The notes under the pieces were generated by a model. It was not told where the DNA came from. It saw only the letters and a program-made list of their open reading frames with translations, and made no database searches. Positions 1 to 64,000 of a DNA stretch of 64,000 nucleotides are shown here, in pieces. The position numbers and the translations under genes are program-made. The stretch covers positions 38,402 to 102,401 of the forward strand of contig NZ_FAOZ01000031.1 in assembly GCF_001536285.1 (NCBI RefSeq). Reading direction: 5' to 3'. Position 1 is the first letter of the stretch, and every line of letters begins with the position of its first letter. Origin of the DNA: Parafrankia irregularis (GTDB lineage Bacteria > Actinomycetota > Actinomycetes > Frankiales > Frankiaceae).

Positions 1-91
1 TGAGTCATTTTCGACTCAGCTCGTCCACCAGCTCCAACAGCTCGGCCACCAGGTCACCCTGACAGCCTCACCCTGAGTCATTTTCGACTCA
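1..91. repeat. Pair of identical palindromes TGAGTC-N6-GACTCA
   Basis: The 18-base string TGAGTCATTTTCGACTCA occurs at 1-18 and again at 74-91. Each copy is a perfect 6-bp inverted repeat around ATTTTC. Two identical palindromes 73 bp apart could be operators or the edge of a larger repeat that continues left of the window. No gene is recognisable in 1-250. Confidence 0.6.
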
Positions 92-250
92 GTACTAAGC
101 GGTACGGGCGGTTCCCGACAGCACCGGCCACCCGGACAGCCGCGTCGAGGCCGTCCCCCTGTGGCCACGGTGGCGGCGCGAGGCCGGGTGGGGCCATGGC
201 GGTGACACTGACGAGTCAAGGGAAATTTTGTCTGAACTTTACCTTTCTTC

Positions 251-269
251 TGTAAGGAATTTTCATACA
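251..269. promoter_or_regulatory. Candidate operator upstream of the phosphoesterase-rpiR operon
   Basis: TGTAAGGAATTTTCATACA is an imperfect palindrome (TGTA...TACA arms, about 14 of 19 positions symmetric) in an AT-rich stretch about 50 bp before the ATG at 321. The operon's second gene is an RpiR-family regulator, so an autoregulatory site is plausible. This is inference. Confidence 0.3.
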
Positions 270-320
270 TCGCGACCCGAAGGATTGTAAACGATCTTTC
301 GTCGATGGCTAGACTGAGGC

Positions 321-2533
321 ATGCAGATCACCGGCGCCGTGCTCACCATCCACGGCAACGCGCTCGCAGGGATCGCGGTAAGTGACGGGCGGACCTGGAC
401 GTTCACTCGCGACGACGGCTCGTTCAGCCTCCGCACCGTGCCGGGGCGCCCGGTCTGGGCCGGCGCCCCAACGGCTGGACGGGCCGCTGGTGGCAGCACG
501 CGGCGGCGGGGGAGCCGCTACTGTTTCAGCTTCACCCGAGCCGCGCCGGTGGCGATCCACACCCACCCTCAGGGGAGCTGCGATTCGCGCACATCACGGA
601 CACGCATGTCAGCGCGATCGACGGTGACCCGTCCCAGGCGGTCGAGCTCGCCGCCCGCTACGGCGACCAGACGGACACCACCAGCGGCCTGCGCTACGCG
701 CTGGAGGCCGCAGCCGATCACGGCGCGGCATTCGCCGTGATCACCGGTGACCTCACCGACCACGGCACACCCGAAGAGTTCCGGCGCGTGCTCGACTCCC
801 TCGCCGCCGCGCCGCTGCCGGTAGAGATCGTGCCGGGCAACCACGACCACTACGGCCACCGACACCAACCCCACCCCGGCGACACCCCCCACGGTGGCGG
901 GTTTCTCGGCGCGGCAACACTTACCCGCTACGAGCAGGCCATGGGCCCACGCTGGTGGTCAGCCGACCTAGGCGGCGTGCACCTGCTCGCCCTGGACTGG
1001 TTCAGCGCCTGGTGCGGCATCGACGACACAGACCAGCAACGCTTCGTGATCGCAGATCTCGCCACCCGAGCCCCCGGACTGCCGGTCGTCGTGCTCGCCC
1101 ACAACCAGCCCGACCACGACACACTCGCATTGATCCGCTGCAATGCCGCACCCGACGGCCTCCTCGCCGTGCTGTCAGGACATTGGCATGCCGACGCACA
1201 GCGCAATGTCGGCGGCTGTCACCTGCTCAGCACGCCCGCAGCCAGCTTCGGCGGACTGGACTGGTCACCACCGCAACTCCGCCTCATCACCCTCACATCC
1301 TGCCTGAGAACTACGGATCTACGGCACAACACGATCCCAGCGCTACCGAAACCGCCACGGTCACCGACCACGTCTCGCGTCGACGCCCCGACCTCGCCCC
1401 GCACCACCAGCCACTCGATCGGCGACCATCAACATCTTGGCACCCTCGCAACCCTCGCCGGCACCGTCATCGCACCGAGCGCCGACACCCACGGCGCAGG
1501 ACACCTGACCCGCCTACACACCTCTAACACCGACGGTAGCGACGGTAGCGACGGCCGAGTCGACGTGTTGTGGACGATGCGCGTCGCGGACGAACCTGTC
1601 ACCGGCGTTCTCGCCAGCCATGACCAGATCCTGGCGTGCAGCCATGCCGGCACCCTCACCGCGCTCGACCCAGCCACCGGCGCAACCCACTGGACCCGGC
1701 ACCTCCCACACTGGCAGCAACGCCGGCTGCTAGCCACCCCCATCCTCACCGCGACGGGCCGGCTGATCGTCGGTGACGTCGGCGGCATCACCTGCCTGAA
1801 CATCGACACCGGGGATACAGTCTGGCACCGCGACCAGCTCGGCCAGGTTGACACTCTGCTCACCTACGGAACCGGTCTGGCCACCGACCGCTTGGCCGTG
1901 CTGCCCCTCGGCGGCCCCACCCCGGGCCTGACCGCTTTGAACCTGCGCGACGGCACCCTCGCCTGGACCGACCCACCCGGCACACCACCGCCCTCCACCT
2001 CGCTGGTTGCCATTGACGGGACCGATGCGCTATTACTCCGCACCGCAGGACCCACCCTCGAGCGACTGGACCTGTCCACCGGCCAGATTCGGTGGCGCAC
2101 CACCGTGACCGGCCGCTTCTCCACGGCCGCTCCCCTGGTCACCGACGAGGCGATCCTGCTCGTCACCGGCGACGGCATCGCTCACCGGCTCGACCCGGAT
2201 CACGGCGACATCTTCGACCGCCAGCACCTGCACGGGCTGCGCCCCGCCTATGGTCCCTACCGGTCCACCGGAACAGGCGCGCCCACCACTCCCGTCCATA
2301 CCCCCCTCGGACCGATGATCGTGCTGCTCGATGGCAGCATCTGGCAACTGGGCTGCCCCGACGGTCCGCTCCTCGTCGGCGACATCGCGTCGCCCGTCAC
2401 CACCCAGCCTGTTTCACTCGGATTGAACACCCTCGTCGTACTCAGCACTGACGCGGTCGTTCACCTGCTCGACATCAACGCCCCTGTAACCCGCCCCACG
2501 CTCGCCGGTCTGGCATCGTGGCAGGCATCATGA
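321..2533 (+). pseudogene. Metallophosphoesterase fused to PQQ-type beta-propeller, frameshifted near its N-terminus
   Basis: The reading frame from ATG 321 gives a short beta-rich N-terminal domain (MQITGAVLTIHG...). At about 450-466 the homologous reading jumps to another frame, which continues R-P-N-G-W and then open to 2533. The calcineurin-like phosphoesterase motifs all lie in the second frame: HITDTH, GDLTDHG, GNHDHYG, HNQPDHDT and GHWH. About 300 residues with WxxG/DxxTG repeats typical of PQQ-like (quinoprotein) propellers follow. A single-base indel explains the break; it is either a real mutation or an assembly error. The second frame has no good start of its own, so a full protein needs both parts. 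The stop overlaps the start of the rpiR-like gene (ATGA), so the two were co-transcribed. A role in phosphoester or cell-wall sugar metabolism is only a guess from the neighbour. Confidence 0.75.
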
Positions 2534-2791
2534 CCAGCGCCACCCACAACCGCCGACCCAACACCAGTCAACACATCGCAGACGTTGTTGCCAATGGTGG
2601 CACCATCACCGCACAACTCCGCGCCTGCATGCCCACCTTGACCCCCAGTGGTCAACGGATCGGCCAGGCCATCCTCGCCGAACCCCGCGACATCATCCAC
2701 ATGACCGTCACCGACCTCGCCGAACGCACCGAGACCTCGGTCGCCACCATCGTCCGATTCTGCCAGGACATCAGCCTCAAAGGCTTCGCAG

Positions 2792-4623
2792 ACCCTGCTG
2801 GTTTATTCAGGCTGCGTGGGTGAGGTCGAGCCGGGTGAGGTGGGTGGTGCGGGTGCGGTCGAGGGGCTTGCCGGTCCAGTAGGCATCGAGCCGGATCATG
2901 TTGATCGCGGTCGCGGCGATGGTGTGTTCCAGGCTGGTCTTGGACAGGCCGCGGTAGCGGGCGGTCCGGATACCCGTGACGTGGGTGGTCTGGCGGATGG
3001 TGCCCTCGATCCCGGACCGGGCTGCGTAGCGGCGTTTCCATTCGTCGGTCGTCTGTGCGGCCCGTGCGGTGACGGTGGCTTCGTGGAGCTCACGGTCCCG
3101 GAGGGTGATGTGGCGCTGTTTGCCTTTCGTGCACTGTTCCCGGGCCGGGCAGGGACCGCAGGTCGCTTTCGTCCAGGTCACCACGATCACCTCGGCGGCG
3201 CGCTGGCGGGACGGGTTCCACGTCGAGCTGGTCCGGCCCTGCGGGCAGGTGCCGCGGCGGCGGTCGAAGTCGAAGGAGAAACTCGCCTTGTCGTAGCCCG
3301 CCCGGGCTTTCGCCTGGTGGGAGTGGTCGAGCAGGATCGGGGTGACCAGGCGGATCCCATAAGCCCGGGCGGAGTGGATGATCTGGTTGGCGCTGGGGTA
3401 GCCGGAGTCGAGCAGGTGCTCGTCGGGGGCCAGCCCGTTGCGGTCGAGTTCGGTGTGGATGTCATCCAGGGCGGCCGCGTCGGGGGTGGTCGCCGGGGTG
3501 GTCAGCACCCCGATGATCAGGTTCGGGACGTCCCCACGCCCGGTCGTGTCGGGTGCTGGTGCGGGGTCGGGTGGGGTGCAGGTCTCGGTGAGATGGACCT
3601 TGTACCCGTCCCAGCTCTGGTCACGTTTGAGGCTGTGCCGGGTGTCGAGGTCGTAGGGCGAGATCAGGCGGTCTCTGCCAGGCGGGAGACCGTCTCCGCC
3701 TTCGGAGGTGTTCTCCCGCCGTCGTACCACCTCCGTCCCGCTGCCCGTGGTGTACCGGTAGAACTGCTGCACCCAGACCCGCCGTAAAACGTCGACGGCG
3801 GGGATCTGGCGCAGCCAGACCGGCGCGTCGCGGGCGTGGACGGCCGCGAGCAGGTGGTAGCCGTCACGGCCGTACTCGACCATGAGGGCCTTACGCTTCG
3901 TCTCCGACGCGGGAAGACGCCAGGTGTCGACCCGCGCCCCGTACCGCCGCTGCCAGGAGTCGTCGATCACCCCGCCCAGCCAGGCCGGGGCGGCGCTGGC
4001 AAGCGCCTCGAGCGCGGCGCGCACGGTCTCCCCGGCCAGTTCCAGCCGGCACAGCTGCCGGATCGCGCCGAGCACATGGGTGGAATCGGTACGCGCCCGC
4101 CCGCCCGCGGTGAGCAGCCCCTGCGCGACCAGACGCGCCAGAAGCGCGTCGAGGGCGTGGGTCGCGAGATCCCCCGCGACCAGCCGGGTCCGGAACTCCG
4201 TGAACACGCTGGCGTCGAACCCGGGATCGTCGAGATCGAGACCGAGCGCGTACTTCCACGACATCCGGTCCCGGACCGCGTCCGCGGCCTGCCGGTCGGT
4301 GAGGTTCTCGGCGAACTGCAGGACCGTGGCCATCATCAGCTGCGCCGGGGAGATCCCCGGCCGGCCCCGCACCCCGAACGCGCCGGTGAACCGGCCGTCC
4401 TCGTAGACCACGCCGAGCTCGTCACGGATACGCATCGCCAGGTTCCCCTTCGGGAACGCGGCACGCGCGACCTGCGCGGTCAGTGGCGGGACCTCGGGCC
4501 AGGGTCTCGGTTGCAGGGACACGACCAGCATCATCCCGACCCGACACCCACGGCCAGCGTGCCGTCCCGGGTGTTGCGCACGGGTTGAGAGACACCCCCA
4601 CAACCCGAATAAGCCAGCAGGGT
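2792..4623 (-). mobile_element. IS1182-type insertion sequence, complete
   Basis: The 1,832-bp element has terminal inverted repeats: left ACCCTGCTGGTTTATTCAGG, right (reverse complement) ACCCTGCTGGCTTATTCGGG, about 17 of 20 identical. It is flanked by a perfect 8-bp target duplication CTTCGCAG at 2784-2791 and 4624-4631. It carries one transposase gene on the minus strand. The clean ends and intact duplication suggest a recent insertion. Confidence 0.93.
2807..4534 (-). CDS. IS1182-family transposase
   Basis: Encodes about 575 residues from the ATG at 4534 (a second ATG follows directly). The N-terminal region (VPPLTAQVARAAFPKGNLAM, GRPGISPAQLMMATVLQFAENLTDRQAADAVRDR) is the conserved domain of IS1182/IS5-like transposases. 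The DDE RNase H-fold core follows (ARTDSTHVLGAIR first Asp; RSGIEGTIRQ acidic residue near the C-terminus), with a Cys-rich insert (TCPQGRTSS, CGPCPAREQC). Frame and length are full, so it is probably functional. It is read opposite to the interrupted rpiR gene. Confidence 0.92.
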   Translation of the reverse strand: MMLVVSLQPRPWPEVPPLTAQVARAAFPKGNLAMRIRDELGVVYEDGRFTGAFGVRGRPGISPAQLMMATVLQFAENLTDRQAADAVRDRMSWKYALGLDLDDPGFDASVFTEFRTRLVAGDLATHALDALLARLVAQGLLTAGGRARTDSTHVLGAIRQLCRLELAGETVRAALEALASAAPAWLGGVIDDSWQRRYGARVDTWRLPASETKRKALMVEYGRDGYHLLAAVHARDAPVWLRQIPAVDVLRRVWVQQFYRYTTGSGTEVVRRRENTSEGGDGLPPGRDRLISPYDLDTRHSLKRDQSWDGYKVHLTETCTPPDPAPAPDTTGRGDVPNLIIGVLTTPATTPDAAALDDIHTELDRNGLAPDEHLLDSGYPSANQIIHSARAYGIRLVTPILLDHSHQAKARAGYDKASFSFDFDRRRGTCPQGRTSSTWNPSRQRAAEVIVVTWTKATCGPCPAREQCTKGKQRHITLRDRELHEATVTARAAQTTDEWKRRYAARSGIEGTIRQTTHVTGIRTARYRGLSKTSLEHTIAATAINMIRLDAYWTGKPLDRTRTTHLTRLDLTHAA

Positions 4624-5278
4624 CTTCGCAGACCTCAAAATCCGTCTCGCCGCCGAATCCATCCCTGCCGAACGCGGCCTGCACGAAGACGTCGCCGCGG
4701 CCGACGAGCCCGCAACCGTCCTGGACAAGATCCTGAACAGCACCGCCCAAGCAATTACCGAAGCGTCCGGCACGGTCGACCACGACAGTTTCGCCCGGGC
4801 CGTTCAAACCCTCGCCCACGTCGAGCGGCTACTCATACTCGGTGTCGGCACCTCCTCCCCCCTCGCGCAGGACGCCGCGTACCGATTCCGCACCGTCGGG
4901 CTGACCACGGAAGCACCCCTCGACCCACACATCCAGCACGTCACCGCACGCCTGCTCCACCCCGGAACTGCCTGCCTTGCGATCAGCCACACCGGGCAGA
5001 CCCAAGAAACCCTCGCCAGCGCCGCCGCCGCCAAACAAGCCGGCGCCGAAACCATCGCCCTCACCAGCTTCTACCGGTCACCACTCGCCAAAATCGTCGA
5101 AACCTGCCTCGTTGCCGGAAGCCGCGAAACGAAATTTCGCATCGAAGCCATGAGTAGCCGCATCATCCACTCCACCATTCTCGACGCCCTCTACGTCGCC
5201 GTCTGCCTCGCCAACCCAGAACGAGCGCAAACCACCCAGCAACTCACCGCCGAAGTCCTCGCCGAACACCGCATCTAA

Positions 5279-5345
5279 CTTGTCGCTTAACCTTCAGGTG
5301 GGGACTGTGTCGCCAACGGTTTCCGGCAGATTTAATCAGTAGGAC
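5279..5345. mobile_element. Solo end of an IS701-like element
   Basis: CTTGTCGCTTAACC at 5279-5292 differs by one base from the outer end of the IS701-like copy at 19254-20840 (CTTGTCGTTTAACC), and the following bases remain similar. It is preceded by CTAA (5275-5278), which fits the YTAR target of IS701 elements and overlaps the rpiR stop codon. No IS701 transposase remains here, only the terminus. Confidence 0.55.
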
Positions 5346-5518
5346 TCGACGGACAGCCAACGGTCACGGTAAGTGATCGCAAAGGCGTCGATCACGGGTT
5401 TCCAGCGGACCATCCACCGGGCGCGGCCGGCCCCGGTGGGGTCCAGGCTGCGGGTCACGGCGCTATTGCGTTTGGCGAAGGCGGGGCATGCCAGTGGCCG
5501 GGGCGTCTGCCGGTCAGA

Positions 5519-5671
5519 CGGCGGCGGCGAGTTCGGTGAACGCGGCGGCGAAGAAGTGCCGGGCGGCGGCCTGGTCGCGCCGTTCGCTGGCCAGGACGTC
5601 GATGACCTGACCATGCTGGTCAACAGCCCGGTACACGTAGGTCCACCGGCCGGAGACCATCACGTAGGTGT
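5519..5671 (-). pseudogene. IS6-family transposase remnant
   Basis: Minus-strand reading gives NTYVMVSGRWTYVYRAVDQH, then GQVIDVLASERRDQAAARHFF, then AAAFTELAAAV and a stop. The first part is the DDE core region of IS6/IS240-type transposases and the last part is their typical C-terminal end. The roughly 100 residues normally between them are missing, so the gene carries an internal deletion. Its upstream side is cut by the 3' end of a group II intron. Bases 5345-5518, downstream of the stop, hold nothing recognised. Confidence 0.7.
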
Positions 5672-5674
5672 TGG

Positions 5675-5835
5675 GTCGGGCCGAGGCGCGGTGCCAGTCT
5701 TTCGGCTGATCCGTTTCCTCGGCCCGCCCGCCGAGTCGGGTAGGCCGCCGGCGACGTGCCCTGGTTGGGTCCTTTTCCGTCGGCCCCGCCGAACCCGCCG
5801 GGCGGCGTTAACTGCAACGGGCTTTCCAGTGGTTA
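5675..5835 (-). ncRNA. Group II intron 3' end (domain V/VI remnant)
   Basis: Bases 5791-5824 (minus strand) form a 34-nt domain V-like sequence starting AAGCCCG and ending CGGGTTC. Domain VI-like GGCCGAGGAAACGG...CCTCGGCCCGAC follows and ends at 5675. The same order and the same CCGAC end occur at the complete intron (10687) and the deleted one (22765). Extra sequence separates domains V and VI, and everything upstream, including the intron ORF, is gone where the IS110 region begins. The intron 3' end abuts the IS6 transposase remnant, which was probably its host. Confidence 0.65.
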
Positions 5836-5868
5836 TGTCGTGGGTTACGTGGTCGCCGGCCGGCGTGG

Positions 5869-7047
5869 ATGGCCTCGTGGCAGGGGCGGCAGGTGACGAG
5901 TGTCTTTCTCTGCCCCATGGCCATGAGGCGGACCCATGCCGGTTTACAGCGGTTGCGGGCCTGGCTACTGGAACGCCGGGTGGAGGTCGTGGTGCTGGAG
6001 GCCACCTCCGACGACTGGCGGGCGGTCTATTACGTGTTGCAGCCGGATCTGAACCTGATGCTGGTCAACCCCTCTCATCTCAAGGGAATCCGGGGTCGCA
6101 AGACCGATCCCAGTGACGCGGCGTTCCTGGCACGGGCCGGCGCGTCGGGCATGGTGATGGCGTCCTTCGTCCCGGCACGGAAGATCCGGGAACTGCGGGA
6201 CCTGACCCGCCGGCGGACCGAACTGGTGCGCGCCGCAAGCTGGGAGGCTCAGCGGCTGGAGAAGGAGCTCGAGGACACCGGGATGAAACTCGCCGCGGTC
6301 CTCACCAACCTGGTCGGTGTCACCGGCCGGAAGATCCTCGAAGCCCTCGTCACCGGCGAGCGCGACCCCCACCTGCTCGCCGACTTCGCCACCGGCCGGG
6401 CCCGCGCCAAGATCCCGGCACTCATCGAGGCGCTGGACGGCGAGTTCACCGACCACCACGCCTCCATGGTCCGCCACTACCTCGACGAGATCGACCGCTG
6501 GAAGGCGGTCATCGCCGGGTTCGACGAGCGGATCGCGGCCATGCTCACCGGCCAGATGCAGGACCTGGATCTCCTGGCCTCGATCCCCGGCATCGGCCGC
6601 CTCGCGGCCGAGATCATCATCGCGGAGACCGGGGGTGACATGGCCCAGTTCCCCAGCGCCCATCACCTCGCCTCCTGGATCGGGGTCTGCCCAGGCCAGA
6701 ACGAGTCCGCCGGGGTGAACAAGTCCGGCCACATCCGGACCGACAATCGCAACCTCAAACGCCTGCTCGGGATCGCCGCGATGGTGGCGATCAAGAAGAA
6801 GGACTCCTACCTGGGCGCTTTCTACCGCCGGCTCGCCGCCCGCCGGGGCGGCCGACACGCCCAGGTCGCCGTCATGCACAAACTCACCATCGCCATCTGG
6901 CACGTCCTGCACGACAGGGTCCCCTACCGCGACCTGGGCGCCGATCACTTCGCCAAACGAGATCCCGAACGCGCCATGCGCCGCATGATCAAGCAAGCCA
7001 ACAGCCTCGGCCTCACCATCCGCTTCGAACCGATCGGGGTCACCTGA
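5869..7047 (+). CDS. IS110-family transposase, N-terminus atypical
   Basis: Encodes 392 residues. It shows the IS110 DEDD nuclease region (VVLEATSDDWRAVYYVL, RKTDPSDAAFLARAG) and the C-terminal helix-hairpin/transposase_20 domain (LLASIPGIGRLAAEIIIAET, HLASWIGVCPGQNESAG, KSGHIRTDNRNLKRLL). The usual N-terminal GIDVxK motif with the first catalytic Asp is absent: the protein begins MASWQGRQVTSV. A one-base shift at about 5860 would put a V-D dipeptide in place, so an old frameshift is possible. Very little non-coding DNA flanks the gene (intron remnant on the left, a host gene stop 10 bp to the right). The end segment that would encode a bridge RNA is therefore not evident, and the copy is probably immobile. 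Confidence 0.8.
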   Translation: MASWQGRQVTSVFLCPMAMRRTHAGLQRLRAWLLERRVEVVVLEATSDDWRAVYYVLQPDLNLMLVNPSHLKGIRGRKTDPSDAAFLARAGASGMVMASFVPARKIRELRDLTRRRTELVRAASWEAQRLEKELEDTGMKLAAVLTNLVGVTGRKILEALVTGERDPHLLADFATGRARAKIPALIEALDGEFTDHHASMVRHYLDEIDRWKAVIAGFDERIAAMLTGQMQDLDLLASIPGIGRLAAEIIIAETGGDMAQFPSAHHLASWIGVCPGQNESAGVNKSGHIRTDNRNLKRLLGIAAMVAIKKKDSYLGAFYRRLAARRGGRHAQVAVMHKLTIAIWHVLHDRVPYRDLGADHFAKRDPERAMRRMIKQANSLGLTIRFEPIGVT

Positions 7048-7057
7048 GGCGCACCGG

Positions 7058-7556
7058 TCACTTTATTTTCTCGCGGAGGGCGTCGGCCGCCAGGCGCCGG
7101 TTTGAGGTCGCGTTCTTCTCCTCGCTCGGCATTTCCGCGAAGGTCAGGGTGCTGCCGCTGGGTACGAAGATGGTGTCGTAGCCGAAGCCGCCGCTGCCGC
7201 GAGGCTCGGTGGTCAGTGTCCCGTGAACGGTGCCGATGAAGACCCGGACGCCGGTCGCGTCGGCATAGCCGAGAGCGGTCGTGGCCCTGGGTGCCGACGG
7301 TGTCCAGGAACCATGCGACGAGGGCGCCGGGGAGGCCGTTCCAGGCATCGAGTGCCAGACCGGTGTCGTCGACGAGTACCGGACGGTGCAGCTTCGCGTA
7401 GGCGTCCGTGGCTTTGCGTTCCACCACCGTCGCGACGTCGAGCGACTGGATCTCGACGAGGTCCAGTCTGGTCGCGGTGACCTCGATGCCCAGGATGGTG
7501 GAGTACTCGCGGGCCTTGCCTGGATTCCCGGTGATGAGCGTGACACGGTCGATCAT
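7058..7556 (-). pseudogene. Ham1/RdgB-type dITP/XTP pyrophosphatase, decayed
   Basis: From ATG 7556 the protein reads MIDRVTLITGNPGKAREYS... with the family's substrate loop (TGNPGK), VVERKATDAYAKLHRPVLVDDTGL and LPGALVAWFLDTVG. At about 7275 the homologous sequence jumps frame to TALGYADATGVRVFIGTV...RGSGGFGYDTIF, then SEEKNATSNRRLAADALREK and a stop. About 15 residues normally before TALGY are missing, so a small deletion caused the frameshift. Family members hydrolyse non-canonical purine nucleoside triphosphates. This copy should be inactive; as an accessory-region gene it may be a second copy. Confidence 0.8.
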
Positions 7557-7927
7557 GTGTTCCTCGCTTCGGCGTGGTCTCGGCATACTGTGGCGCGGCG
7601 GTGGCGGGCCTACGGATGGCCCACCGTCCGGCTGGTCTCGGCGGACGTGCGCTCGTGTCGTGGGAGGCCGCGGTCGGCAAGTGCCGGGCCCGCGTGCCGA
7701 AGCGGCGTTGCCTGGACGGCCGCGCTACGGTGAAGACGCTTCCCACAGTGGGCTCGTTCCGAGGTCGTGCTCAACCCGGAGCCCACTCGCGGTACCAGCG
7801 CGGTGATCGATGACCACGATCTGGCACCGCACCCCTGGGCATCAGTCGGGCCGCGCCGATCGCGGCCCGACCCGCCTGCCTCGTGGCGACACCGAGGCCT
7901 GAGATCGGAATCTCCAGGAGATGTGTC
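7557..7927. other. Intergenic region with a strong hairpin
   Basis: No convincing gene is seen on either strand. A perfect 10-bp-arm hairpin (TCGGGCCGCG-CCGAT-CGCGGCCCGA) lies at 7846-7870 without a T-run. A good ribosome binding site (CCAGGAG) at 7914-7920 serves the next small gene. Confidence 0.6.
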
Positions 7928-8098
7928 ATGGGCAAGTCGACTCCGATGGACCGCGAGGCCGCCGACCGGATCAGCCGGGCCGCGGTGAACAACCCGAACT
8001 CCGCCACCGCCCTGACCGGCTGGGATGGCCGTGCGCGCGATGCGGCGGACAGCAACGAGGGCGACGACGGGCCGATCTGGGACGATGACGACGAGTGA
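7928..8098 (+). CDS. Small acidic protein, seed-maturation-protein-like
   Basis: A 56-residue protein starts at ATG 7928 about 7 bp after CCAGGAG. The sequence begins MGKSTPMDREAADRISRAAV and resembles the short SMP-type (LEA-like) proteins found in many actinomycetes, which share the TPM...AA.RI pattern. The C-terminus is very acidic (DDGPIWDDDDE). It is likely a soluble, disordered protein. Function unknown; family assignment from memory of the pattern only. Confidence 0.5.
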   Translation: MGKSTPMDREAADRISRAAVNNPNSATALTGWDGRARDAADSNEGDDGPIWDDDDE

Positions 8099-8307
8099 TC
8101 GCGTCGGCCCGGTGGATCTGACCGCGGCCGGGCTGATCAGGGCACGGAGGGTCTACACCGTGGCTTCGTCGATCGACCTATCGTGAGCGCGTGCGCCGGG
8201 TTGCCAGCGGCCGGTGGGGGCACAACCCGGCGCACGCTGGCCCATCTGTGCAGGTCAAGGTGGCTACCAAGACCTCATGGTCGAACCTCTGTGCGATTCT
8301 GGTGGGT

Positions 8308-8490
8308 GTGTGGCTGACGATCGACGGCGAGCGATACGACCCGTCCGGCGCCTACGTCGATCTTGAAGCCGAACGGGCACGGATCGCCCAGGCGCTGTTC
8401 CGCTGTGAGGTTGAGCAGCTCCACCTCGCCGACGGGCGGCGGGTACTGGTGAACTGGCGGTCGGTCCGCCTCGTGCACATCGGGGAGTAA
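8308..8490 (+). CDS. Small hypothetical protein
   Basis: A 60-residue protein with a GTG start at 8308 (GTG 8302 is also in frame); the reading frame is open further upstream to about 8191. It reads WLTIDGERYDPSGAYVDLEAERARIAQALFRC then VEQLHLADGRRVLVNWRSVRLVHIGE. Codon use matches host genes. It looks like a compact beta-rich domain with one Cys. I do not recognise the family. Confidence 0.45.
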   Translation: MWLTIDGERYDPSGAYVDLEAERARIAQALFRCEVEQLHLADGRRVLVNWRSVRLVHIGE

Positions 8491-8697
8491 CGGGCCGGCC
8501 GTCGCCACCCGCTGCAGGAAACGCGAACTACATGGTTGCACCGGGATCGCCGCGGTAGCGGCCCGCGTAGGCGGCGAGCGCAGCATGACCCGATCGCGGC
8601 CCGCACCCGGGCGGATGTTCCACCCGCATCTGGCAGGCGGCCGCACAGCTCGCGCGAAGCGGCGGCGGGCAGTCCCGTGCGGTGATAGCCACGGGAA

Positions 8698-9171
8698 ATG
8701 GATGATCGCCAGAGGCTTCTTCGGCTCGTCTCTCTCGTCGCGTGGGCCGGCGAGCCTGGCTCCGACAGATCCGGCCTGCGTTTCGCGAACACCGAAGACG
8801 AGCGACAGTGGAACGGCCCGACAGCCGCCTGGGTGGCCGGGCTCGAACGAGGCGAGGTCACGCCCGAGCCCGAGGGTGATCAGGCCCGTGCCGCGCTGTG
8901 GCGTCTGGCCTCGTGGTATGCCGTGGCGGTGCGGAGCGGTAACGATCCGGCGGGGGGTGACATCGACACCCGCGAGTTCTCCGGCGTTGCGTACTACGCC
9001 GTCGACGGTCTCCCGGACGGCGTGCTCGCCGTGCTGGGCCGGATGGTGCGCACCTGGCTGAACTTCAACTTTGATGTCGATGAGGTGAGCTTGGCGCGCC
9101 GTTGGGCCGAGGACGTCCAGGCGACAGCGTGGCGGCTGCTTGTGGCCGAGCAGTTCAGCCGCCACGCGTAG
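8698..9171 (+). CDS. Hypothetical protein
   Basis: A 157-residue cytoplasmic protein from ATG 8698. No signal peptide or membrane segment is visible. The sequence is Trp-rich and mixed alpha (AWVAGLERGEV, ALWRLASWYAVAVRSG, MVRTWLNFNFDVDEVSLARRW). Codon use is host-like and no frameshift is seen. It lies in a run of small unknown genes and I do not recognise the family. Confidence 0.55.
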   Translation: MDDRQRLLRLVSLVAWAGEPGSDRSGLRFANTEDERQWNGPTAAWVAGLERGEVTPEPEGDQARAALWRLASWYAVAVRSGNDPAGGDIDTREFSGVAYYAVDGLPDGVLAVLGRMVRTWLNFNFDVDEVSLARRWAEDVQATAWRLLVAEQFSRHA

Positions 9172-9320
9172 CCCTTCGGGTCTGCTGGCCGTCCTCGTGG
9201 CGATCTGCCAGGTCCCGCGGACGCACCCTTGCGCCGAACCGTCCGAAGGCACCAACGCGTTCGCGGCCGCCCTTCTGCGTGAACGGGCGGCGTTGACGAA
9301 TGCGTCGGGGTTAGACGCCG

Positions 9321-9683
9321 TCAGACGACGAAACCGGCCCCGGACGATCCGGCCCGCAACGTCGCGATCGCCCGCTGGAGGGCTCCCACGAGGTCCTCCG
9401 TCTCGTCGGCGGTGAGGCCTTCACGATCGGGCTCGTCAATGTCGCTGCTTCCCAAAGTGATCACAGGAGGGTCCGCGGTGGTATGAGTCACGTATTGTTC
9501 GATCCTCACCACAAGCTCCAGGGGGTCCCCTCGTATTCCGTCTCTTTCGGGAAGATCGATGAGGGCGATCTCGGCCGTGTGATAGCCGCCGGGGCCGTTG
9601 GGCTCGGGCCTCAGGTGCCCGGCCGGCTCCTGGCACCAGGACGGACAGGAACGATAACGATCATCGCCGTTCACCGGACTCAT
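9321..9683 (-). CDS. DUF6907-like small protein
   Basis: A 120-residue protein from ATG 9683, preceded by GAGGAGCGG. It begins MSPVNGDDRYRSCPSWCQEP, and the CPxWC motif followed by GYHT and a beta-rich C-terminal half matches small actinobacterial proteins annotated DUF6907. The two Cys may bind metal. Function unknown. Such genes are common in accessory regions of Streptomyces and Frankia. Confidence 0.55.
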   Translation of the reverse strand: MSPVNGDDRYRSCPSWCQEPAGHLRPEPNGPGGYHTAEIALIDLPERDGIRGDPLELVVRIEQYVTHTTADPPVITLGSSDIDEPDREGLTADETEDLVGALQRAIATLRAGSSGAGFVV

Positions 9684-9943
9684 GGTGTCTGGTCCGCTCC
9701 TCTCGTCGCGACCGGTCAGGCGGCCTTCGTGAGCCCTCTCCGTGTCGCCGCGTCCTCGACGTCCCACCCATCAATAATCCATCTCAGCCGGGTCCAGGGG
9801 GCGGGAGATAGCGGCTGGTCGAATCGATTGTTGGTCGGCGACCTCTTTCCCGCACGCCCCACAGCCCTGGCCCAGGCCGATCATCGACGCCGTGGTGAAG
9901 GTGCTCGACCCGTCGGGGGTGAAGGCCATGACGGGGACCGCGC

Positions 9944-12900
9944 TCAGGGGATGCGGGCGAGGGCTCCGTACACGTTGACTTCGGCGTCGGTCGGGCCGTC
10001 CAGGCTGGTGTCGTCGGGCCGCCAGCGGTGCACGGGCTGTACCCCGGGTTCGATGACGTCGAGGCCGTCGAAGAAACGCTCGACCTCGCCGCGGGTCCGG
10101 ACCGTGGCGGGGATGCCCTGGCCCCGGTAGATCTCGACGACCCGCCCGACCTCGTCAGGTGCGAAGTCGGGAGTGACGTGGGTGAGCGCCAGGTAGCTCC
10201 CGGCCGGAAGCGCGTCGAGATAGCGGCGGAGGATGCCGTACGGGTCGTCGGTGTCCGGGATGAAGTGCAGCAGAGCGATGACGGACAACGCGACGGGGCG
10301 GGTCAGGTCCAGGGTGTCGCGAAGCTCGGCCGACTCGAGGATCTTCTCGGGTTCCCGCAGGTCGGCATCCAGATAGGCCGTACGACCCTCACCGGTGCCG
10401 GTGAGCAGAGCACGCGCGTGAGAGAGCACGATCGGGTCGTTATCGGCATAGACCACCCGGCAGCCCGGGTCGATGCCCTGGGCGACCTCGTGCAGGTTCG
10501 GCGAGGTCGGAATACCCGTGCCCACGTCCAGGAACTGGCGGATCCCCGCTTCCTGGGCGAGGAACCGGGTCACCCGGTGCAGGAACGCACGGTTCTGCCG
10601 GGCGGTGACCCGGCCGTGCGGAAACACCGCGAGCGCCTGCTCGGCCGCCTGCCGGTCGGCGGGAAAGTTGTCCTTACCACCGCGAAGTCGGCCCGAGGCG
10701 CGGTGCCGGCATTTCGGCCGGTCCGTTTCCTCGGGCCGCTTCCCGAACCCGCCGTGCCCATTACTGAGCAACGGGCTCTGCACAGGCCCCGTATTTATGG
10801 CTCGTGTTCTCGTCATCCCGCGACCACCCATGGCGAGGGGATCGCCGCTCCCCGGTACCGGTATCGAGTTGTGCTGATCGACCCGGGGTGGAGCAGCGTG
10901 GTCTCGCCGTCAGCTGGCCACCATTTCCATCCGTTGCCGCTGTAGCGGCGTCGGAGGGCCTTCCAGCCCGTCTTGCAGTGTTTCCTGCCTACCCAGGCCC
11001 ACACCTGCCGCCAGACGACGGAGGCGAGGAAACCGAAGGTCTTACTGGACACACCCTGCCGGAAGTAGGTGCACCAGCCCCGCAGCACCGGATTGAGCCG
11101 GTGCAGCAGAGCCGACAGCGGTTGGTCGACGTTCGTGCCCCGGCACACGTCCTTGACCCTCTGGCAGATGGCGCGCAGCGCCTTTTTCGCCGGGTAGGTG
11201 TAGACGTAGTGCCGGTCTTCGCCACGCTTCTGGTGACGCTGGATGCGCCATCCAAGGAAGTCAAGGCCCTCGTCAATATGGGTTACCAGGGTCTTCTCCG
11301 GGGACAGTCGTAGCCCAATCCCGGCGAGAACCCCGGCGATCTCCTCTCGCAGGGCTTCCGCGTCCGCCTGGGTGCCCTTCACCATCAGGCACCAATCATC
11401 CGCGTAACGGACCAGACGGAAATTCGGTAGACCCTGGCCACGGCGTTTCCGCCGCTCCCACTCGCCGGTCAACGGGCCTCCCGGCATCTGGGCGATATGC
11501 TCGTCCAGTACCGACAGGGCCACATTAGCCAACAACGGGGACAAGATCGACCCTTGCGGAGTGCCAGCGTCTGTGCCCCGCAGCGCGCCGTCCTCGGTGA
11601 GGACACCTGCTTTCAGGAACGCCTTCACCAAGGCCAGCACACGTTTATCCCCGATCCGAGCCCGCACCCGCTCCATAAGAGCGGGATGCGAGATCTCGTC
11701 GAAGCAGGCTTTGATGTCGCCCTCCACGACCCACTCGTAACAACGGGGGCGTGAGCTGAGAAAACGCACCTCGGCCACCGCGTCCTGAGCCCGACGGCCC
11801 GGGCGGAACCCATACGAACACGGCAAGAAATCCGCCTCGAAGACAGGTTCCAACACCAGCTTCAAAGATGCCTGGACCACCCGGTCGGCAACGGTCGCGA
11901 TCCCCAGACGGCGCACCTTGCCGCCGGTCTTGGGAATCATCCGCTCCCGCGCCGGCAACGGGCGGAAGCTACGGTCTCTTAGCGAGGCCCGCAACCCGTC
12001 GAGGAACTTCCCGACGCCCCTGGCCTGGATGGCGTGCGCCGAAACGCCGTCCACCCCCGCCGACCTGGCACCCTTGTTACTCCGCACACGAACCCACGCC
12101 ACCAACAGAAACGCGGGGTCGTGGACGAGGTTGAAAACATCGTCGAACCGACGACGAGGCTCGTCCCGAGCCCAACGGTGTAGTTTGGCCTGGATCTCCA
12201 GTACCCGGCGCTCCGCCTCCACGAAGGCGTCATCAAGCTCCGGCCCGCCGATATTCACCAGCGCGGCTCCTGGCATTCCAGCATCCTCCCTACCAGCCTG
12301 CTGGTCCCCTTCCCCATGTACACGCCTCTCGCGTGCTCGGAGTACTACGGGACCTCCGCCCCGCCCCTGGCCACCAGCCGGCAGCGAGCCTGCCCCACAT
12401 GGGGGCGACCACGGACGGTTCCCACGTTCACCACATCACCGATCGACCAGGTAGGCGCCCAGCTGTACCCCGACAGCCTCGCCACGGCTACGCCGCAGAC
12501 ATTCACCGTGACCTCCTCACCGGCTAGCTGACCCGGCTTCAGAGTTGACCGCCTCCACCTACCAGACGGCCACGCGCTGCACACCGGCCCTTATCCACCA
12601 GATTTGAGCCGGCACGACTCTTACGGAGCGTCAACCACTGATTCGCTTACGCTGCACCTTCTGATCTCGATTGCCGAACCCGGCCCATCTGGCAGTGCTG
12701 GACCGTCCCGGCGTTGTCGGGGCCGCTTCCCGTCCTCCCCGGCGCTCCCCGGATCAGACTGCCCCCATCTTCAATCAGGCCGCTGCGACGGCCCAATGGC
12801 GAGGGTCTCCCACCCCTGCTCGGTGACGCGGCGCCTCGTGGCGCAGCAGGTAGTAGTCGTACATACGGGCGGTGTGCGGCACGTCCACCTTCAGATCGAC

Positions 12901-12972
12901 CGGGTTGATGCGCTCTCTGCTGGGCGTGAACCACGGCTTCCGGCTGGACACTCCGGCCTTGGCATCGGTCAC
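9944..12972 (-). CDS. DUF574-type SAM-dependent methyltransferase, split by a group II intron
   Basis: Exon 1 is 12972-12849 (GTG start after GGGGG; ends ...VPHTARMYDYY). Exon 2 is 10686-9944 (RGGKDNFPADR...). Joining the exons at these bases gives 124 + 743 nt = 288 codons plus stop, reading ...MYDYYL-RGGKDNFPADRQA..., the canonical start of the DUF574 domain. Further motifs are FLDVGTGIPTSPNLHEVAQ (SAM-binding loop), VVYADNDPIVLSHARALL and LALTHVTPDF. Families with this domain are putative SAM methyltransferases of unknown substrate, common in Streptomyces and Frankia. Activity here depends on intron splicing. The 5' splice boundary is inferred from frame restoration and could shift a few bases. 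As it stands the unspliced gene is broken. Confidence 0.8.
10745..10778 (-). ncRNA. Group II intron domain V
   Basis: A 34-nt hairpin from GAGCCCG (5' arm) to CGGGTTC (3' arm), with a GTAA-type loop and a bulge, the catalytic core of a group II ribozyme. The spacing is identical in the loci at 22823-22856 and 32853-32886. The domain VI stem follows directly (GGCCCGAGG...CCTCGGGCC). Confidence 0.8.
10813..12276 (-). CDS. ltrA: Group II intron reverse transcriptase/maturase
   Basis: 487 residues. Reverse transcriptase blocks are all present: GVDGVSAHAI, RPLPARERMIPKTGGKVRRLGI, RVVQASLKLVLEPVFEADFLPCSYGFRPGRRA, WVVEGDIKACFDEI, GTPQGSILSPLLANVAL and the catalytic RYADDW. The maturase/X domain is represented by LNPVLRGWCTYFRQG and the C-terminal TTRYRYRGAAIPSPW. 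No HNH endonuclease domain is visible. The ORF lies in intron domain IV and is uninterrupted, so the intron may be mobile. The gene symbol is used in the generic sense. Confidence 0.9.
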   Translation of the reverse strand: MPGAALVNIGGPELDDAFVEAERRVLEIQAKLHRWARDEPRRRFDDVFNLVHDPAFLLVAWVRVRSNKGARSAGVDGVSAHAIQARGVGKFLDGLRASLRDRSFRPLPARERMIPKTGGKVRRLGIATVADRVVQASLKLVLEPVFEADFLPCSYGFRPGRRAQDAVAEVRFLSSRPRCYEWVVEGDIKACFDEISHPALMERVRARIGDKRVLALVKAFLKAGVLTEDGALRGTDAGTPQGSILSPLLANVALSVLDEHIAQMPGGPLTGEWERRKRRGQGLPNFRLVRYADDWCLMVKGTQADAEALREEIAGVLAGIGLRLSPEKTLVTHIDEGLDFLGWRIQRHQKRGEDRHYVYTYPAKKALRAICQRVKDVCRGTNVDQPLSALLHRLNPVLRGWCTYFRQGVSSKTFGFLASVVWRQVWAWVGRKHCKTGWKALRRRYSGNGWKWWPADGETTLLHPGSISTTRYRYRGAAIPSPWVVAG

Positions 12973-13243
12973 CGTGCACAACCCCCAAATTCGGCGTAAT
13001 CGTCTGGGGTCACCTTAACGGGTAGCTAATTGCCTTCCCCAGGGGACGCCGCAGACAGTCCGTGAGTGACGTGCCGGCTGGATGGCTTGTCGCACCAGGG
13101 ATCGACCCGGATGTTCGCGATCGCCGCCGCCTGCATGGAGGCCCTGCGGTTTCCTCCCGGCCTGCCGCACGTCGGGATACCGCTCGTAGGCGCGGCCGCG
13201 GCGAGTGGACCGGGTCTCAACGTCGGACGCAAAATAGGGGACC

Positions 13244-13779
13244 GTGACCGACCCTGGGAGCGCCGCGCAGCGGACGTTGGCCCTGCTCACAGGCCAGCTC
13301 CACGTCGTGCACCACGAAGGTGGCCCGGACACCGCCGCGCTGCGGGCGGCACACCACCAACTCGACGCGATCATCCGCGACGCTGCTACCCGCCCCGATC
13401 GAGACCATCACCAGCGTGGAACGGCTGACCGTCGGACTCCTCCTGCAGCTCGCCAAGACCACCCACACATCCCCGCAGGAGATACTCCAGGACATCGCGG
13501 TCCTCCACGCCCGCCAGGGCGCGGACGCCGACCCGGCCGTCGCCTTGCTGGCCGCCCGCCCGCCTCGACATGGCCGACACGACGTCGGCTTCGGCACCGT
13601 TGGATGCGGTACACCAGGATCTGATCTTTCATGCGGTGCAGAGCAACCCGCAGCGCACCTTGCGCACCCTGACCATGGTCGCCACCGCGTTGCTCGTGGC
13701 CCTCGCCGGAGCCCTGGGAACAACCCCCGAGAACCTGATCGCCCGTCTTGCTCCCTACACCTTCCCGCACGACCACTGA
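13244..13779 (+). other. Three overlapping small reading frames, probable decayed gene
   Basis: Protein-like sequence runs through three frames in turn. From GTG 13244: TDPGSAAQRTLALLTGQLHVV...LDAIIRDA. From GTG 13416: ERLTVGLLLQLAKTTHTSPQEILQDIAVLHARQ. From ATG 13570 to 13779: ADTTSASAPLDAVHQDLIFHAVQ...TPENLIARLAPY. Each segment is helical with host-like codon use, and they overlap end to start. They may be three translationally coupled small genes or one gene with two frameshifts. No family is recognised. GGGGACC precedes the first start. Confidence 0.4.
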
Positions 13780-14098
13780 CCCGTCCCAGAGAAGACCGGG
13801 CCAGAGGGGGCCACGCCCGGGGTCCGAGGAATGGGGGCCGTGTCCACCTACTTGCCGCCATGCCGGAAGTGATCTTCGCTGTGGCGTGAGGGGACGGACG
13901 CCACCTCCTCACCCTGATGACGATCACGGACGGGCGAACCGTGCCGACGACCTCGGAGGCACGGTCGCGCAGCGTGATCGTCAAATATGCGCGCCATTCG
14001 CGGAGCGGTCATCGTGGGCCTACATGGGCGAAGGAGGCCGGTCCTTGGCAGATGGCGGCATCGAGACCCCAGCGGACAGGACGCTCTCGACGGGCCGT
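13780..14098. other. Intergenic region, nothing recognised
   Basis: GC-rich, with no supported gene or RNA. The frame of the downstream membrane protein is open through part of it, but the residues there look random, so a start at 14099 is preferred. Confidence 0.5.
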
Positions 14099-15723
14099 AT
14101 GCGCGGCATGCGGGTTCGGCCCGTCACGGATCGGACCTTCCATATCCTGCTGGCGCTGGTGACGGCGCTGTTCGTACCAGCAGCCGCGGGCCAGCTGGCC
14201 TTCTCCGGTCAGCCGCGGCTCATCGTCCAGGCGACGGCTCTGTTCGTCTGCGGCGTGGCGTCGACCGTGTTCGCGGTCCTCGGCATCGCGCGCACGCGCG
14301 GCATCGACCGCAGGTGGCGGGTGCTGGTCGCCGCCGGCCCGCTCTCCGCCCTGCCCAGCGCGTTCGAATGGACACGCCAGTACTCTTCCGGTAACCCACT
14401 CGAACTGCAGCTGACGCCAAGCGAGAGCCTGTTCCTGATCGCTCCGCTCCTCACGATCGCAGGCCTGATCTGCGTACCCGCCCGCACCGACGACGGGCCG
14501 ACGCGAGCGCCTCCGCCTCCGGGCAGCGGCTGGTGGCCCCGGTACTCCCACGCGGTCATCGCACTGGACAGCCTGATGATCACCCTATCCATCCTCATGA
14601 TCGCTTGGTTCGCTGTGCTGCGGGACATCACCCACAGCAGGATCAGCGGGACGTCGTTCGTCGTCGCGGTCACCTTCGCGCTCACCTTGGCGCTGCTGGT
14701 TGTGGTTCTGGTGCTGGTGGCGACCTTCCGACGGCCCCGCAACGGCCGCGCGGTCGCCCTGCTCGGCGCCGGCCTCGTCGTGCTCGCCGCGTCCGAAACA
14801 GTGCTGATCCAGCTCAGCCTGCCTGACCCGGTCAGCATGGAGGGCAGCGTACCGACATGGCTCGGAGCAGCCACGGGCCCACTGCTGGTCGCCCTCGCCA
14901 TGATCGCCCCCGAGCCCGGCAGGCGGCCGCCCGCGCCTCCGATCGCCCACACCCCAGCCAGCAGATCCAGCTGGTCGGGACGGGAGGTCCGCCAATGGCT
15001 ACACGCCTATCTGCCCTATCTGCCGCTCAGCGTCGCCACGGCGCTCGTCCTGGCAAGTGCCCTGCGCGACGGCGGGTTGTACGGGCTGCCCCTCTACCGG
15101 CAATCTGCCTCGCCATGCTCGTCAGCCTCCGCCAGATCGTCGTCATCGCGGAGAACCGCCGGCTGGTCAGCGATGTGCATCGTGCGCACCAGCGGCTTGA
15201 GTACCAGGCGCATCACGACGGGCTGACCGGCCTGGCCAACCGCGTTCTGTTCACCCGCGAGCTCGAGACGGCGGTGACCGCGCACCGCCGGCACGGAACA
15301 CCCGTCGTCGTGTTGTTCTGCGATATCGACCACTTCAAGACCATCAATGACACACATGGCCATTCCGTCGGCGACGCACTCCTCCGTACGGTCGCGACCC
15401 GCCTGCACACCGCCATACGTCGCGGTGACCTCGCCGCCCGTGTCGGCGGCGACGAGTTCGCCGTCCTCCTCGCCGACACCAGTACCGACGCCAGTGCCCA
15501 TACTGCCGGCGAGCAGTGCGCCCGACGGATCGCGGTCGGCATGCTCCGGCCCGTCACCCTGGCCGGTCGCCCCCAGCGGATACAGATCAGTATCGGTCTG
15601 GCGATTGCCGACGGGCGGCAGCCCTCCACCTCCGCCGAACAGATACTCCATCAGGCCGATACGGGTATGTATGAGGCGAAGCGCAGGCGGGCGAAACACC
15701 GACGAAGAACCTCGTCGGTCTGA
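14099..15723 (+). pseudogene. Membrane-bound diguanylate cyclase (GGDEF), frameshifted
   Basis: From ATG 14099 the first part encodes about 8-9 hydrophobic segments (for example FHILLALVTALFVPAAAG, LIVQATALFVCGVAST, SLMITLSILMIAWFAVL). At about 15090-15100 the homologous sequence switches frame (LYGLPLY to AICLAMLVSLRQIVVIAENR). A complete GGDEF domain follows: HDGLTGLANRVLF, VVVLFCDIDHFKTIND, and RVGGDEFAVLLAD with an RxxD inhibitory site five residues before GGDEF. Without the indel the protein would make cyclic di-GMP under control of a membrane sensor. As sequenced the catalytic domain is out of frame, so it is inactive or a sequencing error. Confidence 0.82.
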
Positions 15724-15889
15724 CGGCCTGGACAGCCGGACGCCGATTGCGTCGTATCGAGAGCGCGGGCATCGCGTACGCGCGAAGGACCCTGCGGGCC
15801 CTCGGCGGGGCCTCTCGAGCCGGCCCGGCGCACGCTCCAACGGCTCTGTCAACGGGCGCTGAAAACGGGATCTGGATCTGACCCTGATC

Positions 15890-16366
15890 TTGTGACGGTG
15901 CTGACCCCGGTGATGTCGGCGTGGCCCTGGCGGCGCGTAACGGGCGGAGGTAGTCGAGCACGGTCGCCTGGCTTCCGCTGTATCCGCGCTCGCGGATCTC
16001 GCGGAACAGCCCGCTGCCGTTGGTGGCGCCGGCGGCGACTCGTTCGTGCAGGTAGGGCTTGTACGGTTCGAGGACCTGGCCGCGACCGTCGCGGGTCTTG
16101 GCCAGGATCTCCTCGATGCTGGTCGCGCGGTAGTACTTGCGTACGGTCTCCCTGGCCAGGCCAAGGTCCCGGGCGATCGGCTTGATCCCCACGCCCTTCG
16201 CCTTCAGGTCTTGGACGGCGGCGTAACGCTGCCGGGCGTTGCGCACGAAAGCCCGCTGTTCGAACCGCTCGTCATCGTCCGCGGCGGTGGTCGTGGTGTC
16301 GAGCAGCGGGCTCGGCCCGGCGTCGCGCTCGGCAGCAGCCGCGGGTTCTCGCAGGCACGACCGGTG
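15890..16366 (-). pseudogene. ISL3-family transposase remnant
   Basis: Minus-strand reading gives ...DDERFEQRAFVRNARQRYAAVQDLKAKGVGIKPIARDLGLARETVRKYYRA..., then LEPYKPYLHERVAAGATNGSGLFREIRERGYSG and a stretch ending near VLDYLRPLRAA. This is the internal helix-turn-helix region of ISL3 (IS204/IS1001/IS1096/IS1165) transposases. The right side is cut at 16367 by the IS701-like insertion and the C-terminal half is missing. It is a fragment only. Confidence 0.65.
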
Positions 16367-16370
16367 CTAG

Positions 16371-17974
16371 CTTGATCTTTAACCTTGGGTGTCGAACGAG
16401 CCGTCGTCTGTGATCACTCGGCTCGGAGGCCACTGTTCATGTAGGCAGCCTTCGGTTGATCATGTGTTCCGACCAAGGCGCACACGCTCGGCACGAAGGC
16501 TGTGAGGATGAGTCTGCTGCATGATGCTGCCCGGCAGGAGCCGTTCGCGGAACTGTCTCGTTTCCGGTACGAGTTCTACTCCTGCCTGACCCGGCGAGCC
16601 GATGCGTTGTTCGAGCTGGCTGACGCCGTCCTGTGCGCGGACGGCCCTGTGCGCTCGCTGGTGGAGCTGTCGCTGGTGGGCGAACACCGGCGCGGGCACG
16701 GTGGCCTCTACGATGCGGTGGCGGCCGGACGGGTGGACATCGCCCGGCTACAGCGGGCCGTGGCCGGGGTGTCGTTGCCACGGGCGGCCGACGGCCGGCT
16801 GGTCCTAGCCGCCGATGTCACCTGCTGGCTGCGGCCCGACGCGCACACGTCACCGCAGCGGATCCTGTGCCACACCTACGGACGTGGCAAGGACCAGCAC
16901 ATCCCCGTCCCCGGCTGGCCGTACTCGGTGATCTGCGCGCTGGAGACAGGCCGTAGCTCGTGGACCGCGCCGCTGGACGCCCTGCGGCTGGCACCCGGAG
17001 ACGACGCCGCCGCGGTCACTGCCCGGCAGATACGCGAGCTGGTCGAGCGGCTGAAGGCAGCCGGGCAGTGGAAAGACCACGACCCGGACATGCTCATCAT
17101 GGTGGACGCCGGCTACGACGTGCCTCGCCTGGCCTTCCTGCTCCGCGATCTGCCGGTCCAGGTGCTGGGCCGGATGCGCTCCGACCGCGTCCTGCGCCGC
17201 GCGGCACCGCCCCGCACCCCCGGCACCTACGGCCGCCCGCCCCGCCACGGCGGCGAGTCGTCTTCGGTGACCCCGACACCTGGACCACCCCCGACCAGGC
17301 GACCGTGACCGACACCCGTCTCTACGGCACGGCGAGTGCACGGGCCTGGGACCGGCTCCACCCGCGGCTGACCCACCGCTCGGCATGGGCCGCCGACCTG
17401 GGTGTGCTGCCGGTCATCGAGGGCACCGTGATCCTTCTACAGGTCGAGCGCCTGCCCAGCGGGGCCAACCCCAAGCGCCTGTCTGGTTGTGGTGGTCAGG
17501 CACCGGCGCCACCGCCGCTCAGGTCGACCTGCTCTGGCAGGTCTTCCTGCGGCGTTTCGATATCGAGCACACCTTCCGACTGTTCAAGCAGCCCCTCGGA
17601 TGGACGGCACCGAAGGTCCGCACCCCCGAGGCGGCCGATCGCTGGACCTGGCTGATCCTCGCCGCCTACACACAGCTGCGTCTGGCCCGCCCGCTGGCCG
17701 CCGACCGACGCCGACCGTGGGAGAGACCCAGCCCACCCGACCGTCTGACACCCGCACGCATCCGCCGCGATTTTCGGCACCTGCGCACGAAGACCACCTG
17801 CCCCGCGGCAGCACCGAAACCCTCCCGACCCGGCCCCGGCCGGCCACCCGGCCGCAAGAACACCCAGCCCACTCCACGCCATGACGTGCACATAGTCGGC
17901 AAAGCGGACCTCACCCAGCGGCGGACGAAGAAGTCCACGACCCCACGACCACGCCGCACAGGTTAAAGATCAAG
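16371..17974 (+). mobile_element. IS701-like element, copy A
   Basis: A 1,604-bp element with 14-bp perfect terminal inverted repeats (CTTGATCTTTAACC left, GGTTAAAGATCAAG right). It is flanked by CTAG at 16367-16370 and 17975-17978, a 4-bp YTAR target duplication typical of IS701. The right-hand CTAG is itself split by the IS630 insertion. The transposase gene has two frameshifts. Confidence 0.88.
16508..17966 (+). pseudogene. IS701-like transposase, two frameshifts
   Basis: Begins ATG 16508 (SLLHDAARQEPFAELSRFRYEF). The first frame runs to about 17258 (PPRHGGE). The second gives FGDPDTWTTPDQATVTDTRL to about 17475 (SGANPK). The third gives PVWLWWSGTG...FDIEHTFRLFKQPLGWTAPKVRTPEAADRW to the stop at 17966 inside the right inverted repeat. 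The DDE core is recognisable (VLAADVTCWLRPD, MLIMVDAGYD, FDIEHTFRLFKQ). One missing base at each break explains both shifts. The copy cannot make its own transposase. Confidence 0.85.
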
Positions 17975-17977
17975 CTA

Positions 17978-19250
17978 GTGCGCTGACCACGATCCTTTCC
18001 GGGTTTAGTCAGGCGGCTTGTGGTCGTGGCCGGCCCCAGCGTTGCTGGCGTTCGGAACGGACGCGGGCGCGTTCGCGGCGTTGGGCTTGCACGACGGTGG
18101 GGTGGCGGGCGTGGGCGTTACGCCACCGCAGGTAGGCCTGGAGTCCGCGGGCGAGGGTGGGATGGTTCGGGTGGTTCGCGTTGCCCATCGCGAACGTCCG
18201 TAGGGGCCCGAACTGGGCCTCGATCGGGTTCGCCCACGACGCGTTCGTCGGGGTCAGACACAGTTCGACGCTGTTCCGCGCCGCCCAGCGGCGGATCGCG
18301 GGGGTGGTGTTCGCGGACAGGTTGTCGCAGATGATGTAGACCGGTGCGGTGTCCGGCCGGGCGGCCCGGATCGTCCTGAACGCGGCGAGGGTGTTCACCC
18401 CGCCTTTCCGGGCCCGGGTCACACCCCACAGCTGATCGTCGCCCAACGAGTAGCAGCCGTGGAAGTACCGGATCCCGTGGGTGCGGTGGTAGGTCGCGGG
18501 CAGCCGGTCCGGATGCCGCTGGGGTGCCCAGCCGACACCGTGGGTCGGGCGGATCGACAGCGGTCCGAACTGATCGAACGCGAAACAGCGGTTCGGACAG
18601 GTCGTGGTGAGGTACTCGATCCGGTCGAGTTTCGTGTCCTTGTCCGGGTCGGTGGACTCCTTCCACGTCCTCGTGCGCTGGAACGAGATCCGATGGTGGT
18701 GCAGGATCTGCCGGAGCCGTTCCCGGCCGATGGTGACGGTGCGGTCGGGGTTGTCGGCCAGGTAGTCGGTGAGCTTGCGCAGGCTCCAGTGGGTGAACGG
18801 CTGCCCGAGTTTCGCCGGGCGGGTGCGGGCCGTCTGGACGAGGAACGCTTCGTCGTCAGAGCTGATCAGGCGGGGACGGCCTCCCGCCCAGCGAGGGTCC
18901 AACGCACCCAGACCGGTCTCGTTGAACCTGTGGATCACCCCCCGCACCGTGTCCTCGTCCGCCTGGACCAGGTTCGCGATCGCCGGCATCGGGGTTCCGC
19001 TCGCCGACGCCATGATGATCAGAGCCCGGCGGACCCGGATCGAGCCGTGTTTCCCTCGGCGCGCGATCGCCTGGAGTCGTTGGCCTTCCTCGTCGGTCAG
19101 CCGCCGCGCTCGGACCGGTTGTCCTCCCATCGGGCTCACCTCCGGGATCGGCGTCAGTTACCGATCCCGACGCTGCACCCGAAACCGCCCGATCCCCAGC
19201 ACCTTGCCCGGCGTGTCCTCACAACCCGGGAACGTTCATGGTCAGCGCAC
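17978..19250 (-). mobile_element. IS630-family element, complete
   Basis: A 1,273-bp element with 12-bp perfect terminal inverted repeats (GTGCGCTGACCA), extending imperfectly to about 25 bp. It is flanked by TA at 17976-17977 and 19251-19252, the duplicated dinucleotide target of IS630/Tc1-mariner elements. It sits in the TA of the CTAG shared by two IS701-like copies. Confidence 0.93.
18009..19139 (-). CDS. IS630-family transposase
   Basis: 376 residues with an N-terminal helix-turn-helix (RRLTDEEGQRLQAIARRGKH, RRALIIMASASGTPMPAIA, DTVRGVIHRFNETGLGAL). The DDE catalytic core has FAFDQFGPLSI (Asp), YIICDNLSANTT (Asp) and WANPIEAQFGPL (Glu). Frame and length are full and no defect is seen, so it is probably active. 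Confidence 0.92.
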   Translation of the reverse strand: MSPMGGQPVRARRLTDEEGQRLQAIARRGKHGSIRVRRALIIMASASGTPMPAIANLVQADEDTVRGVIHRFNETGLGALDPRWAGGRPRLISSDDEAFLVQTARTRPAKLGQPFTHWSLRKLTDYLADNPDRTVTIGRERLRQILHHHRISFQRTRTWKESTDPDKDTKLDRIEYLTTTCPNRCFAFDQFGPLSIRPTHGVGWAPQRHPDRLPATYHRTHGIRYFHGCYSLGDDQLWGVTRARKGGVNTLAAFRTIRAARPDTAPVYIICDNLSANTTPAIRRWAARNSVELCLTPTNASWANPIEAQFGPLRTFAMGNANHPNHPTLARGLQAYLRWRNAHARHPTVVQAQRRERARVRSERQQRWGRPRPQAA

Positions 19251-19253
19251 TAG

Positions 19254-20840
19254 CTTGATCTTTAACCTGTGCGGTGTTGGTGGGCGGTCATGGTGAGGTC
19301 CCGTCGGGTGGTCTTTCCAACGTCGTGGTGGGGTGCGGGCTGACGGTTGCGGGAGCCGGGAGGGCGGCTGGGGCCAGCCGTGGTGGGTTTCGGTGCGCTG
19401 GCGGGGAGGGGCGTGATCGCGCGGATGTTCCGGAATCCTCGTCGGACTCGGGCGGGGGTCAGCCGTCCTGGTGGAGCGGGTTTCTCCCAGGGGCGACGCA
19501 GATCGCGGGCCAGGGATCGGGCGACGCGGAGCTAGGTGTGGACGGTGATGATCAGCCAGGTCCAGCGGTCGGCGGCCTGCGGGGTGCGGATCTTCGGGCG
19601 GGTCCAGCCGAGGGTCTGTTTGAACAGCCGGAAGGTGTGGTCCAGGTCGAACCTGCGCAGGAACGCCTGCCAGGCGCGGTCGATGTCGGCGGCGGTGGCG
19701 TTGATGGCCGACGTCCACAGCCAGACGGGCTTGGGATCGCGGTCGTCGGGCAGGTGGTCGACCTGTAGGCGGATGAGGGTCCCTTCGATGATCGGCAGCT
19801 CTCCGGGGTGGTCGAGCCAGCAGGTGCGGTGGGTCAGCCGGGGATGTAGCCGGTCCCAGCTGGCCGCGGTGGCCTGCCCGTAGCGGCTGGTGTTGGTGAT
19901 CGTGGTGTGCTGCGGTTCGGGCCAGGTCGCGGGCCTGTCGAGGGCGAACTCGGGGCCGTGCTTGGGTGGACGGCCGTTGGTACCTGGCTGCCTCGGTGGT
20001 TTGGCCAGGCGCAGGACGCGGTCGGAACGGATCCGGCCGAGCACTTCGACGGGCAGGTCGGCCAGGACGAACGCCAGCCGGGTCACGTCACAACCGGCGT
20101 CCATCACGATCAGGATGGTCGGGTCTCCGTCGCGCCAGTGCCCGGCGGTGATCAGACGGCCCACGACCTCCCGGAGCTGGTCGGCGGTCACCGCTGTGGC
20201 GTCGTCGGTGGGGCCAAGGCGCACCGCGTCCAGGACCGCGGTCCACGACGTCCGGCCGGGTTCGAGGGCGGCGACGAAGGAGTAGGGCCAGCCCGGGATC
20301 AGCTGGGACTGGTCCTTCGTCCGGCCGTGCACATGGCAGAACAGCCGGTCCGCGCTGGTCGGTGCGTCCGGACGCAGCCACGGGCTGACGTCGACGGCCA
20401 GCACGAGCCGTCCGTCGGCCGCCGCGCGCAGAGAAAGGTCCGAGAGCGCACGTCACAGCCGGGCAATCTCTCATCGGCCACTGTTCAGCCCGTCGTACAA
20501 GGCTCCATGGCCGCGACGGTGCTCCGGGGCCAGTGTCAGGTCGACCAACGTCCGGACCGGGCCGTCGGTACACAGCACCGCCTCCACAGTTTCGAACAGC
20601 GCGTCCGCTCGGCGAGTCAGGCAGTCGTAGAACTCCTGCCGGAAGCGACACAGCCGTCCCAGAGCCTCGCCGCGTCCTGGCTCGTCCTGCACACTGCCCA
20701 TCACGACCTTCGGCTTGATCCGGCTTCTTTGGCGAGAGCACGATCTTCCGAAGGTCGTCCCACGTCACGAGGACACGCCCACCCACCCCACAACACCAGC
20801 AGGTATCGCACAGCGTGACACCCGACGGTTAAACGACAAG
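19254..20840 (-). mobile_element. IS701-like element, copy B
   Basis: A 1,587-bp element, opposite in orientation to copy A. Its left terminus CTTGATCTTTAACC is identical to copy A, and its right terminus (reverse complement CTTGTCGTTTAACC) is slightly different. CTAG follows at 20841-20844; on the left the CTAG is shared with copy A and split by the IS630. Before that insertion the two ends formed a perfect 32-bp palindrome centred on CTAG. Confidence 0.85.
19262..20704 (-). pseudogene. IS701-like transposase with three in-frame stops
   Basis: One continuous reading frame from ATG 20704 (MMGSVQDEPGRGEALGRLCR) to TAA in the terminal repeat. It contains two in-frame TGA codons in the stretch just before LRAAADGRLVLAVDVS (about 20440-20475) and one TAG after WLIITVHT (19532), where family members have Gln. 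The DDE motifs are intact (VLAVDVSPWLRPD, ILIVMDAGCD, FDLDHTFRLFKQTLGW). It is homologous to copy A throughout but clearly diverged, so the two are different elements of one family. Confidence 0.85.
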
Positions 20841-21041
20841 CTAGGTGGTGCCGTCAGGATGCACGCAGCCGTGATGGTGGCTGTCGCGGTCGGCGCGCTC
20901 AGCCTGCAGCGAGGATGGTTCACGGAGTTTCACCCGCGGCAGTGGGCTGCGGGATGGGGTCCTGGCTACCGTGTTCCTGACCCACATGTCCCTGTACTGG
21001 GTTCGGGACCGCTCGTTCGTTGATCCCCTGACTGAGATGCC

Positions 21042-21235
21042 CTGCGGCTGGTACCGGACGAGCTCTGGGAGCTTGTGGAGCCGTTGTTGCCGTCCTTCGC
21101 TCCGCGTCCGAAGGGCGGGGCACGGCTCCGGCGGACGAACGGGCGATGTTCACGGCGGTGGTGTACACGCTGACCTCGGGCCGTGCGTGGCGGCATCTGC
21201 CGCCGTCGTTCGGGGCATTGGCTCGGATTCGCTCG
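21042..21235 (+). pseudogene. IS5-family transposase N-terminal remnant
   Basis: LRLVPDELWELVEPLLPSFAPRPKGG is followed, after a frameshift near 21125, by AMFTAVVYTLTSGRAWRHLPPSFG and then an out-of-family tail and stop. This is the N-terminal DUF4096 part of IS5-type transposases. No catalytic core remains. Bases 20845-21041 between the IS701 copy and this fragment hold nothing recognised. Confidence 0.7.
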
Positions 21236-21307
21236 CCCTGGCAGCGATGCTGACCTGCTGGAAGGAACTGGGTGCGGGTCTCACTTGGCCCAGGCCTGCG
21301 GTCTGGG

Positions 21308-22525
21308 TCAGCCGGTGCTGCCCGTTGTGTCATCGGCACAGAGGCGTTCGCGTGCTACCTGGAAGGCCGTTCCCGTGCGGTTAACCCGGACGAAAGCATA
21401 GCAGTCCAGCGGTATGAGGGCGTTGGTCGTGAGGTCGACTGGCGTGACCAGCCCGCCGGCGTCGAAGCTCCGCACCTTTCGTAGCGAGGTCATGAAGGTC
21501 TCACGGGCGGGGCATTCGCCGGCGCCTTCGAGCCCGCGCAGAAGAAGGTCGGCGAAGATATAACCGTACATGGCGAATTCCTGCTCAGGTTGCGTCTCGG
21601 GCGCGTATTTGATCATAGCTTCGCGATATCGGTCGATGGCAGTCCCGCCAGCCTCGAACGGCCGGAAGTACACTGGGATCGTTACCCCAGCTAGGGCTCG
21701 GCCGAGACGGGGCAGCATGTCGCGAGAGTAGCCGCTGAGCGAGATGCTGACTGCGAGATTTAGATTTGTCTCCCGGGCGGCTGCGATGACTGCCGCGAAG
21801 TCATCGGGGGAGGTGAGCCCGACTAAGGTGTCGGCGCCAGCCTCGGCGAGCCGCCGAGCGACGTGCAGTGGGCTGTCGGCGCCGCTGCTGAAGGCGATCG
21901 AATCGATGGTGCTTAGACCGATCTCCTCGAAGGCGGTCCGGAATCTGTCCGCGCTCTGAAGTACGGACACCGCCGATCCTGTGGTCAGGATTCCGACTTT
22001 CGTGCCGCCGCCGCGCTGGATGTAACGGCCCAGTGTCTGCGGGGAGGTGTTGTACGCGTAGGCGAAAAGGTTTGGGTATCTGGCCCAGTCGGCCACCGCG
22101 AGACCCACGACGGGCACACCCTGAGCGGACGTCGTGTCCAGCGAGCCACTCAGCGCTGTGGTGATCGATAGGAGTCCGAAGACGGACCCAGATCGGAGGA
22201 GGTCCCCAACGACCTGGGCGTTTTGGTTCGGGGAGCTCGCATCATCGCGCCAACGGTAAACGATCTTTCGGCCGTGTACGCCGCCTCCGTCGTTGGCGAG
22301 ACCGAGCCTCGCGTCGACCCCGGAACGGGCCGAGGCCAGCGCGCCGGAGCCGGCGCCGGTGTCCGCGGTCACTAGGCCGATCGTTATCTCGTCGGCTGTG
22401 ACACCCGGGCTGTCACAGCCGGCTGCCGGCTGCTGGGCCTCCCGCCTGTCCGAGCAGCTCGTCGCACCCACGAGTCCTATCATCGCGGCAGAACATAATA
22501 TCGTCATCACAAAATTCGTTCGCAT
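21308..22525 (-). CDS. ABC-type branched-chain-substrate-binding lipoprotein
   Basis: 405 residues from ATG 22525. It has a signal peptide (MRTNFVMTILCSAAMIGLVG) with Cys in a weak lipobox ATSC. A Peripla_BP_6/LivK-type fold follows: ITIGLVTADTGAGSGALA, GGGVHGRKIVYRWRDDASSP, GVPVVGLAVADWARYPNLFAY and IFADLLLRGLEGAGECPARE. It should bind a small molecule outside the membrane. No permease or ATPase genes are adjacent. It is a diverged paralogue of the protein at 56826-58139. The 3' end abuts the IS5 remnant but the C-terminus looks complete. Bases 22526-22764 upstream carry short TGTCTG repeats and no supported gene. Confidence 0.85.
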   Translation of the reverse strand: MRTNFVMTILCSAAMIGLVGATSCSDRREAQQPAAGCDSPGVTADEITIGLVTADTGAGSGALASARSGVDARLGLANDGGGVHGRKIVYRWRDDASSPNQNAQVVGDLLRSGSVFGLLSITTALSGSLDTTSAQGVPVVGLAVADWARYPNLFAYAYNTSPQTLGRYIQRGGGTKVGILTTGSAVSVLQSADRFRTAFEEIGLSTIDSIAFSSGADSPLHVARRLAEAGADTLVGLTSPDDFAAVIAAARETNLNLAVSISLSGYSRDMLPRLGRALAGVTIPVYFRPFEAGGTAIDRYREAMIKYAPETQPEQEFAMYGYIFADLLLRGLEGAGECPARETFMTSLRKVRSFDAGGLVTPVDLTTNALIPLDCYAFVRVNRTGTAFQVARERLCADDTTGSTG

Positions 22526-22764
22526 ACTCGCTCCAGTAGGTACGAGCGACCATCAGGTCACAGTGAAAGACCATGCCAGGGTGGCGGTAATAGGTCCCTG
22601 GTGATGCCCTCTGGTGGTCGTGTCTGTGTCTGTGTCGGAGGTCGTGTCTGTGTCGTGGATCACGATCCTAGCCTGTAAGTTGAGCGAGTGAACGAAAGGG
22701 CTGGACAACGCGCGTCCGGTGCGTGATAGGGAGACGCGTAGGCCGAAAGGCGTGGCGCGGTTGA

Positions 22765-23555
22765 GTCGGCCTGAAGCGTGGTGCCAGTGTTGTCGCCGAT
22801 CCGTTTCTCCAGGCCGCTCGCCGAACCCGGCGTGTCCGTCTCCGAGCGCCGGGCTCTCCACAGTTCCTGCTGTGGGCTACTCGTCAGGTGATCACTCAGG
22901 GAGTGGGGATGGTATCGCCCCGGTAGCGATACCGTGTGATCGCGGGCGTTCGCGCCGGGTTGATCAGCTCCACTCCGTCCACCGTGATCGGCATCCGGGA
23001 CCCGTTGGGGCCGAGGAGTCGTTGACGGATGTCCTTCCACGACCAACGGTGCAGCGTCTTGAACTATGATCATCCGGCGTCAGAGGAAGACCCCCAGAAT
23101 CCTGAACGTGTGCTTCGCGGCGGCGTGCCGGAAGTAGTTGGTCCGTGCACGATCCGTTCCTCGCAGGAGGCGCCCAAATCTGCCCCGGCGGCCTCGCCAC
23201 GGTTACGCCGCAGATTTTCGCCATGGCTTCCCGGGCGTGCGACCACAGACCCGCCAAGGAGTTCCCCTCCGCACCATTTCTGTGAGCGGGATGCGCGCCG
23301 CTTCCGACCCAGATCCACCAGGTTCGAGGCGGTAACTCATTTCGGGGCGTAAAAGCCGGTTCCTCTCGTACACCTAAGCGACTCGCTCGCCAAGCTCGAC
23401 CCATCTGGCAGTTCTGGGCCGTCTCGGCTTTGTCGCGGCTGCTCCCATCCTCTCGGGCACATCCCGGATCGGACTGCCGCCAGCTACACTCATTCCGCTG
23501 CGGCAGGGCCTTTAAAGGTAACTTCATAGACCCCTGCGACGGGACGAAAGGCGCA
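22765..23555 (-). mobile_element. Group II intron with large internal deletion
   Basis: The 791-nt remnant keeps both ends. The 5' side (from about 23555) shares GCAGCGG, CGGCAGTCCGATCCGG and CTGCGGCGTAACCGTGGCGA with the complete intron. Domain V is exactly 34 nt at 22856-22823 and domain VI ends in CCGAC at 22765. Between them only the C-terminal tail of the maturase survives (TNYFRHAAAKHTFRILGVF, then in another frame LHRWSWKDIRQRLL...AITRYRYRGDTIPTP, stop). About 1.3 kb including the whole RT core is missing. It could only splice or move with maturase supplied in trans. Confidence 0.8.
22823..22856 (-). ncRNA. Group II intron domain V (deleted copy)
   Basis: A 34-nt hairpin, GAGCCCGGCG to CGCCGGGTTC with a GGAGAC loop region, the same length and arm sequence as in the other loci. 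The arms remain fully paired, so the ribozyme core is not obviously decayed. Confidence 0.7.
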
Positions 23556-23718
23556 GGTCTTCCGTCTCCACTCGGTCAAACTGGCTCTGTTCGTGACGGC
23601 TGGGTGCAGTTGGTCGTCGGTTCTGGATGCGTCCGAGACTTCAACCATGATCGTTTGTTCGTGAGATGTGGATGCGGTCCCGGGAGGCGTGGCGGCGGTG
23701 ACCGCGGTCAATGTCCTT

Positions 23719-23789
23719 TGACAATGAACCTGGTCCGCGTGCCATCGAATGTGGTCCGGTCGTGGTTCGTGTCATCGAAGCTGACCCGA
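23719..23789 (+). repeat. Left-end repeats of the Tn7-like element
   Basis: Three direct ~20-bp repeats fit TGtCAtCGAAnnTGnnCCG: 23719-23737 (TGACAATGAACCTGGTCCG), 23740-23759 (TGCCATCGAATGTGGTCCGG) and 23770-23789 (TGTCATCGAAGCTGACCCGA). They lie 30 bp before the tnsA-like start. Multiple short transposase-binding repeats are the normal end structure of Tn7- and IS21-like elements. The exact terminus and any target duplication are not clear. Confidence 0.65.
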
Positions 23790-23819
23790 TCTGACTCCTG
23801 TTGATCTACGGTCCGACGG

Positions 23820-24566
23820 GTGGCGGTCCCGGCAGTCGAGTCTCTGGACAGCGGGTTCACGGTGGAGTTCGTGGAAGCGGCTGGATCACTGCGCAGGGAA
23901 AGGCTGGCGGCGTGTTGGAGCATGCCGTTCGAGAGGGCCAGTCCGGTCCGATCGTTCGGCTGGCCGAGGGGAGGTCGCAGCTTCCCGGGCTGGTGGTGGT
24001 CAGCCACTCTTGGCGATCATGTCGGGTTCGAGTCGTGGCTGGAGCGGGATCATGTGATGCTGCTCGACTTCGACCCGGACGTGGTGGCGCTGTCCGCGCA
24101 GCCGTTCTGGCTGCGCTGGCACGACGGCGTTCGTCCGCGTCGGCATGCCCCGGACTTCTTCGTCCGGCGCGCGGATGGCGGGGGTGTGGTCGTCGATGTG
24201 CGGGCGGACGACCGGATCGAGCCGGCGGACGCCGAGGCGTTCGCGGCGACGGCGGTGGCCTGCGGCCAGGTCGGCTGGCTGTTTCGGCGGGTTGGGGTGC
24301 CAGACGGGGTACTGGTGGCGAACGTGCGCTGGCTGGCGCGCTACCGGCATCCCCGCTGCGTTGGCGACGGGACGCTGGCCGACCGACTGGTGGAGGTGTT
24401 CGCTGAGCCGAGGTCGTTGTTCGGCGGCGCTGCCGAGGTTGGCGACCGGATCGCGGTGCTGCCGGTGCTCTACCACCTGCTGTGGTGCCGGCGGCTGGTC
24501 GCGGACCTGACCGGCGGTCTGCTCGGACCGTCCACGGCGGTCGGTCCGGCGGGATGGTCGCGGTGA
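23820..24566 (+). CDS. TnsA-like heteromeric transposase endonuclease
   Basis: 248 residues from GTG 23820. A restriction-endonuclease-like fold is indicated by GFESWLERDHVMLLDFDPDV (Glu, about residue 72), RRHAPDFFVRR (Asp, about 110) and VVVDVRADDRI (the position of the third active-site element, about 127). LSAQPFWLRW matches the TnsA pattern in which the query endonuclease recognises transposon ends. In Tn7-type systems TnsA cuts the 5' strands so that transposition is cut-and-paste. It overlaps the TnsB-like gene by 13 bp, indicating translational coupling. Confidence 0.75.
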   Translation: MAVPAVESLDSGFTVEFVEAAGSLRRERLAACWSMPFERASPVRSFGWPRGGRSFPGWWWSATLGDHVGFESWLERDHVMLLDFDPDVVALSAQPFWLRWHDGVRPRRHAPDFFVRRADGGGVVVDVRADDRIEPADAEAFAATAVACGQVGWLFRRVGVPDGVLVANVRWLARYRHPRCVGDGTLADRLVEVFAEPRSLFGGAAEVGDRIAVLPVLYHLLWCRRLVADLTGGLLGPSTAVGPAGWSR

Positions 24567-26428
24567 CCGGAGTTGGGCCGGTTCCGCCGCACGGCATGTT
24601 GGACGGGCTGCCCGCCGAGGCGGTCGAGCGGGCGTTGTGGTGGGAACGGCATGTCGTCGAGGTGCTGGACGGCCGGCCACCGGACAGCCCGCCGGAGGCT
24701 GCGCCGCGGCCGGAGTTCGACCCCGGGCGGTGGTCGTTGACCCGCCGGGAACAGGCGAAGGCCGCCGAGCTCGCCGCGGCGGGTCACCGGGTGAGCGCGG
24801 CCACGGTCAAACGCCGCCGGCAGCGCTACCAGGCACGGGGCGTCGTCGGCCTGGTCGACCACCGAATCGACCGCAAGACCGCAGCCTTCGGTCGGGTCGA
24901 CGAGCGGGTTGCCGCGGCGATGACCACGGCGATCGGCGAGACGACGGATGCGTCGTCTCGCACGGCGGGGTTCGTGCTCTGGCGCACCGAGCAGCTGCTC
25001 ATCGGGGCTGACCCGCCGGTGGTGCTGCCGTCGCGGCGGACCCTCTACCGGCTGTTCGGCCGGCTCGCGCACGGCCAGCACGTGACAGGGTCTGCGCGGG
25101 CACGCCGGTCGCTGGCCGCGCGTCCGGACGGGCCGTTCTCTGCGGTCACGGTGACGGCGCCGGGTGAACTGATGCAGGTCGACTCGACCCCGTTCGACGT
25201 GCTGGTCCGTCTTGATGATGGGGTCACCGGCCGAGTCGAGCTGACCGGCATGGTCGATGTCGCGACCCGAACGGTGACAGCCGCGGTGCTGAGGCCGACG
25301 ACGAAGGCGGCCGACGTCGCGGTACTGCTGGCGCGTTCGGTGACTCCGGAGCCGATGCGCCCGGGGCGGGCGCAGGCGCTGGCGATGTCCCGGTCGGTAC
25401 TGCCGCACCGGCGCCTGCTCGCCATCGACGAGCGGTTCGAGTATGCGGCGGCCCGGCCGGTGATCGTCCCGGACACGATCGTCTGCGATCACGGGAAGGT
25501 GTTCATGTCACGGGCGTTCCGTGCGTCCTGCCGTTTCCTCGGGATCAGCCTGCAACCGGCGCACGAGGCCACCCCGACGGACAAGGGGCACATCGAGCGG
25601 ACGTTGGGCTCGGTGGCCTCGCTGTTCGCGCAGTTCGTCGCCGGCTACGCCGGCTCCACCGCCGACCGGCGCGGCCGGGGCCTGGTCGACGGGCCGCTGT
25701 GGTCGCTGCCCGAGCTGCAGGATCTCCTCGACGAGTGGATCGTCGCGGGCTGGCAGAACCGGCCGCACGATGGTCTGCGTGACCCGCTGTCTCCCGGGCG
25801 GATGTTCACACCGAACGAGAAGTACTCCGCACTGCTCGAGGCTTCCGGTCACGTCCCGGTCACCCTGACCGGGGACGACTACATCGAGCTGCTGCCCGCC
25901 CGCTGGCACGCCGTCAACGCCTACGGCATCCGGCTCAACCACCGCACCTACGACGCTGAGGCCCTGGGCCCGCTGCGTCGCCAGCCGTCCGGCGTCAAAG
26001 AGAAGAAAGATCTCTGGGAAGTTCACCACGATCCCTATGACGTTTCCCGGATCTGGGTTCGTGACCCGGCCGGAGGTTGGATCACCGCGTTCTGGACCCA
26101 GCTGCACCGGACCCCGGTCCCGTTCGGTGAACTGGCCTGGGACCACGCCCGCGCCGGCCTGCCCACCAGCACGGAGCGGGAGATCGCCGACGCGGTGGCC
26201 AGTCTGCTCGACCGCGCCCACCGCGGCCCGGCCACCCGCCCTGCCGCGCCAGCGCGGGAACGCACCGTCGTCGCCCGCACCCGCGCCACGAGTCCGCCCG
26301 CGCCGCCGGGGAACAGCCCCGTCGAAGCGACGGCGACCAGCGAGGCCGACACCCAGGTGACCGCGACAGCGAAGGTGATCCCGCTGCCGCTGTTCGACCC
26401 GTTCGCCGAGGCGGGCCGGCGCGGGTGA
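24554..26428 (+). CDS. TnsB/TniA-like DDE transposase (Mu-type)
   Basis: 624 residues from ATG 24554. An N-terminal helix-turn-helix region (LAAAGHRVSAATVKRRRQRYQ) precedes an rve integrase core with the catalytic triad Asp210 (LMQVDSTPF), Asp312 (IVCDHGKVF) and Glu348 (KGHIERTLGS), a DDE spacing of 35. The Mu-transposase C-terminal beta-barrel (IRLNHRTYDAEALGPLR) and a Pro/Ala-rich tail that may contact the ATPase follow. It makes the 3' strand cuts and joins the ends to target DNA. The stop overlaps the next start (GTGA). Confidence 0.88.
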   Translation: MVAVTGVGPVPPHGMLDGLPAEAVERALWWERHVVEVLDGRPPDSPPEAAPRPEFDPGRWSLTRREQAKAAELAAAGHRVSAATVKRRRQRYQARGVVGLVDHRIDRKTAAFGRVDERVAAAMTTAIGETTDASSRTAGFVLWRTEQLLIGADPPVVLPSRRTLYRLFGRLAHGQHVTGSARARRSLAARPDGPFSAVTVTAPGELMQVDSTPFDVLVRLDDGVTGRVELTGMVDVATRTVTAAVLRPTTKAADVAVLLARSVTPEPMRPGRAQALAMSRSVLPHRRLLAIDERFEYAAARPVIVPDTIVCDHGKVFMSRAFRASCRFLGISLQPAHEATPTDKGHIERTLGSVASLFAQFVAGYAGSTADRRGRGLVDGPLWSLPELQDLLDEWIVAGWQNRPHDGLRDPLSPGRMFTPNEKYSALLEASGHVPVTLTGDDYIELLPARWHAVNAYGIRLNHRTYDAEALGPLRRQPSGVKEKKDLWEVHHDPYDVSRIWVRDPAGGWITAFWTQLHRTPVPFGELAWDHARAGLPTSTEREIADAVASLLDRAHRGPATRPAAPARERTVVARTRATSPPAPPGNSPVEATATSEADTQVTATAKVIPLPLFDPFAEAGRRG

Positions 26429-27456
26429 ACGCGCTCCCAGCAGAAGGCGCTTGGCGCGGCGCGCTCGCCAGCGACGACGACCACCGGCAACTGACCACCC
26501 TGCCCGGCTGGCGGGCGTTCACCGCCGCGGCCATCACCGCCCCCGATCTACTCCCGCCCGCCCGGTGGACGGCGCTCGGCGAGACCGAACGAGCCTGCTA
26601 CGACGAGCAGCGTCTCGACTACCACACCCGCCTGGCCGTGGTCGGCACCTCGACACTGCGCCAGGTCGTCCACGCCGGCAGGCGCCTCACCCTGCTCAAC
26701 CGGCATGCCGTCTCCGCCCGGCGCGGCCTGATCCTGTCCGGGGCTGCCGGCACCGGCAAGACCACCGCGATCACCCAGTTCGGCAAGACCCACGAGGCGA
26801 TCGACCGCCGCCGCCATCCCGACGTCAGCGACCGGATCCCGGTCATCTACGTGACCGTCCCGCCCGCCGCGACCGCGCGCATGCTCGCGGTCGAGTTCGC
26901 CCGGTTCCTCGGCCTGCCGCTGACCACCCGGGCGAACATCACCGATGTCATCGAAGCGGTCTGCGGCGTCGCCGTCGACACCCGCGTCAGCCTCGTCTGC
27001 GTGGACGAGATCCACAATTTGACCCTGGCCACCCGCACCGGTGCCGAGGTCTCCGACACCCTGAAGTACTTCTCCGAACGCATCCCCGCCACCTTCGTCT
27101 ACGCCGGCATCGACGTCGAACGCAACGGCCTGTTCGCCGGCACCCGCGGCCGGCAGATCGCCGGTCGGTTCAGCCTGATCGACACCACCCCGTTCCCCTA
27201 CGCCGACGAATGGAAAGCCCTCGTCGCCACCCTCGAGCAGGCACTGCGGCTGCATCACCACGTCGCCGGAACCCTGCCCCAGCTCGACCGCCACCTGCAC
27301 CAGCGCACCGGCGGGATGATCGGCAGCCTGTCCCACCTGATCCGCGGCGCCGCGGTCGAGGCAGTCCTCGACGGCACCGAAAAGATCACCCGAAGGACTC
27401 TCGACCAGGTCGACCTCGACCACGCCGCCCAGACCGCGAACCCCACCAGCCCATGA
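26425..27456 (+). CDS. TnsC/TniB-like AAA+ ATPase
   Basis: 343 residues from GTG 26425. The Walker A motif is GAAGTGKTT (about residues 106-114) and Walker B is LVCVDEIHNL (about 191-200), followed by sensor-type sequence TFVYAGIDVERNGLF and GRFSLIDTTPF. Such ATPases form filaments on target DNA and connect the target selector to the transposase. It starts inside the tnsB stop and ends inside the start of the TniQ-like gene (ATGA). Confidence 0.85.
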   Translation: MNALPAEGAWRGALASDDDHRQLTTLPGWRAFTAAAITAPDLLPPARWTALGETERACYDEQRLDYHTRLAVVGTSTLRQVVHAGRRLTLLNRHAVSARRGLILSGAAGTGKTTAITQFGKTHEAIDRRRHPDVSDRIPVIYVTVPPAATARMLAVEFARFLGLPLTTRANITDVIEAVCGVAVDTRVSLVCVDEIHNLTLATRTGAEVSDTLKYFSERIPATFVYAGIDVERNGLFAGTRGRQIAGRFSLIDTTPFPYADEWKALVATLEQALRLHHHVAGTLPQLDRHLHQRTGGMIGSLSHLIRGAAVEAVLDGTEKITRRTLDQVDLDHAAQTANPTSP

Positions 27457-28028
27457 CCGCTGACACCCGCCTGCCCCGGCCTCTCCCGATCCGCCCCCGA
27501 CCCATCGCAGGCGAAAGCCCCGCCGCCTACGTCCGGCGCCTCGCCAACGCCAACCACCTCCGACCCGGCTACCTGCGCCGTCTCCTCGACGGCGGACCCG
27601 GCCACGACACGACCATCCGCATGGACTGGCTCGCCGCCCTCGCGGACAGATCGCTACCCGCCCTGCAACGAGCCCTCGCCAACCCGCACCGCCGCCAGGC
27701 CCGCAAACCCGAGCTGTTCGCCGCCATCCGCCACGACGCCCAGAACCGCCGCCTGTCGATGCGCGCACTCGCGGAACGCCACGGTGTCCACCGCCGCACC
27801 GTCCGCCAAGCCCTCGACTCCCCGACGCCCCCACCCCGCAAGAAGCTCCCGCCCCGGGGATCACGGCTCGACTCGCTCAAGCCGGCGATCGACGCCATGC
27901 TCCGCGAGGACAACCCCGACCCACCACGCAAGATCAAACAGATCTACGACCAACTACGTGACCAGAACCCCGACGCCGAGATCACCTACTCCGTGGTCCG
28001 GCTCTACGTCTGGGACCATCTCGAGTAG
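27453..28028 (+). CDS. TniQ-like domain fused to an IS21 IstA-type helix-turn-helix
   Basis: 191 residues from ATG 27453. Residues about 8-75 (LPIRPRPIAGESPAAYVRRL, NHLRPGYLRRLL) match the start of TniQ/TnsD target-selector proteins. Residues about 80-191 (ELFAAIRHDAQNRRLSMRAL, HGVHRRTVRQALDSPTPPPRKK, LDSLKPAIDAMLRED, ITYSVVRLYVWDHLE) match the N-terminal DNA-binding part of IS21 IstA transposases and stop before the DDE core. The zinc-finger part of TniQ is absent. The frame is unbroken across the join. As the fourth coupled gene it probably selects the target site. Whether the fusion is ancestral to this family or local is unknown. Confidence 0.7.
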   Translation: MTADTRLPRPLPIRPRPIAGESPAAYVRRLANANHLRPGYLRRLLDGGPGHDTTIRMDWLAALADRSLPALQRALANPHRRQARKPELFAAIRHDAQNRRLSMRALAERHGVHRRTVRQALDSPTPPPRKKLPPRGSRLDSLKPAIDAMLREDNPDPPRKIKQIYDQLRDQNPDAEITYSVVRLYVWDHLE

Positions 28029-28034
28029 GCGGAA

Positions 28035-28161
28035 CCGGACCACCTTCGCTGACACAAACGGCCGGCGACGCAATCCAAAATCGCCGAAGGCTGCACTGGC
28101 CCGTGTCATCGAATCTGATCCGACCAGGTCACAGACCTGCAGCGGATCACCTTCGCTGACA
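28035..28161. repeat. Right-side repeats, Tn7-like or IS21 end
   Basis: Three more copies of the ~20-bp motif: 28035-28054 (minus; TGTCAGCGAAGGTGGTCCGG), 28104-28123 (plus; TGTCATCGAATCTGATCCGA) and 28142-28161 (minus; TGTCAGCGAAGGTGATCCGC). The outermost ends in ...TGACA, which suits a TGT/ACA terminus. The interval also borders the istB gene of an IS21 remnant, whose end would carry similar repeats, so ownership is uncertain. Confidence 0.6.
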
Positions 28162-28169
28162 ACGGACAG

Positions 28170-28958
28170 TCAAGCTTGGTGCTCGGTGCGGTTCCGGGTG
28201 TGGGCGAGGCGGTAGGAGTCGGTGCCGGTCTCGAGGATGGTGCCGCCGAAGGTGAGGCGGTCGACGATCGCGGCGCAGAGGCGGGGGTCTGTGAAGGTCT
28301 TGGTCCAGCCGCCGAAGCTTTCGTTAGACGCGATCGCGACGCTGGCTTTCTCCTCACGTTCGGTGAGGACCTGGAAGAGGAGTTCGGCGCCGCGGCGGTC
28401 AAGTTCCATGTAGCCGAGTTCATCGATGCAGAGCAGGTCAACGCGTCCGTAGCGGGCGATGGTCTTGTTGAGGCTTTTCTCGTCAGCGGCCTCGACCAGC
28501 TCGTTGACGAGTTTCGTGGCGAGGGTGTAACGGACGCGGTAGCCCGCGATCGCGGCTTCGGTTCCCAGCGCGATGAGGAGATGGGACTTGCCGGTGCCGG
28601 AGTCACCGATGAGGCATAGTGGTTGGCCTTTGTTCACCCAGTCGCAGCGGGCAAGTGTGTGAACTGCGGCGGGGTCGATGTTCGGGTTGGCATCGAAGTC
28701 GAAGGCGCGAAGGGATTTGTCGCGGGGAAACGCGGCGGCTTTGATGCGGTGTTCGGAACGGCGACGGTTCCGGTCGTCGCATTCGGCCATAAGGAGTTCG
28801 GCGAGAAACCCACGGTAGGTCATCTGCTCGCGGCTGGCGGCCTCGGCGATGTCGGTGAACTGGGCGCGGACGGTCGGGAGGCGCAGCAGCCGGCAGGCCT
28901 GGTCGACGGCGGTCTCGGCGGCTTGCTCGGTCAGTCCGCGGTGGCGTTGGGTGGTCAC
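28170..28958 (-). CDS. istB: IS21-family helper ATPase IstB
   Basis: 262 residues from ATG 28958. Walker A is GDSGTGKSHLL and Walker B is DLLCIDELGYME. The C-terminal motif RLTFGGTILETGTDSYRLAHT is typical of IstB. It assembles on DNA and stimulates the IstA transposase. The gene is intact and overlaps the end of istA (ATGA). Only 8 bp separate its stop from the outer repeat at 28161. Confidence 0.9.
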   Translation of the reverse strand: MTTQRHRGLTEQAAETAVDQACRLLRLPTVRAQFTDIAEAASREQMTYRGFLAELLMAECDDRNRRRSEHRIKAAAFPRDKSLRAFDFDANPNIDPAAVHTLARCDWVNKGQPLCLIGDSGTGKSHLLIALGTEAAIAGYRVRYTLATKLVNELVEAADEKSLNKTIARYGRVDLLCIDELGYMELDRRGAELLFQVLTEREEKASVAIASNESFGGWTKTFTDPRLCAAIVDRLTFGGTILETGTDSYRLAHTRNRTEHQA

Positions 28959-29893
28959 GGCCGGGTTCCTTCCTGGGCGGTGCGGCGGCTGGGTAGGAGC
29001 TGGTCGTAGACGGCCACCGAGGGCAGGGGCCGGGTGTCGGGCGGCAGCTGGATCAGACGTCGCTCGGTCAGCGAACTGACGGCGGAACCGGGCTGTGGCG
29101 GCGTGGATGGGGGCGGTTCGTCGGTGTCTGCTGCCCTGCGGGCCTCAAGCGCGACGGCGTCAGCGGTCAGCGCTCCGGCCCGTAGCGCGGCCGCCAAGCC
29201 CGCGACGACGTGCTCGTGAGCGAGGTGGCGGTGCAGTAGCAGCACCTCGATCAGCGCTCGTGTCCCGACCGGCTCGCCGTGGGCCTTGGTCGCTGCTGCC
29301 CACCAAGCGTCGTGGACAGGGGTGAACCTGCCCGCCGAACGAGCCTGCTCCAACGCGGTCGCCCCGGGCAGCGCGCCCGGCTTGCGGACCAGCGCTTCGA
29401 GGTAGTGATCCAGGTCCAGGCGGGTCGCGCCCTGGGCCATCACCCGTTCATGGCGGGCGACCTCGACCTGCCCGTCGTAGACGACGAGGTGGGAGGCGTG
29501 GAGCAGGACTCGCACCCGCCTGCCGATCAGCCGGACCGGCACCGAGTAGCGGGCGTTGCGCACCGGGACGCGGCTGTAGCGGTCGACCCTCGGGTTCGAC
29601 CAGCGGCCGGTCTCGAACGCCTCGTCCGGAAGCCGGGCCAGCGTCGGCTGCTCGACAGCGAACATCTCCCCGACCGTGCGAGCGCGAGCCCCGATCCGGC
29701 GGGCATCATCGTCCCGGTCCCACCGCTCGATCGAGGCGTTGAGCTCCTCCCACGAATCGATCTCCGGAACCGGGACGAGGTGGTTGCGGCGGAACCTGCC
29801 GATATCGCCCTCGACGCCGCCCTTCTCGTGCGCACCACCCAGCCCAGGCTGGCAGTAGAACGGCTCGATGCCGTAGTGCGACCGGAACGCGGG
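28955..29893 (-). pseudogene. istA: IS21-family transposase IstA, C-terminal fragment
   Basis: About 310 codons survive, starting at PAFRSHYGIEPFYCQPGLGG. They include the catalytic Glu region (AHEKGGVEGDIGRFRRNHLVPVP), the Mu-type C-terminal domain (SRVPVRNARYSVPVRLIGRRV) and the tail QLLPSRRTAQEGTRP. The N-terminal HTH and the first two catalytic Asp residues are missing because an IS256 element cuts in at about 29896. The IS21 is therefore dead although IstB is intact. Confidence 0.8.
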
Positions 29894-29896
29894 TCA

Positions 29897-31316
29897 CGTC
29901 CAGAGACGTGGTGTACGGAGAGTGACTCCGTGTGATCCTGGTTGAAGGTTATGCGGTCAGGGCTTCGTGTGTCACGGTGATCTCGGGTGTGTCTTCGGTG
30001 TTGTGGGACGGGTCGGTTCTGGCGAGGATTTCCAGACCGATGTAACGGTGGGTTTCAATCCACTCGTCGTGCTGTTCGGCGAGGACGGCGCCGATGAGAC
30101 GGATGATGGCGTCGCGGCTGGGGAAGATGCCGACGACGTCGGTGCGTCGCCGGATCTCCCTGTTCAGCCGCTCCTGCGGGTTCGAGGACCAGATCTGCCG
30201 CCAGATCTCCCGCGGATAGGTAGTGAACGCAAGCAGGTCGGCTTTCGCATCGGAGAGATGGTCGGCGGCTTTGGGAAGTTTCTCGGTGAGCGCGTCGACG
30301 ACGCGGTCGAACTGCACGCTGACCTCGTTCGCGTCCGCCTGATCGAAGATCGTTCTCACCAGGGTCGCGACCCACGGCTGCGACGATTTTGGTGTCGCTA
30401 CCAGCAAGTCCCGCAGATAATGTGTGCGACACCTCTGCCAGGATGCGCCGGGCAGCGTGGAACCGATCGCGTTGACGAGGCCGCGGTGGGCGTCCGAGGT
30501 GACGAGCCGCACTCCGGACAGGCCGCGGGCGACCAGGCCGCGGAAGAACGCCAGCCAGCCGGCTCCGTCCTCGCTGCTCACGACGTCCAGGCCGAGGATC
30601 TCCCGGTGACCGTCGCCGTTGACCCCGACGGCGAGCAGGCAGTGGACGTTGATCACCCTGCCGTCCTCGCGGACCTTCATCGTGAGCGCGTCGGCCTGGA
30701 CGAACCGGTACGGGCCGGCATCCAGTGGTCGGCTGCGGAACGCCTCGACCTGGGCGTCTAGATGTTTCGCGAGCTTGGACACCTGGGATTTCGAGATGTT
30801 CGCGACCCCGAGCTGCTCGACGAGCTTGTCGACCCTTCTCGTCGATACCCCGAGCAGATAGGACGTGGCCACCACCGAGATCAAGGCCTGTTCGGCGCGG
30901 CGCCGCCGTGTCAGCAGCCATTCCGGGAAGTAGGAGCCCTGCCGCAGCTTCGGCACCGCCAGCTCGATCGTCCCGGCGCGGGTGTCCCATTCTCGCATCC
31001 GGTAGCCATTCCGACGATTGACTCGATCCGGAGATACCTCCCCGTATTCGGCGCCGCAGATCCCGTCCGTGTCGGCGCCCATCAACGCCTCCGCGAACGC
31101 CTTCACCATCGAGCCCAGCAGATCTGGACTCGCTGCCATCAGTTCCTTGCCGAAGCCCTCGGCATCGGTCACAGTCGGGCGCACGGCCATCGCGTATCTC
31201 CTCATCGAGTTCTTGGCGGTTCTCGAAAAGGATCATGCGGTGGTCGCTCTACGTCACGGACCCTCGCTCCGGCGAGTCGCTAGACGATCACGATCCGTAC
31301 ACCACGTCAGTGGACG
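29897..31316 (-). mobile_element. IS256-family element, complete
   Basis: About 1,420 bp with terminal inverted repeats. The left end at 29897-29919 and the right end (reverse complement of 31294-31316) agree at 21 of 23 positions, including GACGTGGTGTACGGA, the usual IS256 end. No matching 8-bp target duplication is seen. It is flanked by two unrelated truncated elements (IS21 left, group II intron right), which suggests a deletion or recombination after insertion. Confidence 0.82.
29949..31190 (-). CDS. IS256-family transposase
   Basis: 413 residues from ATG 31190, placed 8 bp after GAGGAG (an upstream ATG at 31205 is also in frame). Conserved IS256 features are present: NRRNGYRMREWDTRAGTIEL, VPKLRQGSYFPEWLL, the DDE residues around VQADALTMKVRE, LVTSDAHRGLVNAIG and SSNPQERLNREIRRRTDVVGIFPS. 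Full length and undamaged, so the element is probably active. Confidence 0.92.
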   Translation of the reverse strand: MAVRPTVTDAEGFGKELMAASPDLLGSMVKAFAEALMGADTDGICGAEYGEVSPDRVNRRNGYRMREWDTRAGTIELAVPKLRQGSYFPEWLLTRRRRAEQALISVVATSYLLGVSTRRVDKLVEQLGVANISKSQVSKLAKHLDAQVEAFRSRPLDAGPYRFVQADALTMKVREDGRVINVHCLLAVGVNGDGHREILGLDVVSSEDGAGWLAFFRGLVARGLSGVRLVTSDAHRGLVNAIGSTLPGASWQRCRTHYLRDLLVATPKSSQPWVATLVRTIFDQADANEVSVQFDRVVDALTEKLPKAADHLSDAKADLLAFTTYPREIWRQIWSSNPQERLNREIRRRTDVVGIFPSRDAIIRLIGAVLAEQHDEWIETHRYIGLEILARTDPSHNTEDTPEITVTHEALTA

Positions 31317-31585
31317 CCACTCCGGCAAATGAAGATGGCGCGAGCTTGGCTTGGGCTCTGCAACGGAACAGGAGAACTCCTCGGCCCGACACGGGTCCCG
31401 CGGATTGGAGCGGGAACCCACCGGGAGATCGGCAAGCGGCTAATCCGTGAGTCGCGGAGTACCGGGTGCGGGCCAGGAGGGCGGAACGTCCCGTAGTAGT
31501 GATGAAGCGCCTGTAATGGGCGCGGAGCGAAGGGGGCGTGCCGTCGAGTGTCGTCCAGCGATCAACCAGCCATGGGAGGAATTGC

Positions 31586-32863
31586 ATGGGCGAGACAAGG
31601 CCAGCAGGAAAGTCGTTTGACATTCCGAAGAAGCTGATATGGGAAGCGTACCTGAAGGTTAGTGGCAACAGAGGTGCGGCGGGGATTGACGGGCAGTCTC
31701 TGGCGGAGTTCGAACAGGATCTTCGGAACAACCTGTTCAAGCTTTGGAACCGAATGTCGTCGGGGAGCTACTTCCCGGAGGCGGTGAGAGCCGTCTCCAT
31801 CCCGAAGTCAGACGGTGGCACCCGGATCCTCGGAGTGCCCACCGTCGCCGATCGGATAGCGCAGACGGCCGTGGCCATGATCCTGGAGCCGGAAGCGGAC
31901 CCAGTGTTCCATCCTGACTCCTACGGTTATCGGCCAAGGAAGTCCGCGCTGGACGCGGTGGAGGTGTGCAAGCAGCGGTGTTGGCGACGCCCCTGGATAG
32001 TCGATCTTGACATCCAGGGGTTCTTCGACAACGTTCCGCACGCACAGATCGTCGCCGCGGTGGAGACACACACGAACCTGCCCTGGGTTGTGCTGTACGT
32101 GAAACGGTGGCTTGTCGCGCCGGTTCATCACCCTGACGGCAGCCGTGTCACTCCCGTGAAGGGAACTCCACAGGGATCGGCGATTTCGCCACTGTTGTCG
32201 AATCTCTTCCTGCACTACGCGGTGGACGCATGGCTTGCCAGGAACTTCCCGGTGGTGCGGTTCGAGAGGTACTGCGACGACATTATCCTGCACTGCTACA
32301 GTCAGCGGCAGGCGAAGTACATTCGCGATGTCGTTGCGAAGCGGCTGCTGGAGTTCGGGTTGCGCTGCAACCCGGACAAGACCCGGATCGTCTACTGTAA
32401 GCAGGACGGACGCGACGAGGAACACCCGGTAACAAGCTTCACGTTCCTGGGATTCGATTTTCGCCGTGCGCCTATCCGACGACGTGACGGCGTACTGATG
32501 TGCGGGTTTGTCCCGCTGGTCGGCAAGTCGGCACTGAAGTCGATGGCGCGGGTCATCCGGCAGTGGAAGCTGGGGCGGTGGACCAGTGCAAGCCTTCGGG
32601 ACCTCGCCACGATGGTCAATCCCATCGTGGCAGGCTGGATCGGCTACTACGGGCGCTTCTACAAGTCCAGGCTGATGCGCTTCCTGAAACAGCAGATCAA
32701 CCCTTTCCTTGTGAAGTGGGCGATGCGGAAATATAAGCGACTGCGTCGAGCGAAACGACGGGCTCGTCGGAAACTGGCCGAGATAGCGTCAGCGTTCCCG
32801 ACGATGTTCGCTCACTGGAAGCACGGCGCGAGTCCTGCTGGTTCGACGGTGGGAGCCCGGTGA
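31586..32863 (+). CDS. ltrA: Group II intron reverse transcriptase/maturase, YCDD variant
   Basis: 425 residues from ATG 31586, preceded by GGGAGGAATTGC. RT blocks: GAAGIDGQSLAEFEQDL, GTRILGVPTVADRIAQTAVAMILEPEADPVFH, WIVDLDIQGFFDNV and GTPQGSAISPLLSNLFLHY. The catalytic motif is ERYCDDII, with Cys instead of the usual Ala in YADD. The X domain is IVAGWIGYYGRFYKSRLMRF with a basic C-terminus. The stop codon lies inside domain V (32861-32863). It is only distantly related to the maturase at 10813-12276. Confidence 0.88.
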   Translation: MGETRPAGKSFDIPKKLIWEAYLKVSGNRGAAGIDGQSLAEFEQDLRNNLFKLWNRMSSGSYFPEAVRAVSIPKSDGGTRILGVPTVADRIAQTAVAMILEPEADPVFHPDSYGYRPRKSALDAVEVCKQRCWRRPWIVDLDIQGFFDNVPHAQIVAAVETHTNLPWVVLYVKRWLVAPVHHPDGSRVTPVKGTPQGSAISPLLSNLFLHYAVDAWLARNFPVVRFERYCDDIILHCYSQRQAKYIRDVVAKRLLEFGLRCNPDKTRIVYCKQDGRDEEHPVTSFTFLGFDFRRAPIRRRDGVLMCGFVPLVGKSALKSMARVIRQWKLGRWTSASLRDLATMVNPIVAGWIGYYGRFYKSRLMRFLKQQINPFLVKWAMRKYKRLRRAKRRARRKLAEIASAFPTMFAHWKHGASPAGSTVGAR

Positions 32864-32886
32864 CGGGAGACTGTCACGCCGGGTTC
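32853..32886 (+). ncRNA. Group II intron domain V
   Basis: A 34-nt hairpin from GAGCCCGG to CCGGGTTC with a GGAGAC internal segment. It overlaps the end of the maturase ORF and is followed by the domain VI stem. Confidence 0.78.
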
Positions 32887-32929
32887 TGAGAGCAGCGGCG
32901 GGTGAGATTCCCGCCGCTGACTCACCTTG

Positions 32930-33290
32930 TTCGAGGTCCGTGGCCGTGATTGAGACCGGTGGACTCCGAGCTCGACGAGAAGTTCGGATACCTGCTTCGA
33001 GAGCATCGCCCCGCCACGGTCCGCGTGGATCGCCCGCGGCGCGGCCCCGTTCCGATGGATGGCATCGGCGAGGAAGTCCTGCGCGACCACAGCGTTCTCG
33101 GCGCCGGCGACGAGCCAGCCGGTCACATACCGGGAGTAGACGTCGAGGATGACGTACAGCTTGTACCAGACGCCTTTAGTCGGTCCTTTCAACGCGGTGA
33201 TGTCCCACGTTCAGATCTCATCCGGTCCGGTCGCGGACAGCTCCGGACAGAGGGACGCGTTGGGCGGGTCGGCTGTGAGCCAGAACGTCT
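32930..33290 (-). pseudogene. IS3-family OrfB transposase fragment
   Basis: Minus-strand reading: ATGPDEI-stop-TWDITALKGPTKGVWYKLYVILDVYSRYVTGWLVAG...DFLADAIHRNGAAPRAIHADRGGAMLSKQVSELLVELGVHRSQSRPRTSN. This is the DDE core of IS3 OrfB with the first two Asp residues (WDIT, HADRG). An in-frame TGA replaces the Trp of the conserved WTWDIT motif. The catalytic Glu part is absent because a group II intron truncates the gene on the left. Confidence 0.82.
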
Positions 33291-33391
33291 GGCTCACGCT
33301 TGGCGTACCTCCTTGACGGAGTTTCGCCTGTTTGTTGGGTAGCTCTCGACGGCTTGGTCGGCTGTGGCCTGTACAGATTCGTATTCACGTT

Positions 33392-35905
33392 CTATCGCCG
33401 GGAGTTGGGGAGGGATTCCGGGCGGCCGCTGGCGGGGGACGTCCGATGACGGGGAATCCGGGACCGGTAACGGTAGAGGGCGCGGTGGTTTGCCGTTCCC
33501 GTGCTGGCGCGGGCACCGGTCTGGTCGGGTGTGCGGGGACTGTTGGGCACGGGGATGCTGTCCCGGGTCGGCGATGGGTTCCTCCATCGGCTGCCCTGCC
33601 AGCCCAGAGGAAACCCGACCAGGATGGGAACGGTGGGCACAGTCAGTCGGACCCCTCCGACGGTGATCTGCTGGTCGTTCCGCGGCGTCGTTCCGACCTG
33701 GCGCAGGCGGCAGAGATGCGCGGCCGCCGGAATGATCGCCATGCGGAGCAGGAGCGCCTCCACCGCGACACCGGCTGCCAGGCCAAGGCCCATCATCTTT
33801 AGCGCGCGCGGGGGCTGGGCCGCTATCGCGGCGAAGACGATCAGCATGACCATGTTCATGGTCAGGACGATGTGCCCGAGGTCCGCATGGCCGTGTCGGA
33901 TGCCGTCCCGGCTGCTGCGGATCAGGCTGCGGCGGGCGCCGTTGCGTATCGAGGGCTGGCTGGCAGCGGGGGAGTGCCCCGGGCCGGCTTGGCTGCGCTC
34001 GCCGAGGCGCATGAGAAGGATCAGGTTCATGCCCGGGGCCAGTCCGAAGACCGCCACGATGATCGGGACGAGCACGTAGGGCTCGACGGGGCTGACTGTG
34101 ACGCCGAGCCGCTGGGCGGGCCCGTTGCTCTGGAACAGCATCCGTAACGCGCCGGTGGAGGCCAGGACGGACAGTGTCGCGCAGGCCCCGAGCACGGCCG
34201 CGAGCGCCGCGGATGGCACTACCAGGAAGGTCGCCATCGCGACGCTGACCAGCACGATGAATAGCAGCATCGGTAGCCCGGCCCGGAAGTCGGCGGCGGC
34301 GTCGTCGAACAGGGCGGTGGGGCCACCGACATCGGCGGTGGTCACCGAACCGTGCAGGACAGCGGGGAGAACGTCCTCGCGCAGTTTTCGGACGAGGTCG
34401 CTGGCCTGCCGGGTCCGTGGGCCGGCAGCCGGCAATACCCGCACCACCGCGATGCCGTGTTTGGCGTCGTCGATGGACACCCCGGTGACCATCACCCCGG
34501 GTGTCGCCTTGATCGCGGCGGCGATGTCGGCGGCCGGCACGGTCCTCCCGCCACCTCGTGCCCCTGCGGTCTGGTCGACCGCGACAAGGATGGGCCCGTT
34601 CATGCCGGGGAAGAAGCCGTCGCTGATGAGATCGTAGGCACGCCGCGTGGTCATCGAGGTCGGCTCGGTGCCGTCATCGCCGCCACCGAGTCGGACTCCG
34701 CTGATCTGGGCGGCTAGGCCCAGCAGCAGGATGCCGGCGGCGAGGGCGACCGGGGCCGGGTAGTGCCCCACCAGGGTGGCCCACCATGACCGCAGTCCGG
34801 GCCTGCGTCCCAGCCCGGTCCCGGCGGTTGACAGGTAGTGGCGGTCCGTCCAGCCGAGCAGTCGCGTCCCGCTTGCCGCGATCAGCGCAGGCAGCAGGGT
34901 GAGCATCACCAGCGAGGTGATTGCCCCCACTGTCGCAGCGGCGAAGGCGATTCCGCCGAAGCCGCTGAGCCCGAGACCGCCGATGATCAGCGTGGCTATA
35001 GTCAGGCTCAGCCCGCCGGCCGCCATCGCGGCCCCGGACGACGCCGTGACCGATACGGCGGCCTGGACGCGGTGCTCGCCGCGCAGCAGTGCCGACTGCA
35101 TTCGGTAGACGACCACCACCGCGCCACCCAGGCAGATCCCGAAGGCGAGCATGCCGGTGACGATCGGAGCGAACGGCGTCATGATTGTCTTGTGGGCCAG
35201 CCAGGCCGTGGCCGCGACGGCGAGCAGGGCGGCGGCGGCTCCCGAGATCAGGCAGACGACGATTCCCGGCTGGGAGCGGAGCGCGGCGCCGACCAGGATG
35301 AGCCCAACGAGCACGGCGAAGATCAGTGGTGTGGTCGAGACGTGGCCTGACTGGATCATCGTGGTGCCGGGCCCGGACATCTCGACCTGGAGCTCCGGGC
35401 CGTCGTAGGCGCGTGCCGTCTCGATCAAGTGACGTACGGCACCGCGGTTGGGACTGAGCGCCCCTCCCTTCATCATCACCGCGATCATGGCGGTGCGCTG
35501 GTCGTCGCTCACGGGGGTGATGCCCAGGACGGCCGGGCCGAGCGGCCCGGTGGGCTCGGCGACCAGAAGCACCCCTGGCAGCTTGGACACCTCGGCGATG
35601 AGCGCGGTCATCTGACCGTGGGGGAGCGGGTCAGCGAGGGTCCCCCGTCGGGCCCTCAGAACGACCGTCTCCAGGTCGGGGAGCCGGCCGTCCGGGGATA
35701 CCGCAGCCACCCGGTCCATGGCCTGCGAGGCCTGGGAGTCGGGCGGCGCGACCTGCTGGGTGTACGTGGCATCGGAATCACGTATGTAAAGCGCTGCGAC
35801 CAGGCTCAGCACCGCCCAGGCCGTGAGCAGGGGCCAGCGGTAACGGGCACAGCGGCCTGCGAGATGTCCTACGACCCAAACACACCTGTCACGCATACGA
35901 ACCAT
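33392..35905 (-). CDS. MMPL-family (RND) membrane transporter
   Basis: 837 residues from ATG 35905 (ATG 35896 is also possible). An N-terminal membrane segment (WPLLTAWAVLSLVAALYI) is followed by an external domain with ATYTQQVAPPDSQASQAMDRV, five to six clustered membrane segments (LIFAVLVGLILVGAALR, GMLAFGICLGGAVVVVYRM), a second external domain and a second membrane cluster (FIVLVSVAMATFLVV, YVLVPIIVAVFGLAPGMN, VMLIVFAAIAAQ). This is the duplicated MMPL architecture of MmpL exporters, which move lipids or hydrophobic compounds using the proton gradient. The C-terminus is a long Arg/Pro/Ser-rich tail. A TetR gene lies upstream on the same strand. Confidence 0.88.
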   Translation of the reverse strand: MVRMRDRCVWVVGHLAGRCARYRWPLLTAWAVLSLVAALYIRDSDATYTQQVAPPDSQASQAMDRVAAVSPDGRLPDLETVVLRARRGTLADPLPHGQMTALIAEVSKLPGVLLVAEPTGPLGPAVLGITPVSDDQRTAMIAVMMKGGALSPNRGAVRHLIETARAYDGPELQVEMSGPGTTMIQSGHVSTTPLIFAVLVGLILVGAALRSQPGIVVCLISGAAAALLAVAATAWLAHKTIMTPFAPIVTGMLAFGICLGGAVVVVYRMQSALLRGEHRVQAAVSVTASSGAAMAAGGLSLTIATLIIGGLGLSGFGGIAFAAATVGAITSLVMLTLLPALIAASGTRLLGWTDRHYLSTAGTGLGRRPGLRSWWATLVGHYPAPVALAAGILLLGLAAQISGVRLGGGDDGTEPTSMTTRRAYDLISDGFFPGMNGPILVAVDQTAGARGGGRTVPAADIAAAIKATPGVMVTGVSIDDAKHGIAVVRVLPAAGPRTRQASDLVRKLREDVLPAVLHGSVTTADVGGPTALFDDAAADFRAGLPMLLFIVLVSVAMATFLVVPSAALAAVLGACATLSVLASTGALRMLFQSNGPAQRLGVTVSPVEPYVLVPIIVAVFGLAPGMNLILLMRLGERSQAGPGHSPAASQPSIRNGARRSLIRSSRDGIRHGHADLGHIVLTMNMVMLIVFAAIAAQPPRALKMMGLGLAAGVAVEALLLRMAIIPAAAHLCRLRQVGTTPRNDQQITVGGVRLTVPTVPILVGFPLGWQGSRWRNPSPTRDSIPVPNSPRTPDQTGARASTGTANHRALYRYRSRIPRHRTSPASGRPESLPNSRR

Positions 35906-36285
35906 CCGAATACCCTAGAGTGGTGAGAGTTAGTCACCATAGGGCGTGATTTGTCCGATTGCTATACCAGTGCACTGGATTCGGCGCGTCTGGCGATGTG
36001 CGACCTTCCGTCGCGCCGCGGGCTCATGCTACTGGGTCGGATCGCGGAATGTTACTGGTACAACGCCGTCCGCAAACGGGGCCGGCGATCTCGTCGGCCC
36101 GTTCTCGCGGGCGATGTCTCGGGTGCTGCGTCACGTCGTTGACCTGCCGCTCGGCGTCGCGCTGTGTAGGGGGTCGATGGCGGCGGGAGCTCGACGTCCA
36201 GGATGCGCCGTTCGCCCGACACGGTTCTCGACTGTCGGCGTCACGTTCTGGAGTTGGTGGAACCATGGCGATTGTCCGCGCAGAC
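35906..36285. other. Promoter region of the MMPL gene with palindrome
   Basis: No supported gene. TGGTGA-GAGTTAG-TCACCA at 35921-35939, 16 bp upstream of the MMPL start, is a perfect 6-bp inverted repeat and a candidate operator for the neighbouring TetR regulator. The rest holds nothing recognised. Confidence 0.45.
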
Positions 36286-36924
36286 CTATGATGAATCTGC
36301 CGCGGAGGGTGCCTTCAGACGAGGGTTCTGGACGCCGTTGACGAGGATGTCGATGAGCCCGCCCAGATCGAGCCGTGGGTCAGGGTGGCGGGCAAGTACG
36401 TGGTAGAGCAGGGTGCCGATAATGGCGTCAACGATCGCATCGAGATCGGTGCCGTCTCGCAGGGCGTCGCGGTTCGCCTCCAGGTCGAGGCGGTGGAGGA
36501 TCGCCTCACGGGCCGGTCCGGTGAGGTGTTCGTAGAGTTGAGCAGCGTCGATCTGACTGTCGGCTGCCGCGGCGGCGAGTGCGCGGATCATCACGGACGC
36601 GGTCGGGTTGGCCAGCCACTGGCTGTGCTGGATTACCCAACTCTTTAGGTCCCTGGCAAGGTCGCCGGTGTCATGGGGCGGCGCGATCGAGAGCCCGGCC
36701 TGCGCAGTCAGCAGGGCCTCGGCGACGACGGCGGCCTTGGAGGCCCATCGGCGGTAGACCGTCTGCTTCCCGACCCCCGCCCGGGCTGCGATCGCTTCGA
36801 TCGAGAGCCGTTCATAGTTGGCAGAGACGAGCAGGTCCCGAGTCGCGTCAAGGATCGCCCGATCTGCCTGGTCGCTGCGGGGTCGGCCCCGGCGGACGTC
36901 GGTCACAGCGCCAAGCCTAGACAA
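36286..36924 (-). CDS. TetR-family transcriptional regulator
   Basis: 212 residues. The N-terminal TetR helix-turn-helix spans about residues 17-62 (ILDATRDLLVSANYERLSIEAIAARAGVGKQTVYRRWASKAAV). The C-terminal region is of the TetR_C_16 type (SVMIRALAAAAADSQIDAAQLYEHLTGPAREAILHRL). It reads in the same direction as the MMPL exporter and divergently from the short-chain dehydrogenase, so it could control either. Candidate palindromes exist at both promoters. Confidence 0.88.
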   Translation of the reverse strand: MSRLGAVTDVRRGRPRSDQADRAILDATRDLLVSANYERLSIEAIAARAGVGKQTVYRRWASKAAVVAEALLTAQAGLSIAPPHDTGDLARDLKSWVIQHSQWLANPTASVMIRALAAAAADSQIDAAQLYEHLTGPAREAILHRLDLEANRDALRDGTDLDAIVDAIIGTLLYHVLARHPDPRLDLGGLIDILVNGVQNPRLKAPSAADSS

Positions 36925-36946
36925 GGACGGCCATCGCTATTAACAA

Positions 36947-36957
36947 TACGAACCGTA
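36947..36957. promoter_or_regulatory. Candidate TetR operator
   Basis: TACG-AAC-CGTA is a short perfect palindrome in an AT-rich patch 23 bp upstream of the tetR start. Its position suits autoregulation. The downstream bases up to 37251 hold no convincing gene. Confidence 0.4.
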
Positions 36958-37251
36958 ACGTAGTCTTCTGTCTGGGGCGTCGGACGGGTCATCGTCCTCT
37001 GGAGGTCGCGGATGGCTGAACCTGCCGCTCCGGAGGCGCAGGCGGGGCTGGGCCGCGCCCGGTGCCTGGGTGGACGGGGCCGTGCCGTACGTGACGACTC
37101 CGGCATCGTCCGGCCAGGTAGGCACGGTTCTGCCGTGGCGATGGCGTCCATGGGCTCGAAGGCGTCCGTCTGGATCGCTGCGGGCACGAGACGCTTTCCG
37201 CCAACGAGACCGATGGCGGGGGACGCGACTGACAAGGATAGAGGCGGTGTC

Positions 37252-38094
37252 GTGGTCAAGGTCGCTGTAGTGACAGGCGGAGCCGGGGGCATGGGTCTGG
37301 CCACCGCGAAAATCATCGGGCGTGACCACCGTCTGGTCGTGTGTGACGTCGACCATGATCGCCTGGACCGGGCGACGGAGGAGCTGCAGGCGCTCGGCAT
37401 CGACGCCGAGTCGACGGTGTGCGACATCACCGACCGGAAGTCGGTCGACGAGCTCGTCGGTCTCGCGACCTCGCTCGGTCGGGTCACGGCGGTCGTGCAT
37501 TCCGCCGGTGTGAGCCCACAGATGGGTTCTGCCGAGATGATCATAAAGGTCAACGCGGTCGGAACCGTCAATATTACCGAAGCGTTCTTGTCGGTTGCTG
37601 ACGCGGGCTTTGCGCTCGTGAATGTCGCTTCCGTTGCTGGGCACATGGCACCTCGCTTCCTCGTGTCCAGGCGCAATTATTCGATGGCTTCGAAGGATGT
37701 CGATTCCCTTTACACCAGCCTGGTCGCCGCCGCGAACCGGGGGCCGCGGCGGATTCGGCCGAGTCAGGCCTACGTGCTTAGCAAGCACTTCGTCATACGG
37801 TACTCGGGCGCGCAGGCCCACAGATTTGGAGAGAAGAGTGCTCGCATCCTAACGGTATCGCCTGGGTCGGTCGATACTTCCATGGGGCGGCTTGAGGAGG
37901 CAGGCGGCTCGCGTCGGCTCGCCGACTGTGCGGCCCTTCGCCGTTTCGGGAAAGCTGACGAGTTGGCGGAACTCCTTGCCTTCTGCGTCAGCGACAAGCC
38001 GGGCTACCTTACTGGGACAGATATTCTCTGCGACGGTGGAGCGAAGGTCGGAATAACCTTTCGTGATATGGTAGGAATGGCGTTCAGCGGCTAG
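37252..38094 (+). CDS. Short-chain dehydrogenase/reductase
   Basis: 280 residues from GTG 37252 (AGAGG about 10 bp upstream; the frame is open further upstream but without family character). It is a Rossmann fold with TGGAGGMG for the nucleotide, VCDVD (acidic residue after beta-2, favouring NAD), and HSAGVSP in place of NNAG. The active site is ASVAG...YVLSKHFV (Tyr-xxx-Lys), and the C-terminal YLTGTDILCDGGA is typical of classical SDRs. It is an NAD(P)-dependent alcohol/ketone oxidoreductase; substrate unknown. The insertion around RRNYSMASKDVDSLYTSLVA is long for the family. Confidence 0.85.
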   Translation: MVKVAVVTGGAGGMGLATAKIIGRDHRLVVCDVDHDRLDRATEELQALGIDAESTVCDITDRKSVDELVGLATSLGRVTAVVHSAGVSPQMGSAEMIIKVNAVGTVNITEAFLSVADAGFALVNVASVAGHMAPRFLVSRRNYSMASKDVDSLYTSLVAAANRGPRRIRPSQAYVLSKHFVIRYSGAQAHRFGEKSARILTVSPGSVDTSMGRLEEAGGSRRLADCAALRRFGKADELAELLAFCVSDKPGYLTGTDILCDGGAKVGITFRDMVGMAFSG

Positions 38095-38193
38095 TGTGTG
38101 CCGAATCGGAATGTTCTCTCGCTCGCGTCGCTCGGCGGGCGCTGTCCGCGGCATCTCGCCCAGTCGACGTCCCTTTTTCGCCCGGAGCTCCGC

Positions 38194-38844
38194 ATGACCC
38201 ACCGTTCGAACACGGACCCGCCGAAACGCGCTGTCGATCCGTGCTTTGTGCGGCAGCGGGTCTTCCGTCATCCGGCGGATCGCCATGCCATTGGCGACGC
38301 CGGCCAGAACGTCATAGCGCAGCTCCGACTTTGGGGCCTAGCAGAGTTGACGGACACCGCCGTCCTTGTCCTTTCGGAACTCGCGACAAGCGCGGTGCTC
38401 GCCTCTCGCGGCTCGCATCGCCGCGCCGGTGATCAGACCGTCTCCTGGTTCGCGGTACGCCTTAACTATCGCCGCAACGATCTGATCATCGAGGTGTGGG
38501 ACCGCACGCTCGAGGATCCGATCCCTCGGGGCACCGAAGCAACGCGCGACCGTGGCTTCGATTTTCCGATCGTCGCGGCTCTTGCCGGTGACTGGGGGCG
38601 GTACGCACCCCTTACCCGCGGCATCGGAGACAGCCGCATGGCGGTCACGTGGGGCCGGGTTGTATGGGCCGCGCTGCGCCATGACAGGCCACCGTTCCCG
38701 GAAAACACCCGGTTGGCGCGTCCATGCGACCTGCCGCGACGCTCCCCTCCGCCGGTGGTCGCGACCGGCGCACCGAGCGACCCGGCCCTCGTCGATTCGT
38801 TGTTGCTGCAGCGAACGGTCGACCGCTTGCGCGTCCTGGGATGA
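38194..38844 (+). CDS. RsbW-like ATP-binding protein (HATPase_c)
   Basis: 216 residues from ATG 38194, with CGGAG upstream. The core VLVLSELATSAVLASRG...DLIIEVWDRTLEDPIP...DRGFDFPIVAALAGDWGRY follows the pattern of small actinobacterial histidine-kinase-like ATPases (anti-sigma/RsbW type). The N-box Asn of ELVTNAV is replaced by Ser (ELATSAV), and the G2 glycine motif is weak (RGFDFPIV), so Mg-ATP binding may be altered. There is no partner anti-anti-sigma gene nearby. Confidence 0.7.
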   Translation: MTHRSNTDPPKRAVDPCFVRQRVFRHPADRHAIGDAGQNVIAQLRLWGLAELTDTAVLVLSELATSAVLASRGSHRRAGDQTVSWFAVRLNYRRNDLIIEVWDRTLEDPIPRGTEATRDRGFDFPIVAALAGDWGRYAPLTRGIGDSRMAVTWGRVVWAALRHDRPPFPENTRLARPCDLPRRSPPPVVATGAPSDPALVDSLLLQRTVDRLRVLG

Positions 38845-39317
38845 TCGCTCCGAGGAATCCGGCATGTCCAGAGGTGTCCTGAGACCGTCCTCGTTCTGGT
38901 GGCCGGTTGACGACCGGCGGGAAGCGCGCCCAGGCGGTGGCGTTGGGACGCGATGGGTTTGACCTGCCCGATTCGTACTCACCGGTCGCTGGCCGACAGG
39001 CAGGCCAACGACGTGCCGTGGCCCTGCCTGGCTGCCCCGGCGTCAGTGGCTTGTTATGTGGGCCACATCCGGCACCCCTCGCTCGAACTGACGACGCGTG
39101 TCAGGCGAGAGGGGCCAGCCTATCTAGGCGAATGGTTTGATGTCCGATAGTAGGAAGGTAGATAATCTACCGGCGTGGCGTTTCGCTCCGTTGCCGTCGC
39201 CCCTGGGACCTGCGGTGCGGCTTCTGCGGCGGGGTTTTCTCGTGATCTAGTGGTCGGCAGGTGCAGCTCCTTCCGTTGCTGCGCGCGCTGCGGCCACCGC
39301 GATACGGAAGGGGATAG
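38845..39317. other. Intergenic region with a palindromic site
   Basis: No supported gene. GGTAGA-TAA-TCTACC at 39157-39171 is a perfect 6-bp inverted repeat of TetR-operator size, about 150 bp before the ketoacyl synthase gene. GGAAGGGG precedes that gene's start. Confidence 0.45.
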
Positions 39318-40286
39318 ATGGCGGAGGACGAAGTGCTGTCGGAGTCGGGCAGAGGGGCGCGGCTCAGGGGGCTCGGCGCGTACCAGCCGGCGCACAGCCT
39401 GACGAGTGAGGAACTCGGGCGTCGCTTCGGCCGAACCGCCGAGTGGATCGAGACTCGCACGGGCTTCGTGTCGCGGTGGACGGCGGCGGAGCATGAGACC
39501 GTCGCCGTCATGGCTACCGCCGCAGCGAACGAGGCACTAACGGACAGCCAGGTACCGGCGGAGGAGGTCGACCTGGTCATTGCCGCCACCTGCAGCAACG
39601 ACCCGCGGGCGGGTGGGGTGGCGGCTCAGGTAGCAGCATCGCTTGGTGCTTCCAACGCGGGCGTCATGGACCTGAACGCCGCATGCGCCGGCTTCTGCTA
39701 TGCGACTGCCGTGGCTGCGGACGCGGTCCGCGCCGGATCGGCGCACAATGTCGTGGTTGTCGCCTCAGAAAAGATGACTGATATCGTCGATCCAGCGGAT
39801 CTCGGCACTTCGATCATCTTCGGCGACGGCGCCGGTGCGGCGATTATCGGGCTTGGCGCTCCCTCCGCCATCGGGCCAGTGGCCTGGGGTCATGACGGCG
39901 CCCAGGCATCCTTGATCGAGATCGATGGCGGTACCAACTTCCTGCGCATGGATGGTCAAGCGGTCTTCCGGTGGGCGACCACTGCTGTGCATCCGGTCGC
40001 TCGCTCGGCCTGCGAACGCGCAGGCATCGAGATGGACGACCTTGCTGCGGTCGTTCCGCATCAGGCCAACCTTCGGATTGTCGACTCGCTCGCGTCGAAG
40101 ATCGGCGCCCGACGGGCGGTAGTCGCCAGGGAGGGAGCCGTCAGTGGCAACACGTCCGCAGCGTCGATCCCGCTGGCTCTACACGCGTTACGACAGCGGG
40201 GGGCGGTCGAGTCCGGTGATCACGCGCTCCTGATCGGGTTCGGCGCCGGTCTGAGCCTGGCCGCCCTGGTGGTCCAGGTGCCCTGA
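39318..40286 (+). CDS. Beta-ketoacyl-ACP synthase III (FabH family)
   Basis: 322 residues from ATG 39318. It has the KAS III fold with catalytic Cys in DLNAACAGFCYA (about residue 123), His in VPHQANLRIVD (about 247) and Asn in SGNTSAASIPLAL (about 277). The N-terminal GLGAYQPAHSLTSEEL, RTGFVSR and SIIFGDGAGAAII are family signatures. It condenses an acyl-CoA starter with malonyl-ACP. It stands apart from a fatty-acid synthase cluster, so it may serve a secondary metabolite or a special starter unit. An acyl-CoA ligase fragment abuts its end on the opposite strand. Confidence 0.9.
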   Translation: MAEDEVLSESGRGARLRGLGAYQPAHSLTSEELGRRFGRTAEWIETRTGFVSRWTAAEHETVAVMATAAANEALTDSQVPAEEVDLVIAATCSNDPRAGGVAAQVAASLGASNAGVMDLNAACAGFCYATAVAADAVRAGSAHNVVVVASEKMTDIVDPADLGTSIIFGDGAGAAIIGLGAPSAIGPVAWGHDGAQASLIEIDGGTNFLRMDGQAVFRWATTAVHPVARSACERAGIEMDDLAAVVPHQANLRIVDSLASKIGARRAVVAREGAVSGNTSAASIPLALHALRQRGAVESGDHALLIGFGAGLSLAALVVQVP

Positions 40287-40289
40287 GCG

Positions 40290-40709
40290 CCTGGACCGTT
40301 CGCCGACGTGGGCTCAGGGTCTCGGCGAACTCCCTGTCGGTGAAGATCACACCGGGGTCGGCGTCCTCGACGAGCCCGACGAGCTCGGGACTGTGCGCCG
40401 CCAGTTCAGCGGCACGAACGGCCGGCCAGCGCAGTTCGCCCCAAACCAGGTCAGCCAGAACTCCGGGATGTTCTTGCCGATGAACGCGACGTTGGTCCCT
40501 TCCTCCCCGAGCCTGGGACGGACCAGCGCACGGCCCAGCCGCTCGGTCGACGCCGCGAGACGCGCGTAGGTGAGGTCCAACGCCCCCGCGCGTAACGCGA
40601 TCTTGTCTGGTGTGCGATCCGCCCAGTATCTGGCGATATCCGGGAGCGCGCGGATCTCAGGGTGAAGCCACACGCCAACCTCCTCCAGCCCCAGGAGCTG
40701 AATTCGCAT
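40290..40709 (-). pseudogene. Acyl-CoA ligase N-terminal fragment
   Basis: From ATG 40709: HPEIRALPDIARYWADRTPDKIALRAG, LTYARLAASTERLGRAL and FIGKNIPEFWLTWFGANCAG...FVPLNWR, the N-terminal part of AMP-forming acyl-CoA synthetases. At about 40385 the homologous reading changes frame (SPELVGLVEDADPGVIFTDREFAETL) and the gene ends next to the ketoacyl synthase stop. The AMP-binding motif and three quarters of the enzyme are missing. Confidence 0.8.
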
Positions 40710-41072
40710 TCAGTTTCTTGGTGGAGTGTGGCCGCGCTGCGCGCGGCCGGCAAGGAGACGAAGCGCCGACCACTGGAGAAGTCGACAGCCGGAGGGCGAG
40801 GTCGCCTCAGCCCCCGGCAGCCTCACTCCGAGTCATGTCGACTGAGTGCTCATCGAGAGGCCGCGTCTCCGTGGCGAGGCGGGCGGCGTCGTCGTAAAAG
40901 AGGCCCTCATCGGTGCCGATGAATGCCGGCGTGGCCGGCTACCAAGCGAAAACCGCGTGCGGGTGCGGTGCCAGACTGCGTCCTGCTGGGCTCGGGCCTG
41001 CACCCCCACCACCGTTTGGGCGGCTTGCCTTCGGCGGACGTGCCCGATCGCCTTCTGGATAGAGCAGCGGTT
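40710..41072. other. Intergenic region, nothing recognised
   Basis: 363 bp between the ligase fragment and the TetR stop. No supported gene, RNA or repeat is seen. It is probably worn remnant DNA. Confidence 0.5.
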
Positions 41073-41678
41073 CTATGCTGCTTCCGTCAGCATGTGCGCC
41101 AAGGCGCTTCGCATGACTTCGAAGCCCATCAGGACGTCGGTGTTGTCCGGGGCCAACAGGTGTTGCAGGGAGATGCCGAAGGATGAGGAGAGGACGAAGC
41201 GGGTGATGGTGGAAACAGAGTGACCTTCTCGTTCGACATCTCTGTGATCGCGATGGGTCATGCGGGCTTCAATCATGGTCGAGATTTCGGAGATGAAGCC
41301 AGCCACGTATGGGCGGAACGACTCCGAGCTCATCGCGAAGTTGAAGAACTCCAGGAAGCTCCGATACATGTCCGGGCTTTCGCGCAGGACATTCTCGTTG
41401 TAGTTCACCAGGGCCAGTGCCTGACCGCGGAGCGTCTTCTGTTCGTCGAGCCAGGTGCCGAGGGTGGCAAGGTAGCCTCGCTGCATGCGGGCGAGGACTG
41501 CCGCGAAAAGTTTGCCCTTGGTGCCGTAATAGTAGCTGAGCTGGCTGAGGGCGACGCCGGCCTCCTCGGCTATTCCGCGGAGCGTGACCTGGCCGCACCC
41601 TTTTGCGGCGATGGAGGCGAAGGCTGCGTCGAGAATCCGGTCCGCTGACGCTTCTCCCTTGACCGTCGACGCCTTCAT
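41073..41678 (-). CDS. TetR-family transcriptional regulator
   Basis: 201 residues. The HTH is DRILDAAFASIAAKGCGQVTLRGIAEEAGVALSQLSYYYGTKGKLFAAVLARM (about residues 12-62). The ligand domain is helical (YRSFLEFFNFAMSSESFRPYVAGFI). It starts 29 bp after the stop of the AAA+ ATPase on the same strand, so it is the last gene of a membrane protein - AAA+ - TetR operon. The palindrome at 44772-44789 before that operon is its likely operator. Confidence 0.88.
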   Translation of the reverse strand: MKASTVKGEASADRILDAAFASIAAKGCGQVTLRGIAEEAGVALSQLSYYYGTKGKLFAAVLARMQRGYLATLGTWLDEQKTLRGQALALVNYNENVLRESPDMYRSFLEFFNFAMSSESFRPYVAGFISEISTMIEARMTHRDHRDVEREGHSVSTITRFVLSSSFGISLQHLLAPDNTDVLMGFEVMRSALAHMLTEAA

Positions 41679-41707
41679 CGTCCATTCCCCTGGTGAGCTG
41701 ATATCAC

Positions 41708-43963
41708 TTACGCCGTTTCGAGCGTCTCCGCCTGCTGCGTGATGGCGGCGAGAGCGGCACGAAAATGGTGCTGGTCGATCGTGAAGGGCTCGAATCGTAG
41801 TCCCGGGTGGCGAGTGACGGAGTCGGCGATCGCCAGCATCTTAGCGCGGCCGCACAGGGCAGCCAGATCGGCACCGCTGCGGCCGGCTGTGGCGGCGGCG
41901 AGGGCGGACAGGTCGACGTCGTGGCCGAGAGGGGTGGACGCGCACTGGGCGCGCAGGATCGCGAGCCGGGCATCGAGGTCGGGAGCGGACAGATGGATGA
42001 CCGTGTCGAAGCGCCCGGGACGCAGCAAGGCGCCATCGATGAGGTCGGGGCGGTTGGTGGCCGCGAGCACGACGACGTCGGATGTGGCGTCGAGGTCGTC
42101 GAGCTCGAGCAGAAGCTGGCCGACCATACGGTCGCCGATCTGGGAGTTGCCGTCGCCGGCGCCGCGGGTGGGAGCGATCGCATCGATCTCGTCGAAGAAG
42201 AGGATGGACGGGGCCGACTGCCGCGCGCGCCGGAAGACCTCCCGGATGCCGCGCTCGGACTCGCCGACCCATTTGGACAGCAGCTCCGGGCCCTTGGCAA
42301 CGATGAAGTTGACCTCCGTGGTCGACCCGACCGCCTGGGCGAGGAGGGTCTTCCCCGTGCCAGGAGCGCCGGTGAGAAGGATGCCGCGCGGTGGCCTCGC
42401 ATCGGCGTGGGCGAAACGATCGCCGTAGCGCAGCGGCCAGCCCAGCTGTTCGCCCAGGATGCGCTTGGCCTCGTCGAGACCGCCGATGTCCTCCCATCGG
42501 GTGTAGGGCACGTCGCTGGACAGCTCGCGGATGGTCGACAGTCGAATCTCCGCGAGGGCCTTGTGGAAGTCCTCCCGGTGGACGAAGAGCGTCGCGGCGT
42601 CCTCAGAGCATTGCCCTGCCCGGTCGTCGCGCAGCGCCTCACGGGCGCGTGCCATGGCGGCCTCACGGCACAGCTGGGCCAGATCGGCGCCGAGGAAGCC
42701 GTGCGTGGTGGCGGCGACGGACTCCAGATCGACATCCGCCGCGAGCGGCATGTGCCGGGTGTGAATGGTGAGGATCTCCAGGCGGCCCGTCGTGGTCGGC
42801 GGATTGATGGCGATCTCGCGGTCGAAGCGGCCCGGGCGGCGCAGTGCCGGGTCGATGGAGTTGGGCAGGTTCGTCGCCGCCATCACCACGATCTGGCCGC
42901 GCGACGCGACACCGTCCATGAGGGCGAGCAACTGGGCCACGACGCGTTTCTCCACGTCGCCCAGGACGGTTTCGCGGTTGGGTGCGATGGCGTCGATCTC
43001 GTCGAAGAAGATGACGGCGGCGGGGTGCCTGCCTGCCTCGGCAAACAGGCCGCGCAGCAGCTCCTCGGACTCGCCATAGTGCTTCTGGATCACCTCAGGG
43101 CCGTTGACCTGGAGAAAGACCGCTCCGGTCTGGTGGGCCACGGCGCGCGCGATAAGGGTCTTGCCGCTGCCGGGTGGGCCATAGAGCAGGACGCCGCGAG
43201 GCGGGTCGATGCCGAGCCGTTCGAAGATTCGCGGATGCTTGAGCGGGAGTTCGACCATCTCGCGGATGCGGGCGACCTCCGTGGTCAGGCCGCCGATGTC
43301 GTCATAGCCGGTGGTGGTGGCGCGTGGATCGACGACCGAGATGTCGGTGTCCGGGCCGACGGTGACCACGCCGGCCGGCACAGTCTCGATCACTCGCAGT
43401 TCCCCGGTGTGCGGGCCGCGCGTTGCCGTGACGATGGTGCCGGCCCTGACGACCTGGCCGATGATCGCGGGGGGAGCCGGAACGGCGGGCCGGTCCTCCC
43501 GGCCCGCCCCGTCCCGGCTCCGGTCCGCCGGCCGGTGGTTCCTTCGACGCCGGTCCGCCGGGCGCCGGCCGTCGGGGCCGAGGAGACGGAGGAGGTGCCC
43601 GGCGCCGTTCGCGGCGGCGCCGTCGTCCGCGCCGGTCCTGCGCCACTGCGGTGTGAGGATCACCCGGGCTGCGACGGGCGTGTGCACCGGACTGACCGTC
43701 AGCCGCTCGCCGGTCCGGACACCCGCACCAACGCGCAGCGCCTCGTCGAGGGCTGCCGCCCCCGCCGGGATATCCGCGTCGGCGACGCGCGCCGCGGTCC
43801 TGGCCACGCCGGTCAGCGTGACCGGGTCGCCCAGCCGAAGGCCGAGCGCGTCCCGGTCGTCGGCGTTCATCCCGATGGTTCCCGGCTCCCGGTCGCGTGT
43901 GGGCATGGCGACCACGACATCCAGCACCGGTGCCTCCTGCACTCCTGCTCCGTCCCTCGTCAT
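41708..43963 (-). CDS. CDC48/VAT-type double AAA+ ATPase
   Basis: 751 residues from ATG 43963 after GAGGGG (GTG 43969 is in frame). The N-domain (about 1-180) has a double-psi beta-barrel-like start (DREPGTIGMNADDRDALGLRLGDPVTLTG). Two AAA+ rings follow. D1 has GPPGSGKTLIARAV, IFFDEIDAIAPNRE and RRPGRFDREI; D2 has GAPGTGKTLLAQAV, LFFDEIDAIAPTRG and LRPGRFDTVI with SGADLAALC. Both Walker B motifs carry the catalytic Glu. Proteins of this kind unfold or segregate protein complexes; bacterial members are mostly actinobacterial. Its gene begins 9 bp after that of a membrane protein, suggesting a membrane-linked substrate. Confidence 0.9.
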   Translation of the reverse strand: MTRDGAGVQEAPVLDVVVAMPTRDREPGTIGMNADDRDALGLRLGDPVTLTGVARTAARVADADIPAGAAALDEALRVGAGVRTGERLTVSPVHTPVAARVILTPQWRRTGADDGAAANGAGHLLRLLGPDGRRPADRRRRNHRPADRSRDGAGREDRPAVPAPPAIIGQVVRAGTIVTATRGPHTGELRVIETVPAGVVTVGPDTDISVVDPRATTTGYDDIGGLTTEVARIREMVELPLKHPRIFERLGIDPPRGVLLYGPPGSGKTLIARAVAHQTGAVFLQVNGPEVIQKHYGESEELLRGLFAEAGRHPAAVIFFDEIDAIAPNRETVLGDVEKRVVAQLLALMDGVASRGQIVVMAATNLPNSIDPALRRPGRFDREIAINPPTTTGRLEILTIHTRHMPLAADVDLESVAATTHGFLGADLAQLCREAAMARAREALRDDRAGQCSEDAATLFVHREDFHKALAEIRLSTIRELSSDVPYTRWEDIGGLDEAKRILGEQLGWPLRYGDRFAHADARPPRGILLTGAPGTGKTLLAQAVGSTTEVNFIVAKGPELLSKWVGESERGIREVFRRARQSAPSILFFDEIDAIAPTRGAGDGNSQIGDRMVGQLLLELDDLDATSDVVVLAATNRPDLIDGALLRPGRFDTVIHLSAPDLDARLAILRAQCASTPLGHDVDLSALAAATAGRSGADLAALCGRAKMLAIADSVTRHPGLRFEPFTIDQHHFRAALAAITQQAETLETA

Positions 43964-43972
43964 GGACACCCC

Positions 43973-44725
43973 TCAGGTCGTGACCTGGCTGCGGCCGATG
44001 GCCTGGGCGAGGCCGGGGGTGGCCGGGATCCGCGGCCGCTTGAGGTCCACCACCTGGTAGTAGCTGCACACGGCGATGAACAGGCCGAAGGTGATGAAGA
44101 CGACGTGGAAGTTGAACCAGCCGTTGATCGCGAAAGGCCCGGTGTTGTGGTACGGCACGAGCGACAGCGGAATGAAGCTGAGCGACGCGACCAGCGCGAG
44201 CCAGCCCGCCCACTTCGGCATCAGCGCAGGCTGGGTCCGATCCTTCAGGACCAGGAGGAAGACGGCGATGCCCTCGATCGTGGTGATCCAGTAGGTGATG
44301 TCGAAGCAGTACCAGCCGACCAGGTGGACCGTCCTGATGATCTCTGGGTCGACGCTACCCGCGTTCGCGGCGCACCACGCCCACATGGCCGGCGGGAACA
44401 TCACGACCCACACCGTCAGCAGACCGCCGGTCAGCTGGAGCAGTGACAGGATCGGCGCGGGCTCGCGCCGCCACATCTGGACGCTCAGCTGGCTGCACCA
44501 GACCATGTACAGGACGCCGGTGGCCGCCGACAGGGTCTGGCCGAGCAGGATCCCGTCGTGGTGCTTGAGGTAGTAGTTCTGGACCAGCTCCGCGGCGGAC
44601 CAGCTCGGATCCGGCGGCGGGTAGTTGTGCGGTAGCACGATGAAGGTGATCCCGTAGAGGATGACGTAGGCGATGCCCGCGTAGGCGCACACGATCTGTA
44701 TGCGCCGCGACAGCGTCTCGTCCAT
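43973..44725 (-). CDS. Multi-pass membrane protein of unknown function
   Basis: 250 residues from ATG 44725 after GGGAGG. About six to seven hydrophobic segments are visible (IVCAYAGIAYVILYGITFIV, TLSAATGVLYMVWCSQL, LLQLTGGLLTVWVVMFPPAMW, WITTIEGIAVFLLVL, WAGWLALVASLSFIPLSLV, FNFHVVFITFGLFIAVCSYY). The conserved-looking PPPDPSWSAAELVQNYYLKH loop recalls membrane proteins found beside lipid and steroid catabolic genes in actinomycetes. No family name can be given. It is the first gene of the operon with the double AAA+ ATPase. Confidence 0.8.
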   Translation of the reverse strand: MDETLSRRIQIVCAYAGIAYVILYGITFIVLPHNYPPPDPSWSAAELVQNYYLKHHDGILLGQTLSAATGVLYMVWCSQLSVQMWRREPAPILSLLQLTGGLLTVWVVMFPPAMWAWCAANAGSVDPEIIRTVHLVGWYCFDITYWITTIEGIAVFLLVLKDRTQPALMPKWAGWLALVASLSFIPLSLVPYHNTGPFAINGWFNFHVVFITFGLFIAVCSYYQVVDLKRPRIPATPGLAQAIGRSQVTT

Positions 44726-44771
44726 GCGGAACCTCCCTTTCTGTAGAGGCTGGCAGTAGTCCGTGCCAAGA

Positions 44772-44789
44772 ATCGGACGGACGTCCGAT
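44772..44789. promoter_or_regulatory. 18-bp palindromic operator candidate
   Basis: ATCGGACG-GA-CGTCCGAT is a perfect 8-bp inverted repeat 47 bp upstream of the membrane protein start. The only regulator in the operon is TetR-type, and this size and position fit a TetR autoregulatory operator. Confidence 0.6.
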
Positions 44790-45116
44790 CTATAAATGGG
44801 ACGATAGAGGGGAGTCCCGGACGCCGTCAAACCGCGTCGGCGGCGGGGGGCAAGGTGACGGTCGGTCGGCGCCGGTAGCCGTCGGTGCTGGTCACGCTCG
44901 GCGGTGGTCGAGCCACTCCCTGGAGGGTGTCGCGGAGCGGTACGAGGGCGGCGCCGAGGCTGGCCAGCGGCCTGGGCGTGGGGCCTCGGGAGGGCAGTCA
45001 GTCGCGGAGGGTGCCAGGAGGCGGCCCTGAACGGCTCCGCCGACGCTCGTTGGTGACAGCGTCCTCGGGGAGGCCCCTGGGATCCGCCGCGCGTCCCGCG
45101 ACGAATTCGGCCCGAA

Positions 45117-45443
45117 GTGCAAAAAATTCCCCGCACGGATGGGAAATCCGAGCGGGGTGCAGGGAGCCGTTACAAGGACGACTTGAAGCGCATATCTGAT
45201 ATTTGTGCTGAATGGCTGATCGAGAGCTTGCCCGTGATCGCGCAGTCGCATATGAAAATGTGGAGCGAATTGCTCGATTTTTATACGGAAGCCGATGCCA
45301 GGAGCAACAATGATGACCTTCGACTCGAATCCGACTTCGGCGACGCCCGGGAACCCCTGTGCATCGAGTTAAGGATGCTGCCCTTCGGCTCTACCGTGAC
45401 CGCTGGTCGGAGCAGATTGTTACTCAGGCCTACGCCTTGGTGA
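45117..45443 (+). CDS. Small protein in an AT-richer patch, uncertain
   Basis: A reading frame of 108 residues from GTG 45117. The middle (LKRISDICAEWLIESLPVIA, MKMWSELLDFYTEADARSNN) looks helical and protein-like. Third codon positions here are much richer in A/T than in the neighbours (ATA, TCT, GAT, ATT, TGT), which suggests foreign origin or relaxed selection. The C-terminal part looks random. It could be a remnant. No family is recognised. Bases 44790-45116 and 45444-45632 hold nothing else supported. Confidence 0.3.
   Translation: MQKIPRTDGKSERGAGSRYKDDLKRISDICAEWLIESLPVIAQSHMKMWSELLDFYTEADARSNNDDLRLESDFGDAREPLCIELRMLPFGSTVTAGRSRLLLRPTPW
45121..45157 (-). terminator. Rho-independent terminator of the leftward catabolic operon
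   Basis: Read on the minus strand: CCCCGC-T-CGGAT / ATCCG-T-GCGGGG stem-loop (45157-45129) followed by AATTTTTT (45128-45121). This is one of few classical terminators in the window. It lies about 480 bp beyond the enoyl-CoA hydratase stop, the last gene of the leftward operon. Confidence 0.65.
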
Positions 45444-45632
45444 ACCAGGTAAGAGCGGACCGTGCGGCGGCACTCGGACCTGGGCGCTTTCGTAGCTGAC
45501 CGAATGAGTCCCGGGGCCCCCGCATGTGATGCTGCGAGCGCCGAGACCATACGGCAATGGGCGGATGCCCCGAACGTCGAGGGGCCAGCCCGTTCCGGGC
45601 GCACCGGACAGAACCGGGTTGACCCGTCGCCG

Positions 45633-46430
45633 TCACCGTCCCGACCAGCGGGGCTCCCGTTTCTCACGGAAGGCGGCGACACCTTCTCGGATGTCCTCGG
45701 TGCCGCAGGCCAGGGCCAGCTGGCCGCGCAGATGGTCCAGCGCCGCGCCGAGTGGGAGGTCGCGCGTGGCGTCCAGGGCGTTCTTCCCCATCCGCATCAG
45801 CAGCGGGGAGCGGGAGGCGACGAGCCCCGCCCACCGGTCGACCTCGGCGCCGAAACCCTCAGCGGGCACCACCGCGTTCACGATGTGCAGGCCGGCGGCC
45901 TCGGCCGCGGAGATCAGCCGACCGGTCATCATGAGCTCGTTCGCCTTCGCCCGCGGCACGCTGCGGTAGATAAGCGCCGAGATCATGAACGGGAACACGC
46001 CCACGTTGATCTCCGGGCAGCCGAACCGCACGCCATCCCGCGCGATGATGAGATCGCAGGCGAGTGCCAGCCCGAACGCGCCGGCGAGCATGTCGCCGTT
46101 CGCCGCGCAGATGATCGGTTTGCCCAGTCCGCCGAGCAGGCGGAACAGCCGGGGGAAGCGATCGAGAGCGGTGTACTTCTCGATCAGCGGGGAGTCGTCC
46201 GTGAACGCCTTGAGGTTGCCACCACTGGAGAACACCCGGTCATCGGCTGAGGCCAGGATGACCACCCGCACGGCGTCGTCGGCCCGGGCCTGCTCCAGGC
46301 GGTCGAGCAGCTGGTCCAGCAGTGCGTCGCCGAGTGCGTTGCGGGTCGCCGGATCATCCAGAGTCACCGTGGCGACGCCGCTGGGATCGACCTGGTAGCG
46401 CACCAGGGTGGTGATCGGCGCCTCGCCCAT
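45633..46430 (-). CDS. Enoyl-CoA hydratase/isomerase (crotonase family)
   Basis: 265 residues from ATG 46430, 2 bp after the carboxylase stop. The crotonase motifs are FSSGGNLKAF (oxyanion hole), CAANGDMLAGAFGLALACDLIIARDGVRFGCPEINVGVFP (second oxyanion glycine region and acidic residue) and MMTGRLISAAEAAGLHIVNAVVP. The first catalytic Glu of classical hydratases is not in its usual place (AGAFG), so isomerase or methylglutaconyl/isohexenylglutaconyl hydratase activity is possible. As last gene after a biotin carboxylase it fits hydration of a glutaconyl-type CoA. Confidence 0.85.
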   Translation of the reverse strand: MGEAPITTLVRYQVDPSGVATVTLDDPATRNALGDALLDQLLDRLEQARADDAVRVVILASADDRVFSSGGNLKAFTDDSPLIEKYTALDRFPRLFRLLGGLGKPIICAANGDMLAGAFGLALACDLIIARDGVRFGCPEINVGVFPFMISALIYRSVPRAKANELMMTGRLISAAEAAGLHIVNAVVPAEGFGAEVDRWAGLVASRSPLLMRMGKNALDATRDLPLGAALDHLRGQLALACGTEDIREGVAAFREKREPRWSGR

Positions 46431-46432
46431 GG

Positions 46433-48514
46433 TCACCCCTGCGCCGGTGCCGGAGCGGGCTCGATGACGGCGAGCAGCCGGCCGCCTTCCACGACGGCCC
46501 CGACGGCGGCCGTCATCTCTCGCACCACGCCCTGATGGGGCGTGGTCACGGTGTGCTCCATCTTCATCGCCTCCAGGACGAGCACGACGTCTCCGGCCGA
46601 CACGTTGTCGCCCACATCGACGGCGACCCGCACAACCGTGCCTGGCATCGGCGCCACCAGCGAGCCGGGCGCGACAACGGCGCCGGGCTCGCTGAACCGG
46701 GGCAGGATCCGTACGACGGTCGTCCCGCCACGTCCGTGGACGTACGCGACCGGGCCGTGCCAGCCGACCTGCAGCAGGGAACGTACGCCCGCGACGGTAA
46801 TGCTGACGGCGGCGGACCCGTCCGGCCGCGCCTCCACCCGGTGCAGGGCGACCTGGGCCCGCCGGCCATCGATCCACACGTCGAAGCTTTCCGGGCTTTC
46901 CGGGCCGGCCGGGCTGTCGGCGTTGTCGGGGCTGCCGGGCTTCGGGGCACGGTGGTGGATGCGGCGGTAGCCGACCTCGATCGTGGAGCCGTCGACCTCC
47001 GTCCTGACGACCTGCGGGCTGTTCCCGACGTTGCGCCAGCCGGTGGGCAGCGTCGGCAGCAGCATCCGCTGGGATCGCCTGGCCTCGGCCTCGGCCAGGA
47101 CGGCCGCTGCCAGGTGGGCCACCAGCCGGTTCTCGTCCGGAACGGGCGCGGCGAGCTTGGCCGGGTCATGCCGGTCGAGGTAGCCGGTGTCGATGTCGCC
47201 GGCCTGGAACTGCCCCTCGCGCAGAATCGCCACCAACAGGTCCCGGTTGGTCGCCAGACCGTCGATGCGGCTGCGCGCGAGAGCGCCGGCGAGGCGGCGT
47301 GTGGCGATCTCGCGCGTCGGTCCGTGAGCGATCACCTTCGCGAGCATCGGGTCGTAGTACACCTCGACGGTCGATCCGGCGCCGACGCCGCTGTCGACCC
47401 GCACACCGGGCAGGTCGGGCACCTCGAACTGGAGGAGCGTCCCGGCCGAGGGAAGGAAGCCCGCCGCCGGGTCCTCGGCGTAGAGCCGGGCCTCGACGGC
47501 ATGCCCGTCGATCCGGGCACGCCGCAGTTCGTCGGGCAGCGGGGCGCCCTCGGCGACCTGAATCTGGGCGCGCACCAGGTCCAGACCGGTGATCATCTCC
47601 GTGACCGGGTGCTCGACCTGCAGCCGGGTGTTCATCTCCAGGAAGAAGAACTGCCCGGACCGGTCCAGGACGAACTCCACCGTGCCGGCACCCACGTAGC
47701 CGACGGCGCGCGCAGCCGTCACCGCCGCGTCGCCCAGCCTCGCCCTCAGGGCGTCGTCGACCGCGACGGACGGCGCCTCCTCGAGGATCTTCTGGTAGCG
47801 CCGCTGCACGGAGCACTCCCGCTCGAACAGGTGCACAACCTCGCCGTGCGCGTCGGCGAAGACCTGGACCTCTATGTGGCGGGGCCGTTCGACATAGCGT
47901 TCCAGGAACACGGTGCCGTCACCGAAGGCCGATTCGGCCTCCCGGTACGCGCTCGTGACGGCGCCGGCCAGCTCCTCCGGCCCGGTGACGATGCGCATGC
48001 CGCGCCCGCCGCCGCCGTAGACGGCCTTGACCAGCAGCGGGTAGGCGAGATCGGCGGTGGCTGCGCGCAGCCGGGCCTCGTCGGCACGCAGCTCGGCGTC
48101 CACCAGCAGGCCGGGCAGCACCGGCACCCCGGCCGCCGCCATGATCTTTTTGGCGGTGGCCTTGGACCCCATGGCCTCGACGGCTTCCGCCGGCGGCCCC
48201 ACGAAGATCACTCCGGCCTGGCTGCACGCCCGCGCGAACGCGGCGTTCTCCGACAGGAACCCGTAGCCGGGATGCACCGCGTCCGCGCCGGTGCGCTGTG
48301 CGGCGGCGAGCACCAGGTCCGCTCGAAGGTAGGTCTCGGCCGGAGTCGCCCCGGGCAGGCGTACCGCCTCGTCGGCCTCGGCCACGAAGGGGGCGTCGGC
48401 ATCCGGGTCGGAGAACACCGCGACCGTCGCGACGTCCATCTCGCGGGCGGTGCGGAATACCCGGGAAGCAATCTCTCCCCGGTTCGCCACCAGCAGTTTC
48501 CTGATCGTTGTCAT
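46433..48514 (-). CDS. Biotin-dependent acyl-CoA carboxylase, alpha subunit
   Basis: 693 residues from ATG 48514. Biotin carboxylase domain: KLLVANRGEIASRVFRTA, HPGYGFLSENAAFA, the ATP-grasp KAVYGGGGRGMRIV, EMNTRLQVEHPVTEMITGLDLV. A linker of the BT type follows, and a C-terminal biotinyl domain with EAMKMEH (biotin on Lys) after APMPGTVV. It carboxylates biotin using ATP and bicarbonate and pairs with the carboxyltransferase encoded just upstream. Size and order match MccA/LiuD/AtuF-type proteins. The linker has an unusual Pro/Ser/Asp-rich insertion (SPDNADSPAGPESPES). Confidence 0.92.
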   Translation of the reverse strand: MTTIRKLLVANRGEIASRVFRTAREMDVATVAVFSDPDADAPFVAEADEAVRLPGATPAETYLRADLVLAAAQRTGADAVHPGYGFLSENAAFARACSQAGVIFVGPPAEAVEAMGSKATAKKIMAAAGVPVLPGLLVDAELRADEARLRAATADLAYPLLVKAVYGGGGRGMRIVTGPEELAGAVTSAYREAESAFGDGTVFLERYVERPRHIEVQVFADAHGEVVHLFERECSVQRRYQKILEEAPSVAVDDALRARLGDAAVTAARAVGYVGAGTVEFVLDRSGQFFFLEMNTRLQVEHPVTEMITGLDLVRAQIQVAEGAPLPDELRRARIDGHAVEARLYAEDPAAGFLPSAGTLLQFEVPDLPGVRVDSGVGAGSTVEVYYDPMLAKVIAHGPTREIATRRLAGALARSRIDGLATNRDLLVAILREGQFQAGDIDTGYLDRHDPAKLAAPVPDENRLVAHLAAAVLAEAEARRSQRMLLPTLPTGWRNVGNSPQVVRTEVDGSTIEVGYRRIHHRAPKPGSPDNADSPAGPESPESFDVWIDGRRAQVALHRVEARPDGSAAVSITVAGVRSLLQVGWHGPVAYVHGRGGTTVVRILPRFSEPGAVVAPGSLVAPMPGTVVRVAVDVGDNVSAGDVVLVLEAMKMEHTVTTPHQGVVREMTAAVGAVVEGGRLLAVIEPAPAPAQG

Positions 48515-48521
48515 CGGGGGC

Positions 48522-50174
48522 TCACATCCGGAAGACGCCGTAGCCGCGGCGTCCCTCGACAGGCGCGCAGTGCGCGGCGGACAGCGCGATGGCAAGCACA
48601 GTGCGGGTGTCGCGGGGGTCGAGCACACCGTCGTCGTAGACGCGCCCGCTCATGGCGAAGGCGTGAGACTCGGCCTCGATCTGCCGCTCGATGGCCTGCC
48701 GGCGAGTGGCGTCGGCGGCTTCGTCGAACGGACGGCCGGCGGCCTCGGCCCCGGCCCGCCCCACGATCGACAGCACGCCCGCGAGCTGCGCCGCGCCCAT
48801 GACCGCGCACCGCGCGCCGACCCAGGAGAACATGAACCTCGGGTCATAGGCGCGCCCGGACATCCCGTAGTTTCCGGCGCCGAACGAGGCCGCCATGTTG
48901 ATCGTCAGATGCGGCACGGTGCTGTTCGTCACGGCGTTGATCATCTTGGCGCCGTCCTTGATGATGCCGCCCTGCTCGAACGCGGTGCCGACCATGTAGC
49001 CGGTGGTGTTCTGCAGGAACAGCAGCGGAGTGTCCACCTGGTTCGCGAGCTGGATGAACTCGGCGGCCTTGCGCGCCTCCTCGCTGAACAGCACGCCGTT
49101 GGCGTTCGCCAGCACCCCCACCGGGAAGCCGTGCACCGCCGCCCAGCCGGTCACCAGGCTGGTGCCGTAGTCGGGTTTGTACTCGCCGAACCGGGACCCG
49201 TCGACGACGCGGGCCAGCACCTCGCGGGGATCGAACGGAATCCGGAAGTCCGCCGGGGCGATGCCGAGCAGCTCGTCGGGGTCGTAGCGAGGCGGCTCGA
49301 CGGGCAGGCTCGGGCCGGGCCCCAGCTTGCGCCAGTTCAGCTCGGAGACGATGCGCCGGCCGATGCGGATGGCGTCCGGCTCGTCGAGGGCGAAATGGTC
49401 GGCCAGGCCGGAGACCCGTGCGTGCATGGCGGCCCCACCGAGCTGCTCGCCGTCAGCGTCCTCGCCGGTCGCCATCTTCACCAGCGGCGGGCCGCCGAGG
49501 AACACCTTCGCCTGACCGTCGACCAGCACCGCGTAGTCGCACATGCCCGGGACGTAGGCACCGCCGGCGGTGGCGTTGCCGAACACCAGCGCGATGGTCG
49601 GAACACCCATGGCGGACAGCTCGGACAGATCGTGGAAGATCTTCCCGGCCTGCACGAACAGATCGGCCTGGTTGGGGAGGTCCGCGCCACCTGACTCGAC
49701 CAGGTTGACGACCGGCAGCCGGTTGCGCCGGGCGATCTCCAGCGCCCGCAGCGTCTTGCGCAGCGAGAACGGGTTCATCGTCCCGCCGCGCACGGTCGGG
49801 TCGTGCGCGATGATCACCACTTCGACCCCGGCCACCTGACCGATGCCGGTGACCACGCTCCCGCCCACCGTGAACTCGCTGCCCCAGCCGGCCAGCGACG
49901 ACAGTTCGAGGAAGGGGGAGTCCTGGTCGACCAAAAGCTCGATGCGCTCCCGCACCAGCAGCCGGCCTCGGGCATGGTGACGCTCCCGGTAGCGGGGGCC
50001 GCCGCCGTCGATCGCGGCCGAGAGCTGGGCGTCGAGCTCGGCCAGGTTCGCCAGCTGGGCGCGCCGATTCACGCGGTACTGCTCGCCGCCGATGTCCAGG
50101 CGCGAGGTCAGGACCGTGCCCTCCCGCACGCGCGCGTGCCCGGTGTACCCGGCCGCCGACGTCGTCGTCCTCAT
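48522..50174 (-). CDS. Acyl-CoA carboxylase, carboxyltransferase (beta) subunit
   Basis: 550 residues from ATG 50174, overlapping the upstream dehydrogenase stop by one base. The two crotonase-like halves show RGGTMNPFSLRKTLRALEIA, LVESGGADLPNQADLF, FGNATAGGAYVPGMCDYAVLV, FLGGPPLVKMATGEDADGEQLGG, QNTTGYMVGTAFEQGGIIKDG and MAASFGAGNYGMSGRAYDPRFMFSWVGAR. These are characteristic of methylcrotonyl-CoA and geranyl-CoA carboxylases (MccB/LiuB/AtuC). It transfers CO2 from carboxybiotin to an enoyl-CoA. Confidence 0.92.
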   Translation of the reverse strand: MRTTTSAAGYTGHARVREGTVLTSRLDIGGEQYRVNRRAQLANLAELDAQLSAAIDGGGPRYRERHHARGRLLVRERIELLVDQDSPFLELSSLAGWGSEFTVGGSVVTGIGQVAGVEVVIIAHDPTVRGGTMNPFSLRKTLRALEIARRNRLPVVNLVESGGADLPNQADLFVQAGKIFHDLSELSAMGVPTIALVFGNATAGGAYVPGMCDYAVLVDGQAKVFLGGPPLVKMATGEDADGEQLGGAAMHARVSGLADHFALDEPDAIRIGRRIVSELNWRKLGPGPSLPVEPPRYDPDELLGIAPADFRIPFDPREVLARVVDGSRFGEYKPDYGTSLVTGWAAVHGFPVGVLANANGVLFSEEARKAAEFIQLANQVDTPLLFLQNTTGYMVGTAFEQGGIIKDGAKMINAVTNSTVPHLTINMAASFGAGNYGMSGRAYDPRFMFSWVGARCAVMGAAQLAGVLSIVGRAGAEAAGRPFDEAADATRRQAIERQIEAESHAFAMSGRVYDDGVLDPRDTRTVLAIALSAAHCAPVEGRRGYGVFRM

Positions 50175-51373
50175 CAGTACGACCGGGGGAGGCCGAGGCT
50201 GTGCTGGGCCACGTAGTTGAGGATCATCTCCCGGCTCACCGGCGCGATCCGCAGCAGCCGGGCCAGCCCCCACAGCGGTACGAGGCCGAACTCGGTGGCC
50301 ATGCCATTGCCGCCGTGCGTCTGGATGGCCTGGTTGACCGCGCCGACAGCCGCCTCGGCGGCGGCGTACTTCGCCATGTTGGACGCCTCGGCGGCCGAGA
50401 TCCCGTTGTCGTGCTGCCAGGCGGCCTTCCGGGTCATCAGCCCTGCCAGCGCGACTTCGATGCGCGCGACCGCGAGCGGATGTGACACCCCCTGGTGCGT
50501 GCCGATCGGGGTGTCCCACACCCGCCGTGAGGTCGCGTACTCCGCCGCCCGGCGCAGCGCGTTGCGCCCGATGCCCACACACAGGGCGGCACCGGTGATG
50601 CGCTCCGGGTTGAGCCCGTGGAAGACCTGGCGGAAGCCGTCACCCTCCTCGCCGACCAACGCGTCGGCGGGCACCCGCACGCCGTCGAAGAAGAGGGTGA
50701 ACTGCTTCTCCGGCAGCCCGGCGGACACCGGCAGCGGATGCGCGACGAGTCCGGGGGCGTCGGTGGGCACCAGGAACAGCGACAACCGGGTCCGGTCGCC
50801 GCCGCCGGCGTCCCCTGGTCCGCCCGTCCGCTCCTGGCCGCCGGGGGCCCCCTGTTGGTCGGTGCGGGCCACGACGAGGACGGCGGCGGCCTCGTCGAAG
50901 CCGGAGATGTAGTACTTCTGCCCGTCGAGGACCCAGTCGGAGCCGTCGCGCACGGCGCGGGTGGCCAGGCGGTGGGTGTTCGAACCGGCGTCCGGTTCCG
51001 TGATGGCGAACACGATCTTGTGGCTGCCGTCGGCGAGGCCCGGCAGCCACCGGCGACGCTGGTCGTCGTCACCGAACCGGGAGATGACTTCGCCGGAGAT
51101 CGCGGCCGACACGAGCAGCAGCAGTAGCGGGCAGCCGGCCGCCGCCGCCTCCTCGCACACCGCGGCGAGCTCGACGATCCCCCCGCCTCCGCCGCCGTAC
51201 TCCTCCGGCAGGTTGACGCCGAGGAATCCGGACTCCGCGAGGGCCGCCCAGGCCTCGTCGGTGGGCACGCCGGCCGTCGCCCGCTGCGTGTAATACGTGC
51301 CGCCGTACGGCGTCATGATGGCCGCCACCGCCTCGCGCAGCGCGCTCAGCTCGGTGCTCTCGCCGAAATCCAT
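50174..51373 (-). CDS. Acyl-CoA dehydrogenase
   Basis: 399 residues from ATG 51373. FAD/acyl-CoA dehydrogenase pattern: EEYGGGGGGIVELAAVCEEAA, KIVFAITEPDAGSNTHRLATRA, WVLDGQKYYISGFDEA, FDGVRVPADALVGEEGDGF and QTHGGNGMATEFGLVPLWGLARLLRI. It oxidises an acyl-CoA to the 2-enoyl-CoA. First of four tightly packed genes (dehydrogenase, carboxylase beta, alpha, hydratase), so it probably produces the substrate of the carboxylase. The 44-bp gap to the aldehyde dehydrogenase suggests a shared transcript. Confidence 0.9.
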   Translation of the reverse strand: MDFGESTELSALREAVAAIMTPYGGTYYTQRATAGVPTDEAWAALAESGFLGVNLPEEYGGGGGGIVELAAVCEEAAAAGCPLLLLLVSAAISGEVISRFGDDDQRRRWLPGLADGSHKIVFAITEPDAGSNTHRLATRAVRDGSDWVLDGQKYYISGFDEAAAVLVVARTDQQGAPGGQERTGGPGDAGGGDRTRLSLFLVPTDAPGLVAHPLPVSAGLPEKQFTLFFDGVRVPADALVGEEGDGFRQVFHGLNPERITGAALCVGIGRNALRRAAEYATSRRVWDTPIGTHQGVSHPLAVARIEVALAGLMTRKAAWQHDNGISAAEASNMAKYAAAEAAVGAVNQAIQTHGGNGMATEFGLVPLWGLARLLRIAPVSREMILNYVAQHSLGLPRSY

Positions 51374-51417
51374 GTCGTCTCCAGTGACCCTGTTTTTGCG
51401 CGCTCGTCGGGGTGATG

Positions 51418-52938
51418 TCAGGGGGCGCCGGTCGGCGGGGTCCCGAGCACGAGGGCGAACGCGGCACGGTTCTCCAGCCCGCCGGAGCGGTCGAGGGAGA
51501 TGAACTTCGCCTCGGTGTACGCGTCGAGGGCGTTCGGGCCGCCCTCACGACCGAGCCCGCTCTGCTTGAAGCCGCCGAACGGGTACGCGGGGTTGATCAC
51601 ATGCCAGTCGTTGACGTAGACCATCCCGGCCTCGAGCTGGCGGGAGACGTCGAGCGCGCGTTCCTCGTCCCGGCCCCAGACGCCCGCCGAAAGCCCGTAG
51701 TCGGTGTCGTTTGCGATCGCCACGGCCTGGGCCACCGAGTCATACGGCAGCACGGTCAGCACTGGGCCGAAGACCTCCTCCCGCACGATTCGGGACTGGT
51801 TGGAGACACCGGTGACCACGGTCGGCTCGACCCAGTAGCCGTCGGCGAACCCGGGGCCGCTCGGCACGCCGCCACCGAACGCGATCGTCGCCCCGTCCGC
51901 GAGCGCCGACTCCAGGTAGCCCAGGATGCGGTCGCGTTGCCGCGCGCTGATGACCGGGCCGACATCGGTGGCCGGATCGAGCGGGTCGCCGAGGCTCAGC
52001 GTGGCCGCCCGCGCCACCAGCCGTCGCACGATCTCGTCGTGCAGTTCGCTCGGCACCAGCAGCCGGGTTCCGGCCTCGCAGGCCTGCCCGTTGTTGGCGA
52101 GCGCGGCGAACAGCGCGCCATCGACCGCGAGGTCGAGGTCGGCGTCATCCAGGATGATGTTGGGGCCCTTGCCGCCGAGCTCGAGTGTCACCCGCTTCAC
52201 GGTGTCCGCGGAGGCGGCCAGGATGGATTTGCCGACCTCGGTCGACCCGGTGAAGGCCACCTTGCGCACGTCCGGATGCCGGCACAGGTGTGCGCCGACC
52301 GGGTCACCGTCGCCGGTGACCACGTTGAGCACCCCCGGTGGCAGCCCGGCCGCCTCGCACTCGCGTGCCAGTTCGAGCGCGATCAGCGGGGCGTGCTCGT
52401 CCGGCTTGAGCACCACCGTGTTGCCCGCGGCGAGCGCCGGGGCGACCTTCCAGACGATGACCAGCAGTGGGATGTTCCACGGCACGATCGCGCCGACCAC
52501 GCCGAGCGGCTCGCGGCGCAGCACTCCTTCGGCCGGGATCGGGCCGATCGCGGGGCCGGGCCGCTCGAACGGGTAGGTCTTCGCCAGGTCTGCGAGGTAG
52601 CGAAGCTGGCCGATCGACAAGCCTAGATGCAGCGCGCCGGTGACGCGGATGGTCGCGCCGTTCTCCCGGGTCTGCAGCGCCGCCAGCTCGGGCAGGCGCG
52701 CCTCGATGCGGTCGGCGACCGCGTGCAGCAGGGCTGCCCTTTTCTCCGGTGGCGTGCGGCGCCAGTCGCCGGCCTCGTGCGCGGCCTTCGCGGCGGCCAC
52801 GGCGCGGTCGACGTCGTCGGTGCTCCCCTTCGCGACGGTGGCCACTAAGTCGCCGGTCGCCGGATTGCGGATCTCGAGCCGTTGCGCTGAGTCGACCCAT
52901 TCTCCGTCGACGTAGAAACGGTAGTGCGGTGTGGACAT
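51418..52938 (-). CDS. Aldehyde dehydrogenase
   Basis: 506 residues from ATG 52938. NAD(P)-binding PWNIPLLVIVWKVAPALAAGNTVVLKPDE, FTGSTEVGKSI, catalytic Glu in TLELGGKGPNIILDDAD and catalytic Cys in NNGQACEAGTRLLV; C-terminal PFGGFKQSGLGREGGPNALDAYTE. Oxidises an aldehyde to the acid, which the nearby CoA ligase could activate. This places an alcohol or aldehyde (for example a terpenoid) upstream of the acyl-CoA pathway. Confidence 0.92.
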   Translation of the reverse strand: MSTPHYRFYVDGEWVDSAQRLEIRNPATGDLVATVAKGSTDDVDRAVAAAKAAHEAGDWRRTPPEKRAALLHAVADRIEARLPELAALQTRENGATIRVTGALHLGLSIGQLRYLADLAKTYPFERPGPAIGPIPAEGVLRREPLGVVGAIVPWNIPLLVIVWKVAPALAAGNTVVLKPDEHAPLIALELARECEAAGLPPGVLNVVTGDGDPVGAHLCRHPDVRKVAFTGSTEVGKSILAASADTVKRVTLELGGKGPNIILDDADLDLAVDGALFAALANNGQACEAGTRLLVPSELHDEIVRRLVARAATLSLGDPLDPATDVGPVISARQRDRILGYLESALADGATIAFGGGVPSGPGFADGYWVEPTVVTGVSNQSRIVREEVFGPVLTVLPYDSVAQAVAIANDTDYGLSAGVWGRDEERALDVSRQLEAGMVYVNDWHVINPAYPFGGFKQSGLGREGGPNALDAYTEAKFISLDRSGGLENRAAFALVLGTPPTGAP

Positions 52939-53011
52939 GACATCCCCTTCCCTGGTGCTCCCAGGTCTTGTCTGGAACGGGCGGGTCGCGCTCGGCGGCA
53001 TGGGCGGCCGA

Positions 53012-53512
53012 TCAGTCGACCGCGTGCAGTCGTCGGTAGCGGCTGCGGTAGTAGAGCAGAGGATCCCGTTCGTCCCGCGCCCGCAGGAACTCGACGCGAC
53101 AGGTGACGATGTGGTGGTCGCCGCCGTCGTAGACCTCGGCGACCGTGGCGCCCAGGTGTGCGGCGACCCCGTGCAGGGCCGGCGCGCTGTTGGGCAGTGG
53201 GGACCATGCGACGCCGGCGAACTTGTCGGTGCCGCTTCGCGCGAAGCCGTTGCTGATCGCGTCCTGCCCCTCGCTCAGGATGTTGATGCAGATCGCCTCG
53301 GCCGCGGCCACCACCGGCCACGACGTGGACGTCTTCGACGGGCAGAACAGCACCATGGGCGGATCGAGGGACAGCGACGTGAACGACTGACAGGTCAGGC
53401 CCACCGGCTGCCCGTCCACCTGGGCCGTGACGACGACGACTCCGCTCGCGAAACGCGACACGACATCACGGAAGCGAGCCTCGTCAACGGGCTGGCGAGA
53501 ATCTGTCGTCAT
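53012..53512 (-). CDS. Flavin reductase-like domain protein (HpaC type)
   Basis: 166 residues from ATG 53512, spaced 6 bp after GGAAG (ATG 53518 is also in frame). The FMN-binding split barrel shows FRDVVSRFASGVVVVTAQVDGQPVGLTCQSFTSLSLDPPMVLF and DDHHIVTCRVEFL-type sequence (GGDHHIVTCRVE). Such proteins reduce FMN/FAD with NAD(P)H for two-component monooxygenases. The oxygenase partner may be the LLM protein at the right edge or lie outside the window. Confidence 0.88.
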   Translation of the reverse strand: MTTDSRQPVDEARFRDVVSRFASGVVVVTAQVDGQPVGLTCQSFTSLSLDPPMVLFCPSKTSTSWPVVAAAEAICINILSEGQDAISNGFARSGTDKFAGVAWSPLPNSAPALHGVAAHLGATVAEVYDGGDHHIVTCRVEFLRARDERDPLLYYRSRYRRLHAVD

Positions 53513-53729
53513 GATCATCTTCCGCTTCTGCTCTCTTCTTTGATCAGTCGTCGGCGGGTCAGGCCGGATCCGTCCGGCCTGTGCCGCGGGATTGGCCCGA
53601 TCAGCCGGATGTTCCTGGCGGCTGATCGATCGCCGTCTCGCACGCGCAGACCCGGCGGCTACAGCTGGACGCTGATGCCGAAATGGCCACATCGGGTCAT
53701 CGGGCGTCGTAGCGGTCGCCCGCGGGCTG

Positions 53730-55331
53730 TCAGCCGATCTGGCGGTCGCGGCCCGCCCAGTACGGCGTGCGCAGTGCCTTCTTGTCGACCTTGCCGGCCG
53801 GGTTCACCGGCAGCGCGTCGACGACGTCGATGCTCTTCGGCGCTGGCACGCCGCCGAGCGCGCGCCTGACGTGACCGATCAGATCCGCCACCTCGGCGTG
53901 CTGACCGCCGCGCGGCACCACCACCGCGTGCACCGCCTCGCCCCACTTCGGGTCGGGGATCCCGAAGACCGCCGCCTGGGCGACCGCCGGGTGGGTCTGC
54001 AACACGTCCTCAACCTGCCGGGGGAAGACGTTGAAGCCGCCGCTGACGATCATGTCCTTCTTGCGGTCGACCAGGTAGAGAAAGCCGTCCGGGTCGAGGT
54101 AGCCGATGTCGCCGGTGTGCACCCAGCCGCCCCGCAGCGCCTCCGCGTTGCGCGAGGCGTCGAGGTAGCCCAGCATCTGGCCCAACTGGCGGGAGCAGAT
54201 CTCCCCGATCTCCCCGACCGGAAGCTGCTCGTCCGCCTCGTTCTGGATACTCACCCGCACATAGGGCAGCGGACGGCCGGCGGAGGCCAGGCGGGCGGCA
54301 CTGCCACCCTCGCCGAGCTGGTGGTCCTCCTTGCGCAGACAGGAGACGTAGCCCGGCTCGGTGCCCGCGTAGGTCTGCACGAAGATCGGCCCGAAGGCCT
54401 CCAGCGCCTCACGGAGCCGTTCCGGAGCGATCGGGGCACCGGCGTAGACCATCGTTCGCAGCGACGACAGATCGAACGCGGCGCGGCGCGGATGGTCCAG
54501 CAGCAGATAGACGATGGTCGGCACGACTGCCGTGGCGGTGATCTTCTCCCGCTCGACTGTCGCCAGCAGTGTGTCGACGTCGAGCCCGGGGAGCATCACG
54601 CTCGTCCCGCCGCGCAGGAAGGTCGGCATCACGAAGATCTGCGTGTAGTGGGTCAGCGGCGCGCCGTGCGCGAAGATCTCGCCGGGGCGGATGTCGCCGA
54701 TCTCCAGCCCAGCGGTGATGCTGTAGTGCGCCCAGGTGAAGTGGGAGTTGACGACTCCCTTGGGTTCGCCGGTGCTGCCGGAGGTGAACAGGACGTAGGC
54801 CTCGTCGTGCTCGTCGAGTGGCACCGCCGGGGCGGTGTCGCCGGGCTGCGCACCGAAGACGTCCAGATAGCCGACGGAGCCGGGGAGCGGGGCGCTGCCG
54901 GTCTCGGTGCCGGCGTTGGTGCCCGGGGCCTGGAGTCTGATGACGTGCTTGACCGCGGTCGGCTCATTCTCGTCGCCGAGCAGCTCGGCGACGACCTCGT
55001 CGAACTGGGAGTGGTAGATCAGCGTGGTAGCGGCCGTCTGGCGCAGGTTGGAGCGGTGGACCGACGCGCTAGCACGGGCCGGCATCTGCACGAGGACCGC
55101 TCCGGCCTTCCAGATGCCGTGCTGGGTCGTAATGAACTCGGCGACGTTCGGCAGAAGCAGGCCGACCCGCTCGCCCTTGCCGACACCGAGTGCCACGAGG
55201 CCGTTGGCGACCTGGTTCGCCTGCCGCCACATCTGCCGGTAGGTCAGCCTCCGGTCGCCATCAATAATCGCTGTCGAGTTCGCGTTGTGTAAGCAGGCTC
55301 GATCGAAAACTTCGGGCAGTGTGCCCCACAT
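53730..55331 (-). CDS. AMP-forming acyl-CoA ligase
   Basis: 533 residues from ATG 55331. ATP-binding YVLFTSGSTGEPKGVVNS, VQTYAGTEPG (A5-type motif, with AGTE for the usual GMTE), GWVHTGDIGYLDPDGFLYLVDRKKDMIVSGGFNVFP and the catalytic Lys in NPAGKVDKKALR. It activates a carboxylic acid to its CoA thioester, probably the entry step of this catabolic island. It is separated from the flavin reductase gene by about 220 bp holding no gene. Confidence 0.92.
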   Translation of the reverse strand: MWGTLPEVFDRACLHNANSTAIIDGDRRLTYRQMWRQANQVANGLVALGVGKGERVGLLLPNVAEFITTQHGIWKAGAVLVQMPARASASVHRSNLRQTAATTLIYHSQFDEVVAELLGDENEPTAVKHVIRLQAPGTNAGTETGSAPLPGSVGYLDVFGAQPGDTAPAVPLDEHDEAYVLFTSGSTGEPKGVVNSHFTWAHYSITAGLEIGDIRPGEIFAHGAPLTHYTQIFVMPTFLRGGTSVMLPGLDVDTLLATVEREKITATAVVPTIVYLLLDHPRRAAFDLSSLRTMVYAGAPIAPERLREALEAFGPIFVQTYAGTEPGYVSCLRKEDHQLGEGGSAARLASAGRPLPYVRVSIQNEADEQLPVGEIGEICSRQLGQMLGYLDASRNAEALRGGWVHTGDIGYLDPDGFLYLVDRKKDMIVSGGFNVFPRQVEDVLQTHPAVAQAAVFGIPDPKWGEAVHAVVVPRGGQHAEVADLIGHVRRALGGVPAPKSIDVVDALPVNPAGKVDKKALRTPYWAGRDRQIG

Positions 55332-55495
55332 TGTCGTTCCGTCTCCGTCCGGGCGGCTACAATGGCCGGTCTGCCGCCTTCAGGGCATTGCCGGCAGGCC
55401 GGCGCCGGCTCGTGGTGACCGTGCTGGTTGGTACATGACCTGTTCGGTCTTGTTCTTGTCCGGCGCCTGCCGGTCTCGGGCGAATGCGCCGCTGG

Positions 55496-55993
55496 TCAGC
55501 CCAGGGCTCTCGGATCGAAGTCGGCCGCCCAGTAGTGGGGCGTGAGAACCGGCAGACCGAGCTGTTGGAGCACCGGGACGTCGTTCCAGTTCGTCAGCTC
55601 ACGGTCGATGCGTCCGTCGGCGTCGAACTGGTGCCAGGTCTGGCCCCGGGTGCTCAGTGTCTGGCCGCCGGTCGGGACGCCGCGGAACCGGGAGAGGCCT
55701 TCGGCCGTCCAGCGCCACAGGATCGTCACGGCGAACGCACCGGCGGCTCCGGTGGTCTCGATCGCGTCAAGGATGTCGAAGCTGTGTAGCCCCAGGCCGT
55801 TGCTGATGTCGGAGTTGGCGAACGGGGCCAGCCGCTCGCGCAGTTCAGCGACGTCTGTCGCGGTGTCGTAGACGTGGTCGATGGCGCGGCGGTCGTCATA
55901 CAGGACGTTGGCGGCGTACAGCGAGAGGGCCGCCTCGGTGTCGCTGGTGATCGCCCTCGTCCAGCGCTCGGCGTGGTCTTGTCCTCGGCTCAT
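55496..55993 (-). CDS. NTF2/SnoaL-like protein 1
   Basis: 165 residues from ATG 55993. The alpha+beta cone pattern is ALSLYAANVLYDDRRAIDHVY, FANSDISNGLGLHSFDILDAI, AVTILWRWTAEGLSRFRGVP and LSTRGQTWHQFDADGRIDRELTNWNDVPVLQQLG. SnoaL-type proteins are small isomerases, hydratases or ligand binders. It is a paralogue of the gene at 56212-56685 (both have GQT.H..D.DGRI.RE...W..V). The role in the pathway is unknown. Confidence 0.8.
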   Translation of the reverse strand: MSRGQDHAERWTRAITSDTEAALSLYAANVLYDDRRAIDHVYDTATDVAELRERLAPFANSDISNGLGLHSFDILDAIETTGAAGAFAVTILWRWTAEGLSRFRGVPTGGQTLSTRGQTWHQFDADGRIDRELTNWNDVPVLQQLGLPVLTPHYWAADFDPRALG

Positions 55994-56131
55994 CGGCGTG
56001 CAGCTCCCTGGTCAGATCTGGTGTACGTGCGGCTCGAGCGGCGTCGCGGCAGACCTTCGCGCAGCCCGTGGGCTCACAGGTGCCAGCTCGTGGGCTCGCG
56101 CGGCCCCGCGGCCCCGCGGCTCGGGGTCGGC

Positions 56132-56220
56132 GCGGCTCGCGGTTCATGCGGCTCGCGGTTCATGCGGTTCGCGGTCGGTGCGGTGCGCCGTCGCGCATCA
56201 GCTGGCGCGCATCAGCTGGC
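56132..56220. repeat. Short GC-rich tandem repeats between the NTF2-like genes
   Basis: GCGGCTCGCGGTTCAT is repeated at 56132-56147 and 56148-56163 with a degenerate third unit. GCGCATCAGCTGGC is repeated at 56193-56206 and 56207-56220 and runs into the end of the downstream-strand gene. CGGCCCCG repeats precede them. Slippage or a former coding end may explain them. Confidence 0.7.
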
Positions 56221-56685
56221 GCGCGTCGCGGCTGCGACCGGCGGCCCGGCGACACCACCGTGGACTGACAGCGGCAGGCCGATCGCGGCGAGTGGGGCGA
56301 CCGCGTCCCAGTAGGTCGACTCGCGCCTGATGCGCCCGTCGGTGTCGTAGACGTGGAAGGTCTGACCGCTGGTGCTGAAGGGCTTTCCGGCGGTGGGCAC
56401 GCCGAGGAAGGCCGCGGCCCCGTCAGGTTCCCAGGACCACCGGATGATGCCGCTGCGGGAATCGCCGATGTACTCGTCGATGCGGAAGCAGTTGATGCCG
56501 ATCCCGTTGTCCCGGTCCGCGTTCGCATACGGGGCGAAGACCCGGTGCAGCTCCTCTTTGTCGGTGATGGACTGGTCTAAGATCAGATCCTCGAAGAGGA
56601 AGTCGTCGGCGTAGAGAGCGCAGACCTTCTCCGCGCTCTCACGGAACGCCTTCAACCAGAGTACGGCGAATCGGTACGAGGACAT
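56212..56685 (-). CDS. NTF2/SnoaL-like protein 2
   Basis: 157 residues from ATG 56685. The same fold as its neighbour: VCALYADDFLFEDLILDQSI, VFAPYANADRDNGIGINCFRIDEYI, GIIRWSWEPDGAAAFLGVP and FSTSGQTFHVYDTDGRIRRESTYWDAVAPLAAIGLP. The Ala/Arg tail (VAGPPVAAATRAS) is encoded by the tandem repeats. Pairing with protein 1 suggests a heterodimer or duplicate activity; substrate unknown. Confidence 0.8.
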   Translation of the reverse strand: MSSYRFAVLWLKAFRESAEKVCALYADDFLFEDLILDQSITDKEELHRVFAPYANADRDNGIGINCFRIDEYIGDSRSGIIRWSWEPDGAAAFLGVPTAGKPFSTSGQTFHVYDTDGRIRRESTYWDAVAPLAAIGLPLSVHGGVAGPPVAAATRAS

Positions 56686-56772
56686 GCAGGTTCCTTTCCT
56701 GCTACTTAACGAAATGCCGCGGCAGGCCGTCGGCTTGTCCCCGAACCGTAGATTGATCCGACGCCGGGCGCG

Positions 56773-56811
56773 TCACCCCTCGGGGTCAAAGACACCTCCC
56801 CTTGGGGTGAA
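56773..56811. promoter_or_regulatory. Tandem CCCCTyGGGGT sites
   Basis: Two near-identical short palindromes, ACCCCTCGGGGTCAA (56775-56789) and TCCCCTTGGGGTGAA (56797-56811), together form a larger inverted repeat (TCACCCC...GGGGTGA). Related strings occur at 58229-58242 and 62147-62160, near other genes of the cluster. They may be operators for the LuxR-type regulators, or a terminator for the lipoprotein gene. Confidence 0.4.
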
Positions 56812-56825
56812 ACGCGTGGGTGACG

Positions 56826-58139
56826 TCAGGACACGGTCTGGATCTGGCCGCAGACCGGCCCGTCCCCGACGAGCTGATAGCTCTGCCCGGTGGGGTCAAC
56901 CTGGACGACGTTGAGGCAGGCGCTCGGCAGCGTGTAGGTGCTCAGGTCGATTGCCGGGCGCACCAGCCCGCCGCCGTCGTAGTGCCGGACCGAGCGCAGC
57001 GCGTCGATGAACCCGGCCCGGGACGGGCAGGGCCCGGCCTCCTTGAGGCCCCGCAGCATCAGATCGGCGGCGAGCCAGCCGTTGAGCGCCAGCTGGTTCT
57101 CCTGCACGGTGATCTCGGGGGCGTACTGCGTCAGGGCGTTGAAGTACTCCTGGTGGGCGGGCAGTCCGAGTTCGAAGGGGGCGGTCACCTGGCCGATGTA
57201 CATGCCCGCGAGCACGGGGCCGGTGCTGATGAGTGACGCCCTGTCGTATCCGTTGGGGAACAGCGGGACGGCGATCCGCGCACCCGCCTCCCGCAGCGCC
57301 GACGCCAGCTCGCCCCAGATTTCGGGGGTGACGACCCCGGTCACGACGTCGGCCTGGGCGGCGACGATCGCCTCGGCCATCCGGTCGACGTTCGACAGGG
57401 AATAGAGCCGGAGATTCGTGTATACCGTCGGGATGCCTGCCCAGCGCATGCTGGCCGAAAGGGTTGTGGCGAGCTCCTGTGAGGACGGGACGTTGACGAC
57501 CGCGAGTACCGCCGCCCGGGTGCCGCCCTGTTGGCGGGCGATCTGACCCCAGGCGGTGGTCACGGCGGTCTGGCTGACCAGTGAGGACCAGGTGAACATG
57601 TTCCTGTGGTTGTTCCAGACGGCGGAGGGGCCGAGGCCGGTGACCGGCACGCCCTGCGCGTCCAGGTAATGCGCCGAACCGGCCTCGGCGACCGACCCCT
57701 CGATCACGGCGAAGACCTGCTCCTTCTCGACGAGGCGAATGGCCTCCGTCAGGTTGGTCTCCGTGTTCGCCCTGTCGTCCGCCCTGGTGTAGGTGATCTC
57801 GCGGCCGTGGACGCCGCCGCGGGAGTTCTCGATCTCCAGGCGGGCCGCCAGTCCGTCGCGGAACCCCCGGAATGTCGTGGAGAAGCTGCCGGAGTCCGGG
57901 TACAGGACACCGAGCTCAATGGCGTCCGGCTCCACTCCGGGGGAGATGCACGCCGCCGCCGGTGTACTCGTTTCGCCAGCGCTGCAGGCTCCGGCGGCGA
58001 TGAGCGCCGTCGCGAGTAAGGCGGCGGTCATCACAGCCCGTAGCCGTCGCCGCGCCTGCCGGGCATTGCCACCACTGCCGCGTGGCCCTGTGCGGGCCCC
58101 GTCCCGTTCCGCGACCGGGATGGTGCTCGGCGTTTGCAT
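56826..58139 (-). CDS. ABC-type substrate-binding lipoprotein
   Basis: 437 residues. Long basic N-terminus, then a signal segment AVMTAALLATALIAAGAC with lipobox AGAC (lipidated Cys). Peripla_BP_6 fold: IELGVLYPDSGSFSTTFRGF, SRGGVHGREITYTRADDRA, VFAVIEGSVAEAGSAHYL and NGWLAADLMLRGLKEAGPCPSR. It resembles the protein at 21308-22525 (both contain GGVHGR and DLLLRGL/DLMLRGLKEAGPC-like ends and a C-terminal pair of Cys). It probably captures the catabolic substrate; the permease genes are not in the window. Confidence 0.87.
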   Translation of the reverse strand: MQTPSTIPVAERDGARTGPRGSGGNARQARRRLRAVMTAALLATALIAAGACSAGETSTPAAACISPGVEPDAIELGVLYPDSGSFSTTFRGFRDGLAARLEIENSRGGVHGREITYTRADDRANTETNLTEAIRLVEKEQVFAVIEGSVAEAGSAHYLDAQGVPVTGLGPSAVWNNHRNMFTWSSLVSQTAVTTAWGQIARQQGGTRAAVLAVVNVPSSQELATTLSASMRWAGIPTVYTNLRLYSLSNVDRMAEAIVAAQADVVTGVVTPEIWGELASALREAGARIAVPLFPNGYDRASLISTGPVLAGMYIGQVTAPFELGLPAHQEYFNALTQYAPEITVQENQLALNGWLAADLMLRGLKEAGPCPSRAGFIDALRSVRHYDGGGLVRPAIDLSTYTLPSACLNVVQVDPTGQSYQLVGDGPVCGQIQTVS

Positions 58140-58403
58140 CGGATTCTCCGTTCAGCAGGGTGTCCGGTAACAGGGATGGAAATCTGAAGTTCGCGGAATG
58201 AGCCGCTCTGACGGAGGAGTCAGGCCGCTCCCTGGGGGGAACGCCGAACGGTGACGCGTGGCCGGCCTTCCCCGCGCCGGTCCGCGCCTCACTCCGTCGA
58301 AGGGCGGAAGCTCTCCCCGAGGGCGATTCGTCTCAGGTTCGTCTCAAATACGTTCGGTTCCATACGGCCGATGCTGGCGAGAAGACGAGGAGTGATTCGG
58401 CGA

Positions 58404-59621
58404 ATGGGCAAGCACGATGTCGAGATGACCCCGGACGAGCAGGCGGAGGTGTTACAGGCGGCTCGCTCGCTGGCGAAGGAGTTCGCCGAGATCGGGCCGG
58501 GGGCTGACGCGGAGAACCGTTTCCCGGTCGAGCTCGTCGCGCGGTACAAGGAGAGCGGTCTGGTGCCGCTCGCGGTGCCGAAGAAGTACGGCGGCCTGGG
58601 CGCCGACATCTGGACGACCGCGCGTGTCTCCCGCGAGCTCGCGAAGGGTGACCCAGCCATCGCGCTGGCCTTCAACATGCACCAGACGATGGTGGGAATC
58701 TTCCGCGGGCTGCTCGACGAGCCGACCCGGGAGCGGGTCTTCGGGCAGGTCGTCCGTGAAGAGAAGATCATCTGTGGCCCGTTCAGCGAGGATCGGGCCG
58801 GCCTCTCCGGGCTCGCGGACACGATCGCGGTGCCCGACGAAAGCGGTGGCTGGCGCATCACCGGTAAGAAGACCTGGGCCACGCTGTGCCTCGGGGCCGA
58901 CATCATCGCGTTCAACGCGACGATCACCGATCCCGACGGAGTGCTCCCGACCGACTTCCAGGACCACGCCTCGCGCGAAGCCGTGTTCGTCCTGCCCATG
59001 AACAGCCCGGGAATCAGCGTCGTCGAGACCTGGGACACGATGGGCATGCGTGCTACGGGCACGCACACCGTGGTGTTCGACAAGGTTCTGGCACCCACCG
59101 ACTCCTACGGCGGGAACTTCCGCCAGGGACTTTTCGGCGAGTTCGAATGGGCCTCGATGAGCTTCGCGGGTGTCTACTGCGGGCTCGCCGAGAAGGCCTA
59201 CCTTGAGACCCGCGAGATTCTGAAGAAGAAGACGCTCGGCGCGACGATGGAGGGATCCGACGTCGCGCTCAAGGGCGTCGGGTACGTGCAGCACGGGCTC
59301 GGGCGGATGTGCCTGGAGACCGAGGCCGCCATCCGTACGCTGGAGGCGACCGCCCGCATCCTCATCGACGGACGCGACGCCGAGTGGAACCCGATCGCGC
59401 GGACGGCATTCCTCGACGTCGCCAAGGTCACCACGACCGAGACCGCGATCCGGGTCACCGACACGGCGTTGCGGCTGGTCGGCGGCTCCTCGTTCCGCCG
59501 CGGACACGTCCTTGAGCGCCTCTATCGGGACGCACGCGGCGGCCCCTTCCACCCCATGACCACGGACCAGGCATATGACCTGCTGGGCCGCAGCGAACTG
59601 GGCCTGCTCGGCGCACCGTAG
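58404..59621 (+). CDS. Acyl-CoA dehydrogenase
   Basis: 405 residues from ATG 58404 (the open frame upstream has no family character). Motifs: PKKYGGLGADIWTTARVSRELAKGD, FNMHQTMVGIFRG, CGPFSEDRAGLSGLADTI, GWRITGKKTWATLCLGADII, VVETWDTMGMRATGTHTVVFDKVL and RLVGGSSFRRGHVLERLYRDARGGPFHPMTTD. The last motif is typical of the DszC/monooxygenase-like branch of the superfamily, so an oxygenase using reduced flavin from the nearby flavin reductase is an alternative. It is the only plus-strand gene of the cluster before the window end, divergent from the lipoprotein. Confidence 0.85.
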   Translation: MGKHDVEMTPDEQAEVLQAARSLAKEFAEIGPGADAENRFPVELVARYKESGLVPLAVPKKYGGLGADIWTTARVSRELAKGDPAIALAFNMHQTMVGIFRGLLDEPTRERVFGQVVREEKIICGPFSEDRAGLSGLADTIAVPDESGGWRITGKKTWATLCLGADIIAFNATITDPDGVLPTDFQDHASREAVFVLPMNSPGISVVETWDTMGMRATGTHTVVFDKVLAPTDSYGGNFRQGLFGEFEWASMSFAGVYCGLAEKAYLETREILKKKTLGATMEGSDVALKGVGYVQHGLGRMCLETEAAIRTLEATARILIDGRDAEWNPIARTAFLDVAKVTTTETAIRVTDTALRLVGGSSFRRGHVLERLYRDARGGPFHPMTTDQAYDLLGRSELGLLGAP

Positions 59622-59656
59622 ACGAGTCCGGAACGCCGTTCGCTGCCGGATGTTCG

Positions 59657-60961
59657 TCACCTTGGCTGCCGAGCATCCCACCGTTCGGACGCCCGCGGCC
59701 GATCCGAATCGGCCGCGGGCCTCCATGCCTGACCTGCCCCGCTCGTGCCGAGGCTGGCGGCGATGGCCTGCGAGCGGTTCGCGACGCCGAGCTTGCGCAG
59801 AATGTGCTTCACGTGTGACTTCACCGTCTCCTCGGTGATGATCAGACGTTCGGCGATCACGCTGTTCGTCGCGCCCGCGATCATCAGCTCGAAGACCTCC
59901 GCCTCGCGGACGGTCAGCTTCCCGAGCACACGTGGCCCGGGGGCCGGGGAGCCGGGGACAGGTGCGTCGCGGGCCATCGCGCCGGCGGATGCGTCGGGCA
60001 GAAGGTCGATCCTCGCCTCACAGATCTCGTCCATGGAACGTGCGGTCGTCGACAGAACACCGCGTACCAGGTCCCGGTGGGCTCGCAGGCGCTCCATCAG
60101 CGCGAGCCGTTCGAAGACGTGGCCGAAGCCCGCGGCGAAGGACCAGAGCACCTCGCGATCGAAATCATCCACGCGCTTCGGTGAGGGGAAGTGGTCGGCG
60201 TGTAACAGACCGACCACCTCGTTCCCGCGCATGACGGGGGCCACCACGTAGGACGTGGACCGGCCCGATTCGATGATAATCGGCCGGTGCACCGCGGCAC
60301 TTTCGGTGTCCTGGACGAGCGCGGGACCGTGCCCGGCGAGCAGCAGGGTCTCCGGCGCCTGCGCGGCGAGCGGAATGGGCTGGTCGATCCACTCCGCGAA
60401 CCACGACTGGAACTCGTGGTCGTTGCTGAAGAAGGCCGTCCACGGCCGCCAGGTGTGGTGTTCCACCCGGGAGAGCACCGCGCGGCCGAAGCCGCATCTG
60501 CCGACCAGCTCCTGGCACGCCTGGGTGAACAGGTCCGTCGAACTCGACAGGTCGCGTAGCCGGCGCAGTCCGGTTGCGCAGTCGGCCAGTCGCCGGGCCC
60601 GGCTCTCCAGTTCGTGCTCGCAGAGCTCGACACCGAGTTCGTGCAGATTGAGCACCAGCTCGCAGAGCCGCCGCGCGCCCGGGGCGTCGGGGTCACCGCA
60701 GCAGCGCAGCCATTCCACGCACGCCTCGGCAAGCGCTGAGACCATCGTCCAGGTCGCCGTCCAGTCCTGGGCCACGGACGCGGGAGCGGCACGTCCCCGC
60801 GTGCTGCGGCCCGAACGCGGCTCGCCGAGCGCCTCGTGGACCGCCGCGCGCAGGGAGTCGACCCGGGCGGCGAGGGTGCCTTCCCGCTGCCGCCAGCTCC
60901 GATCCCCGGTGGCGGCAGGGAACAGGGTACGGGCGCCGCGCCGGCTGGATGCCGCCGTCAT
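59657..60961 (-). CDS. GAF-type LuxR-family regulator 1
   Basis: 434 residues from ATG 60961. An N-terminal helical region (about 1-150) is followed by a GAF-like sensor ([20 protein letters not shown]...[23 protein letters not shown]) and a C-terminal LuxR HTH ([53 protein letters not shown]). No receiver domain. The start overlaps the stop of the second LuxR gene by 4 bp. The C-terminal tail overlaps a strong hairpin at 59691-59720. Likely regulator of the flanking acyl-CoA genes. Confidence 0.88.
59691..59720. terminator. Hairpin between convergent genes
   Basis: GCCCGCGGCCGAT-CCGA-ATCGGCCGCGGGC is a perfect 13-bp stem with a 4-base loop. It is 70 bp past the dehydrogenase stop and just inside the end of the LuxR gene. 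No T-run, but it is the obvious stop signal for the plus-strand transcript. Confidence 0.5.
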
Positions 60962-62082
60962 AACGACCGGGCCTGTTCGCGGACGAGACCGAGATAGCGC
61001 GCGATCGCCTCGGCCCGGTTCGCGGCATGCAGCTTGCGCAGGATGTGCTTCACGTGGGACTTCACCGTCGTCTCCGACACCGTCAGGCGATTCGCGATCT
61101 CGGCGTTCGTCGCACCGCTCGCCAGCAGACGAAGGACGTCGTGCTCGCGGGGGGTGAGACCGTCGAGGGGGCGCGGCAGCGCCGCGGTGACCTCCAGGGT
61201 GGCTGGCAGCGATGGCAGACCTTGCACGCCGGCACCGCCAGCCGGCGTGATGACCCGTTCCAGGCGCAACGGCGACGTCGTCAGCCCGGTGCCGGTGCTG
61301 CGCAGGGCCGAGAACGCCGCCGTGACCTGTTCCTGTTGCAACGTCAGCCGATCCAGGGCGACCGCTCGCTCGATGATCAGGCCGAGGCCGTCGGCGAAGG
61401 TCTGGAGGAGGTCACGATCGGCCGTGGTGAGCGGCCGCCGGCAGGTGTGGCGATCGGCATGGAGATACCCCAGCACGGTGTCGGCGGCCTGGACCGCGGC
61501 GACCACGTATTCCCGGGTGCCGGACACCTCCACCAGCGGTCGACACAGCCGCGGCTCAGCCTGCGCGTCGAGCACGAGCGCGGGCGCCCGACGGCGCAGC
61601 AGCTCGGCCTCCGGCATCGAGGAGGTCAGGGGGATGACGCGGGAGCGCAGGAAATCGCCCAGCGCGGCGTTGACCGGGTCGTCCACACCGCATTCGACGT
61701 GCAGCGCGATGGGCACCCATGTCGAGCCCCGGACACCGGAGACCAGGGCCCGATCGAAACCACCGGCGACGCACAGCGCCCGTGGCGCCGCGGCGAGCGC
61801 CTCGCTGGGGGAGCCGGCTTCGCGCAGCGCCGCGAGCTCGTCACGAAGGCGTGCCTGCGCGGAGGCCTGTGCATGGAGCAGGCAGGCCCGCAGTTCCGCG
61901 GCCGCGGCGCCGAGATCAGCCAGCGGATCCGGGTTCGTCGGCCCGCCGGGGAGCACTGGGTGAGAAACCGACGGCACAGCAGCACCGAACCCGCCAGCCG
62001 CGGCTGACGCGCGCAGCGTCGCCAACAGCCGGCGGCGACGCTCGGCGAGCGGGTCCACCCCAACTGTCGGCTCCGGTGTCAC
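60958..62082 (-). CDS. GAF-type LuxR-family regulator 2
   Basis: 374 residues from ATG 62082. Same plan as its neighbour: helical N-terminus ([25 protein letters not shown]), GAF-like domain ([21 protein letters not shown]...[23 protein letters not shown]) and LuxR HTH ([57 protein letters not shown]). The two overlap by ATGA and are probably translated together, so they may act as a heterodimer. Bases 62083-62219 upstream contain a GTGCC...GGCAC inverted repeat around 62145-62167. Confidence 0.88.
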
Positions 62083-62219
62083 GCCCCCGCCCTCCGCTCG
62101 TGATCCAGTGATTCCGGCGGCCCTTCTTCACGCGGCCCTCGCCGGTGCCCCTTCGGGTAAGAGGCACGATGTGTTCCGAGATTTACTTTTGGTGAGAGTA
62201 GTGACCCCGATCACCTTGG

Positions 62220-63518
62220 TCAAGACGCTGGCGCCGAATCGGCGAGCATGCGCAGACACGCAGCGTGCAGCACCGCCTCCAGCTCGGGCACCTCGCGCAG
62301 ATGGGGCGTTCGGGCGACGTCGTTCACCATCGTGAGCACCGCGTGCACGCGGTAGAGCGCGTCGGCGCGGTCGAGTTCCGGCCGCACCGCCCGCAGCAGG
62401 CGCAGCCATTCCGCGATGTAGGTCTGCGTGGTGGTGTGGACCTGCTGGCGCTGCTCCTCGGGCAGGCAGTTCGTCTCGGCGACGAGGACGCTGACCAGGT
62501 CGGGATGTGACATCGCGAAGTCGATGTAGGTGCCGGCGGCGTTGGCGAGCCCCGCCTCGGGGGTGCTCGCTGAGTGCAGTGAAGTTGACATGGTCAGCGA
62601 CATCGCCGAGGCCGTCCGGACGACGATGGTGACGAGCAGGTCGGCCTTCGTGGCGAAGTGCCGGTATACGGCGGCGCTGCTCACCCCCACGGCGGCTCCG
62701 ATCTCCTCGGTCGTCACACCCTGGTATCCGCGTTGCCCGAACAGCTGGGCCGCCGCTGCCACCAGTGCCTCCCTGCGGGTTCCGGGCGGCAGCCCGGTCA
62801 CGGCACTGCCGCCCGGGCTCGCGGGACGGCCTGCCGGGCGCCGTGTCCCGGGCAGGCGCCCGTGGCCGGGCACCCCGGCCACCCACCCGGTGGGTACCTG
62901 CGCAGCGAGCGCCGCCGTGGTGTGCAGCTGCACGGCGGGCACTGGAGTGCGACAGACCGCGAGCGCGAGGCGGGCCAGCAGCGCCGCGGCCGCGTCCTCG
63001 GAAACCAGGGTGATGCCGTGATACGCCGGACTCGTCAGGACCCCCAGCGTGCACCAGGCCAGGAGTTCGGCATGGCGGCGCTCGACCTCCGGCCGGTCGT
63101 CAGCAATCACATCGACAAGCTGGGTGAGGAAGTTGAAGAAGCGCTTCCTCATCGGGGTGCGCAGCGCCTCGCTCAGATAACGGCTCTCCCGGGTCCAGAG
63201 CGCTCCCAGCTCGCGGCGCTGCGCCGAGATCGCGGCCAGTTCGGCGACCACCTGGCAGAGGCCGACGCCCTCGCGGCCCGCGACGACGGCCGCCCGGTCG
63301 AAACTGTCCGACAGAGCCTGCGCGAGGAGCTCCTCCTTGCTGCGGAAGTGCCGGTACAGGGCGCCGGCGGTGACCCCGACCGAAGCGGCGATCTCCTCGG
63401 TGCCCACGTTGGGATAACCGGACTGGTAGAACAGCGCGCTCGCGGCCAGAAGGATCTGGGCCCTGCGGTCGCGTGGGCGAGGCGTGCGGGCGATCGCCCC
63501 GCGGCCGTTCGTCGCCAT
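62220..63518 (-). CDS. Double TetR-domain regulator
   Basis: 432 residues from ATG 63518. Two complete TetR helix-turn-helix domains are in one chain: first RRAQILLAASALFYQSGYPNVGTEEIAASVGVTAGALYRHFRSKEELL (about 18-65), second REALVAAAAQLFGQRGYQGVTTEEIGAAVGVSSAAVYRHFATKADLL (about 248-295). Each is followed by a helical ligand-binding domain. A Gly/Pro/Arg-rich linker (VPGHGRLPGTRRPAGRPASP) joins them. TetR proteins normally dimerise from single units, so this chain could bind DNA as an internal pseudo-dimer. It lies divergent from the LLM oxidoreductase gene, with a 15-bp palindrome between them. Confidence 0.9.
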   Translation of the reverse strand: MATNGRGAIARTPRPRDRRAQILLAASALFYQSGYPNVGTEEIAASVGVTAGALYRHFRSKEELLAQALSDSFDRAAVVAGREGVGLCQVVAELAAISAQRRELGALWTRESRYLSEALRTPMRKRFFNFLTQLVDVIADDRPEVERRHAELLAWCTLGVLTSPAYHGITLVSEDAAAALLARLALAVCRTPVPAVQLHTTAALAAQVPTGWVAGVPGHGRLPGTRRPAGRPASPGGSAVTGLPPGTRREALVAAAAQLFGQRGYQGVTTEEIGAAVGVSSAAVYRHFATKADLLVTIVVRTASAMSLTMSTSLHSASTPEAGLANAAGTYIDFAMSHPDLVSVLVAETNCLPEEQRQQVHTTTQTYIAEWLRLLRAVRPELDRADALYRVHAVLTMVNDVARTPHLREVPELEAVLHAACLRMLADSAPAS

Positions 63519-63590
63519 CCGAGCCCCTCCTCGCCGTCTGTGTATGCAGGAGACGATCCGGCAGTCCCGCCCACGCTGTCCATCATTGAC

Positions 63591-63605
63591 CCAGTAGGTT
63601 ACTGG
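63591..63605. promoter_or_regulatory. Candidate operator between double TetR and LLM oxidoreductase
   Basis: CCAGTA-GGT-TACTGG is a perfect 6-bp inverted repeat in the 139-bp divergent intergenic region, 53 bp before the oxidoreductase start. It is the natural candidate binding site for the double TetR protein. Confidence 0.55.
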
Positions 63606-63657
63606 TGATTTACTTCGTGCCGATGCGGAATGTCCGGGTCGTGCTGGAGGAGCGAGT

Positions 63658-64000
63658 ATGCGAGTCGACGCGAACATCGGTGGGGCCGGTGACGGCGTCG
63701 GCGACGCGACGATCTCCGCGGTGGCGGACCAGGTCCACCAGGCCGAACGGGTCGGCTTCGACGGGGTATGGGCGCCCGAGATCAACCGCGACCCCTTCCT
63801 CCCGCTGCTGATCGCGGCCGACCGCTCGTCCCGGCTCGACCTCGGCAGCGCCATCGCCGTCGCCTTCGCGCGCAACCCCATGTCCACAGCCATGATTGCT
63901 AACGACCTGGCCGGCTACAGCTCGGGTCGTTTCATCCTCGGTCTGGGCTCCCAGGTTCGTCCGCACATCGAGCGGCGCTTCGGCATGCCCTGGTCCGCCC
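63658..64000 (+). CDS. LLM-class F420-dependent oxidoreductase, partial
   Basis: Starts at ATG 63658 after GGAGGAGCG and runs off the window (114 codons seen). The TIM-barrel luciferase-like start reads MRVDANIGGAGDGVGDATI, HQAERVGFDGVWAPEINRDPF, LPLLIAADRSSRLDLGSAIAVAFARNPMSTAMIANDLAGYSSGRFILGLGSQV. This is the standard N-terminus of actinobacterial F420- or FMN-dependent LLM enzymes. It would oxidise or reduce a small organic substrate, possibly with the flavin reductase of the same cluster. Confidence 0.9.
   Translation, partial: MRVDANIGGAGDGVGDATISAVADQVHQAERVGFDGVWAPEINRDPFLPLLIAADRSSRLDLGSAIAVAFARNPMSTAMIANDLAGYSSGRFILGLGSQVRPHIERRFGMPWSA

Follow-up and report, generated by a model that had tools for sequence, protein, structure and literature searches.

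A compact group of four genes in the 64,000-nucleotide stretch of DNA analyzed here (the window), whose host is a Frankia-like soil bacterium, raises the question of whether it forms a mobile Tn7-like element with definable ends and, if so, how such an element would select the DNA into which it inserts. On the evidence of its sequence, we consider the transposon at window positions 23712 to 28168 to be real, mobile, and an intact unit. The likeliest reading is of a Tn7-like transposon without cargo, complete and probably functional, that belongs to an actinobacterial TnsA-like family. How it finds its target is a matter on which several readings have to be weighed.

Results

The genes follow the order tnsA-tnsB-tnsC-tniQ on the forward strand, and neighbors overlap at their starts and stops (23820-24566, 24554-26428, 26425-27456, and 27453-28028), as the first-pass annotation of this DNA had described. 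The first gene, which has a GTG start, encodes a TnsA-like endonuclease of 248 amino acids with the family-conserved residues E71, D112, and D126-V-R128. Its match to the NCBIfam profile NF033179 (TnsA_like_Actin; E value of 3e-91, 304.5 bits, cutoff 110) places it in that lineage, and its match to the Pfam TnsA N-domain (E value of 2e-4) stays under the cutoff. In this PD-(D/E)xK nuclease, the expected catalytic lysine is an arginine in 79 of the 82 members examined, the window member included, so that double-strand cutting has to be treated as an assumption. The tnsB product is a DDE transposase of 624 amino acids with a Mu-transpos_C domain (PF09299) that matches the solved Tn6677 TnsB (E value of 2e-7). 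Its residues D210, D312, and E348, correctly named in the annotation, are kept in 83 to 85 of 85 to 86 aligned sequences. Likewise, the 343-residue tnsC product is a TniB-type AAA+ ATPase (PF05621; E value of 2e-16) that matches the solved Tn6677 TnsC (E value of 5e-11). A TnsA-like nuclease, a TnsB with a Mu-type C-terminal domain, a TnsC/TniB ATPase, and a TniQ protein are the gene complement of a Tn7-like element.

The transposon measures 4,457 bp, its left end being the tnsA end, and is delimited by inverted repeats, a 5-bp duplication, and an empty site. The annotation had recognized the element but had set its limits at 23719 and 28161, and the repeats that it saw outside both ends lie instead at the ends and just inside them. 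The termini are TGTCC...GGACA inverted repeats with additional end repeats. The left terminal repeat L1 (TGTCCTTTGACAATGAACCTGGTCCG; 23712-23737, forward strand), a presumed TnsB site, pairs with the right terminal repeat (TGTCCGTTGTCAGCGAAGGTGATCCG; 28143-28168, reverse strand) at 19 of 26 positions, with a pairing score of 39 compared with 35 for the best of 1,000 shuffles, none of which equalled it. Internally, L2 (GTGCCATCGAATGTGGTCCGGT; 23739-23760, forward) is 86% complementary to R3 (28034-28055, reverse), and L3 (TGGTTCGTGTCATCGAAGCTGACCCGA; 23763-23789, forward) is 85% identical to a right internal repeat in the same orientation (28097-28123, forward). The sequence GTCAA adjoins both the left end (23707-23711) and the right end (28169-28173). 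TGT..ACA termini, several TnsB-type repeats, and a 5-bp target duplication are Tn7-like features that the relatives also display. Between the ends, no cargo or other coding was found beyond the four genes, leaving noncoding margins of 108 bp 5' of tnsA and about 140 bp 3' of tniQ, in agreement with the earlier description of a stripped-down, insertion-sequence-sized Tn7-like element with nothing else inside.

Only one full copy of the transposon is present in its own genome, as would also be expected if the operon were a fixed part of the chromosome or an immobile, decayed relic. However, the paired ends, the target duplication, the open frames, and the intact catalytic residues speak against this explanation, and it is refuted by a Frankia genome in which the insertion site is empty and matches at 231 of 246 positions (94%) across the junction, which leaves it with hardly any probability. 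The comparison of empty and filled sites that the annotation had proposed bears out its reading.

The fourth protein (191 amino acids) had been called TniQ-type, which holds for its first 80 or so residues, but the remainder is an IstA-type DNA-binding module. The TniQ domain (residues ~11 to 78) scores barely over the cutoff of 27 against PF06527 (27.4 bits; E value of 6e-6), also matches NF033546 in a profile search, and is weakly matched by the solved TniQ 7svu in Foldseek. The C-terminal module (~85 to 190) resembles the IstA structures 8b4h/8q4d both in sequence and in fold, and the structure model divides it into a first helix-turn-helix (HTH; residues 85 to 122), a linker, and a second HTH (140 to 190). 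In a tree of TniQ HTH domains and IstA, the window group nests among IstA sequences, the deeper forks being poorly supported. Judged by sequence, model, and fold search, this protein is a TniQ domain joined to a tandem HTH like the end-binding module of the IS21 transposase IstA. We found no description of such a module on TniQ in the parts of Faure 2023 (PMC10293859) and Annu Rev Biochem 2024 (PMC11406308) that were available.

The unit recurs in many actinobacteria with ends of the same kind, different flanks, and 5-bp duplications, as the annotation had anticipated for a mobile element. For 27 family members, which lie in varied locations and range from 4.5 to 10.5 kb, we identified both the paired ends and the 5-bp duplication. 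About 12 of these are cargo free, so that minimal size is a habit of the family, and the window element is the shortest among those examined. A close relative in Parafrankia EUN1f, spread over two contigs, has AAAGC flanks on both sides. No further relatives were found in viral contigs. The actinobacterial lineage that the annotation thought possibly distinct is already recognized as NF033179, which is widespread in actinobacteria, and probably corresponds to clade 2 of Benler et al. 2021 (PMC8649781), in which Actinobacteria predominate. Gene order, ends, and the 5-bp duplication are common to the members examined, whereas the C-terminal part of TniQ differs in kind, being an IstA-type tandem HTH, CxxC zinc ribbons, or a long canonical TniQ (classes assigned by reading sequences).

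Where several members share a site, the tnsA end faces a palindromic operator-like sequence 30 to 42 bp away. In seven Streptomyces members, all inserted at the orthologous position upstream of acnA, the distance to TATCTCGATGTCGAGATA is 36 to 42 bp; another four lie 31 to 34 bp from AACGATATATCGG, and two lie 30 bp from ACTGACCRGTCAGTTCAAAAA. Of the two flanks, the one next to tnsA has the stronger palindromes (Wilcoxon P = 0.007, uncorrected for shared sites). Tn7 has a similar polarity, with its target site at the tnsA-proximal end and a few tens of base pairs away. These data support the view that target choice resides in the C-terminal part of TniQ and that the tnsA end lands about 30 to 42 bp from a recognized sequence.

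The operator-like character of the targets (near acnA, a padR-type gene, alkB with a LexA-like box, and a lysR gene) might also suggest that a host transcription factor bound to the operator recruits TniQ, which would then not read the palindrome itself; DNA-bending partners acting in trans have been proposed in Faure 2023 (PMC10293859). The TniQ proteins concerned bear DNA-binding domains of their own, however, and an extra element gene is unnecessary, and we consider this route improbable. The IstA-type module of TniQ could instead bind the ends of the transposon itself and aid synapsis, the target being chosen by other means, given that in IS21 this module binds the IS21 terminal repeats (PMC10122671) and that the transposon end repeats resemble IS21 ends in form when compared by eye (TGTC..TGACA..GAA). 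Against this, end binding in Tn7-like systems is already the role of TnsB, the members with an IstA-type TniQ have a common target motif at a fixed spacing on one side only, and in their ends they still resemble the members that have other kinds of TniQ. We give own-end binding a small chance of being correct and retain target reading by TniQ as the favored role.

The window element itself sits in an IS21 copy, at the stop codon of istB (28170-28958, reverse strand), whose product is 83% identical in amino acids to that of an IS21 in C25. Only the C-terminal part of istA in the host copy is left (28955-29665, reverse strand), the N-terminal part being absent. Across the transposon lies the right-hand end of the host IS21 (23582-23711, reverse strand), with its terminus TGGCTCTGTTCGTGACGG at 23582, where similarity to the empty site stops. 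A second IS21 terminal repeat (TTTGTTCGTGAGATGTGGATGCGGTC; 23654-23679, reverse strand) resembles the end repeat at 23582 and is a presumed IstA site and a candidate target of the TniQ fusion; it is separated from the target duplication by 27 bp. A fusion TniQ reading this repeat is a candidate explanation for this single insertion. More broadly, a Tn7-like transposon may have captured the IS21 end-recognition module in its TniQ and may hunt IS21 termini as landing sites, a proposal that we consider plausible but less likely than not.

The closest relatives do not reproduce an IS21 rule, since they occupy unrelated sites with no evident common motif. The two nearest (TniQ 74 to 78% identical) each lie within another mobile-element gene, one (L043) in a tyrosine recombinase gene and the other (L010) in an IS1380-type transposase gene; inspection by eye of the left flanks of all three revealed no convincing common motif, and the left flank of the window element contains no significant palindrome. 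The same transposon may, in the Frankia subgroup, have a targeting that is relaxed or directed toward mobile or plasmid DNA, in which case its place within IS21 and its 27-bp distance from the repeat would be coincidental in an IS-rich region. Three close relatives in three unrelated places, all of them mobile-element genes (IS21, tyrosine recombinase, and IS1380-type), fit this explanation, as does Tn5469, which reportedly lacks target specificity (PMC11406308). Other members with an HTH-type TniQ are clearly site specific, however, and the window TniQ is modeled as retaining an intact IstA-type DNA-reading module. Relaxed targeting has, in our estimate, about an even chance of being right.

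Two broader roles for IS21 were rejected. Targeting of IS21 by all HTH-type members does not agree with the lack of istA/istB beside other members in the genome contig set or with the common Streptomyces site upstream of acnA. Nor are the end repeats those of IS21: the host IS21 ends in TGGCTCTGTTCGTGACGG... and that of a relative in TGTCGGTGAG..., unlike the transposon, whose ends and 5-bp duplications recur in genomes without nearby istA/istB. The annotation had set its proposal against an operon always fixed at one chromosomal site and against repeats belonging to IS21, and neither was found.

Discussion

By homology with known systems, TnsB would bind the terminal repeat arrays, binding being assumed from the repeats, and TnsA and TnsB together would cut both strands to give cut-and-paste movement, which we propose because a TnsA-like nuclease is present. 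The AAA+ protein TnsC may, following a similar reasoning, assemble where TniQ has marked the target DNA and may trigger an insertion that duplicates 5 bp. The window element has an IstA-type module as its reader and lies in an IS21 end region, 27 bp from an IstA-type repeat.

The element most resembles the NF033179 transposons, with which it shares the TnsA match, gene order, ends, and 5-bp duplication, and it is the shortest of the members examined and has the IstA-type TniQ. With Tn7 (TnsABC plus TnsD), it has in common a heteromeric TnsA/TnsB, TnsC, and a TniQ-domain selector, and Tn7 likewise makes a 5-bp duplication. Unlike Tn7, it has neither TnsE nor cargo, its TniQ is short with an IstA-type module replacing the TnsD C terminus, and its relatives target intergenic palindromes rather than glmS. 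The Tn5053/Tn402 "res hunters," which lack TnsA and carry tniR and res, also have a single TniQ and insert into the DNA of another transposon, but the window element has TnsA, no fifth gene and hence no resolvase gene, and it has not inserted at a res site. IS21 (IstA/IstB) shares the IstA-like tandem HTH and the small, compact size; in contrast, the transposase and ATPase here are of the TnsB/TniB type, TnsA is present, no istA/istB lies inside, and the ends are the transposon's own. The absence of cargo, which the annotation had set apart from Tn7 kin, holds here but has precedent in Tn5469, a cyanobacterial Tn7-like element likewise described as having no cargo and a single TniQ (PMC11406308); Tn5469 differs in host phylum, and an IstA-type fusion is not reported for it. 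The modular TniQ selectors of Faure 2023 (PMC10293859) and Annu Rev Biochem 2024 (PMC11406308) likewise combine a TniQ domain with an exchangeable DNA-binding domain, and for IS21 itself no target selector is said to have been reported.

The less ordinary features are the TniQ-IstA fusion and the fixed spacing of the tnsA end from palindromic operator-like sequences. This is a compact natural system: its four genes amount to about 4.2 kb of coding DNA, and the part of its very short TniQ that reads DNA is similar to a known module of solved structure. Given this short TniQ, the several kinds of reader in the family, and target sequences that for some of them can be read straight from genomes, the hand-over of the target from TniQ to TnsC becomes testable via domain swaps, and the family may yield small insertion tools for actinobacteria. 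Hunting of IS21 ends by the window element is a plausible candidate reading, and if it is true, one transposon would have turned the end-binding domain of another into a homing device.

Element structure and mobility

The transposon in the window is complete, spanning 4,457 bp (23712-28168), and is filled by four genes (tnsA, tnsB, tnsC, and tniQ) that overlap by 13, 4, and 4 bases. The outer 26 bases of its ends, TGTCCTTTGACAATGAACCTGGTCCG and the reversed TGTCCGTTGTCAGCGAAGGTGATCCG, are identical at 19 of 26 positions, a pairing whose score was reached by none of 1,000 shuffled flanks, and GTCAA lies directly outside both ends as a 5-bp duplication. Additional related repeats just within both ends have the usual appearance of putative TnsB site arrays.

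On comparative grounds, the transposon is mobile. The same IS21 end is present without it in a Frankia genome, and the joined window flanks align to this empty site through the junction with 231 of 246 bases identical and the duplicated bases in one copy. The transposon's nearest relatives (locus L043 in Frankia sp. AiPa1 and L010 with L123 in Parafrankia EUN1f) occupy other locations with duplications of their own, ACCGG and AAAGC, respectively. Actinobacteria yielded 27 members, 4.5 to 10.5 kb in length, for which both paired ends and a 5-bp duplication were identified. About 12 of these have no cargo between tniQ and the right end, since the gap is <170 bases; the AiPa1 copy has one extra gene, resembling by eye a nucleotidyltransferase. 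The median lengths reported for Tn7-like elements are 14-29 kb, with cargo in 96% of cases (PMC8649781). Tn5469, described in PMC11406308 as cargo-free with a single TniQ, is similar to our transposon in both respects.

Several relatives are themselves interrupted, at tnsB codon ~400 or tnsC codon ~194 (L010, L061, L064, L065, and L067) or at tnsC codon ~229 (L011). The interrupting elements (3.5-6.3 kb; ends CTTTACCGACCG...CGGTCGGTAAAG, or TATCTTGAGCCCG... in L011) have apparent tyrosine-recombinase and zinc-finger/TnsF-like genes (Tsy- or RIT-like) and are inserted precisely at conserved motif codons. Possibly, they are site-specific parasites of this actinobacterial TnsA-like transposon family. 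The source genome also contains a second, distant Tn7-like element (G000:C49, C50, and C60; L173-L175) with a 34% identical TnsB and a long TniQ, which is probably multicopy because the ~6.7-kb repeat that holds it occurs at three contig ends.

Transposition proteins and the TniQ-IstA fusion

TnsA (gene at 23820-24566) scores 304 bits against NCBIfam NF033179 ("TnsA-like heteromeric transposase endonuclease subunit"; cutoff, 110). Its third catalytic motif is D-x-R rather than D/E-x-K, with Arg replacing the expected catalytic Lys in 79 of 82 relatives, which would counsel caution about cut-and-paste chemistry. The TnsB residues named in the first-pass annotation, D210, D312, and E348, proved exact and are conserved across relatives; a Mu-type C-terminal domain is also present. 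TnsC has matches both to TniB and to TnsC proteins of solved structure.

The fourth protein is an unusual TniQ. Its TniQ domain (residues ~11-78) is followed at residues ~85-190 by a match to the N terminus of the IS21 transposase IstA (NF033546; E, 4e-11), and this module is about 48-54% identical to actinobacterial IstA N-terminal regions and also matches IstA of IS5376 (PDB 8b4h/8q4d). A model predicted from 15 relatives (mean pLDDT, 83; pTM, 0.43) runs from TniQ-type helices through HTH-1 and a linker to HTH-2, and a fold search with it ranks the two IstA structures first. In IS21, it is through these two HTH domains that IstA recognizes the end repeats (PMC10122671). TniQ proteins with exchangeable DNA-binding domains are described in general in PMC10293859 and PMC11406308; none of the open-access papers searched was found to describe a TniQ bearing an IstA-type module.

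Target sites

The host of the transposon is an IS21 copy, whose istB stop codon (28170) is on one side of it and whose right end (23582) is on the other. This right end holds two similar repeats; 27 bp separate the inner one (23654-23679) from the target duplication, near the spacing of other members. Because the TniQ of this member has an IstA-type module for reading ends, recognition of this repeat by TniQ is a natural supposition. That the transposon hunts IS21 ends by this means is nonetheless less likely than not, because there is a single insertion and the two closest relatives lie in unrelated genes (a tyrosine recombinase gene in L043 and an IS1380-type gene in L010; flanking gene names here, including acnA, padR-type, and alkB, are by-eye readings of translations only), with no common motif visible. 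Upstream of the istA remnant, the host IS21 appears to be interrupted by a 1.4-kb element, apparently of IS256 type (29897-31316; 29-base inverted repeats, single transposase gene), and an open frame resembling a group II intron reverse transcriptase (31538-32863) lies beside this IS cluster.

Several members have a palindromic operator-like sequence on the tnsA side at a nearly constant distance. Three groups of relatives show, in the sequence itself, fixed spacing to a sequence shared within the group; some left ends were set by end profile ("pwm") and not by duplication. In seven Streptomyces species (L013, L014, L017, L033, L039, L040, and L071), the insertions fall at a single orthologous site ahead of acnA, 36-42 bp beyond the perfect palindrome TATCTCGATGTCGAGATA; TniQ is of the HTH type in six and was not recovered in L071. 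Four members, with a zinc-ribbon TniQ where readable, have in common a site that adjoins a padR-type gene and is 31-34 bp beyond AACGATATATCGG, and two with a long TniQ have ACTGACCRGTCAGTTCAAAAA in common at 30 bp. Palindromes were stronger in left than in right flanks (22 sites, some orthologous and hence nonindependent; p 0.007). Others, including L019, L020, L015, and L065, lie 6-26 bp from the apparent end of a sibling element. In L019, L020, L027, and L134, the element or its genes stand head to head with an opposite-orientation sibling near the tnsA end, and in L025, 34 bp separate the insertion from a palindrome resembling a LexA box (TATTCGAGCAGGCGTTCGAATA), which lies upstream of a probable alkB gene.

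The DNA itself shows the gene content, the ends with their duplication, the empty site, how the family is distributed, and the TniQ-IstA fusion. Mechanistically, TnsB would bind the end repeats, TniQ would recruit TnsC, and the C-terminal module of TniQ would read the target, with transposition presumably by cut-and-paste. No description of attachment sites upstream of acnA, the aconitase gene, was found in the open-access literature searched, and this site in Streptomyces is a new attachment-site candidate.
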